From Caldifarciminota bacterium (GTDB lineage: Bacteria; Hydrothermota; Tepidihabitantia; SM23-42), in assembly GCA_020353055.1 (NCBI GenBank), contig CP070686.1, positions 375,914 to 418,787 of the forward strand: a DNA stretch of 42,874 nucleotides. The letters are read 5' to 3'. Each line of letters opens with the position of its first letter. Within the stretch, counting starts at the first letter, position 1. Below, one piece after another: positions 1 to 42,874 of the stretch. The position numbers were made by a program, and so were the translations under genes. A model generated the notes under the pieces. It had not been told where the DNA came from, made no database searches, and saw only the letters and a list, made by a program, of their open reading frames with translations.

Positions 1-45
1 ACCGACGACTACCAGGATGTCCAGAAGACGGTACTACTAAAATAA
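1..45 (+). CDS. C-terminal end of a secreted protein with a sorting-tail-like terminus (partial)
   Basis: Frame 1 is open from the window edge to a TAA at 43-45 and encodes TDDYQDVQKTVLLK. This resembles the last residues of the M28 peptidase at 33424-36315 (TDDQSAIKKLTILR): both have TDD, a Lys near the middle and a basic final residue after a hydrophobic pair. Such ends are typical of FlgD-like / Por-type C-terminal sorting domains. A terminator-like hairpin follows 12 nt later, consistent with a gene end. Only 14 codons are visible, so function cannot be assigned. Confidence 0.5.
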   Translation, partial: TDDYQDVQKTVLLK

Positions 46-57
46 CAGTATGATGAT

Positions 58-92
58 GGGGTTGGGTTGCTAGAATACTGCAGCCCAACCCC
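58..92 (+). terminator. Hairpin terminator after the first partial gene
   Basis: A 13-bp stem (GGGGTTGGGTTGC at 58-70 with GCAGCCCAACCCC at 80-92, one G-U pair) encloses a 9-nt loop. It lies 12 nt after the TAA at 43-45. The tract after the stem (TTCTT) is only weakly U-rich, so termination strength is uncertain. The GGGTTGGG core is shared with the repeats in the following noncoding region. Confidence 0.5.
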
Positions 93-94
93 TT

Positions 95-693
95 CTTAAT
101 CCACATCCTTAAACCCAAACCCAAAAGCATTCGTTAATACCACCAGTATCGTTAATCTCGTTAATACCGTTCGTAACAAATGAGGTTAGGGTTGGGAAGC
201 CCGACCGGCCAACGCGATCTCGCCTCTCAACCCCAACCCAACACCCATCTTTGGAGTTTGTTAATCTCGTTATTCTCGTTTCTATCGCCAGTTTCGTGAA
301 ACCATACCAGCGGCTAAACCCAACGACCAAACACCATCTGTTTTCAACCACCCAACCTTAACCAACACCCATCTTTGTGCAGCATCCAAATCCAACACCC
401 ATCCTAAAAACTTGTTAATTTAGTAATTCTAGTTATTCCCGTTAATCTCGTTACACCATACGTGCAGCTACGTCTTACGACCAATAATCATTCCGTGTTA
501 ATGGGTTAGGGTTGGGATACTTGAGTAGCATACGAAATATCCGATAGTAGTTTCCAGAATCCCGACTTTGACCACTCGGCGTTCTACTCCAAGCATCCCA
601 AACCCTAACCCTCACCCATCCAGGCCTTAACCCCTGTAGATTGATAGACATAAATTTAAAAAAAGAATTGAATACTCTCTCCATATAAAATTG
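95..693. repeat. Noncoding region with telomere-like inverted repeats
   Basis: About 600 nt between the end of the first gene and the 3' end of trxB with no credible coding sequence; the short open frames here are low-complexity. It holds a long imperfect inverted repeat (arms 501-528 and 584-611, core GGGTTAGGGTTGGGAT) and a second smaller one (GGGTTGGG at 189-196, CCCAACCC at 232-239). The word GTTAATCTCGTTA occurs three times (about 153, 260 and 440). CAACACCCATC also occurs three times (about 240, 355 and 393). A seven-A run at 658-664 reads as seven T on the minus strand after trxB and may help termination. I see no transposase or tRNA. Confidence 0.55.
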
Positions 694-1611
694 CTATTTC
701 ATAGTTTCAAGATAATGGTACGCACTGATTGCCGCAGTTGCACCCTCTGCGCATGCGGTTACGACCTGCCGGATAGCCTTTGAACAAATATCACCTGCTG
801 CAAACAACCCGGGCTCCCGCGTCCGCATTCGTGCATCAACGATCACAAATCCCTTTTCATCAAGGTCAACGATGTCACTCAACATACCGGTATTGGGTTC
901 CAGCCCAACATAGATAAAAATACCACTGACCGGGATAGTCTGCTGCATACCTGTTCCGCGGTCACGCACCGTGATCGATTCAACGCGTTGTGTGCCGTCG
1001 ATGCTCAATACTTCTTGATTGGTCAGGAAATCCACTCTTTCTTCACCCTTAAGGCGATCATAGAGGATTTTGTCTGCCGTGACGTCAGGCAGGAATTCCA
1101 CAAAGGTAACCCGATTGACAAACTGCAATAAAAACTTTCCCTCCTGGAGACCTGAATTTCCGCAACCGATTACTGCAACGTCGCGTGTCTTGAAAAGTGG
1201 CCCATCACATGTCGCACAGTAGGAAACGCCGCGTCCACGTAACTCTGATTCTCCCGGGACATCGAGTTTCCTCCAATTCGTGCCGATCGCGATTATTGCT
1301 GCCGGAGCAGAAAATTGCCTGCTGTCAGTCTCAACAACGAAATCACCATTCTTCTTACTTATCGCTTTTACCTCAGAACCTATGATCTCGACGCCGAAAC
1401 GCAGGACCTGTTGTTTTATTTTCTCGGCTAGTTCAATGCCGCCCACACCATCAGGAAAACCAGGATAGTTTTCAATATAATGTGTGGTCGCAGCGTGTCC
1501 ACCAGGCATTGCCATTTCGATTATCACGGTCTGCAGACCGGCACGCGCTCCATATATACCTGCGGTTAGCCCGGCTGGCCCGCCGCCAATTATGACCAAA
1601 TCATGGCTCAT
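694..1611 (-). CDS. trxB: Thioredoxin reductase-like flavoprotein
   Basis: 305 aa, normal for the low-molecular-weight thioredoxin reductase family. FAD-binding GGGPAGLTAGIYGARAG is near the N-terminus, the redox disulfide CATC is mid-protein, a second dinucleotide fold follows (GCGNSG), and FAAGD binds FAD near the C-terminus. The family passes electrons from a pyridine nucleotide to thioredoxin. Odd: after the second Rossmann strand the usual HRRxxxR motif that holds the NADPH 2'-phosphate is absent; the stretch reads VTFVEFLPDVTADK, with an acidic residue at the strand end, so NADH or another donor is possible. The start has a perfect ribosome site (AGGAGGATC then ATG). It lies 45 nt after ftsZ on the same strand and is probably the last gene of the dcw operon. 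Confidence 0.9.
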   Translation of the reverse strand: MSHDLVIIGGGPAGLTAGIYGARAGLQTVIIEMAMPGGHAATTHYIENYPGFPDGVGGIELAEKIKQQVLRFGVEIIGSEVKAISKKNGDFVVETDSRQFSAPAAIIAIGTNWRKLDVPGESELRGRGVSYCATCDGPLFKTRDVAVIGCGNSGLQEGKFLLQFVNRVTFVEFLPDVTADKILYDRLKGEERVDFLTNQEVLSIDGTQRVESITVRDRGTGMQQTIPVSGIFIYVGLEPNTGMLSDIVDLDEKGFVIVDARMRTREPGLFAAGDICSKAIRQVVTACAEGATAAISAYHYLETMK

Positions 1612-1656
1612 GATCCTCCTTTGATAGCCCGAAATATCAGAGTATCAGACTACCGG

Positions 1657-2766
1657 TCAGTCGATTTGACGCCTCAAAAAGGTCGGCACCTCCAAATCGT
1701 TCTCATTGTATATTTTGTCCTTGCCATCGGGTCTGATTTCACGACGCTTGAAAGTCGGCAGTTCAAGATTTTCTTTGCGTGGGCTAAAATCAATTGGCTC
1801 TTCGCCCGATTTCTCTCTGATCCCGGTAGCCACTACCATTACACTGACCTTGTTGCCGATATGCTCATCAATGACCACTCCGGTTATGACCTTAGGTTGG
1901 CTATCGGTTTCACTGGTGATCAACGAAGCAGCTTCATTTGTCTCGGCCAGAGTAAGATCCTGTCCACCTGTGATATTTATCAATAAACCTCTTGCTCCCT
2001 TTATCGATACATCGTCGAGCAACGGCGAAGATATCGCAGCTTGCGCCGCCTGAATCGCTCTACTCTCTCCCTCACCAAGACCCAAGCCCATTACCGCAGT
2101 TCCCTTCTCTACCATTACGGTACGAACATCGGCGAAGTCAAGATTGATCAACCCGGATTTCGTCACCATTTCGGCGATACCCTTTATAGCATTGAAGAGC
2201 ACCATATTACCCAATCTGAAAGCCTCAATAATCGACTGGTCTTTGGGCGCAACAGCGATCAGTTTCTGATTAGGAATGACGATAAGAGTATCGACATTAT
2301 CCTTCAGTTCCTCGATCCCACTCTGGGCATTCGTCATACGCCATACTCCTTCGTATTCAAAGGGACGCGTGACTACTGCAACAACCAGAGCACCGGCATT
2401 CTTCGCCTCCTCAGCAATGATAGGTGAAGCACCAGTTCCTGTCCCACCGCCTTCACCACAAGTAATAAATACCATATCTGCGTCGCGGAAGACGTCCCTT
2501 ATCTTCTCCCGGGATTCTTCCGCTGCCTTGCGGCCGATTTCAGGATCACCACCGGCGCCCAGACCCTGAGTAAGGTTCGTGCCGACCTGTATTTTTTCGT
2601 TGGCCTTGTTCACTTTCAAAACCTGCGCATCCGTGTTAACCGCAATGCATTCTACGCCGTGAATACCGTGATTCGTAGCATAGTTGATAGTATTACAACC
2701 TGCACCACCGACCCCAATCATCTTTATTTTTGCTATATATTTCGGATCTTCAACTAATTCAAACAT
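1657..2766 (-). CDS. ftsZ: Cell division GTPase FtsZ
   Basis: 369 aa from ATG 2766, chosen because AGGAGG sits 5-6 nt upstream and the protein then begins MFELVEDPKY; the frame stays open farther but runs into ftsA. GTP-binding GGAGCN lies at about residue 20 and the tubulin signature GGGTGTG at about 106-112. FtsZ polymerises into the cytokinetic ring. The C-terminal tail carries two copies of the conserved peptide that normally occurs once and binds FtsA: NLELPTFKRRE (about 333-343, bases 1738-1770) and DLEVPTFLRRQ (about 357-367, bases 1666-1698). It is 13 nt downstream of ftsA. Confidence 0.97.
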   Translation of the reverse strand: MFELVEDPKYIAKIKMIGVGGAGCNTINYATNHGIHGVECIAVNTDAQVLKVNKANEKIQVGTNLTQGLGAGGDPEIGRKAAEESREKIRDVFRDADMVFITCGEGGGTGTGASPIIAEEAKNAGALVVAVVTRPFEYEGVWRMTNAQSGIEELKDNVDTLIVIPNQKLIAVAPKDQSIIEAFRLGNMVLFNAIKGIAEMVTKSGLINLDFADVRTVMVEKGTAVMGLGLGEGESRAIQAAQAAISSPLLDDVSIKGARGLLINITGGQDLTLAETNEAASLITSETDSQPKVITGVVIDEHIGNKVSVMVVATGIREKSGEEPIDFSPRKENLELPTFKRREIRPDGKDKIYNENDLEVPTFLRRQID

Positions 2767-2779
2767 TTGCTTCCTCCTT

Positions 2780-4012
2780 TCAGAAGTACTTGGCAAACCA
2801 ATCTTCAAATCTCTTTTTGAGGGCGTCGAACACCCCGACACCTCTCCCTCTTTTGATCAGCACCTGGTTTTTCTTCTCAAAACCGTACAGAATAAGACCC
2901 ACGCCGGTTGCATAGATCGGGTCTTGTACGATATCCGTGAGGCCGCCGATCCTCTTCGGAATGCCGATCTTTACGGGAAGATGGAATACGTCTTCAGCGA
3001 GTGCATCCAAGCCGCCTAATCTTGCGGTACCACCAGTCACAACAACGCCCGCAGCAAGGATATCATAGAACCCACTTCTCTTGATCGCTTTATTAGTAAT
3101 CATCAGGATCTCTTCGACTCGTGGAGTGACGATGGAAGCCAATAATTCCCTTGTGATGTTGCGGTCTTCGCGTCCGCCAATACCCGGAACCCTTATTTCC
3201 TCTTTTGCCTCTTCCTCCGGCACGGAGATGCTTGCATTCTTTCTCTTGATATCCTCGGCCTGTTTGTATGGCGTCCTGATGCCGATCGCGATATCATTCG
3301 TTATGTATTCACCGCCCAGCGGTATTACCTCCGAATATCTGATTGCCCCGTCGTAAAATATCGCCAGGTCGGTCGTGCCACCCCCGATGTCCAGAAGACA
3401 TACACCAAGGTCTATCTCATCCGGCTGGAGAACCGAATACGAAGAGGCTAAAGGCTGAAGTACCAAATCTTTAACCCGCAACCCAGCGCGTTCCAGTGCG
3501 GTGTAAATATTCTGCGCCGACGTTATGGCAGCAGTCACGATATGTACTTCTGCCTCCAGTTTTACGCCACTCATGCCAACCGGATCCTTGATTCCTTTTT
3601 CATTATCAACAACATACTCGATAGGTATCGCATGGATGATTTCACGATCCAGGGGCAAGGCGATCGCTTTTGCCTGTTCAATCACGCGCTCAATATCCCT
3701 CTTTGTTACCACCCCGCCTGACCGCGCCGTGGCAATCATTGCATGCGCGTTGATACTTTCAATGTGCGAACCAGAAATACCAGCGTAACAGGAGTCCACT
3801 TTCACACCGGCCATACGGGATGCTTCATCTACTGATTTTACGATCGACTCAATCGCCTTTTCGAGATTTACTATTACCCCCCGCTTCAATCCATTGGAGG
3901 GTGTTGAACCCACGCCGACGATTTTCAAATCCTCGTCTTCGACCTCAGCAATGATCGCCGCAATCTTCGTTGTCCCAAGATCGACCCCTACGATTCTCTC
4001 TTTCCTTGCCAT
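2780..4012 (-). CDS. ftsA: Cell division protein FtsA
   Basis: About 410 aa of the actin/Hsp70 ATPase fold: phosphate 1 motif GVDLGTTK near the N-terminus, the phosphate 2 segment LLDIGGGTTDLAIF, and an adenosine motif VVTGGTARLGG. FtsA anchors FtsZ filaments to the membrane. The C-terminal end (LKKRFEDWFAKYF) is an amphipathic helix as expected for the membrane-targeting sequence. Two consecutive ATG codons (4015 and 4012) follow GGAGG; the second has the better 5-nt spacing. The gene sits between the FtsQ-like gene and ftsZ, the usual order. Confidence 0.96.
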   Translation of the reverse strand: MARKERIVGVDLGTTKIAAIIAEVEDEDLKIVGVGSTPSNGLKRGVIVNLEKAIESIVKSVDEASRMAGVKVDSCYAGISGSHIESINAHAMIATARSGGVVTKRDIERVIEQAKAIALPLDREIIHAIPIEYVVDNEKGIKDPVGMSGVKLEAEVHIVTAAITSAQNIYTALERAGLRVKDLVLQPLASSYSVLQPDEIDLGVCLLDIGGGTTDLAIFYDGAIRYSEVIPLGGEYITNDIAIGIRTPYKQAEDIKRKNASISVPEEEAKEEIRVPGIGGREDRNITRELLASIVTPRVEEILMITNKAIKRSGFYDILAAGVVVTGGTARLGGLDALAEDVFHLPVKIGIPKRIGGLTDIVQDPIYATGVGLILYGFEKKNQVLIKRGRGVGVFDALKKRFEDWFAKYF

Positions 4013-4030
4013 CATGTCCTCCTTAAAACA

Positions 4031-4327
4031 TCATAAGCTATTTCTATTCCTCAAAATAATTTGTCCTCTAAAACGCATATCGATCACTACTACTTCTTCA
4101 ACATCCAGTAAGTTCAATTTTTCCAAAAGATACTTTTTCATTTTCAGATCATTGGTGCCCAAGATATACTGAACACCCTTGTATTCAACAATCCCATCCA
4201 CTCTTGATACTACGTTACCTTCGGGTATCACTTCCTCCAGCATCACGTACTGCTCTCGTTTCTGCAGCAGCACGAACGCAAATATCGCTAAAACGATGAC
4301 TAGTATTAAAACAACAATCAGCCTAAT
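4031..4327 (-). CDS. ftsQ: Miniature FtsQ/DivIB-like protein, probable AUU start
   Basis: About 98 aa in the ftsQ position, between murB and ftsA. The frame has no ATG before a membrane segment; ATT at 4327 lies 7 nt after GAGG and gives MRLIVVLILVIVLAIFAFVL, a clear single transmembrane helix. A GTG at 4273 would delete that helix. The rest, ending VVVIDMRFRGQIIL, resembles the end of the FtsQ beta domain (YVDLRY...VAVR), and GVQYILG matches its mid part. Usual FtsQ proteins are 230-290 aa with a POTRA domain between helix and beta domain; there is no room for POTRA here. It overlaps murB by 10 nt. The FtsQ assignment rests on position, topology and the weak C-terminal match. The AUU start is an inference; a base error from ATG is possible. 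Confidence 0.65.
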   Translation of the reverse strand: MRLIVVLILVIVLAIFAFVLLQKREQYVMLEEVIPEGNVVSRVDGIVEYKGVQYILGTNDLKMKKYLLEKLNLLDVEEVVVIDMRFRGQIILRNRNSL

Positions 4328-5202
4328 AATCTCACCTCTTCTTCCAATTGCACACCCGTTTTCTTACGCACTGTTTTTTTGATATGTTCGGCCAATGCAA
4401 TAACATCGGCTGCGCGCGCCTTGCCGCTATTGATTATATAATTACCGTGTTTCTCGCTCACAACAGCCCCGCCAACTGAGGCTCCCTTAAGTCCACACGT
4501 CTCGATCAACTTCCCTGCTGCATGGCCAGGCGGATTCTTGAAGAAAGATCCAGCCGAGTAACCAGCAGGATGTCTCACCTTGCGCAGATTTAAGTTTCTG
4601 GCAATCTTCTTTTGAATACTCCGCCTATTAGCCTTCTTCATCATCAAATTCACGCTTGTGATCACACTGCCATTCTCAACATTTGATTGTCGATAGGCCA
4701 ACCCAAGCTCTGCCCTGGATAGAATATTCTTCTCACCATTCTCATCTACGACGACTGCGCTGTCAGTAATATCGGCCATTGAGTTTCCGAAAGCACCAGC
4801 ATTACCCTTAACTGCACCACCCATGGTGCCTGGTATACCGGCCAGAAATTCCGCTCCACCATAACCCATGTTGAGCGACTCATTGAGAAAATCGTTCACC
4901 AGAACAGCACCACCACAACAAAGCACGCTATCCCTATGGGCAATCCGCTTGAATACCCCGCCAAGTTTCAACACAACACCAGGGAATCCCGAGTCAGCGG
5001 CCAGAATATTCGTGCCGGCGCCGATCAGAAAATAAGGTAAATCCTGTTCTCTGATTATCCTCAAGACTCTGCTCAAAGCTTCGCTCGAGTAAACACTGAC
5101 AAAAAATCGTGCCTTTCCCCCAATATGAAAGGATGTATGACTGGCCAACGGCTCATTCACAGCTACCTTAACACATGATATCCTTGAGAAGGGATTTGTC
5201 AT
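4318..5202 (-). CDS. murB: UDP-N-acetylenolpyruvoylglucosamine reductase MurB
   Basis: 294 aa FAD enzyme that reduces the enolpyruvyl group to give UDP-MurNAc. Visible family motifs: FAD-binding GAGTNILAADSGFPGVVLKL, AGIPGTMGGAVKGNAGAFG, the AGSFFKNP segment carrying the catalytic Ser, and SEKHGNYIIN near the C-terminus. Its ATG overlaps the murC stop as ATGA (5202-5199), so translation is probably coupled. Confidence 0.96.
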   Translation of the reverse strand: MTNPFSRISCVKVAVNEPLASHTSFHIGGKARFFVSVYSSEALSRVLRIIREQDLPYFLIGAGTNILAADSGFPGVVLKLGGVFKRIAHRDSVLCCGGAVLVNDFLNESLNMGYGGAEFLAGIPGTMGGAVKGNAGAFGNSMADITDSAVVVDENGEKNILSRAELGLAYRQSNVENGSVITSVNLMMKKANRRSIQKKIARNLNLRKVRHPAGYSAGSFFKNPPGHAAGKLIETCGLKGASVGGAVVSEKHGNYIINSGKARAADVIALAEHIKKTVRKKTGVQLEEEVRLLG

Positions 5203-6584
5203 TTCAATTCCTTTAGCAACTTCTGGGCAACCTGATTGATATCACCGGCGCCCTGAATAACAACGACATCACCGGGTCTTAGCTTTTTCCTGAGGAATGA
5301 TGGGATCTTTCCGATCTTATCGATGAAATGAATACCATCCTGTTCCCGGGCAAGTCGTTTTGCGAGGGCGCGTCCTGTCACGCCTGGTATGGGCATTTCG
5401 TGTGCGGCGTATATTTCGGTCACGATCACCAAATCTGCACAAAGAAAAGATTTGGCAAACTGATCGAAGAGATGGAAGGTACGTGTATAACGGTGTGGCT
5501 GGAAGACCGCAATAATACGTTGCGTCGGGAAGTATTCACGTAAAGTCTGCAGCGTAACCGCTATCTCGGTTGGATGATGTCCGTAGTCATCGAATATCCT
5601 AATGCCCTTGATGTCTGCGATGTATTCTATTCGACGATGGACACCCCGGAAGGAACTGAGCGCATCTCTTATCTTTCGTATTCCTACACCCAACTCAAGT
5701 CCAACGCCTATCGCGGCGAGGGCGTTGGCAACATTATGCCGGCCGGGTAGATTAATCTTGAAACTGCCGACTACTTTCTTATTATATCTTACCTTGAAAG
5801 ATACACCGAAATCATATCTCTGGAGCCTTTCCGCACATAGGTCGGCGCTCTGGTCAAAACCATATGAAATTACTTGACGTCGTATGTTGTCCATGATGTT
5901 CATACTGACCGATGAATCTACACCCAAGAATACACTTCCCCAGAAAGGCACATGATTGGCAAAATGACCAAAGTGTTCTTTTATCTCTTCCAAATCTCTA
6001 TAGTAATCCAAATGTTCAGCCTCGATATTCGTAATAACTGCGAAGGACGGATAGACCCTTAAGAACGATTTATCCGACTCATCAACTTCACAAACAAGGT
6101 AGTTGCCGGTACCTAATGTTGCCTGAGTTTTACCGATAACGATACCGCCTATCACAGTCGTGGGTGACAATCCACTTTTCTGGAGCACTTCACTTACTAG
6201 CGATGTCGTTGTCGTCTTACCATGGGTTCCGGAAATGCAGATTGCGAATTTAGTACGGGTCAATTCTGCCAGCAGTTCAGCGCGGTGTATCAAGGGTATG
6301 TTATTCTTCCTCGCCTCCATAATTTCGGGGTTATCCTGTCTAATCGCTGATGAATACACTACTACATCAGCCCTCCCGATATTCTCTCTCTTGTGACCGT
6401 ATCTCACCCGAATGCCGATACGTTTCAAATGTTTGATGATCTCCGAAGATTGAAGATCAGAGCCAGTAACCGTGAAAGAAAGATTCCTCATGATCGTTGC
6501 CAATCCACTCATTCCGATGCCGCCTATTCCAATAAAGTGAATGTGTTTTGTTTTACCAAACATCTTCGGTCTATTATTTTTCAT
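5199..6584 (-). CDS. murC: UDP-N-acetylmuramate--L-alanine ligase MurC
   Basis: About 461 aa from ATG 6584 (MKNNRPKMFGKTK); a further ATG at 6563 is possible, and the open frame upstream lies inside murG. N-terminal GIGGIGMSG nucleotide-sugar site, ATP P-loop SGTHGKTTTTSL, central domain EAEHLDYY and FQPHRYTRT, as in MurC. It adds L-Ala to UDP-MurNAc in the cytoplasm. The start overlaps the murG end by 11 nt and the stop overlaps murB. Confidence 0.96.
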   Translation of the reverse strand: MKNNRPKMFGKTKHIHFIGIGGIGMSGLATIMRNLSFTVTGSDLQSSEIIKHLKRIGIRVRYGHKRENIGRADVVVYSSAIRQDNPEIMEARKNNIPLIHRAELLAELTRTKFAICISGTHGKTTTTSLVSEVLQKSGLSPTTVIGGIVIGKTQATLGTGNYLVCEVDESDKSFLRVYPSFAVITNIEAEHLDYYRDLEEIKEHFGHFANHVPFWGSVFLGVDSSVSMNIMDNIRRQVISYGFDQSADLCAERLQRYDFGVSFKVRYNKKVVGSFKINLPGRHNVANALAAIGVGLELGVGIRKIRDALSSFRGVHRRIEYIADIKGIRIFDDYGHHPTEIAVTLQTLREYFPTQRIIAVFQPHRYTRTFHLFDQFAKSFLCADLVIVTEIYAAHEMPIPGVTGRALAKRLAREQDGIHFIDKIGKIPSFLRKKLRPGDVVVIQGAGDINQVAQKLLKELK

Positions 6585-7650
6585 GCTCAATATCCCCGAG
6601 TACGAAATCGGCAATTTTCCTTTCCGCATCCATTATCAACCTTGGTCTCTTGTGGACTTTTTTACGCAATAATTCACGTATGTCCTTCGCCAATTCCTCT
6701 GTCGTCACGTCCTTCTCCTCGCGCACGAAGGCATCACCGGTATCCGCAAAATACAACGCGTTGTGGTATTGATGATCGTCGATCGCATACGGGAACGGTA
6801 CGAAGATGACCTTCTTCCCAAACGCCAATATTTCGTAACCGGCAAGCGCCCCGGCCCGTGAAATAAGAACATCTGATTGACGAATTTCCTCCCACGGTGT
6901 ATCGGTGAACGGTATGACCCGCGTGCTTGTTTTCTTACCACGTGCTACACGCGGATAATCGCCGACGCCGGAAATTATCGTCATACACCACTTTCTGGGT
7001 ATGATATCCTGTAGTGCCAGTGCCATATCGTTCAGTGCACGTGCCCCTTGACTCCCGCCGTACACAAGAATGCGAACCTCCTCCCTACGCCTCCTTCGCA
7101 CTGCTGCGCGGAGTTTCGTCTTGAATTCAACGCGTACTGGAATACCCGTGATCGATGTGTTTCCGTTCATCGATGCAACTGGCGGTAGCCCCAAAAAGAT
7201 TCTGCGCGCCGAGCGTGCAAAGAGTTTCGTCGCTCGACCCGGCACTCGATTCGGTTCGAACACATAGAACGCACTTCGGTTCAAGATACAAGAAATGTTC
7301 AAAGGTACCGCGCCAAATCCGCCAAATGCCAAACCGATGCTATGACGCGTTAATGCATGCAATTTGAATATAGAATGGACCAGGGTTGCGGCGAAAAGCA
7401 ATTTTGCCAAGAAAGATTTGCCAAAGAAAGGTCGTGAGCGTATTGAATAAGTTCTCAATCCGTACTGCCCGGCGATTTTCTCTTCCTGACAGCCTCTGCG
7501 TATCAGGACGATAACATCACATCCTCTGCGCTGCAATTCAAGTCCCGTAACAATTGCCGGGTAATAGTGACCCCCGGTGCCAATACCGCTGATAATCACT
7601 CTGTGGGGTGTTGTACGCATCCTCTTCTTTTTCTTCTTCATTGAGATCAC
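6574..7650 (-). CDS. murG: Undecaprenyl-PP-MurNAc-pentapeptide GlcNAc transferase MurG
   Basis: 358 aa GT28 glycosyltransferase that makes lipid II from lipid I on the inner face of the membrane. The N-terminal glycine loop reads GIGTGGHYYPA (the usual GGTGGH has Ile for the first of the paired Gly here), the middle has GGSQGARALND and the donor site ISRAGALAGYE with VPFPYAIDDHQYHNA. A very basic stretch KKKKKR follows the start. GTG start: GGAGG lies 5 nt upstream and GTGA overlaps the ftsW stop. Confidence 0.95.
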   Translation of the reverse strand: MISMKKKKKRMRTTPHRVIISGIGTGGHYYPAIVTGLELQRRGCDVIVLIRRGCQEEKIAGQYGLRTYSIRSRPFFGKSFLAKLLFAATLVHSIFKLHALTRHSIGLAFGGFGAVPLNISCILNRSAFYVFEPNRVPGRATKLFARSARRIFLGLPPVASMNGNTSITGIPVRVEFKTKLRAAVRRRRREEVRILVYGGSQGARALNDMALALQDIIPRKWCMTIISGVGDYPRVARGKKTSTRVIPFTDTPWEEIRQSDVLISRAGALAGYEILAFGKKVIFVPFPYAIDDHQYHNALYFADTGDAFVREEKDVTTEELAKDIRELLRKKVHKRPRLIMDAERKIADFVLGDIEHEK

Positions 7651-8714
7651 AGGTTCCTCCGTCGAGAAGCTTGCAGTATAATACCAACCGCGAATAAGTT
7701 AGCCGCCAGCGACCAACCACCGAACGAAATAAACGGCAGTGGTATTCCGGTTGGCGGTAAGAGGCCGATACTAACTCCCACATGAACCAGGAAGATGATG
7801 AATATGGAAGCATTCAAACCAAGAACCATCAGCCTGGTAAACTCATCATCCGCAGCACCCGCAATGGACAAACCTCGCAAGTAGATCTGCCAATAGAAAA
7901 CGAACACAACAACACACCCGATGAAGCCAAGTTCTTCGGCTATATGAGCGAATATGAAGTCATTGTGGATACCTGGCAAGAACAGGAATTTCTGAAGCCC
8001 GGCACCAGGGCCCTTTCCAAAAAGACCGCCAGACCCTATCGCAATCAGAGATTGCCTGACCTGATACGTGGGCTCGGATATGAAACTCGCCAGGCGGTTT
8101 TGAGCATGAGGGAAAACCCTTATGAAAATTCCCAATATTACGGCACTCACGGTGCTGGTAGCCAGCAGAAATTTCGCTTTCGCACAACCATAGATCAGCA
8201 TTACCACCAGAGTTGCCAGGCAGATAAATGCCATGGAGATCGAAGGTTGCACGGCAACAAGGATGATTATCAGGAATGAGATAATCAGTATTGTGGCAAG
8301 TCCCCGGTGCGTATTGGCGGTCATGGGATGCGCGGAAAAGAAATTTGCCACGAAGAACACCAACCAGATCCTGACAAATTCCGAAACCTGCAGGCCAACC
8401 GAAGCAACCAGCAACGATCTCTTCGCTCCAAATTGGAAGCGCCCGGCAAAGACGGTCAGGAGCAGACTCATGAGTACGAGGAGCAGCAGTGGAAAGAGCA
8501 TCTTCCGTATTGTTTCGTACGGAACGAGTAGACCCAGCAGAAAGAAACCAATGGCTACCAAGACGCGTTTGAGATGTGCCATCAGATAATATGTCGAATT
8601 CTCACCCTGGCGCAACGCACGGTAGTATGATGACGAGAAGACAAAAATGACTCCCAGAACAATAAGACAGATAACGAGTAGTAACAGGATACGGTCAGTC
8701 TTGCCGTGTAGCAT
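7647..8714 (-). CDS. ftsW: Lipid II polymerase FtsW (SEDS family)
   Basis: About 355 aa integral membrane protein with many hydrophobic helices. Family marks include FSSSYYRAL after helix 1, the periplasmic loop QVRQSLIAIGSGGLFGKGPG, HNDFIFAHIAEELGFIG, and the end segment GLLPPTGIPLPFISFGG. SEDS proteins polymerise septal glycan with the cognate class B PBP, here FtsI in the same operon. Start chosen at ATG 8714 (MLHGKTDRILL) because GGGGAGG precedes it; it overlaps murD by 20 nt. Confidence 0.95.
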   Translation of the reverse strand: MLHGKTDRILLLLVICLIVLGVIFVFSSSYYRALRQGENSTYYLMAHLKRVLVAIGFFLLGLLVPYETIRKMLFPLLLLVLMSLLLTVFAGRFQFGAKRSLLVASVGLQVSEFVRIWLVFFVANFFSAHPMTANTHRGLATILIISFLIIILVAVQPSISMAFICLATLVVMLIYGCAKAKFLLATSTVSAVILGIFIRVFPHAQNRLASFISEPTYQVRQSLIAIGSGGLFGKGPGAGLQKFLFLPGIHNDFIFAHIAEELGFIGCVVVFVFYWQIYLRGLSIAGAADDEFTRLMVLGLNASIFIIFLVHVGVSIGLLPPTGIPLPFISFGGWSLAANLFAVGIILQASRRRNL

Positions 8715-9996
8715 TTCTAAATGCCTCCCCACGTTCTTCGAAATCACTGAAATAGTCAAACGACGAGAACCCCGGATTCAGCATTATGATATCGCCGCGA
8801 TCGGCAAACATGCGGGACTTTGCCACCGCGTCGGTCATGTCACTGGCAATGGAATATTTCGAGTACCCGTGTAGGCGGAAGTAATCGGACACGAAAGGCG
8901 CATTCTCGCCGAGTATCACGCATGCCTTTGCCTTTTCGATCAAGATATCCAGATAATCCTTACCCTCATCCCCTTTATGCCTCCCACCGAATATCACAAT
9001 CTTAGGACCCGCGATCGCCAGAAAAGAAGCGACCGCGGCGGCTGAATTTGTGCACATCGAGTTATTGATGTACCTTATGCCGTTAACCAGGCCAAGATCT
9101 TCCATGCGATGAGGCAGGTTCTTGAATCCTACCATCCCCCTTTTGATAACCGGGGTGTCGACCTTCAGTATCTTAGCGACGGCGATTGCTGCTGCCATGT
9201 TCATTAGATTATGCTCTCCTGGTAACGGCAGACTTTCATGTGCAAATAAGGGCACCCCGTCGTATCGAAACTGCCCGTTCAACGATACGCCATCAGGATT
9301 ATGGTGGCCAAAAAATACTGGTTGTGAATTTATTTTGTCAGCGGCGTGTCGCACAAATTCATCATCAAAGTTAAGAACGGCAAAATCATCCCTGCCTTGA
9401 TTAACGAAGATATTCAGTTTCGCGTTTCTATATTCTGTAACATCCTTATGCCAGTTCAGGTGATCAACACCTATGTTGGTCAACACGGCGATGTGGGGCC
9501 GGAAATTTTCGATACGCATAAGTTGAAATGAAGAAACCTCGAGGACGTAATGATCATATCTTTTCTGGAAAAGGGCTCGCGAGAATGGGTTACCAGGGGC
9601 AATATTTCCGCCGAGAAAATGACTCATCTCAGCATTGTTAAGAATGCTACTTATCAAAGCCGCGGTAGTACTCTTGCCGTTCGTCCCTGTCACGGCAATG
9701 ATGCTGGGCTGGTCTAACTCCTCAAAGACATATTCGATTTCATCGATTATCGACGTACCCTGGTCCGTCAAGACTCTGCATATTTGTCTATCAGGGGGAA
9801 AACCGGGTGATGTGATAGCGAGATCATAACGCTGGGCAACATGCATTTTCACTCGTCCTTCATTAATCATTCTCTGCGCCGGCTCTGAAAGATTCGACAC
9901 TCGTTCATCATAAATGAACACTTCCTCCCCCTTATTCACAAGGTACTCAGCAACCGCCAGATTCGCACGTCCCAAGCCCAGAAGAAGCATCCTCAT
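8695..9996 (-). CDS. murD: UDP-N-acetylmuramoylalanine--D-glutamate ligase MurD
   Basis: 433 aa Mur ligase that adds D-Glu in the cytoplasm. N-terminal Rossmann GLGRANLAVAEYL, ATP loop TGTNGKSTTAALI, central TNIGVDHLNWHKD, and FGGRHKGDEGKDY in the C-terminal half, all in family order. Start ATG 9996 follows AAGG with 7-nt spacing and is 4 nt after mraY. Confidence 0.95.
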   Translation of the reverse strand: MRMLLLGLGRANLAVAEYLVNKGEEVFIYDERVSNLSEPAQRMINEGRVKMHVAQRYDLAITSPGFPPDRQICRVLTDQGTSIIDEIEYVFEELDQPSIIAVTGTNGKSTTAALISSILNNAEMSHFLGGNIAPGNPFSRALFQKRYDHYVLEVSSFQLMRIENFRPHIAVLTNIGVDHLNWHKDVTEYRNAKLNIFVNQGRDDFAVLNFDDEFVRHAADKINSQPVFFGHHNPDGVSLNGQFRYDGVPLFAHESLPLPGEHNLMNMAAAIAVAKILKVDTPVIKRGMVGFKNLPHRMEDLGLVNGIRYINNSMCTNSAAAVASFLAIAGPKIVIFGGRHKGDEGKDYLDILIEKAKACVILGENAPFVSDYFRLHGYSKYSIASDMTDAVAKSRMFADRGDIIMLNPGFSSFDYFSDFEERGEAFRNATRQD

Positions 9997-10000
9997 ACTG

Positions 10001-11086
10001 CTACCTTACCTTCAACGTTGAAAGCGCAAACATCAAAAAGATAATACCTATTATCCAGAATCGTATGACGATCTTTGGTTCAACTATTCCTTTCAACTCG
10101 AAATGATGATGTAATGGAGCCATCTTGAACAGACGCTTCCCGCCGGTGCGGCGAAAATACACTATCTGCATAAGCACGGTCAATACCTCGATCACGAAAA
10201 CACCACCAACCAGCACCAGTAGAATTTCCTGTTTGATGAGGATTGCCGCTGTACCTATGATCGCCCCCAAGCTTAAGGCACCGGTATCACCCATAAATAT
10301 CTGTGCCGGGTAGGAATTGAACCATAGAAAACCAAGACTCGCCCCCAGAATTGTAGCACAATATACCGTAACCTCACCGCCCTCTTTCAGGAATATAATA
10401 TTCAAATAGTCGCTTATCACCGCATGACCTCCGGCATATGCCAGAGCAGCGTAAGCCAGAGCAGCAATACCGATCAGACCAATTGCCAGCCCGTCAAGGC
10501 CGTCGGTCAGGTTAACACCATTGGAGGAACCGACAATGACAAAAGCGACAAATGCGGGATAGAGCAGTCCGAAACTTATGACGTAATTCTTAACGAAAAT
10601 GAGATTGGTCTTGTCCATGTATCCTTCCGGACCGAAGAAATACAAAACTAATCCCAGTGATATTCCATAGATAATTTGGCAAAAAAGTTTCGACTTGATT
10701 GACAGACCGCGTGGTTTCTTCTTGTATATTTTTACATAATCATCCCAAAAACCAAGGAGTCCAAAGTAGACGGTTGCACTGAACAAAATCAGTACATTGG
10801 AGTTTGTCAAATCACAAAAAAGAAAAGATGAAATGAGAATTGATAGTAGTATCAGAAGACCACCCATGGACGGCGTGCCTTCCTTCAATCGATGGCTATC
10901 GGGCACCTCCATTCTCACTCTTTGTGTCGCGGCCTGGGTTTTCGTCATGGCAATGAATCTTCGACCAAAGATCAAGACAATGAGAATTGCGAAGACCGCC
11001 GCATAGGCGCTACGGAACGTTATATAGCCAAAAAGCCTAAGCGGGCCAAACAGATCACGTAACGGATATAACAACCATAGAAGCAT
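10001..11086 (-). CDS. mraY: Phospho-MurNAc-pentapeptide transferase MraY
   Basis: 361 aa multi-spanning enzyme that makes lipid I from UDP-MurNAc-pentapeptide and undecaprenyl phosphate. Catalytic and diagnostic motifs are present: GTPSMGG, DDYVKI, NLTDGLDGLAIG, FMGDTGALSLG and PLHHHFELKG. Length is normal. 56 nt of noncoding sequence separate it from murF, the largest gap within the core dcw run. Confidence 0.97.
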   Translation of the reverse strand: MLLWLLYPLRDLFGPLRLFGYITFRSAYAAVFAILIVLIFGRRFIAMTKTQAATQRVRMEVPDSHRLKEGTPSMGGLLILLSILISSFLFCDLTNSNVLILFSATVYFGLLGFWDDYVKIYKKKPRGLSIKSKLFCQIIYGISLGLVLYFFGPEGYMDKTNLIFVKNYVISFGLLYPAFVAFVIVGSSNGVNLTDGLDGLAIGLIGIAALAYAALAYAGGHAVISDYLNIIFLKEGGEVTVYCATILGASLGFLWFNSYPAQIFMGDTGALSLGAIIGTAAILIKQEILLVLVGGVFVIEVLTVLMQIVYFRRTGGKRLFKMAPLHHHFELKGIVEPKIVIRFWIIGIIFLMFALSTLKVR

Positions 11087-11142
11087 ATTATCTCACTTAT
11101 TCTTCTTCTTCATAAACAATAATGATTCGAAGACATCAACGT

Positions 11143-12423
11143 TCATCTCAGCAACCTCGAGAATCTTTCGACGAACCGCTCAAAATGAAGTGCCCTCGAT
11201 GCCTTGAACAACACAACCTCATCGCCTGCAATGCTTCCTTTCAGGTACCTGAGCAAGTCATTTTCCTCTGTGAAATGTTTCCCTCCGTAATACTCTGCCT
11301 GCTGCCCGTAGGTGATCAGCAGATCAACTGATCCTCTGGCATATGATCCGATCTCTTCGTGCAATTGCCGACTCCCGGATCCCAATTCAAGCATGTCGCC
11401 AAAAACTGATATTGTACGGCGACCCAATTGTCCTATAAAATCGATCGCCATTTTCATGGATATCGGATTCGCATTGTAGGTATCGTTTATTACCAATAGT
11501 CCATCAATAAATATCGGCTCCAACCGCCCGGGTTCTGGTTTCACACTTGACAACACTTTGCTTTGCGTAGCATAGTCAACCCCCAGCATGGTGGTTAAGC
11601 ACACGGCTGCAAGACAGTTATAGACATTTCCGGCGCCCAGCAAACGTGTGCAATATTCATTCCCGCCGTAGGAAAAATACGAACCAGATTCATTGATCTG
11701 CATTTTATCCAGCATCTGCATTGAAAACCTTGTGACATTTCTTCCCGATATCTCGCCTACACCATCGCCGACCAACGCAAAACCATCAGTAGGTAATGAT
11801 GTAATCAATGACAATTTCTCCCTCCTGACACCATCAATTGACTGGAGGCCCTCGAGATGCCCCGGACCGATATTGGTGATGAGCCCTACATCGGGTCTGG
11901 CAATATCACATAACCGGCCTATTTCTCCAGGTGCGCTCGTGCCCATCTCCAGCACCATGTAGTCTTCATCACCACAGAGGTTGAGAATACTGAGGGGCAT
12001 ACCGATGAGTGAATTATAATTCAATTTGGTATATGAGACACGCGATCCTGAACCAAGTATTGCAGCAACAAGATTCTTTACAGTGGTTTTTCCGTTGGTT
12101 CCGGTTATGCCTATTGTCTTGGTACAGAAGTGCTGACGGTAGTACCGGGCAAATTCACCAAGAGCAAAGAGTGTATCAGACACCTGTATTTCATTGACCT
12201 CGGATTGAGTGCGTTCAACCACTGCGGCAAGGGCACCACGCGCTAACGCTTCCTTCACAAAATTGTGTCCATCCGTGCGTTGCCCTTTCAGCGCAAAGAA
12301 TAAATAACCTGGTCTGGTTTCCCGTGAATCGATCGAGACCCCCCGTGCCAGATCCGCCCGGACTGAGTATTCCCTGCCATTAATCATTCTGGCTATTTCC
12401 TCTAACAAGAATTCTCGAAACAT
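11143..12423 (-). CDS. murF: UDP-MurNAc-tripeptide--D-Ala-D-Ala ligase MurF
   Basis: 426 aa, Mur ligase fold: SIDSRETRPGYLFFAL in the N-terminal domain, ATP loop GTNGKTTVKNLVAAIL, TNIGPGHLEGL, and INDTYNANPISMKMAI, the MurF-specific stretch. It adds D-Ala-D-Ala to the stem peptide. GAGG lies about 10 nt before the ATG; the start overlaps the end of murE by 22 nt. No ddl gene is in this window, so the dipeptide ligase must be elsewhere. Confidence 0.96.
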   Translation of the reverse strand: MFREFLLEEIARMINGREYSVRADLARGVSIDSRETRPGYLFFALKGQRTDGHNFVKEALARGALAAVVERTQSEVNEIQVSDTLFALGEFARYYRQHFCTKTIGITGTNGKTTVKNLVAAILGSGSRVSYTKLNYNSLIGMPLSILNLCGDEDYMVLEMGTSAPGEIGRLCDIARPDVGLITNIGPGHLEGLQSIDGVRREKLSLITSLPTDGFALVGDGVGEISGRNVTRFSMQMLDKMQINESGSYFSYGGNEYCTRLLGAGNVYNCLAAVCLTTMLGVDYATQSKVLSSVKPEPGRLEPIFIDGLLVINDTYNANPISMKMAIDFIGQLGRRTISVFGDMLELGSGSRQLHEEIGSYARGSVDLLITYGQQAEYYGGKHFTEENDLLRYLKGSIAGDEVVLFKASRALHFERFVERFSRLLR

Positions 12424-13826
12424 CTCTTGATAACCTCGGCATCACTAAAATCAATTCTCTCATCATTGAAGACCTGATATTCTTCATGCCCCTTTCCGGC
12501 AACGATAACCATGTCGTCCTTCTGTCTTGAACCCACTGCATATTCGATGGCGGCCATGCGGTCCTCGATCACCTTGTAGTTATCGCCGGTTACCCCCTGC
12601 AGAATGTCACCGATAATCTTTGAAGGCCGCTCATGGCGCGGGTTATCTGTGGTAATGACTGTAAGATCGGCAAGTTTCGTGGCGATGGAGCCCATCCTTG
12701 GACGCTTATCCCGATCACGATCGCCGCCACAGCCAAAGACGATGATTAACCTTCCTGTGGTGTATTTCCTCGAAGATCTCAATATGTTTTCAATGGCAGC
12801 CGGAGTATGCGCGTAATCCAAAAAGATGCTGTCGACGATGCGTTCCATACGTCCTGACACCGATTTCACTTTTTCTATACCTTCGACAATATTCCTCGGC
12901 TCTATCCTCAATGCGACACCCGCCGTAAAAGCTGCAAGAATGTTGTAAAGATTAAATGCTCCTATCAACGGTGATTTCACCTCGTACATTTTTTCTTTGT
13001 AGCATATTTCGATTCTCAAACCGTCGAGCGATTGTTCAACAATCCTCCCCAGTACATCACTCCCCATTGACTGGCCGAATGATAGTACGCGAGGTAATGC
13101 CATGGACATGACAGAGTTACGAATATCTTCATCATTGTTGTATGCAGCACAACCATCCTGTTTGAGAAGAGAGAAAATATGGAGCTTCGATTTCCGGTAA
13201 TCATCCATGGTCATGTGAAAATCTAAGTGGTCCTGGGACAGATTCGTGAAAACAGCAGTGTCGAATTTTATGCCTTCGACGCGACCGAGTTTGAGAGCGT
13301 GTGAAGAAACTTCCATTACCAAAGAATCTATCCCTCCGTTACTGAATTCCCTTAGCATCTTGAGAATGTCCAGAATCTCTGGTGTGGTTCGGGTCGCCTT
13401 GCTCTTCTTAGCACCGAGATAGCATACCGTACCAATCAAACCCGGGGTTGCGTCCGTTTGTGCAAGAATGGAGTGGATCAAGAAGGTCGTCGTCGTCTTA
13501 CCATTGGTGCCGGTCACGCCAACCTTTGTCATTTCGGCAAAATCGCCATAGAAACGTAGGGCCAGTTTACCTATTATTTCGCGCGTGTTACTCACGACAA
13601 TCTGCGGCAGATCCGTTGGGACCCTGCGCTCCGTAATAACTGCGACCGCGCGTGCTTTTTCGACATCACGAATGAAATCATGGCCATCATAGCGCGCACC
13701 TTTAACCGCGACATATACACTCCCTGGCTCGATCTTCCTTGAATCGAATTCGATTGAGTTTATTTCAATATCCTCCATGTTGTAAGCTCGCATAGGGATA
13801 CCCGATATCAATTCACTTAGCCGCAT
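12402..13826 (-). CDS. murE: UDP-MurNAc-tripeptide synthetase MurE (meso-diaminopimelate type)
   Basis: 474 aa. FDSRKIEPGSVYVAVKG in the UDP-binding domain, ATP loop TGTNGKTTTTFLI, SQDHLDFH, and in the C-terminal domain TTDNPRHERP. The DNPR motif is the one known to select meso-diaminopimelate as third residue, which fits a Gram-negative-type wall. The ATG overlaps the last codons of ftsI by 14 nt with no strong ribosome site, so it probably depends on coupling. Confidence 0.96.
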   Translation of the reverse strand: MRLSELISGIPMRAYNMEDIEINSIEFDSRKIEPGSVYVAVKGARYDGHDFIRDVEKARAVAVITERRVPTDLPQIVVSNTREIIGKLALRFYGDFAEMTKVGVTGTNGKTTTTFLIHSILAQTDATPGLIGTVCYLGAKKSKATRTTPEILDILKMLREFSNGGIDSLVMEVSSHALKLGRVEGIKFDTAVFTNLSQDHLDFHMTMDDYRKSKLHIFSLLKQDGCAAYNNDEDIRNSVMSMALPRVLSFGQSMGSDVLGRIVEQSLDGLRIEICYKEKMYEVKSPLIGAFNLYNILAAFTAGVALRIEPRNIVEGIEKVKSVSGRMERIVDSIFLDYAHTPAAIENILRSSRKYTTGRLIIVFGCGGDRDRDKRPRMGSIATKLADLTVITTDNPRHERPSKIIGDILQGVTGDNYKVIEDRMAAIEYAVGSRQKDDMVIVAGKGHEEYQVFNDERIDFSDAEVIKRCFENSC

Positions 13827-15438
13827 AATGATGAGAGTTCATTTGATAAAGACTCTGTGCAATTTCCTTGAAGACCGGTGCCACGATCGTGCTTGCCCAG
13901 TAACCACTCTTGGGTTCATCGATCATCAGCATAATCAAGTAATCAGGCTTCTCGGCTGGGAAAAACCCGACAAAAGTAGCGATCACTGCGCTCGTCGAAT
14001 AAGAACCATTAACGACCTTTTGCGCGGTTCCAGTCTTGCCCGCAATTTTCATATCGTTGAAGGCCGCTGCCGTACCACTTCCTTCTTCAACGACGGCACA
14101 GAGTATGTCGGTGACGCTGCGTGCCGTGGATTCGTCAACCACACGACGAATCCGGAGCGGATTCACTTCGTATATGGTTTTTGCCCCTTTCCTGACCGCC
14201 TGCACGATATTCGGTTTCTGCAAAACACCGTCGTTGGCAATTACTTGATAGGCCATGGCAAGCTGCAGCATATTCACGGTAAGCCCTTGTCCAAAAACCA
14301 GAGTTGCAAAATCGATATCGTTCATCTTCACAGCATCTGGTAAACGGCCGCGCACTTCACCCGGAAATTCAATTCCGGTCAATTCCCCAAATCCAAAATC
14401 TCTTACGAAGAGAAGAAATCTCTCGCGGTCGAATTTTCTCGACAATTTTACCATTGCCACATTACTTGAATGGGCGACCGCCTGCTTGAGCGTTACTACT
14501 CCATAGTTACGGTAATCATTGATCGTGTGACCTCGTATCTTTATCTTACCCGCCTCGGTGTCGATCTTATCTCCTTCCTGAGCACCATTCAGCAGCGCAA
14601 AAGTCAACGCCAATAATTTAAATGTGGATCCTGGTTCGAATTCGTCGCAGATAATATGATTTCTCTGGTCGCCATTCTTGCCAACGTTGACCATGGCGAG
14701 AATGTTCCCGGTTTCCGGATCAACAATCAAACCGGCGGCCAAACGCGCGTTTTCTTTCTCCAGACAATCATTCAATTTATCATGAAGGATCGCCTGAAGC
14801 TGGAGGTCTACCGTGAGAAAAATATCCCCACCGGGTCGGGGTTCCTGCTCAGGGTAATTATGGTACGGGAAGATCCCACCAGCTGGATCCTTCTGATATA
14901 TCGCGAAACCCGATTCACCGCTTAGTATGTCATCAAACTGCAACTCCATACCCTCGATACCGCGATTATCCATACCACACTTGCCGATCATACTGGTAAA
15001 AATCTCAGGCATATTGTATCGCCGGTTAAGATCGTGGGTGTAGCCGATACTTGGGTCGTTGATCGCCAGATAGCTGTCGCGCCGCGTAATATCCACTTTC
15101 ATCTCTACCCAGAAGAAATCGCCCTTATCGACCAGTTGCCTCACCTCTTTTCTTGATCGACCAGAAAGTCTGGATATTTTACGGACAAGAGCGGCCGCAT
15201 CACGTGCATAGCGCGGCGTACAAAAAACAGAGAAACATGGCTCGGAAGTAGCAATCGGCACACCGTTGCGGTCATAGATATTACCGCGCGCTCCTAACAA
15301 TACGAATTTCTTCTCATGCTGCTGTTTGGCTCTCTTTTCGTAGTAATGATGTCTGAAACATTGAATATAAAAAAGATATGAAAAGAAGATCAAGGACACA
15401 AAGAAAAGAAGGAAATTGAGCATTTTTGTCCGTATCAT
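13813..15438 (-). CDS. ftsI: Septal transpeptidase FtsI (class B PBP, PBP3-like)
   Basis: 541 aa: short cytoplasmic start, one transmembrane helix (about 8-27), PBP dimerisation domain beginning GARGNIYDRNGVPIATS, then the transpeptidase domain. The penicillin-binding triad is intact: STFK at about 271-274, SSN at 324-326 and KTG at 468-470. It crosslinks septal peptidoglycan with FtsW. No PASTA domain is visible. The ATG overlaps ftsL as ATGA. Confidence 0.96.
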   Translation of the reverse strand: MIRTKMLNFLLFFVSLIFFSYLFYIQCFRHHYYEKRAKQQHEKKFVLLGARGNIYDRNGVPIATSEPCFSVFCTPRYARDAAALVRKISRLSGRSRKEVRQLVDKGDFFWVEMKVDITRRDSYLAINDPSIGYTHDLNRRYNMPEIFTSMIGKCGMDNRGIEGMELQFDDILSGESGFAIYQKDPAGGIFPYHNYPEQEPRPGGDIFLTVDLQLQAILHDKLNDCLEKENARLAAGLIVDPETGNILAMVNVGKNGDQRNHIICDEFEPGSTFKLLALTFALLNGAQEGDKIDTEAGKIKIRGHTINDYRNYGVVTLKQAVAHSSNVAMVKLSRKFDRERFLLFVRDFGFGELTGIEFPGEVRGRLPDAVKMNDIDFATLVFGQGLTVNMLQLAMAYQVIANDGVLQKPNIVQAVRKGAKTIYEVNPLRIRRVVDESTARSVTDILCAVVEEGSGTAAAFNDMKIAGKTGTAQKVVNGSYSTSAVIATFVGFFPAEKPDYLIMLMIDEPKSGYWASTIVAPVFKEIAQSLYQMNSHHYAAK

Positions 15439-15686
15439 TCGATCACCCCGAGTATATCATCCATCTCTGGAAAAGTGTATCCCATCTCCTTAGCCGCGGA
15501 TTCAATGTAAGCAAGATTTGCGATATCAATCAATCTTGACTCTAATTGTTTTCTCTCGTTCTGTAGTTCAACAACTTCGATTCCGAGATCTTCCTTCCGC
15601 ACTTCAATCTTGACCAACTCACTTTCAATGAAAACAAGTAGGAACAAGTACACTATGATTGAAACGAATATTATTAAGACGCGCAT
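15435..15686 (-). CDS. ftsL: FtsL-like division protein
   Basis: 83 aa, single-pass: a hydrophobic helix (about residues 2-20) followed by a heptad-rich coiled coil (EVRKEDLGIEVVELQNERKQ) and a C-terminal segment IESAAKEMGYTFPE typical of FtsL/DivIC ends. Identity rests on topology, size and the position between rsmH and ftsI, the standard ftsL site. FtsL usually forms a complex with FtsQ and FtsB; FtsB is not seen here. Overlaps rsmH by 13 nt and ftsI by 4 nt. Confidence 0.88.
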   Translation of the reverse strand: MRVLIIFVSIIVYLFLLVFIESELVKIEVRKEDLGIEVVELQNERKQLESRLIDIANLAYIESAAKEMGYTFPEMDDILGVIE

Positions 15687-16564
15687 TTTTCGAGTACCCT
15701 CAACTTAGCGCTCCTGACTCTGGGATTCAGACTAATTTCCTTTTCTGACGGTTTTATTGCTTTCTTGTTCAGTAACCGCGCTTTTTTTTCTATCTTTAAG
15801 TCCCTGAAAAAAAATTTAACGATTCTGTCCTCACCTGAATGATACGAGATCACAACCATCCTGCCTCTTCCGCTCAACCTTCCGAAAGCAACAGGCAATG
15901 CCGCCGCGAGATTGGTCAATTCTTCATTCGTCCAAATCCTCAGTGCCTGAAATACTTTCTGTAGGTTCTTCTTGAGGAATCGGCGCGGTACTGATTCTTC
16001 AATCAATTTGCTCAATTGTAGAGTAGAATCGAGACTGACTCGCGACTCATATATCTTCTGACCAAGCTTGCGGTAATTACGCACGTCACCGAAGTCTTTC
16101 AGCACCTGAATGACTTCGTGCTTTTGAGCATGTTGTAGCCGGTTGCGCAACGACATGGTCTTGGGCGACATCCGCATCAAAAGACGACCCTCCCGATCAT
16201 AACTGAATCCACGGGAAGGCGTGGTCAGTTGATGGTATGAAACACCGAGGTCAAACAGGATGCCGTCGACGCTCCCGACGTTCAACTTGTCAAGGATTAA
16301 ATCTAGATTAATGAAGTTATCCTCTGTGAGACAACAACGACTGCTGAAGGCGGCCGTTCTTTTTCTACTGTACTCAATCGCATCAGGATCACAGTCGACA
16401 CCGATGAATTTTGCATCTTTTGTGCTGTTCAACATTGCCATGAGATGACCAGCCCCACCCACTGTGCAGTCAAGATAAGTACTTCCTTCCCTCAGATCCA
16501 TATACTTAATAACTTCATCCAAGAGAGCAGGTTGATGATAAACTTGTTGCCGTCGATCAGGCAA
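15674..16564 (-). CDS. rsmH: 16S rRNA m4C1402 methyltransferase RsmH (MraW)
   Basis: 296 aa SAM-dependent enzyme methylating N4 of C1402 in 16S rRNA. N-terminus YHQPALLDEVIKYMDL is the family signature, followed by the SAM site LDCTVGGAGH, GILFDLGVSYHQL and a late VISYHSGEDRIVK. The start is TTG at 16564; no upstream ATG keeps the signature, and the codon overlaps the end of the STAS gene. A weak purine stretch (AAAGAG) precedes it. Confidence 0.95.
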   Translation of the reverse strand: MPDRRQQVYHQPALLDEVIKYMDLREGSTYLDCTVGGAGHLMAMLNSTKDAKFIGVDCDPDAIEYSRKRTAAFSSRCCLTEDNFINLDLILDKLNVGSVDGILFDLGVSYHQLTTPSRGFSYDREGRLLMRMSPKTMSLRNRLQHAQKHEVIQVLKDFGDVRNYRKLGQKIYESRVSLDSTLQLSKLIEESVPRRFLKKNLQKVFQALRIWTNEELTNLAAALPVAFGRLSGRGRMVVISYHSGEDRIVKFFFRDLKIEKKARLLNKKAIKPSEKEISLNPRVRSAKLRVLEKCAS

Positions 16565-16898
16565 AACTCTTTAGCGCAGCCCTGCGTGAAGGATAGATTT
16601 CAAAAGGATAGAAACCGTATAATCTTAGAATGTCGTAGAGGTAAGGCGAAACATTAACAAGTTTTATGTCGCCTCCATATTTTTTGAATTTCTGTTGGTA
16701 ATCGATGAGCCAACCGACGACCTTATAGTTAATATGGCTGACTCTCGACAGGTCTATTATTATATTAACGTCACCCTCTTCGATCATTTGTTTCAGCGAG
16801 AGCTCGATCTTCTCAAAACCCTTTTCATCGATTTCGCCACTCGGTAAAAAGAAAGATACTTTCTTATCTTTGATTGCCTCAACTGCTTGTATTTTCAT
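16557..16898 (-). CDS. STAS-domain protein inside the dcw operon
   Basis: 113 aa, entirely one STAS (anti-sigma-factor antagonist-like) domain: GEID near residue 20, the central strand-loop IIIDLSRVSHINYKVVGWL, and GGDIKLVNVSPYLYDILRL. In SpoIIAA-type proteins the loop after the DLS strand reads DSSG and its Ser is phosphorylated; here it is NYKV, so the phosphorylatable Ser is missing. It has its own strong ribosome site (AGGAGG, 4 nt before ATG) and overlaps mraZ by 20 nt. A regulatory or scaffold role in wall synthesis or division is inference from position only. No partner kinase is nearby. Confidence 0.85.
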   Translation of the reverse strand: MKIQAVEAIKDKKVSFFLPSGEIDEKGFEKIELSLKQMIEEGDVNIIIDLSRVSHINYKVVGWLIDYQQKFKKYGGDIKLVNVSPYLYDILRLYGFYPFEIYPSRRAALKSFA

Positions 16899-17361
16899 GC
16901 TTCCTCCTTCTCAAACCCTCGATGCTCTCGGCATCCTCTGAATAGAATTTCTCAATCTCCTTACCAAATGCTTCGTACCTTTCAGGAGACCATAATTCAA
17001 TGTAGTTTATTTCACCGACGATTATAACATCCTTCGTAATTCGGGCATGCTCAAGCAAGAAATCCGGCAGCAATATTCTGCCCTGAGCATCCAGCCGATC
17101 CTCTTTTACACCAAAGGTAAAATGGCGTCGATACCGACGAGACTTGAGATTATCCATCGACAGGGAAAGTAACTCCTTGTCTTCGATGTCCTCCCAGATT
17201 TTTAATGGATACACGGCTATCTCGTGGTCATACCCCGGAGTGAGGATCACGCGACCCTCTGATTCATGTTTTAGGGCACTGCGAAACCGGCTCGGTATGG
17301 CAAGCCTTTTTCGATCGTCTATGATGTGAGTAAAGAATCCTCGAAATCTAATATTCCCCAT
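16879..17361 (-). CDS. mraZ: Transcriptional regulator MraZ
   Basis: 160 aa from ATG 17361. Two AbrB-like swapped-hairpin repeats, each with the DxxxR signature: DDRKRLAIPSRFR near the N-terminus and DAQGRILLP near the middle. MraZ binds tandem TGGG-type repeats before its own gene and regulates the dcw operon. A GTG at 17376 is in frame, but the ATG gives the usual start MGNIRFRGFF and has GGGGAG just upstream. The C-terminal tail is slightly longer than in the E. coli protein. Confidence 0.95.
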   Translation of the reverse strand: MGNIRFRGFFTHIIDDRKRLAIPSRFRSALKHESEGRVILTPGYDHEIAVYPLKIWEDIEDKELLSLSMDNLKSRRYRRHFTFGVKEDRLDAQGRILLPDFLLEHARITKDVIIVGEINYIELWSPERYEAFGKEIEKFYSEDAESIEGLRRRKHENTSS

Positions 17362-17380
17362 TTCTCCCCATTTCACCCCA
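17356..17380 (-). promoter_or_regulatory. MraZ operator (three TGGGG repeats)
   Basis: On the minus strand TGGGG occurs three times at exact 10-bp steps (17380-17376, 17370-17366, 17360-17356), each within AAATGGGG. This is the known MraZ-box arrangement. The first repeat touches the -10 box, the second forms the ribosome site, and the third overlaps the start codon, so bound MraZ could block both initiation steps. Confidence 0.9.
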
Positions 17381-17407
17381 TTTTACACATTATTTGATAT
17401 TTGTCAA
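17380..17407 (-). promoter_or_regulatory. dcw operon promoter
   Basis: Reading the minus strand: -35 TTGACA (17407-17402), 16-nt spacer, -10 TAAAAT (17385-17380). Predicted transcription start is about 17373, giving a leader of about 12 nt before the mraZ ATG at 17361. The 170 nt between this promoter and the end of rsmB (17408-17577) hold no gene I can support. Confidence 0.85.
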
Positions 17408-17577
17408 GTACTAATTTGCATTGAATTTGGGGAACAAATCCCGCAATATCGAAGAGTTTTGAGCAAACCCCGAAACGATATCAGGATTGTGTGGTCAAAC
17501 TACAATATTATCTATGGATTCTAGTGTGTCTTTATGATCTACTACACGCTGCCTTGGTCGGAGCCTGCTGCTCCTTC

Positions 17578-18834
17578 TCAACCTGTTTTCTTCAATCTCG
17601 CAGCGAAGATGCCATCTGTGTTGTGATCACAGGGAAGTACTTTCAGAAACTCGTTACCCTGAGGCATGAACTTCTTGGCTGGTTCGATTTCGAAATTCGG
17701 ATTATCTTTGAGAAACAACGCAATGACATCCTCATTTTCGTCCGGCAGGATGCTACAAGTTGAATAAATTAATGAACCGCCTTTCTTCAAAAAGGTGGCG
17801 GCATTTGTCAAAAGGTCGTACTGCAATTTAGCCAGCCTCATTACTACCTTCTTGTTAACCCGGTCTTTCACTTCCGGCCTCTTCGCAATAACACCCGCGT
17901 TCGTACAGGGAGCATCGACCAATACCTTGTCAACACCTTCCAACTTGTAGTATCGACCATCGGCAATAACAGGTTTGACTATACCAATACCCAATCGATC
18001 CGCATTTTCTACAACCAACTTCAATCTTTCATTGCTTATTTCGACTGCAACTATCATTCCCTCATTGTTCATCAACTCAGCCATGTAAGTTGCCTTACTG
18101 CCAGGTGCCGAACAGAGGTCTACAATTTTCTCCCCCGGTTTTGGATCGACGAGGTGACAGACCAAACCCTGGGCTTCATCGTGAATTGAAATATAACCCT
18201 GTTTCATTAATGGACTGTTGATGATCAAACTGAGATGATCAACCGATTTGAATTCCGGAAACCAATTCGCAGGCCTGAATTCCAAACCACTCAAGCGCAA
18301 TCTTTCCTTCGCCTCGTCAACGCTATTTTTCAGCAAATTAATGCGTATGTACGGTGTCGGGCGGATTTTGAAACATTCGATGATCTTCTCACCCTCAACC
18401 TGATATGCATCCATGATTTTTCGAAATACCCATGCACGCGGTTCACGCAAGACCTGCACCCGTTTGTTCCTTATCACACCACGCAATACGGCATTGATTA
18501 AACCCTTTTCTTTTATCGTCCGTCCGAAATTAACCGCCTCATTGACTATCGCATATATTGGAATCCGATCGAAAAATAAATATTGATAGACAGCTATTCT
18601 AAGGACATTTTTCAGTGTCGAATCAAGCGAGAAAAAATCCCCAGTAAGAGTTTCCCTGACAATCTGGTCTATTTCCTCACGATGTCGAAGTGTACCAAAC
18701 GCCAATTCGTTAGCAAGTTGCCCGTCATCATCTTTGACTTCGTTTTTTTCAAATATTGCCGCCAGGGCTTCCTTGACATTCTTCCCCTCTTCAACTTCAC
18801 AAAGCGCATGCAGCGCTGCTTCACGTGCAGTCAT
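17578..18834 (-). CDS. rsmB: 16S rRNA m5C967 methyltransferase RsmB-like
   Basis: 418 aa: N-terminal NusB-like RNA-binding domain (about 1-135), then a Rossmann methyltransferase with SAM motif VDLCSAPGSKATYMAEL, motif IV DAPCTNAGVIAKRPEVK and the catalytic-Cys motif YSTCSILPDENE. These two Cys positions define the m5C family. The ATG overlaps the fmt stop (ATGA). Last gene of the yajC-def-fmt-rsmB operon. The def-fmt-rsmB order is common in bacteria. Confidence 0.92.
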   Translation of the reverse strand: MTAREAALHALCEVEEGKNVKEALAAIFEKNEVKDDDGQLANELAFGTLRHREEIDQIVRETLTGDFFSLDSTLKNVLRIAVYQYLFFDRIPIYAIVNEAVNFGRTIKEKGLINAVLRGVIRNKRVQVLREPRAWVFRKIMDAYQVEGEKIIECFKIRPTPYIRINLLKNSVDEAKERLRLSGLEFRPANWFPEFKSVDHLSLIINSPLMKQGYISIHDEAQGLVCHLVDPKPGEKIVDLCSAPGSKATYMAELMNNEGMIVAVEISNERLKLVVENADRLGIGIVKPVIADGRYYKLEGVDKVLVDAPCTNAGVIAKRPEVKDRVNKKVVMRLAKLQYDLLTNAATFLKKGGSLIYSTCSILPDENEDVIALFLKDNPNFEIEPAKKFMPQGNEFLKVLPCDHNTDGIFAARLKKTG

Positions 18835-19745
18835 CCTACGACCTCTCCTTTTTGTATGCGGTACCCGTTGATAAAATCAAGGGCCGATATGATCTTCTTG
18901 CCTTCGGGTTTTACTTCAAGCAGTACGAGTGAACCTTTACCCGCACCAACATATAATTTCCTCTTATCGATCAGGAGCGCACCCGGTGGCAGATCCTTCT
19001 CTCCTAACTGTGCCAGTGTGATTATCAACTCCTTGTTGCGAAAATGAGTTCGTGCCCCTGGCATCGGAGACAACGCTCGAATATGATTATATACCATTAA
19101 TGCTTCGTTTTGCCAGTTGATGTGCATCTCCTCTTTCTTCAGTTTGGGAGCATATGTCACTTCTCCATCTTGCTTCACCGGGTGATACTTGCCGGCTTCG
19201 ACCGTGTGGAGCGTTTCAACGATCACTTCTGCACCCAAGTCTGCCAATCTTCTGGAAAGCGAACCATACGTATCATCTTTTTCTATTGGAATCCACCGCT
19301 GTGCGATGACAGCCCCGTGATCGATTTTTTCATCCATGAAGAAAATGGTCACTCCGGTCTTTTCCTCACCTGCCATGATGGCTCTCTGAATAGGAGCAGC
19401 GCCACGATATTTCGGCAGCAAAGAAGGATGTATGTTGAGCCCGCCGAGTTCTGCCATCTCGAGAACTTCTTTGCTCAGAATATGACCGTATGCTGAAAGG
19501 ACATACAGATCCGGGGCAAGTGCTCTCAATTCATCGACGAAGTCTCTGCCGTTGGGATCTTCGGGCATATATACCTTCAATCCCACACTCTCTGCCCACT
19601 CGGCGATCTCCGGCAGTATGGGCTTCAGACCCCTACCCTTGGGTTTCGGTTTCGAGATCACGACGCCCATAAGCGAGAATTCATCATGTATTCTCTGAAC
19701 AATAGGCTTCGAAAAGTCTGTAGAACCGAAGAAAAGCAACTTCAT
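18831..19745 (-). CDS. fmt: Methionyl-tRNA formyltransferase
   Basis: 304 aa, normal length. The formyltransferase domain has the folate-binding/catalytic stretch NIHPSLLPKYRGAAPIQRAI, with Asn, His and a later Asp in KIDHGAVI; the C-terminal tRNA-binding domain follows (residues about 205-300). It formylates initiator Met-tRNA, the counterpart of the deformylase encoded just upstream. Overlaps def and rsmB by 4 nt at each end. Confidence 0.95.
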   Translation of the reverse strand: MKLLFFGSTDFSKPIVQRIHDEFSLMGVVISKPKPKGRGLKPILPEIAEWAESVGLKVYMPEDPNGRDFVDELRALAPDLYVLSAYGHILSKEVLEMAELGGLNIHPSLLPKYRGAAPIQRAIMAGEEKTGVTIFFMDEKIDHGAVIAQRWIPIEKDDTYGSLSRRLADLGAEVIVETLHTVEAGKYHPVKQDGEVTYAPKLKKEEMHINWQNEALMVYNHIRALSPMPGARTHFRNKELIITLAQLGEKDLPPGALLIDKRKLYVGAGKGSLVLLEVKPEGKKIISALDFINGYRIQKGEVVG

Positions 19746-20257
19746 ATGCTGCGGTTTACCTCCATGCCTTTCTTACTCTCCTCGAGGTATTTTTCGATCT
19801 TTTCTTTTTCGACAGCAGAAGCATGGTCGATTATAAGAACCCCGTTTAGATGGTCCATCTCGTGCATCACAGCACGTGCCAGTAGTCCGGTCAGTTCAAG
19901 CACAAAATCCTCATTGTATAGGCTTTTTGCATGTACTTGCACACTTTCGGGACGGGGGATTTTCAAATACAGATCAGGAAAACTCAAACAACCCTCTTCG
20001 TCGATAATTTCACCCTCTTGCTGTAACACAACGGGATTTATGAATACCAAAGGCTGCGGGGCCTCATCACCACGCGTTGTATTCATGACAAATATCTGAT
20101 ACTCAGAGCCCACCTGATTGGCCGCCAGACCAATACCGTCTTCAACGATCATCGTCTCCACCATGCTTTCGACCAATTTAAACACGTCCTCTCCGATCTT
20201 CTCTACCGGAACGGACTTCTTTCTCAACCCTGGGGCGGGGTATTTCAGAACTGACAT
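19742..20257 (-). CDS. def: Peptide deformylase
   Basis: 171 aa from ATG 20257. All three metal-site motifs are intact: GIGLAANQVG, EEGCLSFP and HEMDHLNG (Cys, His, His metal ligands with catalytic Glu). Removes formyl from new proteins. A TTG at 20296 is in frame but lacks a ribosome site; the ATG yields the usual N-terminus MSVLKYPAPGLRKKSVPV, with GGAG about 12 nt upstream. Confidence 0.94.
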   Translation of the reverse strand: MSVLKYPAPGLRKKSVPVEKIGEDVFKLVESMVETMIVEDGIGLAANQVGSEYQIFVMNTTRGDEAPQPLVFINPVVLQQEGEIIDEEGCLSFPDLYLKIPRPESVQVHAKSLYNEDFVLELTGLLARAVMHEMDHLNGVLIIDHASAVEKEKIEKYLEESKKGMEVNRSI

Positions 20258-20310
20258 TGGCAATTTATACTCCGTATTTGCAGCCGAATGCTGCAAGAGC
20301 GCTGATTCTT

Positions 20311-20616
20311 TTAACTTCCGCTTGGATTCAGCTTATTTACGATGTGTCCCTTTTCCAACTCTATCTTTACACCATCTGCGATAAGTAGAGTAATAGTATC
20401 ATCTTTTACATTGGCAATAGTACCGCGTATGCCCGATGAAGTTGTAACACGATCGCCCTTCTGCAACTCGGAAACTAACTTCCGGTGCTGCTTCTGCTTA
20501 CGCTGTTGCGGCAGGATCAAAAGAAAATAGAAAACGACGAAGATCAGAATCAAAGGAAGCAGACCCATTATAGGGTTGCTTTGACCCGAGCTCTGACCAA
20601 TTAGAAACAAAATCAT
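20311..20616 (-). CDS. yajC: Preprotein translocase accessory protein YajC
   Basis: 101 aa: one N-terminal membrane helix (MGLLPLILIFVVFYFLLILP) followed by the YajC signature QQRKQKQHRKLVSELQKGDRVTTSSGIRGTI. YajC associates with SecDF, whose genes are not in this window. AAAGGAG lies 7 nt before the ATG. First gene of the minus-strand yajC-def-fmt-rsmB operon. Confidence 0.92.
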   Translation of the reverse strand: MILFLIGQSSGQSNPIMGLLPLILIFVVFYFLLILPQQRKQKQHRKLVSELQKGDRVTTSSGIRGTIANVKDDTITLLIADGVKIELEKGHIVNKLNPSGS

Positions 20617-20633
20617 TTTTTTCTCCTTTCCAC

Positions 20634-20661
20634 ATTATATATATATCGAGCATTAAGTCAA
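20634..20661 (-). promoter_or_regulatory. yajC operon promoter
   Basis: Minus strand: TTGACT (20661-20656), 16-nt spacer, TATAAT (20639-20634), within an alternating TA tract. Predicted start is near 20627, about 10 nt before the yajC start codon, leaving just the ribosome site as leader. Confidence 0.8.
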
Positions 20662-20758
20662 GCATGCTCTTATCTTTTGACAATCCATGTAAGCCACTGT
20701 TTACTGCGATATTTGAGACGGAAGAAGCCTGCCCGATGGGTACGAAATTCATTGAATA

Positions 20759-20786
20759 TTGACTTTGAGGGTATTTTCCATAGAAT
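20759..20786 (+). promoter_or_regulatory. nnr promoter, leaderless arrangement
   Basis: TTGACT (20759-20764), 16-nt spacer, TAGAAT (20781-20786). Only 6 nt separate the -10 box from the nnr ATG at 20793, so transcription should begin at or next to the A of the start codon. No Shine-Dalgarno sequence is present in that space. Confidence 0.75.
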
Positions 20787-20792
20787 CTTTCT

Positions 20793-22346
20793 ATGAGGGT
20801 CGTTACGAACGCCGAAATGAAGAAAATCGATGATTGGGCAATCCGAAAGATGGGCATACCGGGACCCGTTCTCATGGAGAATGCGGGACGAGGTTGTGTT
20901 GAGGTGCTCGAGAAGTATTTTGACCTGCCAAATCTGAAGGTTCTCGTTATCTGCGGAAAAGGCAACAATGGCGGCGATGGTTTTGTTATAGCACGGCATC
21001 TGCTTAATCGACGCGCATTTGTGAAAATTGTGCTGCTTGGACAGGAAAAGGAACTAAAGGGCGATGCTCAGCTCAATTTTCGATTCCTAAAAAGCACCGA
21101 CTGCGAGGTTAATTCGGCTACTGGCATTGCAGAATTAAGAAGAATACATCGAACCTTTCACCCGGACGTTATCATTGATGCCGTATTCGGCACCGGCTTC
21201 AGCGGTAGTCCAGAAGGAATATACGACCGGGCGATCGACTTCATCAACGACTCTGACGCATTCATTCTGGCAATAGATATCCCATCTGGCATCAACGGTA
21301 ATGATGGCCAATTCAAAAAGACTTGTGTGATCGCCGATGCCACGGCGACGATGTGTCTGCCAAAACGCGGACATTATCTTTTCCCGGGAAGAGCTTTTTG
21401 TGGAGACCTTCATGTTGTTGATATCGGTATCCCCTACTCGTCCATAGATGAAGGTTTCCCCAGGATCGTCGATTTCGAAGATATGTTCACTCTTATGCCA
21501 TTTAGGCCGCCCGACGGCAACAAAGGTACCTTTGGCAACGTCCTTGTCATTGCGGGAGCGCGCGGTTTCTCCGGAGCTGCAGCGATGGCTGCTCATTCAG
21601 CGTTGAAATCAGGTGCTGGGCTTGTCCGTTTGGCTTCGCCACGCGGGATCATAGGTTCTCTGGAGGCAAAGCTACTCGAAGTTATCAAAATACCGCTCGC
21701 ACAGACTGAAGATGAAACCATCAGTCCCGCTGCCATAGAGGATATCAAAGACTTTCTCAAGACGAGCACGGCGATCGTTGTGGGGCCAGGTATTACTACC
21801 CACCCCGGCACTGCCGAGTTTCTTGAAGTGCTGCTCACTGAGGTAAATGTTCCCTGCATCATCGATGCCGATGCGATCAATATTCTTGCGCAAAATCCCG
21901 ACTTAATGAGAAAAACTCGCGCTCCTGTGCTCATGACCCCGCATCCGGGTGAGCTGGCCAGATTAATAAGATCATCACCCCATCTCATCAATCAAAAGAG
22001 GATAGACATCGCCGTCGATTACGCTAAGAAATTCAATTGTGTTCTGGTGCTCAAAGGCGCACCTACCGTAATCGCGGGTCCTGACGGAAAGGCATACTTG
22101 AATACCACAGGCAACTCCGGACTGGCAAGCGCCGGCTCGGGTGATGTACTTGTCGGCATGATCAGCGGTTTCGTAGCACAGAAGCAGTCGCTGCTCAATG
22201 CTGCCGTGGCTGGAGTGTTCATGCATGGATTGGCGGCGGACCTCGCGATGGAGGAAAGTAACGAGTACTCGTTGACCGCTGCAGATTTGATTAAATACAC
22301 TCCGCGGGCTTTCAATTACCTCCTCAGGAGAGAATTTGAACAATAG
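20793..22346 (+). CDS. nnr: Bifunctional NAD(P)HX epimerase / dehydratase
   Basis: 517 aa fusion that repairs hydrated NAD(P)H. N-terminal YjeF epimerase domain (about 1-215): VLMENAGRG, then CGKGNNGGDGFVIARHL and a DAVFGTG segment. C-terminal ribokinase-like ADP/ATP-dependent dehydratase (about 225-510): GNVLVIAGARGFSGAA, MTPHPGELARL, VLKGAPTVI and NSGLASAGSGDVLVGMISG. Length fits the fused form. No ribosome site upstream; the promoter 6 nt away suggests a leaderless mRNA. The stop TAG lies in the same frame as, and 6 nt before, the next gene. Confidence 0.95.
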   Translation: MRVVTNAEMKKIDDWAIRKMGIPGPVLMENAGRGCVEVLEKYFDLPNLKVLVICGKGNNGGDGFVIARHLLNRRAFVKIVLLGQEKELKGDAQLNFRFLKSTDCEVNSATGIAELRRIHRTFHPDVIIDAVFGTGFSGSPEGIYDRAIDFINDSDAFILAIDIPSGINGNDGQFKKTCVIADATATMCLPKRGHYLFPGRAFCGDLHVVDIGIPYSSIDEGFPRIVDFEDMFTLMPFRPPDGNKGTFGNVLVIAGARGFSGAAAMAAHSALKSGAGLVRLASPRGIIGSLEAKLLEVIKIPLAQTEDETISPAAIEDIKDFLKTSTAIVVGPGITTHPGTAEFLEVLLTEVNVPCIIDADAINILAQNPDLMRKTRAPVLMTPHPGELARLIRSSPHLINQKRIDIAVDYAKKFNCVLVLKGAPTVIAGPDGKAYLNTTGNSGLASAGSGDVLVGMISGFVAQKQSLLNAAVAGVFMHGLAADLAMEESNEYSLTAADLIKYTPRAFNYLLRREFEQ

Positions 22347-22352
22347 AATGTA

Positions 22353-23813
22353 ATGCTAGGATTCCTTCTCTGCTTCTTGATAAACTCAAATATCTACCCC
22401 CAGAATCCGCTCTGGGATCACTACACGATGATGGCGCCACTGGGAACGGTCAAATCGATAGCCACCTCCAATCTCCAGATATTTGCGCTCAGCGATGAAT
22501 ATCTGCTCTTTATCGACAAAAACAGCCTTAGCCTGGAAAGCGCTGTGTATATCAACCGTAGCACCCAGCTGATCGGTTACGATAACTTCACCACCGACCT
22601 CTGGATTCTGTGCAGCGACAACATTATTCGCTTTTCTGCCTCTACCTACAACATAAGAGAGTTCCCCATTTATTTCCCGGTCGGTAAATTCGCCATTGAT
22701 GTTAATAAGATATATTTAGAAACGGCAAAAACTTCTGAAAAATATTCACTCGACAAGATGATCGGTACTGTGACAAAAGTCAATTCATTTCCACAGAATC
22801 TTAATTGGTACAAAAGGATATCGGAAGCAGAATTAAGGCAGTATCCTTTTCTGAGTCCTTACTATTACAGCGATGACATACAGTCATCACAGACGCCGTT
22901 CGAGCAATACCCCATTACTGCGCTTTACGATGACGGTATGTATCTCTATGTTGGTACTCACCGCTATGGGATTCTCAAATACAATAAGATATCATGGCAA
23001 AGTCAGCGTATTATCACCGGTCCGCTTGACACAAAAATCAAAAGAGTCAGAAAGACAGATGGTGAAGTGCTCGTCGTATCCGACCTTGGTATATCGTATT
23101 TTACCGTCGCCAGTGGCAGCTGGCGTTACCTGCGTTTCAGAGATGCAGTCGCCGACCTCGTCTCATACAATAACAACATTTACATTGCGCGACGCAATCG
23201 TGTACTCAGGACAGCGGGCAGCATGGAATTCCCCACCGAAACGTTAAGTGAAGAAATCCTCACCCTCCAAACAGATGATAAGAATGTCTATGTCGGTACG
23301 CGCTCGGGTGCATTCAGGATCATCGAAGGAAGCGGCGAAGCGATACCTTTCAGCCCAACAACATACGCCGTTTATGCAATCCACACGACACCGCAAGCCG
23401 TCTATGTTGGTAGCGAACTCGGGTTATACAAATACGATAAGGAAAAAGGGGAATGGTCCACCCTTCTCAACTTCGGAGTCAAAGACATTGTCCAGGTGGC
23501 AGATAAAATCTATTCACTCGGAACGAATAATCAGATCATTCGCTATGCGGCCGCGGTCACCGATACGACTCAGGATAATGCAGGTTGGGATCTCCTTCCT
23601 TATTTCAATGTCTATGACATAACCACAGATGGCGCAGTAGTGTACTGCGCCACTTATTCGGGTGTATACTACTACGATCCGAGCAATGAATCGTACCGCA
23701 TTATTTATAATCTACCGCGAATACCCTATGAAAATGTCTATGTAATCGAAAACCGGCTGATGGCAATATCGGATAAAATGATCTACTTTCTGCCTCTCGA
23801 ATACCGCGATTGA
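22353..23813 (+). CDS. Predicted exported beta-propeller protein
   Basis: 486 aa, function not recognised. A short hydrophobic start (MLGFLLCFLINSN) looks like a signal peptide. The rest has repeated blades of the two-component-regulator propeller type: LYVGTHRYGILKY, VYVGTRSGAFRI, VYVGSELGLYKYDKE, VVYCATYSGVYYYDPS. No histidine kinase or enzyme domain follows. The start is uncertain: AGGAG lies 22 nt upstream, too far, so translation may be coupled to nnr, whose stop is 6 nt away. Such propellers usually bind ligands or other exported proteins; that is family knowledge, not shown here. Confidence 0.75.
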   Translation: MLGFLLCFLINSNIYPQNPLWDHYTMMAPLGTVKSIATSNLQIFALSDEYLLFIDKNSLSLESAVYINRSTQLIGYDNFTTDLWILCSDNIIRFSASTYNIREFPIYFPVGKFAIDVNKIYLETAKTSEKYSLDKMIGTVTKVNSFPQNLNWYKRISEAELRQYPFLSPYYYSDDIQSSQTPFEQYPITALYDDGMYLYVGTHRYGILKYNKISWQSQRIITGPLDTKIKRVRKTDGEVLVVSDLGISYFTVASGSWRYLRFRDAVADLVSYNNNIYIARRNRVLRTAGSMEFPTETLSEEILTLQTDDKNVYVGTRSGAFRIIEGSGEAIPFSPTTYAVYAIHTTPQAVYVGSELGLYKYDKEKGEWSTLLNFGVKDIVQVADKIYSLGTNNQIIRYAAAVTDTTQDNAGWDLLPYFNVYDITTDGAVVYCATYSGVYYYDPSNESYRIIYNLPRIPYENVYVIENRLMAISDKMIYFLPLEYRD

Positions 23814-23858
23814 AGCATCTGAAGAACCCACATAGATTGGAGTGAAAATAACTTACCG

Positions 23859-24572
23859 GTGAAAGAAAAACGAAGTTCATTCATTGACCATCTAGAGGAA
23901 CTCAGAAAGAGAATCCTCTATTCGATCGGTGCAGTCGCTCTGTGTACGATCGCGGGATTCTTTTTCGCAAAGAGATTTCTGAATCTGATAATTCAAAGAG
24001 CATCACTCGGTACTACATATTTCTTCGCCCCGGCTGAAGCATTTGTTGCTCAAATAAAAGTGGCATTGTTCCTTGCCGTTGTTATTTGTTTTCCTTTCAT
24101 ACTCTATCAGACATGGGCATTCATCGGGCCAGGTCTCACTAGGAGTGAAAGAAGAATCTCGCTGAGTTATATTAGCTCAGGGATAGTGCTATTTGCGGTC
24201 GGCATACTCTTTGGATACTACATACTCATACCATACGGTCTTCAATTTTTGCTCTCTTTTGGCAGTGACACTATTCAGCCATTGATGAACATCGGTAAAT
24301 ACCTCAATTTTTTTCTCTGGTGTTTACTCGGTAGCGGATTGCTGTTTCAACTACCACTGCTACTATTCTTCCTGATGAGATTGGGCATTGTTGACGTCGA
24401 TACCATCAGAAAGCACAGGCCGGAAACAATCGTCGCCGTCTTGATTCTTTGTGCCGTAATTACACCAACTGGTGATTTCTTCACTTTGCTGCTACTATCA
24501 GTACCTTTGCTGTTACTCTTTGAGCTAAGCATACTCGTGGCAAAACTGGCCAAGAAACGCCGGCAGGATTAA
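23859..24572 (+). CDS. tatC: Twin-arginine translocase subunit TatC
   Basis: 237 aa, six predicted membrane helices. Family marks: SSFIDHLEELRKRILYS at the N-terminus, FFAPAEAFVAQIKVALF, the loop PFILYQTWAFIGPGLTRSER, and a late CAVITPTGDFF. TatC recognises twin-arginine signal peptides on folded proteins. GTG start. No tatA is in the window. It lies 45 nt after the propeller gene in the nnr transcription unit. Confidence 0.95.
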   Translation: MKEKRSSFIDHLEELRKRILYSIGAVALCTIAGFFFAKRFLNLIIQRASLGTTYFFAPAEAFVAQIKVALFLAVVICFPFILYQTWAFIGPGLTRSERRISLSYISSGIVLFAVGILFGYYILIPYGLQFLLSFGSDTIQPLMNIGKYLNFFLWCLLGSGLLFQLPLLLFFLMRLGIVDVDTIRKHRPETIVAVLILCAVITPTGDFFTLLLLSVPLLLLFELSILVAKLAKKRRQD

Positions 24573-24618
24573 ACCAAACCCGCCCCCAGATCCGTCAAAG
24601 CAGGTAAAAGGAGGAAGA

Positions 24619-25530
24619 ATGAAACTCAAGCTGATGTTACTATTTATACCCTTGGTAGCGGTAGTTACGACAAGTTGCACCGAAGAAAGTGATGAAATGT
24701 TAATACAGGGAGTCCTTGAATCATCTCCTTATATTGCGGACGGAGCGCTTCAGATTCATGACGACAGCACACAGATCCCAGCAGACGACATGACCACACC
24801 GGTATACTCTGACACCATACCCTATGTCAAGTGGGTACGGTGGATCCAGAGACCGATCGTACGAAAATACGAAATTGTGGTCAACGGTGATAGCGCTGAT
24901 GTGACGATATATGCTCACCTTTACGGCGGACCGCCAGGCTACGGGTTCTTCGTAAACAACGATCCAATCGGTCCAGTGTATCAGAGAACCATCAGCGACA
25001 GTCTGGTACGCCGGGTAAAGCTCTGGAAAGACGAAGGAGGAGAATGGCATATCGGGAGCCTAACTGCGGCCGATATATATACTTTCAATACTGAACATCC
25101 AGTTTTTTTATCACAAATCATTGCATCGGTACCGAGCCGCAACTACGTTTTCGTCATATCCAGTCCAAACGTTTATTTCGAAAGGAACGAACTGCCTACC
25201 TTCCTTCCCAACGACACCGTAAACGTAACCGTTATTTGCAACGCAGAAGATGATTCCACCTGGGCATTTCTGCACCACGGCGTTGGACATAGAACAAACA
25301 CGGGTTGTCATACCCGGCAACCATTCTACCGTAATGACATCAATACATTCACCCGCACCTGGATTATTGCAGACGACAGTATGATTACGACGCCGGCGGT
25401 ACGCCACAGCGCAGTGGACGTGCTGGGCTGGCAGACACTATTTGGCGCCGATGACGAAACATACTATTCAAGAATTTGGTGTCTACCCTACTTCGTACTT
25501 CAACCTGGAGAAGAGATCCCGGATGATTAA
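24619..25530 (+). CDS. Unknown lipoprotein
   Basis: 303 aa, not recognised. Begins MKLKLMLLFIPLVAVVTTSC: positively charged start, hydrophobic core and a lipobox-like end with Cys20 as probable lipidation site. The mature part is acidic and rich in beta-forming residues. VWCNA-type motifs are absent, but there are paired aromatic segments (KWVRWIQRP; GPPGYGFFVNN) and three further Cys (in VICNAEDD, NTGCHTRQ and RIWCLPYF). A strong ribosome site (AAAAGGAGG) precedes it. Last gene of the nnr-propeller-tatC unit; a terminator follows. No twin-Arg motif, so no direct sign that it is a Tat substrate. Confidence 0.75.
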   Translation: MKLKLMLLFIPLVAVVTTSCTEESDEMLIQGVLESSPYIADGALQIHDDSTQIPADDMTTPVYSDTIPYVKWVRWIQRPIVRKYEIVVNGDSADVTIYAHLYGGPPGYGFFVNNDPIGPVYQRTISDSLVRRVKLWKDEGGEWHIGSLTAADIYTFNTEHPVFLSQIIASVPSRNYVFVISSPNVYFERNELPTFLPNDTVNVTVICNAEDDSTWAFLHHGVGHRTNTGCHTRQPFYRNDINTFTRTWIIADDSMITTPAVRHSAVDVLGWQTLFGADDETYYSRIWCLPYFVLQPGEEIPDD

Positions 25531-25545
25531 AAAATGATGGCACTC

Positions 25546-25581
25546 TCTGAGGGGGTTTTCATTCCCTCAGATGGGCTTTTT
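25546..25581 (+). terminator. Rho-independent terminator of the nnr-tatC unit
   Basis: TCTGAGGG (25546-25553) pairs perfectly with CCCTCAGA (25564-25571), followed by TGGGCTTTTT ending at 25581. It begins 15 nt after the lipoprotein stop. Confidence 0.85.
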
Positions 25582-25612
25582 GACGCAATTCCTAACCACA
25601 GGAAATTCACGC

Positions 25613-25640
25613 TTGACTTTACCCCCATTCATATTATAAT
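25613..25640 (+). promoter_or_regulatory. Promoter of tRNA-Ala and the TPR gene cluster
   Basis: TTGACT (25613-25618), 16-nt spacer, perfect TATAAT (25635-25640). Predicted start about 25647, some 20 nt before the tRNA. With only 17 nt between tRNA and the next start codon, the same promoter probably serves the TPR gene. Confidence 0.85.
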
Positions 25641-25667
25641 CTGGTTGATTTTGTGGATAATCTGCTT

Positions 25668-25740
25668 GGGGCCGTAGTTCAGTTGGGAGAACGCTTGACT
25701 GGCAGTCAAGAGGTCACGGGTTCGAATCCCGTCGGCTCCA
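25668..25740 (+). tRNA. tRNA-Ala (anticodon GGC)
   Basis: 73 nt folding into a full cloverleaf: acceptor stem GGGGCCG/CGGCTCC, D arm GTTC/GAAC, anticodon stem CTTGA/TCAAG with loop CTGGCAG (anticodon GGC at 25701-25703), T arm ACGGG/CCCGT with loop TTCGAAT. The acceptor has the G3-U70 wobble pair, the classic alanine identity element, and discriminator A73. The 3' CCA is not encoded (TGT follows). Confidence 0.97.
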
Positions 25741-25757
25741 TGTGATTGGAGGATATA

Positions 25758-26969
25758 ATGCAAAATAAACTCAACAGCATGTGTTTTTTGGCGATAATAG
25801 TCGTGAGTTTGTTCGTTTGGTGTGCACCAACGCAAACTGTACAAGAACCGACAGCCAAGAAAACAACTGAAGAACAGCGAATCGAGGCAGAGAAGCACTA
25901 CTCAATCGGTTTCGAGTACTATAAACAAGGTAATTACGACGAAGCCATTAAGAATTTCAACATGGCTATCGAGGGATGGCCCCAATTCTATGCTGCTTAT
26001 ATTGCATTAGCCAAAGCATTTCGGGCTAAGAATGATATCGCTGCTACTCAACACCAGTATGAGAAAGCAAAGGCCCTCGATCCGAAAGATCCCCGTTCCT
26101 ATGAAGGTCTTGGTGCTTTGTATACTGAACTGACAAGATTCGGTGATGCAATCGGTGAATACGAAAGCGGCCTGAGAATCGATGCGACCAATGTGAATCT
26201 GCTGAATGGTCTGGGCTATGTCTATACTAAGATGGGCAGCTACGACACAGCGCTCGAATACTACAATAGAAGTCTGGAGTATGAACCAGAAAATCTCACC
26301 ACGATGTTCGCCATCGCTGATATTTTCATCGAAACAAACGAACCAAGGAAAGCAACCGCTTATCTCGAAGCCATCATCGAGAAAAAGCCCAATATTGTGG
26401 AAGTCCGCGAAAAGTTGGCTCAGACCTATTTCGAGCTCAAGAATTATGAATCAGCCGCCAAGATATATTCAGACCTTGTCAAAGAACAACCCGATAATTA
26501 CAGGTATCACATACAGCTCGGTGCAGTCTATGTCGAACAGAAGAAATTCCAGGCCGCCGAGGAAGCACTGAACACGGCACGGCGTCTCGCGCCAACGAGC
26601 GCGGCACCGATCTATCAGCTGGTTGACCTCAACATCAAACGCGGTCGCTACACCGCCGCCGAAGAACTTGCGAGAGAAGCATTGAATATCGAACCCAATA
26701 ACCTTTATGCTTACCTGTTATTGGGTGATATATACATACGCAGGGGCTATGACGCTCGAGGCAAGTGGATGAATAATAAAAGCACGAAGAATTGTAGTTT
26801 CCTTGATGCCGCAATAAGCTACTTCAACACGGCAATCTCTCAATACACAAAGGCAAAATCCGATGCCCAACTGAGCTCCTATGCAAACAACGAAATAAAA
26901 CGCAGCAACACGTGGCTGGAAGAATTGAGGGAAGATAAGTGGTTTTACTGTAAGGGTGGCTCACAATGA
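25758..26969 (+). CDS. TPR-repeat lipoprotein
   Basis: 403 aa from ATG 25758, chosen because GGAGG lies 6 nt upstream. The N-terminus MQNKLNSMCFLAIIVVSLFV runs into WCAP, a probable lipobox with Cys24 or so as lipidation site. The rest is a nearly continuous array of eight to nine tetratricopeptide repeats (first HYSIGFEYYKQGNYDEAIKNF, last near LYAYLLLGDIYIRRG). TPR lipoproteins of this shape often act as scaffolds at the outer membrane; here it precedes an Omp85-like gene in the same unit. The start is only 17 nt after the tRNA-Ala. Confidence 0.85.
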   Translation: MQNKLNSMCFLAIIVVSLFVWCAPTQTVQEPTAKKTTEEQRIEAEKHYSIGFEYYKQGNYDEAIKNFNMAIEGWPQFYAAYIALAKAFRAKNDIAATQHQYEKAKALDPKDPRSYEGLGALYTELTRFGDAIGEYESGLRIDATNVNLLNGLGYVYTKMGSYDTALEYYNRSLEYEPENLTTMFAIADIFIETNEPRKATAYLEAIIEKKPNIVEVREKLAQTYFELKNYESAAKIYSDLVKEQPDNYRYHIQLGAVYVEQKKFQAAEEALNTARRLAPTSAAPIYQLVDLNIKRGRYTAAEELAREALNIEPNNLYAYLLLGDIYIRRGYDARGKWMNNKSTKNCSFLDAAISYFNTAISQYTKAKSDAQLSSYANNEIKRSNTWLEELREDKWFYCKGGSQ

Positions 26970-27328
26970 GCAGAGGCATATCCGGCTTCGGCGTGATCGT
27001 CGTAATTATCATTCTGCTGCTCGTCGGCTATATCGGATATCAAGTCGGACGGGTCCATTTCAGCTACGGATCGATCAGTGAGAAAGTCGAAAATACCGTA
27101 CGCATCGGACCGGTACAGAATGACGATATGATCAGAGAAGAGTTGATCAACAGCGCCGCAGAAATAAAGGTAAATCTCCATCCTGAAAGAATATGGATTG
27201 ACCATTCAATTCGCGATTCATTCCGTATCTATATAGAATACGACGATTCATCGAGTATCTTCGGCGTTTTTACATACAGTCGTAAGTTTGTCGTCGACAA
27301 GATTGCCCCTATTCAACTGAATTACTGA
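26966..27328 (+). CDS. Small single-pass membrane protein
   Basis: 120 aa: one N-terminal membrane helix (GVIVVIIILLLVGYIGYQVG) then about 90 residues of mixed alpha/beta sequence ending KFVVDKIAPIQLNY. The layout (helix, then a small domain with a YEYDD-like strand near the end) resembles DUF4845-type proteins, but I cannot confirm that. The ATG overlaps the TPR gene stop as ATGA and its stop overlaps the HNH gene as TGATG, so the three are probably co-translated. Confidence 0.75.
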   Translation: MSRGISGFGVIVVIIILLLVGYIGYQVGRVHFSYGSISEKVENTVRIGPVQNDDMIREELINSAAEIKVNLHPERIWIDHSIRDSFRIYIEYDDSSSIFGVFTYSRKFVVDKIAPIQLNY

Positions 27329-27834
27329 TGCTACAACTTCCCGTACTCCTTCTCAACCAGAATTACGAACCTCTCACAATTCTAAGGTTAAGACGCGCAA
27401 TAACACTCTTAATCCTGGGAAAAGTGGATATGGTCGAGAAAGAAGACGGCAAGATCATGCATGCTATCACTTTGAGCTACCGTGTTCCATCAGTGATCCG
27501 GTTGAGATATTATGTACGAATAAAACGCAAAGAAATATCGCTTACGAAGAAGAACGTGATCAAGAGAGACAATCACCAGTGCCAGTATTGTGGCAAGAGG
27601 ACTGGCATGATGACTGCCGATCACATTTTGCCCAAAGCTCTCGGTGGTGATGAATCGTGGGAAAATCTCGTTTGCGCCTGCCACGAATGCAATAACCGGA
27701 AGGGAGATCATAGCCTGAGGCACACCGACATGCATCTATTGAAGAAACCTAAAAGACCAAACTACTTCACTTTCGTACTTAATGAGTTTGGCAGGCCGAA
27801 TGCCAAGTGGCGACCATACCTTTTTCAGTGTTGA
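27328..27834 (+). CDS. HNH endonuclease family protein
   Basis: 168 aa. The C-terminal part is a compact HNH/McrA-like fold: CQYCGKRTG (first Cys pair), DHILPKALGG (catalytic His region), SWENLVCACHECNNRKGD (Asn-His region with second Cys pair). The N-terminus VLLLNQNYEPLTILRLRRAI is typical of a widespread small chromosomal HNH family of unknown cellular role. No restriction or phage partner is nearby, so a role in defence is not supported. Start ATG overlaps the upstream stop. Confidence 0.9.
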   Translation: MLQLPVLLLNQNYEPLTILRLRRAITLLILGKVDMVEKEDGKIMHAITLSYRVPSVIRLRYYVRIKRKEISLTKKNVIKRDNHQCQYCGKRTGMMTADHILPKALGGDESWENLVCACHECNNRKGDHSLRHTDMHLLKKPKRPNYFTFVLNEFGRPNAKWRPYLFQC

Positions 27835-27851
27835 TAGACGCGTAGTCAATA

Positions 27852-29141
27852 TTGCTGCAAAATATTTTACTGCTAGTCATTGTTTGCGCTAACCAATTTC
27901 CCCTCGTTGAAACGAGGGGAAATGTTTTTTTCTCATCCAAATACCTGCTCCAGGAAGCGCCGAAGATCAAAAATCGGCAAGAAGCAGAACGGTTGATATT
28001 CAAGATTCTCGCAAAATACAATAATGCAGGATTTCCTTTCTGCAAAATATTACCTGCCGTTGAAGAAAGTGACAGCGGATTGACGAAGATCATCCTGACA
28101 ATCGACGAAGGCGCCAGAGTGATAATTGATGATCTACTTTTTAAAACCGGAGGTAAGACCGACGCCGGCGCTGCGAAACGGCTGGCAAATTTCAAGGCCG
28201 GCGAGTATTTTTCTGCGAGTAAGATTGACAGAGTTATAAAAAGGTTAATGAATACCGGAGCATTTGAGAATGTGAATGAGAGCGTCATTGACCGCGACGG
28301 CCGACAATTCGTCATGCTAACGCTGTACGAAAGGGACAGCGATGTGCTTACACTGTCTGGATCTCTGAGCGGGGAAGATAGAGAATTCGGTGCATCGTTT
28401 TCATCCTTCAATCTGCTCGGAACCCTGCGCAAACTGGATTTTGATTACGAATATCAACGGCTTTTTGCACTCAATGTCCATGAGCCAGTGCTCATCTCCC
28501 CCGCTCACATAGATGCAGATTTTTCCATCCTGACATATGACAGCACGAGGTTGATCGCCGGTCAAGTCAAATTTGGTGCGCCGATCGGGGAGTACTTTAG
28601 AATATCCCTACTATCGGGCATCGAAGTGGTCAATCATTATGAAAGCGATACAACAGTCTTCGAGAGTTCCGACAATCTCTTGGGTATTGGCTTGGGTTTT
28701 GATTATGAAGGCACTGGCTGGTCAGTAACGCATGAAATAAGCCTCGATTACCTTTTTCGAACCGCAGACCGCCTCAAGTTTTTCTACGATGGTGATTTCG
28801 AATTTTGGAAAATCAACATCAGGCCGCACTATCGCTACGTTCGCACTGATGTTTTTGATTTTTTTGATTACATAAGAATCGGAGGCGCCAAAGACCTACG
28901 CGGTTACCTGGAAGACGAATTCGCCGTGAAGAAAGTTTTCTGGCTCAATCTTGAATATCATCGTCTATTCATCTTCCCCCTCATTGACATTGCCCGCATT
29001 GACGGAGATATGCTATTTTCCTATGGATTTGGGGTCTCAGCGAAATCCAGGCTTGCTGACGCTTCACTTATGCTTGCCTGGCCAAAAGGAGGAACATGGG
29101 AGGATGGTAAGATACATCTTTCTCTTGCCAGAGGATTCTGA
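27852..29141 (+). CDS. Short Omp85/BamA-like outer-membrane protein
   Basis: 429 aa. Start taken as TTG 27852, the only codon after an in-frame TAG that keeps the signal peptide MLQNILLLVIVCANQFPLV. Residues about 30-165 look like one or two POTRA-type units (EAERLIFKILAKYNNAGFP; GEYFSASKIDRVIKRLMNTGAF), then a beta-barrel of about 265 residues with the lid motif IGGAKDLRGYLEDEF (RGY corresponds to the Omp85 VRGF/Y motif) and a terminal Phe. BamA is about 800 aa, so this is much shorter, with a barrel that seems small for 16 strands. It may assemble or export proteins at the outer membrane. A terminator-like hairpin lies within its signal-peptide codons. Confidence 0.8.
   Translation: MLQNILLLVIVCANQFPLVETRGNVFFSSKYLLQEAPKIKNRQEAERLIFKILAKYNNAGFPFCKILPAVEESDSGLTKIILTIDEGARVIIDDLLFKTGGKTDAGAAKRLANFKAGEYFSASKIDRVIKRLMNTGAFENVNESVIDRDGRQFVMLTLYERDSDVLTLSGSLSGEDREFGASFSSFNLLGTLRKLDFDYEYQRLFALNVHEPVLISPAHIDADFSILTYDSTRLIAGQVKFGAPIGEYFRISLLSGIEVVNHYESDTTVFESSDNLLGIGLGFDYEGTGWSVTHEISLDYLFRTADRLKFFYDGDFEFWKINIRPHYRYVRTDVFDFFDYIRIGGAKDLRGYLEDEFAVKKVFWLNLEYHRLFIFPLIDIARIDGDMLFSYGFGVSAKSRLADASLMLAWPKGGTWEDGKIHLSLARGF
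27896..27931 (+). terminator. Terminator-like hairpin within the Omp85-like gene start
   Basis: Perfect 13-bp inverted repeat: ATTTCCCCTCGTT (27896-27908) and AACGAGGGGAAAT (27911-27923), so a long GC-rich stem with a small loop, followed by GTTTTTTTC (27924-27932). It has all marks of an intrinsic terminator. It lies 62 nt after the HNH stop but inside the codons for residues 16-25 of the next gene, so it may terminate part of the transcripts or act as an attenuator. Confidence 0.75.
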
Positions 29142-29205
29142 ATACCACGAGAACTTTCAAGATTAACTACGCAGGGATGCAACCAGGTATTGGGGACTGA
29201 CACGC

Positions 29206-29233
29206 TTGCAAAGTAGCCATTAATCGCTATAAT
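29206..29233 (+). promoter_or_regulatory. Promoter of the Wzi-like gene
   Basis: TTGCAA (29206-29211), 16-nt spacer, perfect TATAAT (29228-29233). Predicted start about 29240, 27 nt before the ATG. The -35 box is the weakest of the set in this window. Confidence 0.7.
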
Positions 29234-29266
29234 TTCAACCAAGTAAGATAATGCAAGGAGGACAGA

Positions 29267-30622
29267 ATGCTCTTTCTACTAATTTTTGCATATACATTGC
29301 CGATAGATTCACCGGTAATGCAAGATATCGAATACCTGCAGCTCAGGGGATTTATTCAGATGACTTCGATAAAACCGTATGACGTGGAATGGATAATTGG
29401 CCAGATGGATGAAATAATCATCGATGAAACTCAACTCAATGGAACGGACCGAAAAATCATTTCGAGCTTCTCGCCGTTGTTGACGAAGACCTCTAATTTT
29501 TCATATCTATTTCATTTCATCGGACAATATGAACGTGAACCGCTATTATACTACGGAGCATTTGACGAAAGGTTCGGTGGAACAATAATACCCCAATTGA
29601 AGTTTTCACACGCAATGCGCGTGAGGCGGGCGAACATCGTGGATACGTTGGGACCCAAACCGTGGAACGATTTCCAAACCTATCTCAGCGAAGGTCTGAT
29701 ACGCTTCGACCACAATAAGATCCAGCTGGACGTGGGCCGCCGTGATGTATTCTGGGGACCAGGCGACAGGCACAGTCTGCTGCTCTCTGCAGCACCGCAG
29801 GGATATGACGGATTCATGGTCGCAATCCCAGGACAATATCTGGAATTCCATGGCATGTTCTCGATTCTCGACGCAGCAGAATCCAAGTTCCTATCAGTAC
29901 ATCGTCTGGGATTGAATCTCAAAGGATTTTTGAAAATCGGTTTTTCAGAATCAATATTATCGGCAGATTCGCTTGAGCCATCTTATCTCAATCTCGTGCT
30001 TCCTTTTTACCTCGCTCAGTGGAGCAGTTACCGTGATGACAATATCATGTGGTCACTCGATCTGCAACTGCACCTCTTCAATTCGATATTCTATGGTGAG
30101 CTGCTGATCGATGACTACATGTACGAAGACGACCCGTACCCGAGCAAACTTGCCTACCAGATCGGGTTGAAATCATTGCTAATGAAACAATTAGTAGCAA
30201 GCATCAATTACACATTCGTTGACAAGTGGGTTTACACGCAGCGTCAGCCACAGAATGTCTACGAGCAAAGAGGGCGCTGCCTTGGTTTTCCTCTGGGCAA
30301 CGACGTCGATGAATTATCGTTTGTTTTGAAGTACGTCAATGCCTATGGTATATTCCCATACCTCTCCATTGACCACATAAGAAAAGGCGAGGGCAGCATT
30401 TTTGTCCCCTTTGAAGATGAGGTAGGTGCAATAAATCCACCATTTCCTTCGGGCGTCGTCGAGAAAACTCTAAAGATGAAATTCGGCATCGACTTCAAAT
30501 TCCGCAGAAATTTCCATTTGAGTGCGGAAGTCGGCCGACTCCAACGTGATAATGTCGATCACATCACGGGAAATGACATGGACGATACTATTTTTGATCT
30601 ATCTTTGTGGGTCGTACTGTGA
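29267..30622 (+). CDS. Wzi/capsule-assembly-like outer-membrane beta-barrel
   Basis: 451 aa. N-terminal signal peptide (MLFLLIFAYTLP), then a short helical region and a barrel with alternating polar/hydrophobic strands. The signature VGRRDVFWGPGDRHSLLLS matches the GRxxxxWGPG...LLLS segment of the Wzi family, whose E. coli member is an outer-membrane lectin that attaches capsule. Ends LSLWVVL. Strong ribosome site (AAGGAGG, 5 nt before ATG). No capsule polymerase or export genes are in the window, so capsule function is only inferred from the family. Converges with purH, 26 nt apart. Confidence 0.8.
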   Translation: MLFLLIFAYTLPIDSPVMQDIEYLQLRGFIQMTSIKPYDVEWIIGQMDEIIIDETQLNGTDRKIISSFSPLLTKTSNFSYLFHFIGQYEREPLLYYGAFDERFGGTIIPQLKFSHAMRVRRANIVDTLGPKPWNDFQTYLSEGLIRFDHNKIQLDVGRRDVFWGPGDRHSLLLSAAPQGYDGFMVAIPGQYLEFHGMFSILDAAESKFLSVHRLGLNLKGFLKIGFSESILSADSLEPSYLNLVLPFYLAQWSSYRDDNIMWSLDLQLHLFNSIFYGELLIDDYMYEDDPYPSKLAYQIGLKSLLMKQLVASINYTFVDKWVYTQRQPQNVYEQRGRCLGFPLGNDVDELSFVLKYVNAYGIFPYLSIDHIRKGEGSIFVPFEDEVGAINPPFPSGVVEKTLKMKFGIDFKFRRNFHLSAEVGRLQRDNVDHITGNDMDDTIFDLSLWVVL

Positions 30623-30648
30623 TAGATTCTGCATAAAACTCAAGCCGG

Positions 30649-32103
30649 TCAGTGGCGAAAGTGCCGCAGATGAGTGAACACCATTGCGATGTCGTGCTCA
30701 TCACACGCGTCGATCACCTCCCCATCCCGTTTTGACCCGCCCGGCTGGATAACCGCAGTGACCCCGCCTTTTGCTGCCGTGTCAATACCGTCACGGAAAG
30801 GAAAGAACGCATCCGAAGCCATGACAATGCCTGCACTGCGTTCAATCGACTGCCGCAACGCTATCTCAACCGCGCCGACTCTTGATGTCTGCCCGGCACC
30901 AATTCCTACCGTCCTTCCTTTTATTGCGAATACTATAGAATTCGATTTCGTCCACTTCACGATCTTCCATGCGAATTTCAGGGCTGCAGTTTCATAGTCA
31001 TCCGGTGCCCGTTTCGTAACCACCTCCCAATCCTTCAGATCTGCCTGGTCACGTTCTTGAACAAGTATCCCGCCGAAAACCGGACGGTAGACTGCGGGTT
31101 TGATCAACTCTGGTTTTAACTCAACGATGCGGAGATTCTTTTTCGTCCGTAAAGTGTCCAGGGCCTTTTCGTCAAAGGCCGGCGCAATGACCACTTCAAA
31201 AAAATGTTTTTTTATCAATTCAGCCGTTTCCGGCTCTAGTCTACTGTTCAAACCAACAATTCCACCGAATGCCGAGACTGAATCAGCCATATACGCCCGT
31301 TCAAATGCCTCTGCTTGCGTTTCTCCAACAGCAACACCGCACGGTGTCTGGTGCTTGATTATCGCGCACGCAACATCATCCTTGAATTCGTTCGCCGCCC
31401 CGAAAGCAACATCAGCGTCGAGGATATTGTTGTATGATATCTCTTTACCGCCGTGTATCCTGAAGTGCTCCTGGTATTTCCGGTTCAAATAAAAAGCAGC
31501 TTTCTGATGTGGGTTTTCGCCATATCGCATCGGGATGAATTTCTCAGCGCCGACCGTGAAGTGAGCCCGTTTGTCAAAATCGGGCGAGAAATACTCGGCG
31601 ATAATTGCATCATACCAGGCAATGTAGTCTAACGCCCTACGCGCTAAATCGAGGTTAAACGTTTCATCAACCTTTTCTTGCTGCAACGCTTCCAGTACCG
31701 CAGTATATTGTGCCGGATTGAATACCACCCCAACCTTTCTGTAATTCTTAGCCGCCGCTCTTATCAGTGTTACACCGCCGATGTCTATGAACTCGATCAT
31801 TTCATCAAGTGTTTTATCTTCCTGGGCGAAAAAGGGATACAGATTGCATACCACCAGCCCGATCTCACCGGTTTCGAGGATTTCTTTTGCGATGCGCTGG
31901 CTCAATGTCTTGACACGTTCGCTCTCCGAACCACCCGTGTAATCTGATATCTTCGTTGCCCCGATTCCGTTTTCGCCCAACATTTTCTGTGTGCCCCCGG
32001 TCGCAATGATTTCGAAATTCAAATCCTTCAACACTCTTGCAAATTCAACTATTCCTTCCTTATCAGCAACAGAAATAAGCGCCTTCTTATTTATATAGTT
32101 CAT
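30649..32103 (-). CDS. purH: Bifunctional AICAR formyltransferase / IMP cyclohydrolase PurH
   Basis: 484 aa. Start ATG 32103 has GGAG 6 nt upstream, while ATG 32115 has none. N-terminal MGS-like IMP cyclohydrolase (ALISVADKEGIVEFARVL, NLYPF, IDIGGVTLIRAAAKN) and C-terminal transformylase (RYGENPHQKAAFY, KHQTPCGVAVG with catalytic Lys-His, SDAFFPFRDGID, end RHFRH). These do the last two steps of IMP synthesis. Odd: the conserved RVKTLHPxxHGGIL segment reads RVKTLSQRIAKEIL and is followed by a loop some 15-20 residues shorter than usual. The Lys and Tyr of the cyclohydrolase site remain. One base separates it from the apgM stop. Confidence 0.94.
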   Translation of the reverse strand: MNYINKKALISVADKEGIVEFARVLKDLNFEIIATGGTQKMLGENGIGATKISDYTGGSESERVKTLSQRIAKEILETGEIGLVVCNLYPFFAQEDKTLDEMIEFIDIGGVTLIRAAAKNYRKVGVVFNPAQYTAVLEALQQEKVDETFNLDLARRALDYIAWYDAIIAEYFSPDFDKRAHFTVGAEKFIPMRYGENPHQKAAFYLNRKYQEHFRIHGGKEISYNNILDADVAFGAANEFKDDVACAIIKHQTPCGVAVGETQAEAFERAYMADSVSAFGGIVGLNSRLEPETAELIKKHFFEVVIAPAFDEKALDTLRTKKNLRIVELKPELIKPAVYRPVFGGILVQERDQADLKDWEVVTKRAPDDYETAALKFAWKIVKWTKSNSIVFAIKGRTVGIGAGQTSRVGAVEIALRQSIERSAGIVMASDAFFPFRDGIDTAAKGGVTAVIQPGGSKRDGEVIDACDEHDIAMVFTHLRHFRH

Positions 32104-32104
32104 T

Positions 32105-33298
32105 TTATGCTCCATATTTTTTTAGTTTCAATGAATTAGCCAAAAGTAGCGGCATTACGTCCATTGACCTCAACTTGCCCAAGAAACCCTGTGTGCAATT
32201 TCTCTCTGTGAAACGCCTTTTCTCGGGAAACACATAGCTCGAAAACAACATCAAAGGATTGGGATGCCAAGAATGTGAACGCAGCAGAGTCGGGGTCGAA
32301 TGGTCAGAAGTAATGCACAAGACATCTGTTTTCAGGTTAACGATCGTAGGCAGATGCTTATCAAATTCTTCGATACACTTGACCTTGTTCACCTGGTTCC
32401 CGTCCTCACCTGCTTCGTCCGTTCCTTTAATATGCATGAAGAAGAAATTATAGTTGATGTAATTTTCCTTCAGAGTTTTTATCTCATCGGCGAGTGTGTC
32501 GCCTGTCTTAACGACCTCCATACCAACCAGTGCGGCAAGCCCTCGATACATTGGATATGTAGCGATTGCCGCTGCGTTAAGACCATAACGTTCGCTCACG
32601 GGCTGCAAATTTGGGTTTCTGGCGTATCCTCTGAGAAGAACGTAGTTCGCACATTTTTCATCGCTTAAGACCTCGGCCGCTCTTCTTATGAAAACATTAA
32701 TTACTTCCTCAGATCTCTTTGCTGTATTATCCTTGGCCTCGGCAAAGACGGGCTTAAGATTTTCTTTCTGTGGATCAGCATCTGTGAGATTCTCGGAAAG
32801 TCCCGCATTCTCGAATCTCACGACGAATCTGTGTTCCTTAGCAGGTTTAATCGCGACGGGTATTTTTCCAACATCTGTTATTGCCGACTGAAGTTTCTTG
32901 CATAACCTCGCGCATTCCTTCGTTGATATTCTACCAGCTCTGCGGTCAACGATGACTCCATCCTTGATGGTCGCAAAATTTGCCCGCACCGCGAGATCCT
33001 TCTCTTTCACCTCCATGTCAATTCCAAGTGCTTCTAACACACCTCGCCCGATCTGATGTTCTAGGGGATCATAGCCAAAGAGTGCAAGGTGTGATGGACC
33101 ACTGCCCGGCGTTATTCCTGGCAAGACTGGAACGGTCAAGCCAAAACTGCTCTTCTTTGCCACTCGGTCGAGATTCGGCGTCTTGGCAATCTCTAGCGCC
33201 GTTTTCTCAGGCGCTGGGAGGTCACCTAGACCGTCCAATATGATGAGTAATATCTTCTTTTCATTCCTGATCAGCAGATCCTCTAGAATCTCGCTCAT
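32105..33298 (-). CDS. apgM: 2,3-bisphosphoglycerate-independent phosphoglycerate mutase, archaeal type
   Basis: 397 aa of the alkaline-phosphatase superfamily. Metal ligands in [11 protein letters not shown] near the N-terminus and in SDHSTP near the C-terminus; catalytic Ser region [17 protein letters not shown]; further motif [13 protein letters not shown]. These match ApgM, which interconverts 3- and 2-phosphoglycerate in archaea and some bacteria, and not the longer GpmI. GGGGAG lies 4 nt before the ATG. First gene of a two-gene unit with purH. Confidence 0.92.
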
Positions 33299-33320
33299 AC
33301 TCTCCCCTTTCTACATGCCA

Positions 33321-33348
33321 ATGATAACCTAATTCCACGCTCAGTCAA
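33321..33348 (-). promoter_or_regulatory. apgM-purH promoter
   Basis: Minus strand: TTGACT (33348-33343), 16-nt spacer, TATCAT (33326-33321). Predicted start about 33314, giving a leader of about 16 nt with GGGGAG. Confidence 0.75.
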
Positions 33349-33423
33349 GCAGAACGACCTGGCAGCAATTCACAAGCTGCAGCGAACCCCAGATTTATGG
33401 GCGTTGCACTTGAAATCAGAACA

Positions 33424-36315
33424 CTAACGTAGAATTGTCAGTTTCTTGATTGCACTCTGATCGTCGGTTTCCAGCCGGCAGAAATATACACCGCTGCTCA
33501 CCCTTCGGTTCAGCTCGTCGGTGCCAGCCCACACAATACTATATGAACCAGGACCCTGATGCGTATCAACTAGTGTCTTCACCAATTGTCCGGCAATATT
33601 GTAGATTTGCAGCCGCACGTTTCCTGTCATCCGTAGGTTGTAATTTATCAACGTCTGTTCACTGAACGGGTTCGGTAGGTTCTGATTCAAAAGAACATCG
33701 GTAAACACCACCGTTCCCTTCGGTGCCTCTGCGATTCCCACCTCACCAAAATCGGTCATCACCTTGTCAGCCGCAGTTCGGGCTTGGTCCTCGTCCATGA
33801 AATACAAAGGAAACGCGAAAAATACGGTATTATAGTCATTACCAAGAAAACGCACGCCACATACTGCGCCCTCATAAGGGCTCGTGTTATTCCGCATATC
33901 CATGGTATAGATCACCTCAGCCGGCGTCACCGCGGTCAGCCCTTCTATATAGCGCAATGCTCCGTTCCACGTTGTGAACGGCACCTTTACGGAATCAACC
34001 TCAAGCCTCGGATAACCCAACAGACCATCGGCTGCCTGGAAAGAATCCGTCGGCATGGTAATCTCCACATGAGAAATCCTCATGTACTCATACATGAATG
34101 TTCCTGGATTGAAGTTAAATGGATATGTCGTCGCGCCCTCCAGATTTGCCGTAGGACGCCACCCTACGAATAATATATTGCCGCCGAAATCGAGGTACTG
34201 AATGAAATCCTCGATATGCTCGCCCGCATATTGCTGAGTGTAATCATCGGCATGCCACAGAATTGACGAATAAGGAACGAAGTCGGCGAGAACGGGTGCA
34301 TCTCCAGTATTTCCGTACTCGTACTCGGTATGTGTATAGTTGGACATGATGTAATCGTAGAAAGCATCCTGCAGGCTATCAGGAGGGTTCGTTCCGTTGC
34401 TCGTTTCATCGACAATGAGGACACCTTGATCAAGGGTGACTGGTCGCCCATACGCTTCGGTACTGAAGTCACTGTAGTTACCGGCGAGGTCAAACGCTCG
34501 CAGCGCATAGTAGTAACGATCCGCTCCGGAAAGCGGATGGTCAGTATATGTCGTATCGGTCAAGAGAGTTGTATTCAGGCTGTCGTATGTCGGATTCTCA
34601 TTAAGACGACGATAGAGTCTGTAACCCGCAAGGTCGAGTTCCTCATTCGGCAACCAGTCTATCCTGATGCCCGATGAAATCGGCGTTGCAATAATTCCTG
34701 ATGGCGCAAATGGCACCAGACGCGGCGTGCACGTTACCTCATACGATGCGTAACTCGGGTTGCCATCTGAATCCAGCGCCCTGATCGTAATGTAGTATGT
34801 AGAATCGTTCAACAAACCATTGATCGTATCGATATCGCTCGAACCACCGGATAAAAAGAGACTATCAATATACACTTCGCTCTGAAGGCCCCAGTATATT
34901 CTGTAACCGATCACATCGCTCTCCGGGCTGCTCGTCCAGGTCAGTTGCACATCGCTACCCGTCCCAAGATCGAGAGCAAGCAAATCCTCGACCGGACTCG
35001 GGTATAAAGATAAAACCGCCAGTGCCGCGACACCAGTTTTTACGATATTGGTGTATAAAGAAGGAGTCATCGTCGATAAGAGATCTGTAGTATCATGGTA
35101 ATGTGGGTTGAAAAAGCTGCCAGCACGTTCGGCCCCGCCCACGGCTGGAAATCCGTGGACCGCGAAAGGATACCAATCCGACCCACCACCTGAAGTGACT
35201 CTGTATATCTCCAGCGGTGCAACATATGTCTGGCCAACCTCGTAGAACAAATTCGAAAGCCATAGCGGTGCTGAAGAACGACGCTGGATAATGCAATCGA
35301 GATTTGCATCGTCCATGTATCCGATCATGTCAAAATTCAATACCGCGCCGATGTCAAGATCGAGGCTGTCGGCACGCTCGGCATAATGGTAACTTCCGAA
35401 GAGCCCGAGTTCTTCGGCTCCCCAGGTGATGAACTGTACCGTGGGGTCCCAGGAATAATTGCGGAATATACGGGCTGCCTCCATTGCGGCAACCGTACCA
35501 GACGCGTTGTCGTCAGCCCCGGGCGCATTCCAGCTGGCCAGCGTCGTATCCCACCAGACAATCGCATCATGATGGCCGCCGATGATGACGATCCTTGAAG
35601 GGATCAAAGAGCCGGGCATCGTCGCGATCACGTTGCGCTCGTAGCCGGACCCGGGCCAGTTAGTCGTCATGTAAAAACTATCAAACGCAGCCGACAATCC
35701 CCAGGCGGTGAATTTCTGTCTCATCCATTCAGAGGCCGCGAACGAACTGTCATGCAGGGCGAGTCTGGTCCTGAAATCCTGCAGCCGCTGAATATATGCC
35801 GTGATCGAATCCGTACTCACCTGATCGACAATATTCTGGATGAACGGGTCCCACCTGACTTCGTGTAACGGAACCATCTTGCTCAACACCTGACGCCAGA
35901 ATCGTTCGGGTAGTTGTTTCTTCTTCAAAGGCTGGAAACGCAAAGGCAATTTGTACATCTGATCCTTCTGTTGTTCTGATATTTCGATGAGAGAAATATC
36001 AGTGCCTTGCCATATTATGTCACCGGGGATCGCCACCTCCAGATCGACGGATACTTCACTCAAGTAGTAACTTCCTGACCAGGGTGAATAGTCAATGACC
36101 TCAACAACATACCCCTGTGCCCGTAGTGCGACCATATCCGTCTCGATGATTTCGGCAATTGCCTTATTATCGATGAATTCATAAGTGGGATATTTCTTTT
36201 CTAGCCAATTCTCGATACGAGCGTTGTCAACGAGTTCGACCGTAACAAGCAGAGATTGCGCCTGCATAGACCCCACAGCGAGACAAAAAATAAGCAAACC
36301 AAATGTCTTCTTCAC
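33424..36315 (-). CDS. Secreted M28 zinc aminopeptidase-like protein with Fn3 domains and C-terminal sorting tail
   Basis: 963 aa. Signal peptide MKKTFGLLIFCLAVGSMQAQ, a propeptide-like region (about 21-170), then an M28 metallopeptidase with zinc ligands in order: GGHHD (248-250), GADDNASG (D268), EE (301-302), NFDMIG (D329), HYHD (405-407). Two fibronectin type III units follow (about 445-540 and 545-640), a Rossmann-like region, and a C-terminal FlgD-like Ig segment (LNQNLPNPFSEQTLINYNL ... IKKLTILR) of the Por/type IX sorting type. Likely degrades peptides outside the cell. GTG start with GGAGG 5 nt upstream. Paralogue of the gene at 41725. Confidence 0.9.
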   Translation of the reverse strand: MKKTFGLLIFCLAVGSMQAQSLLVTVELVDNARIENWLEKKYPTYEFIDNKAIAEIIETDMVALRAQGYVVEVIDYSPWSGSYYLSEVSVDLEVAIPGDIIWQGTDISLIEISEQQKDQMYKLPLRFQPLKKKQLPERFWRQVLSKMVPLHEVRWDPFIQNIVDQVSTDSITAYIQRLQDFRTRLALHDSSFAASEWMRQKFTAWGLSAAFDSFYMTTNWPGSGYERNVIATMPGSLIPSRIVIIGGHHDAIVWWDTTLASWNAPGADDNASGTVAAMEAARIFRNYSWDPTVQFITWGAEELGLFGSYHYAERADSLDLDIGAVLNFDMIGYMDDANLDCIIQRRSSAPLWLSNLFYEVGQTYVAPLEIYRVTSGGGSDWYPFAVHGFPAVGGAERAGSFFNPHYHDTTDLLSTMTPSLYTNIVKTGVAALAVLSLYPSPVEDLLALDLGTGSDVQLTWTSSPESDVIGYRIYWGLQSEVYIDSLFLSGGSSDIDTINGLLNDSTYYITIRALDSDGNPSYASYEVTCTPRLVPFAPSGIIATPISSGIRIDWLPNEELDLAGYRLYRRLNENPTYDSLNTTLLTDTTYTDHPLSGADRYYYALRAFDLAGNYSDFSTEAYGRPVTLDQGVLIVDETSNGTNPPDSLQDAFYDYIMSNYTHTEYEYGNTGDAPVLADFVPYSSILWHADDYTQQYAGEHIEDFIQYLDFGGNILFVGWRPTANLEGATTYPFNFNPGTFMYEYMRISHVEITMPTDSFQAADGLLGYPRLEVDSVKVPFTTWNGALRYIEGLTAVTPAEVIYTMDMRNNTSPYEGAVCGVRFLGNDYNTVFFAFPLYFMDEDQARTAADKVMTDFGEVGIAEAPKGTVVFTDVLLNQNLPNPFSEQTLINYNLRMTGNVRLQIYNIAGQLVKTLVDTHQGPGSYSIVWAGTDELNRRVSSGVYFCRLETDDQSAIKKLTILR

Positions 36316-36394
36316 TGATACCTCCTTAAGTATTGTGAATAATGATATAAAAAAATACGTCGATTGCTCGCAGTAAAATATACAAATTTACCAT

Positions 36395-36422
36395 ATTATA
36401 TTGACTACCGGAGCATAGTCAA
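36395..36422 (-). promoter_or_regulatory. Promoter of the M28 peptidase with a palindrome between -35 and -10
   Basis: Minus strand: TTGACT (36422-36417), 16-nt spacer, TATAAT (36400-36395). The region from -35 to the base before -10 is an inverted repeat, TTGACTA-8 nt-TAGTCAA (36401-36422), so a dimeric repressor could bind there. Predicted start about 36388, leaving a leader of about 70 nt. Confidence 0.75.
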
Positions 36423-36488
36423 GACATCGCCAGCATCCGATATCGCCAACTTTAATATAATGATACTCACGGAATTCTGTTACCGGAT

Positions 36489-37355
36489 TCATTCAAAAAT
36501 GTCTGCCGCGTGATAAGATGACCGCACAAGTGGTCCGCTGATAACATGTTTTATTCCGATGTTCTTTCCGGCCTGCTCCAACTGATCGAATTCATCGGGA
36601 GCATAATATGTCTGTACCGGAACGTGTTTAATGGTGGGCTGCAAGTACTGACCGATCGTTACGACATCCACACCCGCATCTTTTAGGTCCTGCAGTGTTT
36701 CGTTTATTTCGTTCCTCTCTTCACCGAGCCCCACCATAAAACCACTTTTTGTAAGTATTTGCCCATCCAATTCCTTACTTTTTCTAAGCACGTCCAGAGA
36801 TTGGTCATAACCGCAGCGGCGATCCCTGATGTATGGAGTAAGCCGTCTTACTGTTTCTACATTATGCCCGACTACAAAAGGTTTCGCGCTAACTATCTTC
36901 TCAAGAAACTCTTTGCGACCGTTGAAATCAGGAATGAGCACTTCGACTTTCGTATCTGAGTTTGTCTCCGTAATCGCTCTTATCGTCTCTGCGTAATGAT
37001 GGCTGCCAAGATCCTCAAGGTCATCACGATCGACCGACGTGATGACAACGTATTTTAGCCCAAGGGCATTTATTACCTCGGCGACATGCCTTGGTTCGTT
37101 AGTGTCCAAAAGCCCATTCGGGTCTCCGGTTTTAACGGCGCAGAAACGGCACGAACGTGTACAAATCTTGCCGAGTATCATAACGGTAGCGCTCTTCTGT
37201 CTCCAGCATTCAGAGATATTGGGACAGCGCGCCTCCTGACAGACCGTCGAAAGATTGTTCTTCTGAAGGATACGGTATATTGATTTGTATTCATCCCCGG
37301 ACGGAATACTTACCTTCAACCAATCCGGCTTTTTCAAATAATCTCTTTTAAACAT
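36489..37355 (-). CDS. lipA: Lipoyl synthase
   Basis: 288 aa radical SAM enzyme that inserts two sulfurs into octanoyl groups on lipoyl domains. Both iron-sulfur motifs are intact: auxiliary cluster C39-x4-C44-x5-C50 (CQEARCPNISEC) and radical SAM C65-x3-C69-x2-C72 (CTRSCRFC); RSSYHA near the C-terminus supplies the Ser ligand. Start ATG 37355 overlaps lipB by 22 nt. Confidence 0.97.
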   Translation of the reverse strand: MFKRDYLKKPDWLKVSIPSGDEYKSIYRILQKNNLSTVCQEARCPNISECWRQKSATVMILGKICTRSCRFCAVKTGDPNGLLDTNEPRHVAEVINALGLKYVVITSVDRDDLEDLGSHHYAETIRAITETNSDTKVEVLIPDFNGRKEFLEKIVSAKPFVVGHNVETVRRLTPYIRDRRCGYDQSLDVLRKSKELDGQILTKSGFMVGLGEERNEINETLQDLKDAGVDVVTIGQYLQPTIKHVPVQTYYAPDEFDQLEQAGKNIGIKHVISGPLVRSSYHAADIFE

Positions 37356-37993
37356 ACATTCTTTATTTCCTGTTCGAAGACATCACCAAAACTTCTGACA
37401 ATGCTCCTCTTGACTGCGCTCATCGGTATTGCCTTTCCCAATATCCTTTGCATGGAAGTCATTTCAACGTTCTTCAGTCCACAGGGCACGATCAGATCAA
37501 AGTAACTCATATCAGTGTTGACGTTCAGGGCAAAGCCGTGAAAACTCACCCACTTCTTCACCGCGACGCCGATCGAACAGATCTTGCCGCTTTCGGTCCA
37601 CACCCCGATCATTTTTTCCTTTATATATGCTTCGATACCAAAATGTTGCAGGGTCGAAATTATCGCCGTTTCAATACCCGCGATAAAAGGTTTAATACCG
37701 GCAAGTCCATCGCGTACGTTGAATATCGGATAACCCACGAGCTGCCCGGGGCCGTGATAAGTAGCATCGCCTCCGCGCTCAATATGATAGTAATCGACGC
37801 CTTTTTTCTTTAAGAATTCAACCGGGAAAAGTACATTACTCTCTTGCCCGCTCTTTCCCATGGTGATGACCGGATTGTGTTCAACGAGGAGCAGAGTATT
37901 GGGTAATTCTTCATTGACCCGCTTCTCATGGATGGTTTTTTGTAGTTCCCAGACTTCTTTGTAATTTCTTTTGTCTAAATCCAGTACATGCAC
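37334..37993 (-). CDS. lipB: Octanoyl-[ACP]:protein octanoyltransferase
   Basis: 219 aa. Substrate-site motif RGGDATYHGPGQLVGYPI, later KICSIGVAVKKWVSFHGFALNVNTD and the catalytic Cys in IVPCG. LipB moves octanoyl from ACP to lipoyl domains, the step before LipA. GTG start at 37993, with AAGG 7 nt upstream. It sits 40 nt after the BFD-like gene. Confidence 0.95.
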   Translation of the reverse strand: MHVLDLDKRNYKEVWELQKTIHEKRVNEELPNTLLLVEHNPVITMGKSGQESNVLFPVEFLKKKGVDYYHIERGGDATYHGPGQLVGYPIFNVRDGLAGIKPFIAGIETAIISTLQHFGIEAYIKEKMIGVWTESGKICSIGVAVKKWVSFHGFALNVNTDMSYFDLIVPCGLKNVEMTSMQRILGKAIPMSAVKRSIVRSFGDVFEQEIKNVCLKEII

Positions 37994-38033
37994 GAAAACA
38001 CCTTCCGCGTATCAGTCCAGTCTTGCTTAATGG

Positions 38034-38291
38034 CTACTCTTTATCAGCCGTAGCGCTGACCGGAATGGGTTTAACCGGCGGCCGGTAAGTAGGCTGCACA
38101 ATGTCCTTGATAGGTATGTTGAGCTCCCGGGAAAGGATCTTGGCGATATGCTTACGGCAGCCCTTGCCCTGACATAGCCCCATGGTCACCCGCAAAATCC
38201 TCTTCAGGTCATCCATGGTATGATAGCCCTCGTTAATTTTCTGAACGATCTCTTCTTCAGTGATGTCTTCACAACGACAGATTATTTTCAT
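38034..38291 (-). CDS. BFD-like [2Fe-2S] protein
   Basis: 85 aa from ATG 38291. Four Cys in the BFD (bacterioferritin-associated ferredoxin) pattern: ICRCED near the N-terminus and CQGKGC after GYHTMDDLKRILRVTMGL. The C-terminal tail is Pro-rich. A longer reading from TTG 38324 is ruled out because that TTG is part of the -35 box of this gene's own promoter. The -10 box is 5 nt from the ATG and no ribosome site exists, so the mRNA should be leaderless. BFD domains also occur as subunits or partners of FAD oxidoreductases; here the neighbours are lipB-lipA. Confidence 0.88.
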   Translation of the reverse strand: MKIICRCEDITEEEIVQKINEGYHTMDDLKRILRVTMGLCQGKGCRKHIAKILSRELNIPIKDIVQPTYRPPVKPIPVSATADKE

Positions 38292-38296
38292 GGAGA

Positions 38297-38324
38297 ATTC
38301 TACTCGGAAATCGATGCGAGTCAA
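38297..38324 (-). promoter_or_regulatory. BFD-lipB-lipA promoter, leaderless arrangement
   Basis: Minus strand: TTGACT (38324-38319), 16-nt spacer, TAGAAT (38302-38297), then 5 nt to the ATG. Divergent from the TonB-receptor promoter; the two -35 boxes are 24 nt apart. Confidence 0.8.
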
Positions 38325-38348
38325 GGATATCCAACGATCTTCGCCACC

Positions 38349-38376
38349 TTGACATCATCAATTGAATCACTAAAAT
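38349..38376 (+). promoter_or_regulatory. Promoter of the TonB-receptor-like gene
   Basis: TTGACA (38349-38354), 16-nt spacer, TAAAAT (38371-38376), the same boxes as the mraZ promoter. The ATG at 38393 is 16 nt after the -10 box, with GGAGG between. Confidence 0.85.
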
Positions 38377-38392
38377 CTGTTCGGAGGCGTGG

Positions 38393-41074
38393 ATGAATAG
38401 ATACGGTAGAGTATTTTCGTTAGTAGTATTACTATCTTTTTCACTAACACTCGCCGGTGAGTACGGCAGTATTGCCGGAAGAATCACCGATATAGAAATC
38501 AACCAACCCCTGGTAGGAGCCCGGGTAACAGTAGAAGGATATGATATCACAGGCATATCCGACGAAGATGGTTATTACTTCATACCCTATATACGAGCCG
38601 GTACATATCCTCGCGTCACAGCAACAATGCCAAGCTACGACATAATCTCATATGCCGATGTGAATATAGTCGCCGATAGTACCATTATACTCGATTATCC
38701 GTTCGATCCATCGCCATTAATTCGATCTGCCTTACGCGAAGCGCCCGGTGCTGGAAAAATGAATATGAACCTGTTTAGTTCCAGGGATATGAACTCTTTT
38801 CCCGCGACAACGTTTGACGAATTAATACAAACAGCACCGCATGTCGTCACCAGCAATTACGGATTGCACCTGCGCGGCAGCACGAGCGACGACATCGCCT
38901 GCTATGTTGACGGACTTGTAATGATGTCTCCCTATGTCACGGGCTGGCAGCAAGTACCGATGCCCTTGAATGCCATTGAGCAACTTTCCCTGCAGAGTGG
39001 CGCCATCGAGTCTGAATACGGCCAATCTCGCGGTGGCGTTGTGAATATCATCACCCGCCAGCCCGGCACAAAACCTGCGGTAAGAATACAATATTTCACC
39101 GACGAAATATTCCCTGGCGACAAACTCAATTTCGGCAGTAACAATTACGACGTATTGGCGAGCGGGCCGTTGCCTGCGAACTTCGGCTACTATGTCTTGG
39201 GCGACCTACTGTTCACCGATGCCTTTCAGGAAGCAAAACACAGCATACCGTCACCTAGAAATGATTATCACGGCTATGGTAAACTGACCTATCAAATTCC
39301 GGGTGCGCGTGGTCAGCTGAGCATTTCGGGTTTCCGTTCGCGTGAACAATGGGTCAGGTGGAATCCTTATATAGAATCGGGCAACGACTTGAAGTATTTT
39401 GACCAGCGACCAATGACCAGAACAAAGTACTGGTACGGAATGGCTGTACTTGATTACAGATTTTCATCGAGTAATCTCACTTCACTGCGTTTCGGTATTA
39501 CGCATTTTGACCGCTGCTACGGAAACCGTGATTACATTTGGGAAGAGGATAGTGGTCATTCATGGTATGATGATTACCGGTTCAAAGCAGAGCACTTGAT
39601 ACCCTACCTCCTCGATGAAGAATGGCAGGAAGAAAATTCAGTGACGCTGCGGAATATACTCGTCGATAGCATCGTGCCATACCACACCGAATGGACAGGT
39701 TACAGCGTAGAGAACCTGAGGATTGATCCATGGGGTATTGGCAATTTATTCAAACTCTCCGGCGATTACCGAGTCTGGTCGTACTTTCAGGCAAAGGATA
39801 TGCAGATCCGCCTCGATTTCAATCAGCACCTGAACAAAAGGCATGAATTGAAGGCAGGTATTCACTACACAGGATATTCTCTGGAGCACTTCAATAATCC
39901 ACTTGCCTGGGCGAGTTATCCGCTGTGGGACTATGTGAAGCGCAATCCATATAGGATCTCCTTATACGTCCAGAACAACTTCCAGATCTTCAACAATATT
40001 CTGTTCAATGTGGGTCTGCGATTCGACGATTTCAACCCGCGCATCGAACCGGATACAGACACCTTGCCCGGCGCGCCAGAGATAGAAGAAGTTCTCAAGA
40101 TCTCGCCGCGCATCACACTTGCCATACCCCTCACCAATAAACTCAAAACACAATTCAATTACAGCCACTATATTAACCCTTTCTTCACGTTTCCACATAC
40201 CGATGATCATTTCTATTCAGAACGTACGGTCGCCTACGAATTCATGACCGACTACGAAATTAGCAGAAGAATCGCCATAGGTATAGATTTCTATCATAGA
40301 CGACACTATGACTGGACCCAGATAAAAAGCGATCAATATGACTATGTGTTATACGACGAACATGAATATGAAGAATGTGTTCGCGTCATCGGTTCTCAAT
40401 TAGAACTGCAGGTACGACCATGGCGCCATGCAACCATCAATATATCGTACAATCATCAATACACATATGGCGCAAACATTGACTGGTGGCAGGGATACTA
40501 CTACCCACCTCCTGATTTGCCGGAATCCGTTCCTGCCGATTTTGATGAAAGGCATCAATTTAGGGTCAGGTTCGATATTGCATTCCCGCAGTACTACAGG
40601 CACAATTTGTTGAGATACATGGAGAGCTCAATCTATCTCAGTTATCACTCGGGGCAACCGTACACCCCTACGGATCTGATCTACCAAGCTATCGATAACA
40701 GAAACTATCGAAGAATGCCGGATCACTGGAATGTCGACTGGAAGGTCACACGCCGTTTTCGTATCGGCCGTACACGGCTGGTCTTATCCGCGCTGATACT
40801 CAACGTTTTCAATACCACACAAATAACCTATGTCTACAGCACAACCGGCGATCCCTGTGACCACGGCGACCCGTTGCCAGCCATCGACCAGTTTGGCTAC
40901 ACATCGATCGGCAGCGCATACTACTCGCCACAAGGCGATACTGACCACGACGGCTTGATAACGCCGGTCGAGGCACGCGATGCGTATTACGGTGCTCTCA
41001 TGGACCTGTACACCGATCCAACAAACTATGGAAGCCCTTTCCGTTTCAGACTGGGAATTGGTATAGAATTATGA
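38393..41074 (+). CDS. TonB-dependent-receptor-like outer-membrane protein with N-terminal carboxypeptidase-regulatory-like domain
   Basis: 893 aa. Signal peptide to about residue 21, then a CarboxypepD_reg-like beta-sandwich (GSIAGRITDIEINQPLVGARV ... GYYFIPYIRAGTYP), a plug domain (TFDELIQTAPHVV, LHLRGSTSDDIACYVDGL, GAIESEYGQSRGGVVNIITR), and a long barrel rich in Tyr/Trp/Phe strands. The organisation is like SusC-type receptors. Near the C-terminus DTDHDGLITPVE (849-860, bases 40937-40972) is a full EF-hand/dockerin-type calcium loop. The end GIGIEL lacks the usual terminal aromatic residue. No tonB-exbBD genes are in the window, and the substrate is unknown. Confidence 0.88.
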   Translation: MNRYGRVFSLVVLLSFSLTLAGEYGSIAGRITDIEINQPLVGARVTVEGYDITGISDEDGYYFIPYIRAGTYPRVTATMPSYDIISYADVNIVADSTIILDYPFDPSPLIRSALREAPGAGKMNMNLFSSRDMNSFPATTFDELIQTAPHVVTSNYGLHLRGSTSDDIACYVDGLVMMSPYVTGWQQVPMPLNAIEQLSLQSGAIESEYGQSRGGVVNIITRQPGTKPAVRIQYFTDEIFPGDKLNFGSNNYDVLASGPLPANFGYYVLGDLLFTDAFQEAKHSIPSPRNDYHGYGKLTYQIPGARGQLSISGFRSREQWVRWNPYIESGNDLKYFDQRPMTRTKYWYGMAVLDYRFSSSNLTSLRFGITHFDRCYGNRDYIWEEDSGHSWYDDYRFKAEHLIPYLLDEEWQEENSVTLRNILVDSIVPYHTEWTGYSVENLRIDPWGIGNLFKLSGDYRVWSYFQAKDMQIRLDFNQHLNKRHELKAGIHYTGYSLEHFNNPLAWASYPLWDYVKRNPYRISLYVQNNFQIFNNILFNVGLRFDDFNPRIEPDTDTLPGAPEIEEVLKISPRITLAIPLTNKLKTQFNYSHYINPFFTFPHTDDHFYSERTVAYEFMTDYEISRRIAIGIDFYHRRHYDWTQIKSDQYDYVLYDEHEYEECVRVIGSQLELQVRPWRHATINISYNHQYTYGANIDWWQGYYYPPPDLPESVPADFDERHQFRVRFDIAFPQYYRHNLLRYMESSIYLSYHSGQPYTPTDLIYQAIDNRNYRRMPDHWNVDWKVTRRFRIGRTRLVLSALILNVFNTTQITYVYSTTGDPCDHGDPLPAIDQFGYTSIGSAYYSPQGDTDHDGLITPVEARDAYYGALMDLYTDPTNYGSPFRFRLGIGIEL

Positions 41075-41085
41075 ATCGCTCAACT

Positions 41086-41106
41086 GTTTAGGTCAGTGAC
41101 CTAAAC
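41086..41106. promoter_or_regulatory. 21-bp perfect palindrome between receptor and ferredoxin genes
   Basis: GTTTAGGTCA (41086-41095), one G, then TGACCTAAAC (41097-41106): a perfect 10-bp inverted repeat starting 12 nt after the receptor stop. It is not followed by a T run, so it is a poor intrinsic terminator; it could be a protein-binding site or an mRNA 3'-end hairpin. Confidence 0.45.
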
Positions 41107-41200
41107 GGCGTTCGACACGATATTTTCTTTTCCTGTTTTCCTCAACATAGTGGCTCTCGTCGACCGACAATCGGATTCAGGATCGTATCATACTGCAATG

Positions 41201-41228
41201 TTGACGCAGCACGTTTTTTGTGTATCAT
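41201..41228 (+). promoter_or_regulatory. Ferredoxin promoter, leaderless arrangement
   Basis: TTGACG (41201-41206), 16-nt spacer, TATCAT (41223-41228). Eight nt separate the -10 box from the ATG at 41237, and they contain no ribosome site. Confidence 0.75.
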
Positions 41229-41236
41229 ATACAATT

Positions 41237-41683
41237 ATGAAAACCCAGGCATCGACCGAGCGCAGAAATTCCGGACCCTATGTCGTTATCGAATGTCCGG
41301 AAAAAATTCCGTGCGATCCGTGCGTCGATGCATGCCCGAACAGTGCCATTTCCATGCCTGGTTCAATAATCGAATTACCACAGGTCGATTATGAAAAATG
41401 TACCGGATGTCTGGTATGTATCCCCAAATGTCCTGGTCTGGCGATCTTCGTGGTCGATGAAACATCCGAGGACGAAGCGATTGTCTATATACCATACGAA
41501 TTCTTACCCAGACCCAAGAAAGGTGATTTCGCAAAAGGTCTTGACCGCGAAGGGCAGGAACGGTGTGATGTGAAGATCGTCAAAGTCATCGATGCCAGGA
41601 AATTCGACCGGTGCGCCATCGTCGGGTTTTCAGCACCGAAAGAATTAGCTCATGAAATAAGAGGAATTCGACTTTGTGAGTAA
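41237..41683 (+). CDS. Two-cluster ferredoxin-like protein with extra C-terminal domain
   Basis: 148 aa from ATG 41237; the open frame extends upstream to 41150 but its promoter lies within that extension. Two [4Fe-4S] motifs: ECPEKIPCDPCVDACP, in which the first Cys is more distant than in the CxxCxxC pattern, and a standard CTGCLVCIPKCP. About 75 residues follow the second cluster (IVYIPYEFLPRPKKGDFAKG onward), not recognised. Probably an electron-transfer subunit; similar small proteins accompany FAD dehydrogenases with BFD-type partners, and a BFD-like gene lies 3 kb away. That link is inference. Confidence 0.82.
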   Translation: MKTQASTERRNSGPYVVIECPEKIPCDPCVDACPNSAISMPGSIIELPQVDYEKCTGCLVCIPKCPGLAIFVVDETSEDEAIVYIPYEFLPRPKKGDFAKGLDREGQERCDVKIVKVIDARKFDRCAIVGFSAPKELAHEIRGIRLCE

Positions 41684-41724
41684 CATTTTACAATCAATTG
41701 TTGTCTAAACAAATGAGGTGAAAA

Positions 41725-42874
41725 ATGATGAAAAGAGTCTTATCTTTATTAACGGTAACGCTCGTCTTTGCGATAGCAGACGATTACCTTATGCGGGTTG
41801 ACCTTGACCATACAAGGCTTGCCCCGCTTGCAGACCAGGAATTGAAGGTTCTTGCCGAACTCGGAAATTCTGCGATTATTCTACATGAAGGCACTGATCT
41901 CGAAAAGATTTCATCAGTGAATTATCAAATACTCGACACTCAACCAAAAGAGGGTCAATATTACATTGCACGCCCGATGCAGGAAGATACCGACCTAACA
42001 CCCTTCGGCGAAGTTCTGACAATGGATGGTTATGATTACCTGCTCAAGGTTCATCCTGGTAGGTTGGAATCGCTGCTCGATCACAATGTAATGATCAAAC
42101 GACTTTCATTTACGCCGATGGTCATCAGAAGTGCGGTGGACTTTCCATCCGTGCGCTACGACCAGACGGTTGGAGATATCGTTGACCTCGTCGATTCTGA
42201 CAGCATACTGGCAAAGGTGCAGAGAATGCAAGATTTTCAGACGAGGTTGTCGACCCATGATTCCTGCATGGCGGCGGCAAATTGGGTCTTTGACAGGTTT
42301 GTTGACCTTGGATGCGACTCGGTTTTCTTTCAGAATCATACCAGCGGGCATGCACCGAATGTCATTGCCGTCAAACGCGGTACCGTGCATCCGGATTCGA
42401 TATACGCAGTGATCTGCGGACACCTTGACTCGTACGCTTTTTACTCACCGAACTTAGCACAGGGAGCTGACGACAATGCCAGCGGTACTACTGCAGCACT
42501 GGAAGCCGCGCGAGTGATGCGCGACTACGACTTTGAATATTCGATCCGATTCATAGCTTTCACCGGTGAAGAAGTGGGATTATACGGAAGTGAGTATTAT
42601 TCCGCACTCGCTCGCATCTCCGGTGACAGCATTCTTGGAGTGATCAACGGCGACATGCTCGCGTATGCAGATTTTCAACCGGAGTCGCTCGAAGTCATCG
42701 CCACGCCAACGAACCCGCCGTGCGAGCCCTTCGCCGATTTCTTCATCGCCGCAGCCGATACCTATACCACGTTATTGACCAATAAGTATCTATCATCGAC
42801 CATGATCTATTCAGATCACTCGCCATTCTGGGATCAGGGATATCTCGCGCTGTGTAATATCGAAGACTGGACTA
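41725..42874 (+). CDS. Secreted M28 zinc peptidase (partial, cut by the window end)
   Basis: 383 codons are visible with no stop before the edge. Two ATG codons (41725, 41728) follow GAGGTG. Signal peptide MMKRVLSLLTVTLVFAIA, a propeptide-like region of about 200 aa, then M28 motifs CGHLDS, GADDNASGTTAALEAARV, FTGEEVGLYGS, VINGDMLAYA and SDHSPFWDQGY. The region before the catalytic domain, VDSDSILAKVQRMQDFQTRL, lines up with VSTDSITAYIQRLQDFRTRL of the peptidase at 33424-36315, so the two are paralogues. Whether it has a sorting tail lies beyond the window. Confidence 0.9.
   Translation, partial: MMKRVLSLLTVTLVFAIADDYLMRVDLDHTRLAPLADQELKVLAELGNSAIILHEGTDLEKISSVNYQILDTQPKEGQYYIARPMQEDTDLTPFGEVLTMDGYDYLLKVHPGRLESLLDHNVMIKRLSFTPMVIRSAVDFPSVRYDQTVGDIVDLVDSDSILAKVQRMQDFQTRLSTHDSCMAAANWVFDRFVDLGCDSVFFQNHTSGHAPNVIAVKRGTVHPDSIYAVICGHLDSYAFYSPNLAQGADDNASGTTAALEAARVMRDYDFEYSIRFIAFTGEEVGLYGSEYYSALARISGDSILGVINGDMLAYADFQPESLEVIATPTNPPCEPFADFFIAAADTYTTLLTNKYLSSTMIYSDHSPFWDQGYLALCNIEDWT

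Follow-up and report, generated by a model that had tools for sequence, protein, structure and literature searches.

A strongly reduced, FtsQ-derived protein with a conserved AUU start codon overlapping murB

FtsQ/DivIB genes characteristically lie next to ftsA, on its upstream side, in the dcw cluster, and in the 42,874-nucleotide stretch of DNA analyzed here (the window) this location is occupied by a small open-reading frame, which raises the questions of whether so short a product can be an FtsQ and where its translation begins. On the minus strand of the window, the genes run murC, murB, the small open-reading frame, ftsA (starting at ATG 4015 or ATG 4012), and ftsZ, and the host genome is a single contig of 2.69 Mb. 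An earlier note, made from the letters of the window, had read the frame as a miniature FtsQ of about 98 codons that lacks the POTRA domain and probably starts at AUU, and its placement between murB and ftsA was confirmed. The predicted product of 98 residues begins IRLIVVLILVIVLAIFAFVLLQKREQYV... and has the C-terminal end VIDMRFRGQIILRNRNSL. At the head of the same cluster, between mraZ and rsmH, lies a STAS-domain protein (16557–16898, minus strand, Pfam STAS E = 5.5e-13), where a domain of the anti-sigma-antagonist type is unusual.

The homologue search took in 60 relatives, and within the order, which comprises the host's own family (f1) and a sister family (f2), 26 of 27 genomes have the small gene in an identical slot and frame; comparison of the same slot in related genomes, which the earlier note had proposed as a check, thus found that the order carries the mini gene and not a full-length FtsQ. 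The sole exception, G012 (locus L088), has Ns in ftsA and upstream sequence that is not murB, leaving the slot unreadable; this genome is therefore uninformative for the gene, and the run of Ns is probably an assembly or masking problem. Across the body of the gene, dN/dS was 0.08–0.33 in the pairs that gave usable values, resembling that of murB. Together with the conserved slot and frame, these values mark the frame as a genuine protein gene under constraint rather than a frameshifted FtsQ. The minus strand around its start showed neither a promoter nor a terminator signal.

Table 1 Features of the locus in window coordinates, and states of the murB–ftsA slot in families of the phylum
Feature	Position	Strand	Details
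mini-ftsQ gene	4031..4327	-	98 codons + stop, AUU start; slot murB/ftsA
murB	4318..5202	-	Pfam MurB_C + FAD_binding_4
ftsA	2780..4015	-	Pfam FtsA + SHS2_FTSA
mini-ftsQ start / murB 3′ end overlap	4318..4327	-	10 nt; murB ends LLG-stop
AUU initiation codon	4325..4327	-	ATT in 22/22 f1 genomes; overlapping murB synonymous positions invariant
Shine-Dalgarno GAGGTG	4333..4338	-	within murB codons E-V; murB GAG codon invariant in 22/22
Single transmembrane helix	4265..4324	-	residues 2–21, AlphaFold2 model
FtsQ beta-domain remnant	4046..4216	-	residues 38–94; strand-strand-strand-helix-strand-strand; from model, Foldseek and profile-profile comparison
D-M-R-F motif	4070..4081	-	F86 falls on the FtsB-docking residue of E. 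coli FtsQ (Y248) in the alignment
FtsL-like bitopic protein, partner candidate	15435..15686	-	83 residues, between rsmH and ftsI; DivIC-like, E = 2e-4, below Pfam cut-off
Full-length FtsQ in slot			f11–f16, f29–f31
Short, POTRA-less FtsQ in slot			f1–f3, f17, f18, f28; f19 and f21 more doubtful
No ftsQ, murB adjoins ftsA			f4–f9, f22, f25–f27
No ftsQ, murC adjoins ftsA			f32, f33

Searches of the product against Pfam, NCBIfam, and PDB sequences gave no family match, only chance matches, and when it was aligned with E. coli FtsQ alone, the similarity was not significant. A profile of 25 orthologues, searched against 147 genomes of the phylum, matched the C-terminal 45–65 residues of open-reading frames that fill the murB–ftsA slot elsewhere, in other families (L122, E = 2e-7; L123, E = 4e-6; also L124 and L125), which are mostly full-length FtsQ with frames of ~213–266 codons. 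The reverse search with a full-length profile matched the window gene at positions 181–227 of 228 (E = 4e-4), and hhalign of the short against the full-length sets gave an E-value of 1e-8 and a probability of 95.7 over 56 columns. POTRA_1 scored above the Pfam cut-off in the full-length relatives from G070, G072, and G130, and the first nine PDB matches of the G072 protein model (pLDDT 88.5) were FtsQ, with E-values down to 2e-11. Weak matches of the full-length profile elsewhere, to proteins named by eye as a TPR protein, a Sua5-type protein, an endonuclease, and an OmpA-like protein, were set aside.

The small protein consists of one membrane helix and ~60 residues, and one of its five AlphaFold2 models was far better than the others (pLDDT 82 vs 57–60). 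When this model was compared with 350,542 PDB chains using Foldseek, all ten top matches were FtsQ (best probability 0.98), as the earlier reading had anticipated; the E-values were weak, 0.07 at best, which is no surprise for a piece of 60 residues. Its elements (three strands, a helix, two strands) follow one another as the final six do in the full-length model. The FtsQ-type POTRA domain (PF08478) is absent, with no match above cut-off anywhere in the class; POTRA matches in the class fell mostly in frames of ~570–790 codons, often several in each, and have the look of multi-POTRA outer-membrane proteins, not of FtsQ. The beta domain (PF03799) gave no Pfam match in the small protein, and its C-terminal part is homologous by profile and fold. 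The proposal of an FtsQ without POTRA therefore held, and so did that of an ending like the FtsQ beta domain, with the refinement that what is kept is the terminal portion of this domain (three strands, helix, two strands) and not all of it.

Judged from profiles and model, the protein is derived from FtsQ by loss of POTRA and of the first part of the beta domain, and since the defining POTRA was tested for and is absent, we name it an FtsQ-derived mini-protein (mini-FtsQ) and not a canonical FtsQ. It resembles FtsQ/DivIB (E. coli FtsQ, 2VH1, 6H9O; PF08478 + PF03799) in its slot before ftsA, its one N-terminal membrane helix, its C-terminal beta-domain piece with a D-x-R-F/Y FtsB-docking motif, and its partner FtsB with a conserved tail, but differs in having neither the POTRA (alpha) domain nor the opening part of the beta domain, in its length (98 vs ~215–280 residues), and in its AUU start. 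The Chlamydia FtsQ homologue, likened here by its description only, was also divergent and overlooked by ordinary annotation (PMC4643143). In a literature search in which subscription journals were thinly covered, neither an FtsQ without POTRA nor an ftsQ started by AUU came up. We regard the protein as an FtsQ that has been strongly cut down and whose start codon is unusual and under selection, and not as categorically new.

In E. coli, FtsB residues 64–87 bind FtsQ around Y248, where Y248F complements while Y248W and Y248K fail (PMC6134095). The docking position is F in 17 and Y in 8 of the 25 short proteins and F in 19 of 19 full-length relatives, and the D matching E. coli D245 is present in all 25 short proteins. 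FtsB of the window genome (G000, L234; DivIC E = 5e-10) ends LGMIKKDEKIYLIHKK. With a tail pattern that was written after sight of the sequences, this FtsB ending was found in 27 of 27 genomes with a short FtsQ, 18 of 18 with a full-length FtsQ, and none of 25 without FtsQ, or 15 families against 6, counting families that are mutually related and leaving out f5, f8, f19, f21, f22, and f25–f27, in which FtsB was not identified. The FtsB of f32 and f33 is without the tail, stopping early, right after LGIE/FGIE (...REKFGIE), and that of f4, f6, f7, and f9, which have no FtsQ, carries an unrelated tail. The simplest reading would be that mini-FtsQ still binds FtsB by the same strand.

Reading of the murB–ftsA slot in more than 100 genomes distinguished full-length, short, and missing FtsQ (Table 1), and in loci L143, L146, L153, and L155 of f32 and f33, murB and ftsQ are both missing from the slot. 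The presence of full-length, POTRA-containing FtsQ in other families of the phylum indicates that the reduction took place within the lineage. An intermediate FtsQ is found at L138 (G121, f28), a 156-codon frame from which POTRA is gone and in which more of the beta domain is kept. On the murB tree, the short state needs seven changes, at least three of them forced by well supported branches, a count that is rough because it comes from a single-gene tree. The short slot proteins of f19 and f21 (L164–L166, L174–L181) are without the aromatic docking residue, and FtsB was not confidently found there; these families are possibly a further stage in the decay of the FtsQ–FtsB pair.

The AUU start codon is rare and is best known from infC, the gene for IF3. 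It had been proposed here on the ground that no ATG, GTG, or TTG would spare the membrane helix, and indeed the first such codon in frame is GTG 4273, codon 19, which lies inside or behind the helix and as a start would strip it from mini-FtsQ; CTG 4321 (codon 3) is the sole other near-cognate start. The ATT at 4327–4325 lies 7 nt behind the GAGG at 4338–4335 and is followed by AAR or AGG in all 22 readable f1 genomes. Conservation is confined to this ATT and does not extend to the neighboring ATT 4330, which bears out the choice between the two: the codon ahead of the start varies (ATT, ACT, AAT, GAC, GAT, GTT, or GAG), as does the second codon after it (CTG, GTG, ATG, ATA, or CTA), and in 9 of the 22 genomes this codon 3 is itself one of the canonical starts GTG and ATG. 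Since the ATT is present in every readable family member, all independent assemblies, the sequencing error at 4325–4327 that had been raised as a caution is ruled out.

The start codon sits in the last murB codons in the other frame (xxA TTA), and the constraint on it can be read from synonymous positions. Across the 22 f1 genomes, the third base is invariant in only 5 of 297 murB codon columns, and three of these five are that of the Shine-Dalgarno GAG, the A opening AUU, and the final A of the TTA behind AUU, indicating that AUU is under selection and is not a sequencing error. Column 333 of murB is TTA in 22 of 22 genomes, TTA accounting for 4–55% of murB Leu codons per genome, and no other conserved Leu column has a uniform codon. 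Because the f1 MurB proteins are well diverged, the invariance of TTA and GAG goes beyond shared ancestry alone. The third base of the mini-ftsQ start is also the second base of a murB codon, in which T is required for a hydrophobic residue; AUG, GUG, and UUG are therefore barred in this register, and AUU is, we infer, the most favorable start compatible with murB. The gene of f2 and f3 opens with ATG, which overlaps the murB stop in the common ATGA form. No unusual RNA structure was found around the mini-ftsQ start (z +1.3), so structured control of it is unsupported.

The infC gene of the window genome (L194, around G000:C1:538982–539191) also starts with AUU, after AAGGAGGTGAAA, and in the same family it reads AAGGAGGTGAAA ATT AAG, 14 of 15 genomes having AUU there and the remaining one, G008, AUC; in G015 the start was read directly, the start-pattern match there having picked an upstream codon. 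The two genes are alike in an AUU followed by AAR, a strong Shine-Dalgarno sequence (GGAGGTG), and conservation in the same genomes, and in mini-ftsQ AUU is kept against synonymous drift. They differ in that infC encodes IF3 itself, whereas the mini-ftsQ start overlaps another gene and is invariantly AUU. In E. coli, the translation of infC, which begins with ATT, is repressed by IF3 itself, and Streptomyces sigR, with a conserved GTC start and the ribosome-binding site AGGAGGTG, is likewise repressed by IF3 (PMC5472188). The sigR case is similar in its conserved non-canonical start, extended Shine-Dalgarno sequence, and limited dosage of one complex partner, but the start is GTC and not AUU, the product is a transcription regulator, and the effect is experimentally proven (PMC5472188). 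In S. aureus, cvfC1 has a conserved AUU and an extended Shine-Dalgarno sequence, and non-canonical starts give ~10% of AUG reporter expression (PMC13009471); AUU starts are further given for E. coli pcnB, in a title cited within PMC13009471, and for B. burgdorferi pncA (PMC13398362). Like mini-ftsQ, these three belong to the few genes, on chromosomes or plasmids, that start with AUU, but none is a division gene. We know of no murB overlap for any of them. By analogy with such genes, mini-FtsQ output may be low and IF3-sensitive.

Two alternatives concern the start itself. Translation could begin two codons downstream, at the CTG of the window and the GTG, ATG, ATA, or CTA of its relatives, overlapping the murB stop as the f2 ATG does; f2 and f3 have ATG in exactly this ATGA arrangement, and GTG or ATG stands at the codon in 9 of the 22 in f1. 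We give this a small chance, since 6 of 22 genomes combine a murB ending in TAA with ATA or CTA at this codon, the codon is CTG in 7 of 22, its spacing from the conserved GAGG is 13 nt, and the invariant synonymous bases fall at ATT and not at the downstream codon. Programmed −1 frameshifting joining MurB to the small frame, with no separate start, would suit the overlapping frames and the Shine-Dalgarno-like sequence upstream, but it is scarcely credible given that there is no slippery heptamer, that the site is variable (TTA, CTA, ATA, ACA, or AGA, then TTA) in a manner that prevents re-pairing, and that in two genomes a stop closes the ftsQ frame directly ahead of ATT.

The other two concern the protein. 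Replacement of FtsQ in the slot by an unrelated small membrane protein would account for the short length, the missing Pfam/NCBIfam match, and the weak match to the distant E. coli FtsQ; the reciprocal profile matches and hhalign E-value of 1e-8 to the full-length slot FtsQs, the fold match, the conserved D-x-R-F/Y, and the intermediate-length, POTRA-less form in G121 make it very improbable. Slightly less probable again is a decaying FtsQ relic without function, to which the complete loss of the gene from other families of the class might point, because the gene is conserved in about a dozen genera with dN/dS of 0.08–0.33, the docking residue is conserved, the start and Shine-Dalgarno sequence are under selection, and the FtsB tail is kept only where the gene is kept.

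We therefore favor, as highly probable, a POTRA-less FtsQ with a shortened beta domain that would act as a minimal FtsB–FtsL clamp, started by AUU in the end of murB and made at low output. Mini-FtsQ keeps the membrane helix and, joined to it by a short linker, the C-terminal strand–helix–strand piece that binds the FtsB tail in model bacteria, and with these it would most likely hold the FtsB–FtsL pair at the membrane beside FtsW–FtsI. Because POTRA is the part of FtsQ linked to FtsK (PMC8998562), mini-FtsQ may be independent of FtsK, dispensing with POTRA-based recruitment. Initiation at AUU would be driven by the strong Shine-Dalgarno sequence, probably helped by murB termination a few bases downstream, and the AUU would keep FtsQ output low. 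A more speculative extension, which we think rather unlikely, is that ftsQ and infC form a small AUU regulon in which free IF3 sets the amount of FtsQ, the protein being a bare FtsB clamp for which POTRA recruitment is unneeded; if so, septal assembly would follow the state of translation initiation.

The reduced protein reveals the part of FtsQ that evolution retains, namely the membrane anchor and the FtsB-binding strand. This natural variation supports the Y248 region as the core of FtsQ function and supports POTRA-based recruitment as dispensable in some lineages, and the loss of the FtsB tail together with FtsQ makes the FtsQ–FtsB contact testable by evolution alone. Gene callers restricted to ATG, GTG, and TTG would cut mini-ftsQ into its membrane helix or miss it. 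Very few genes are known for a conserved AUU start, and this locus adds a division gene to them; in a poorly known phylum, the AUU-started FtsQ spans one whole family.
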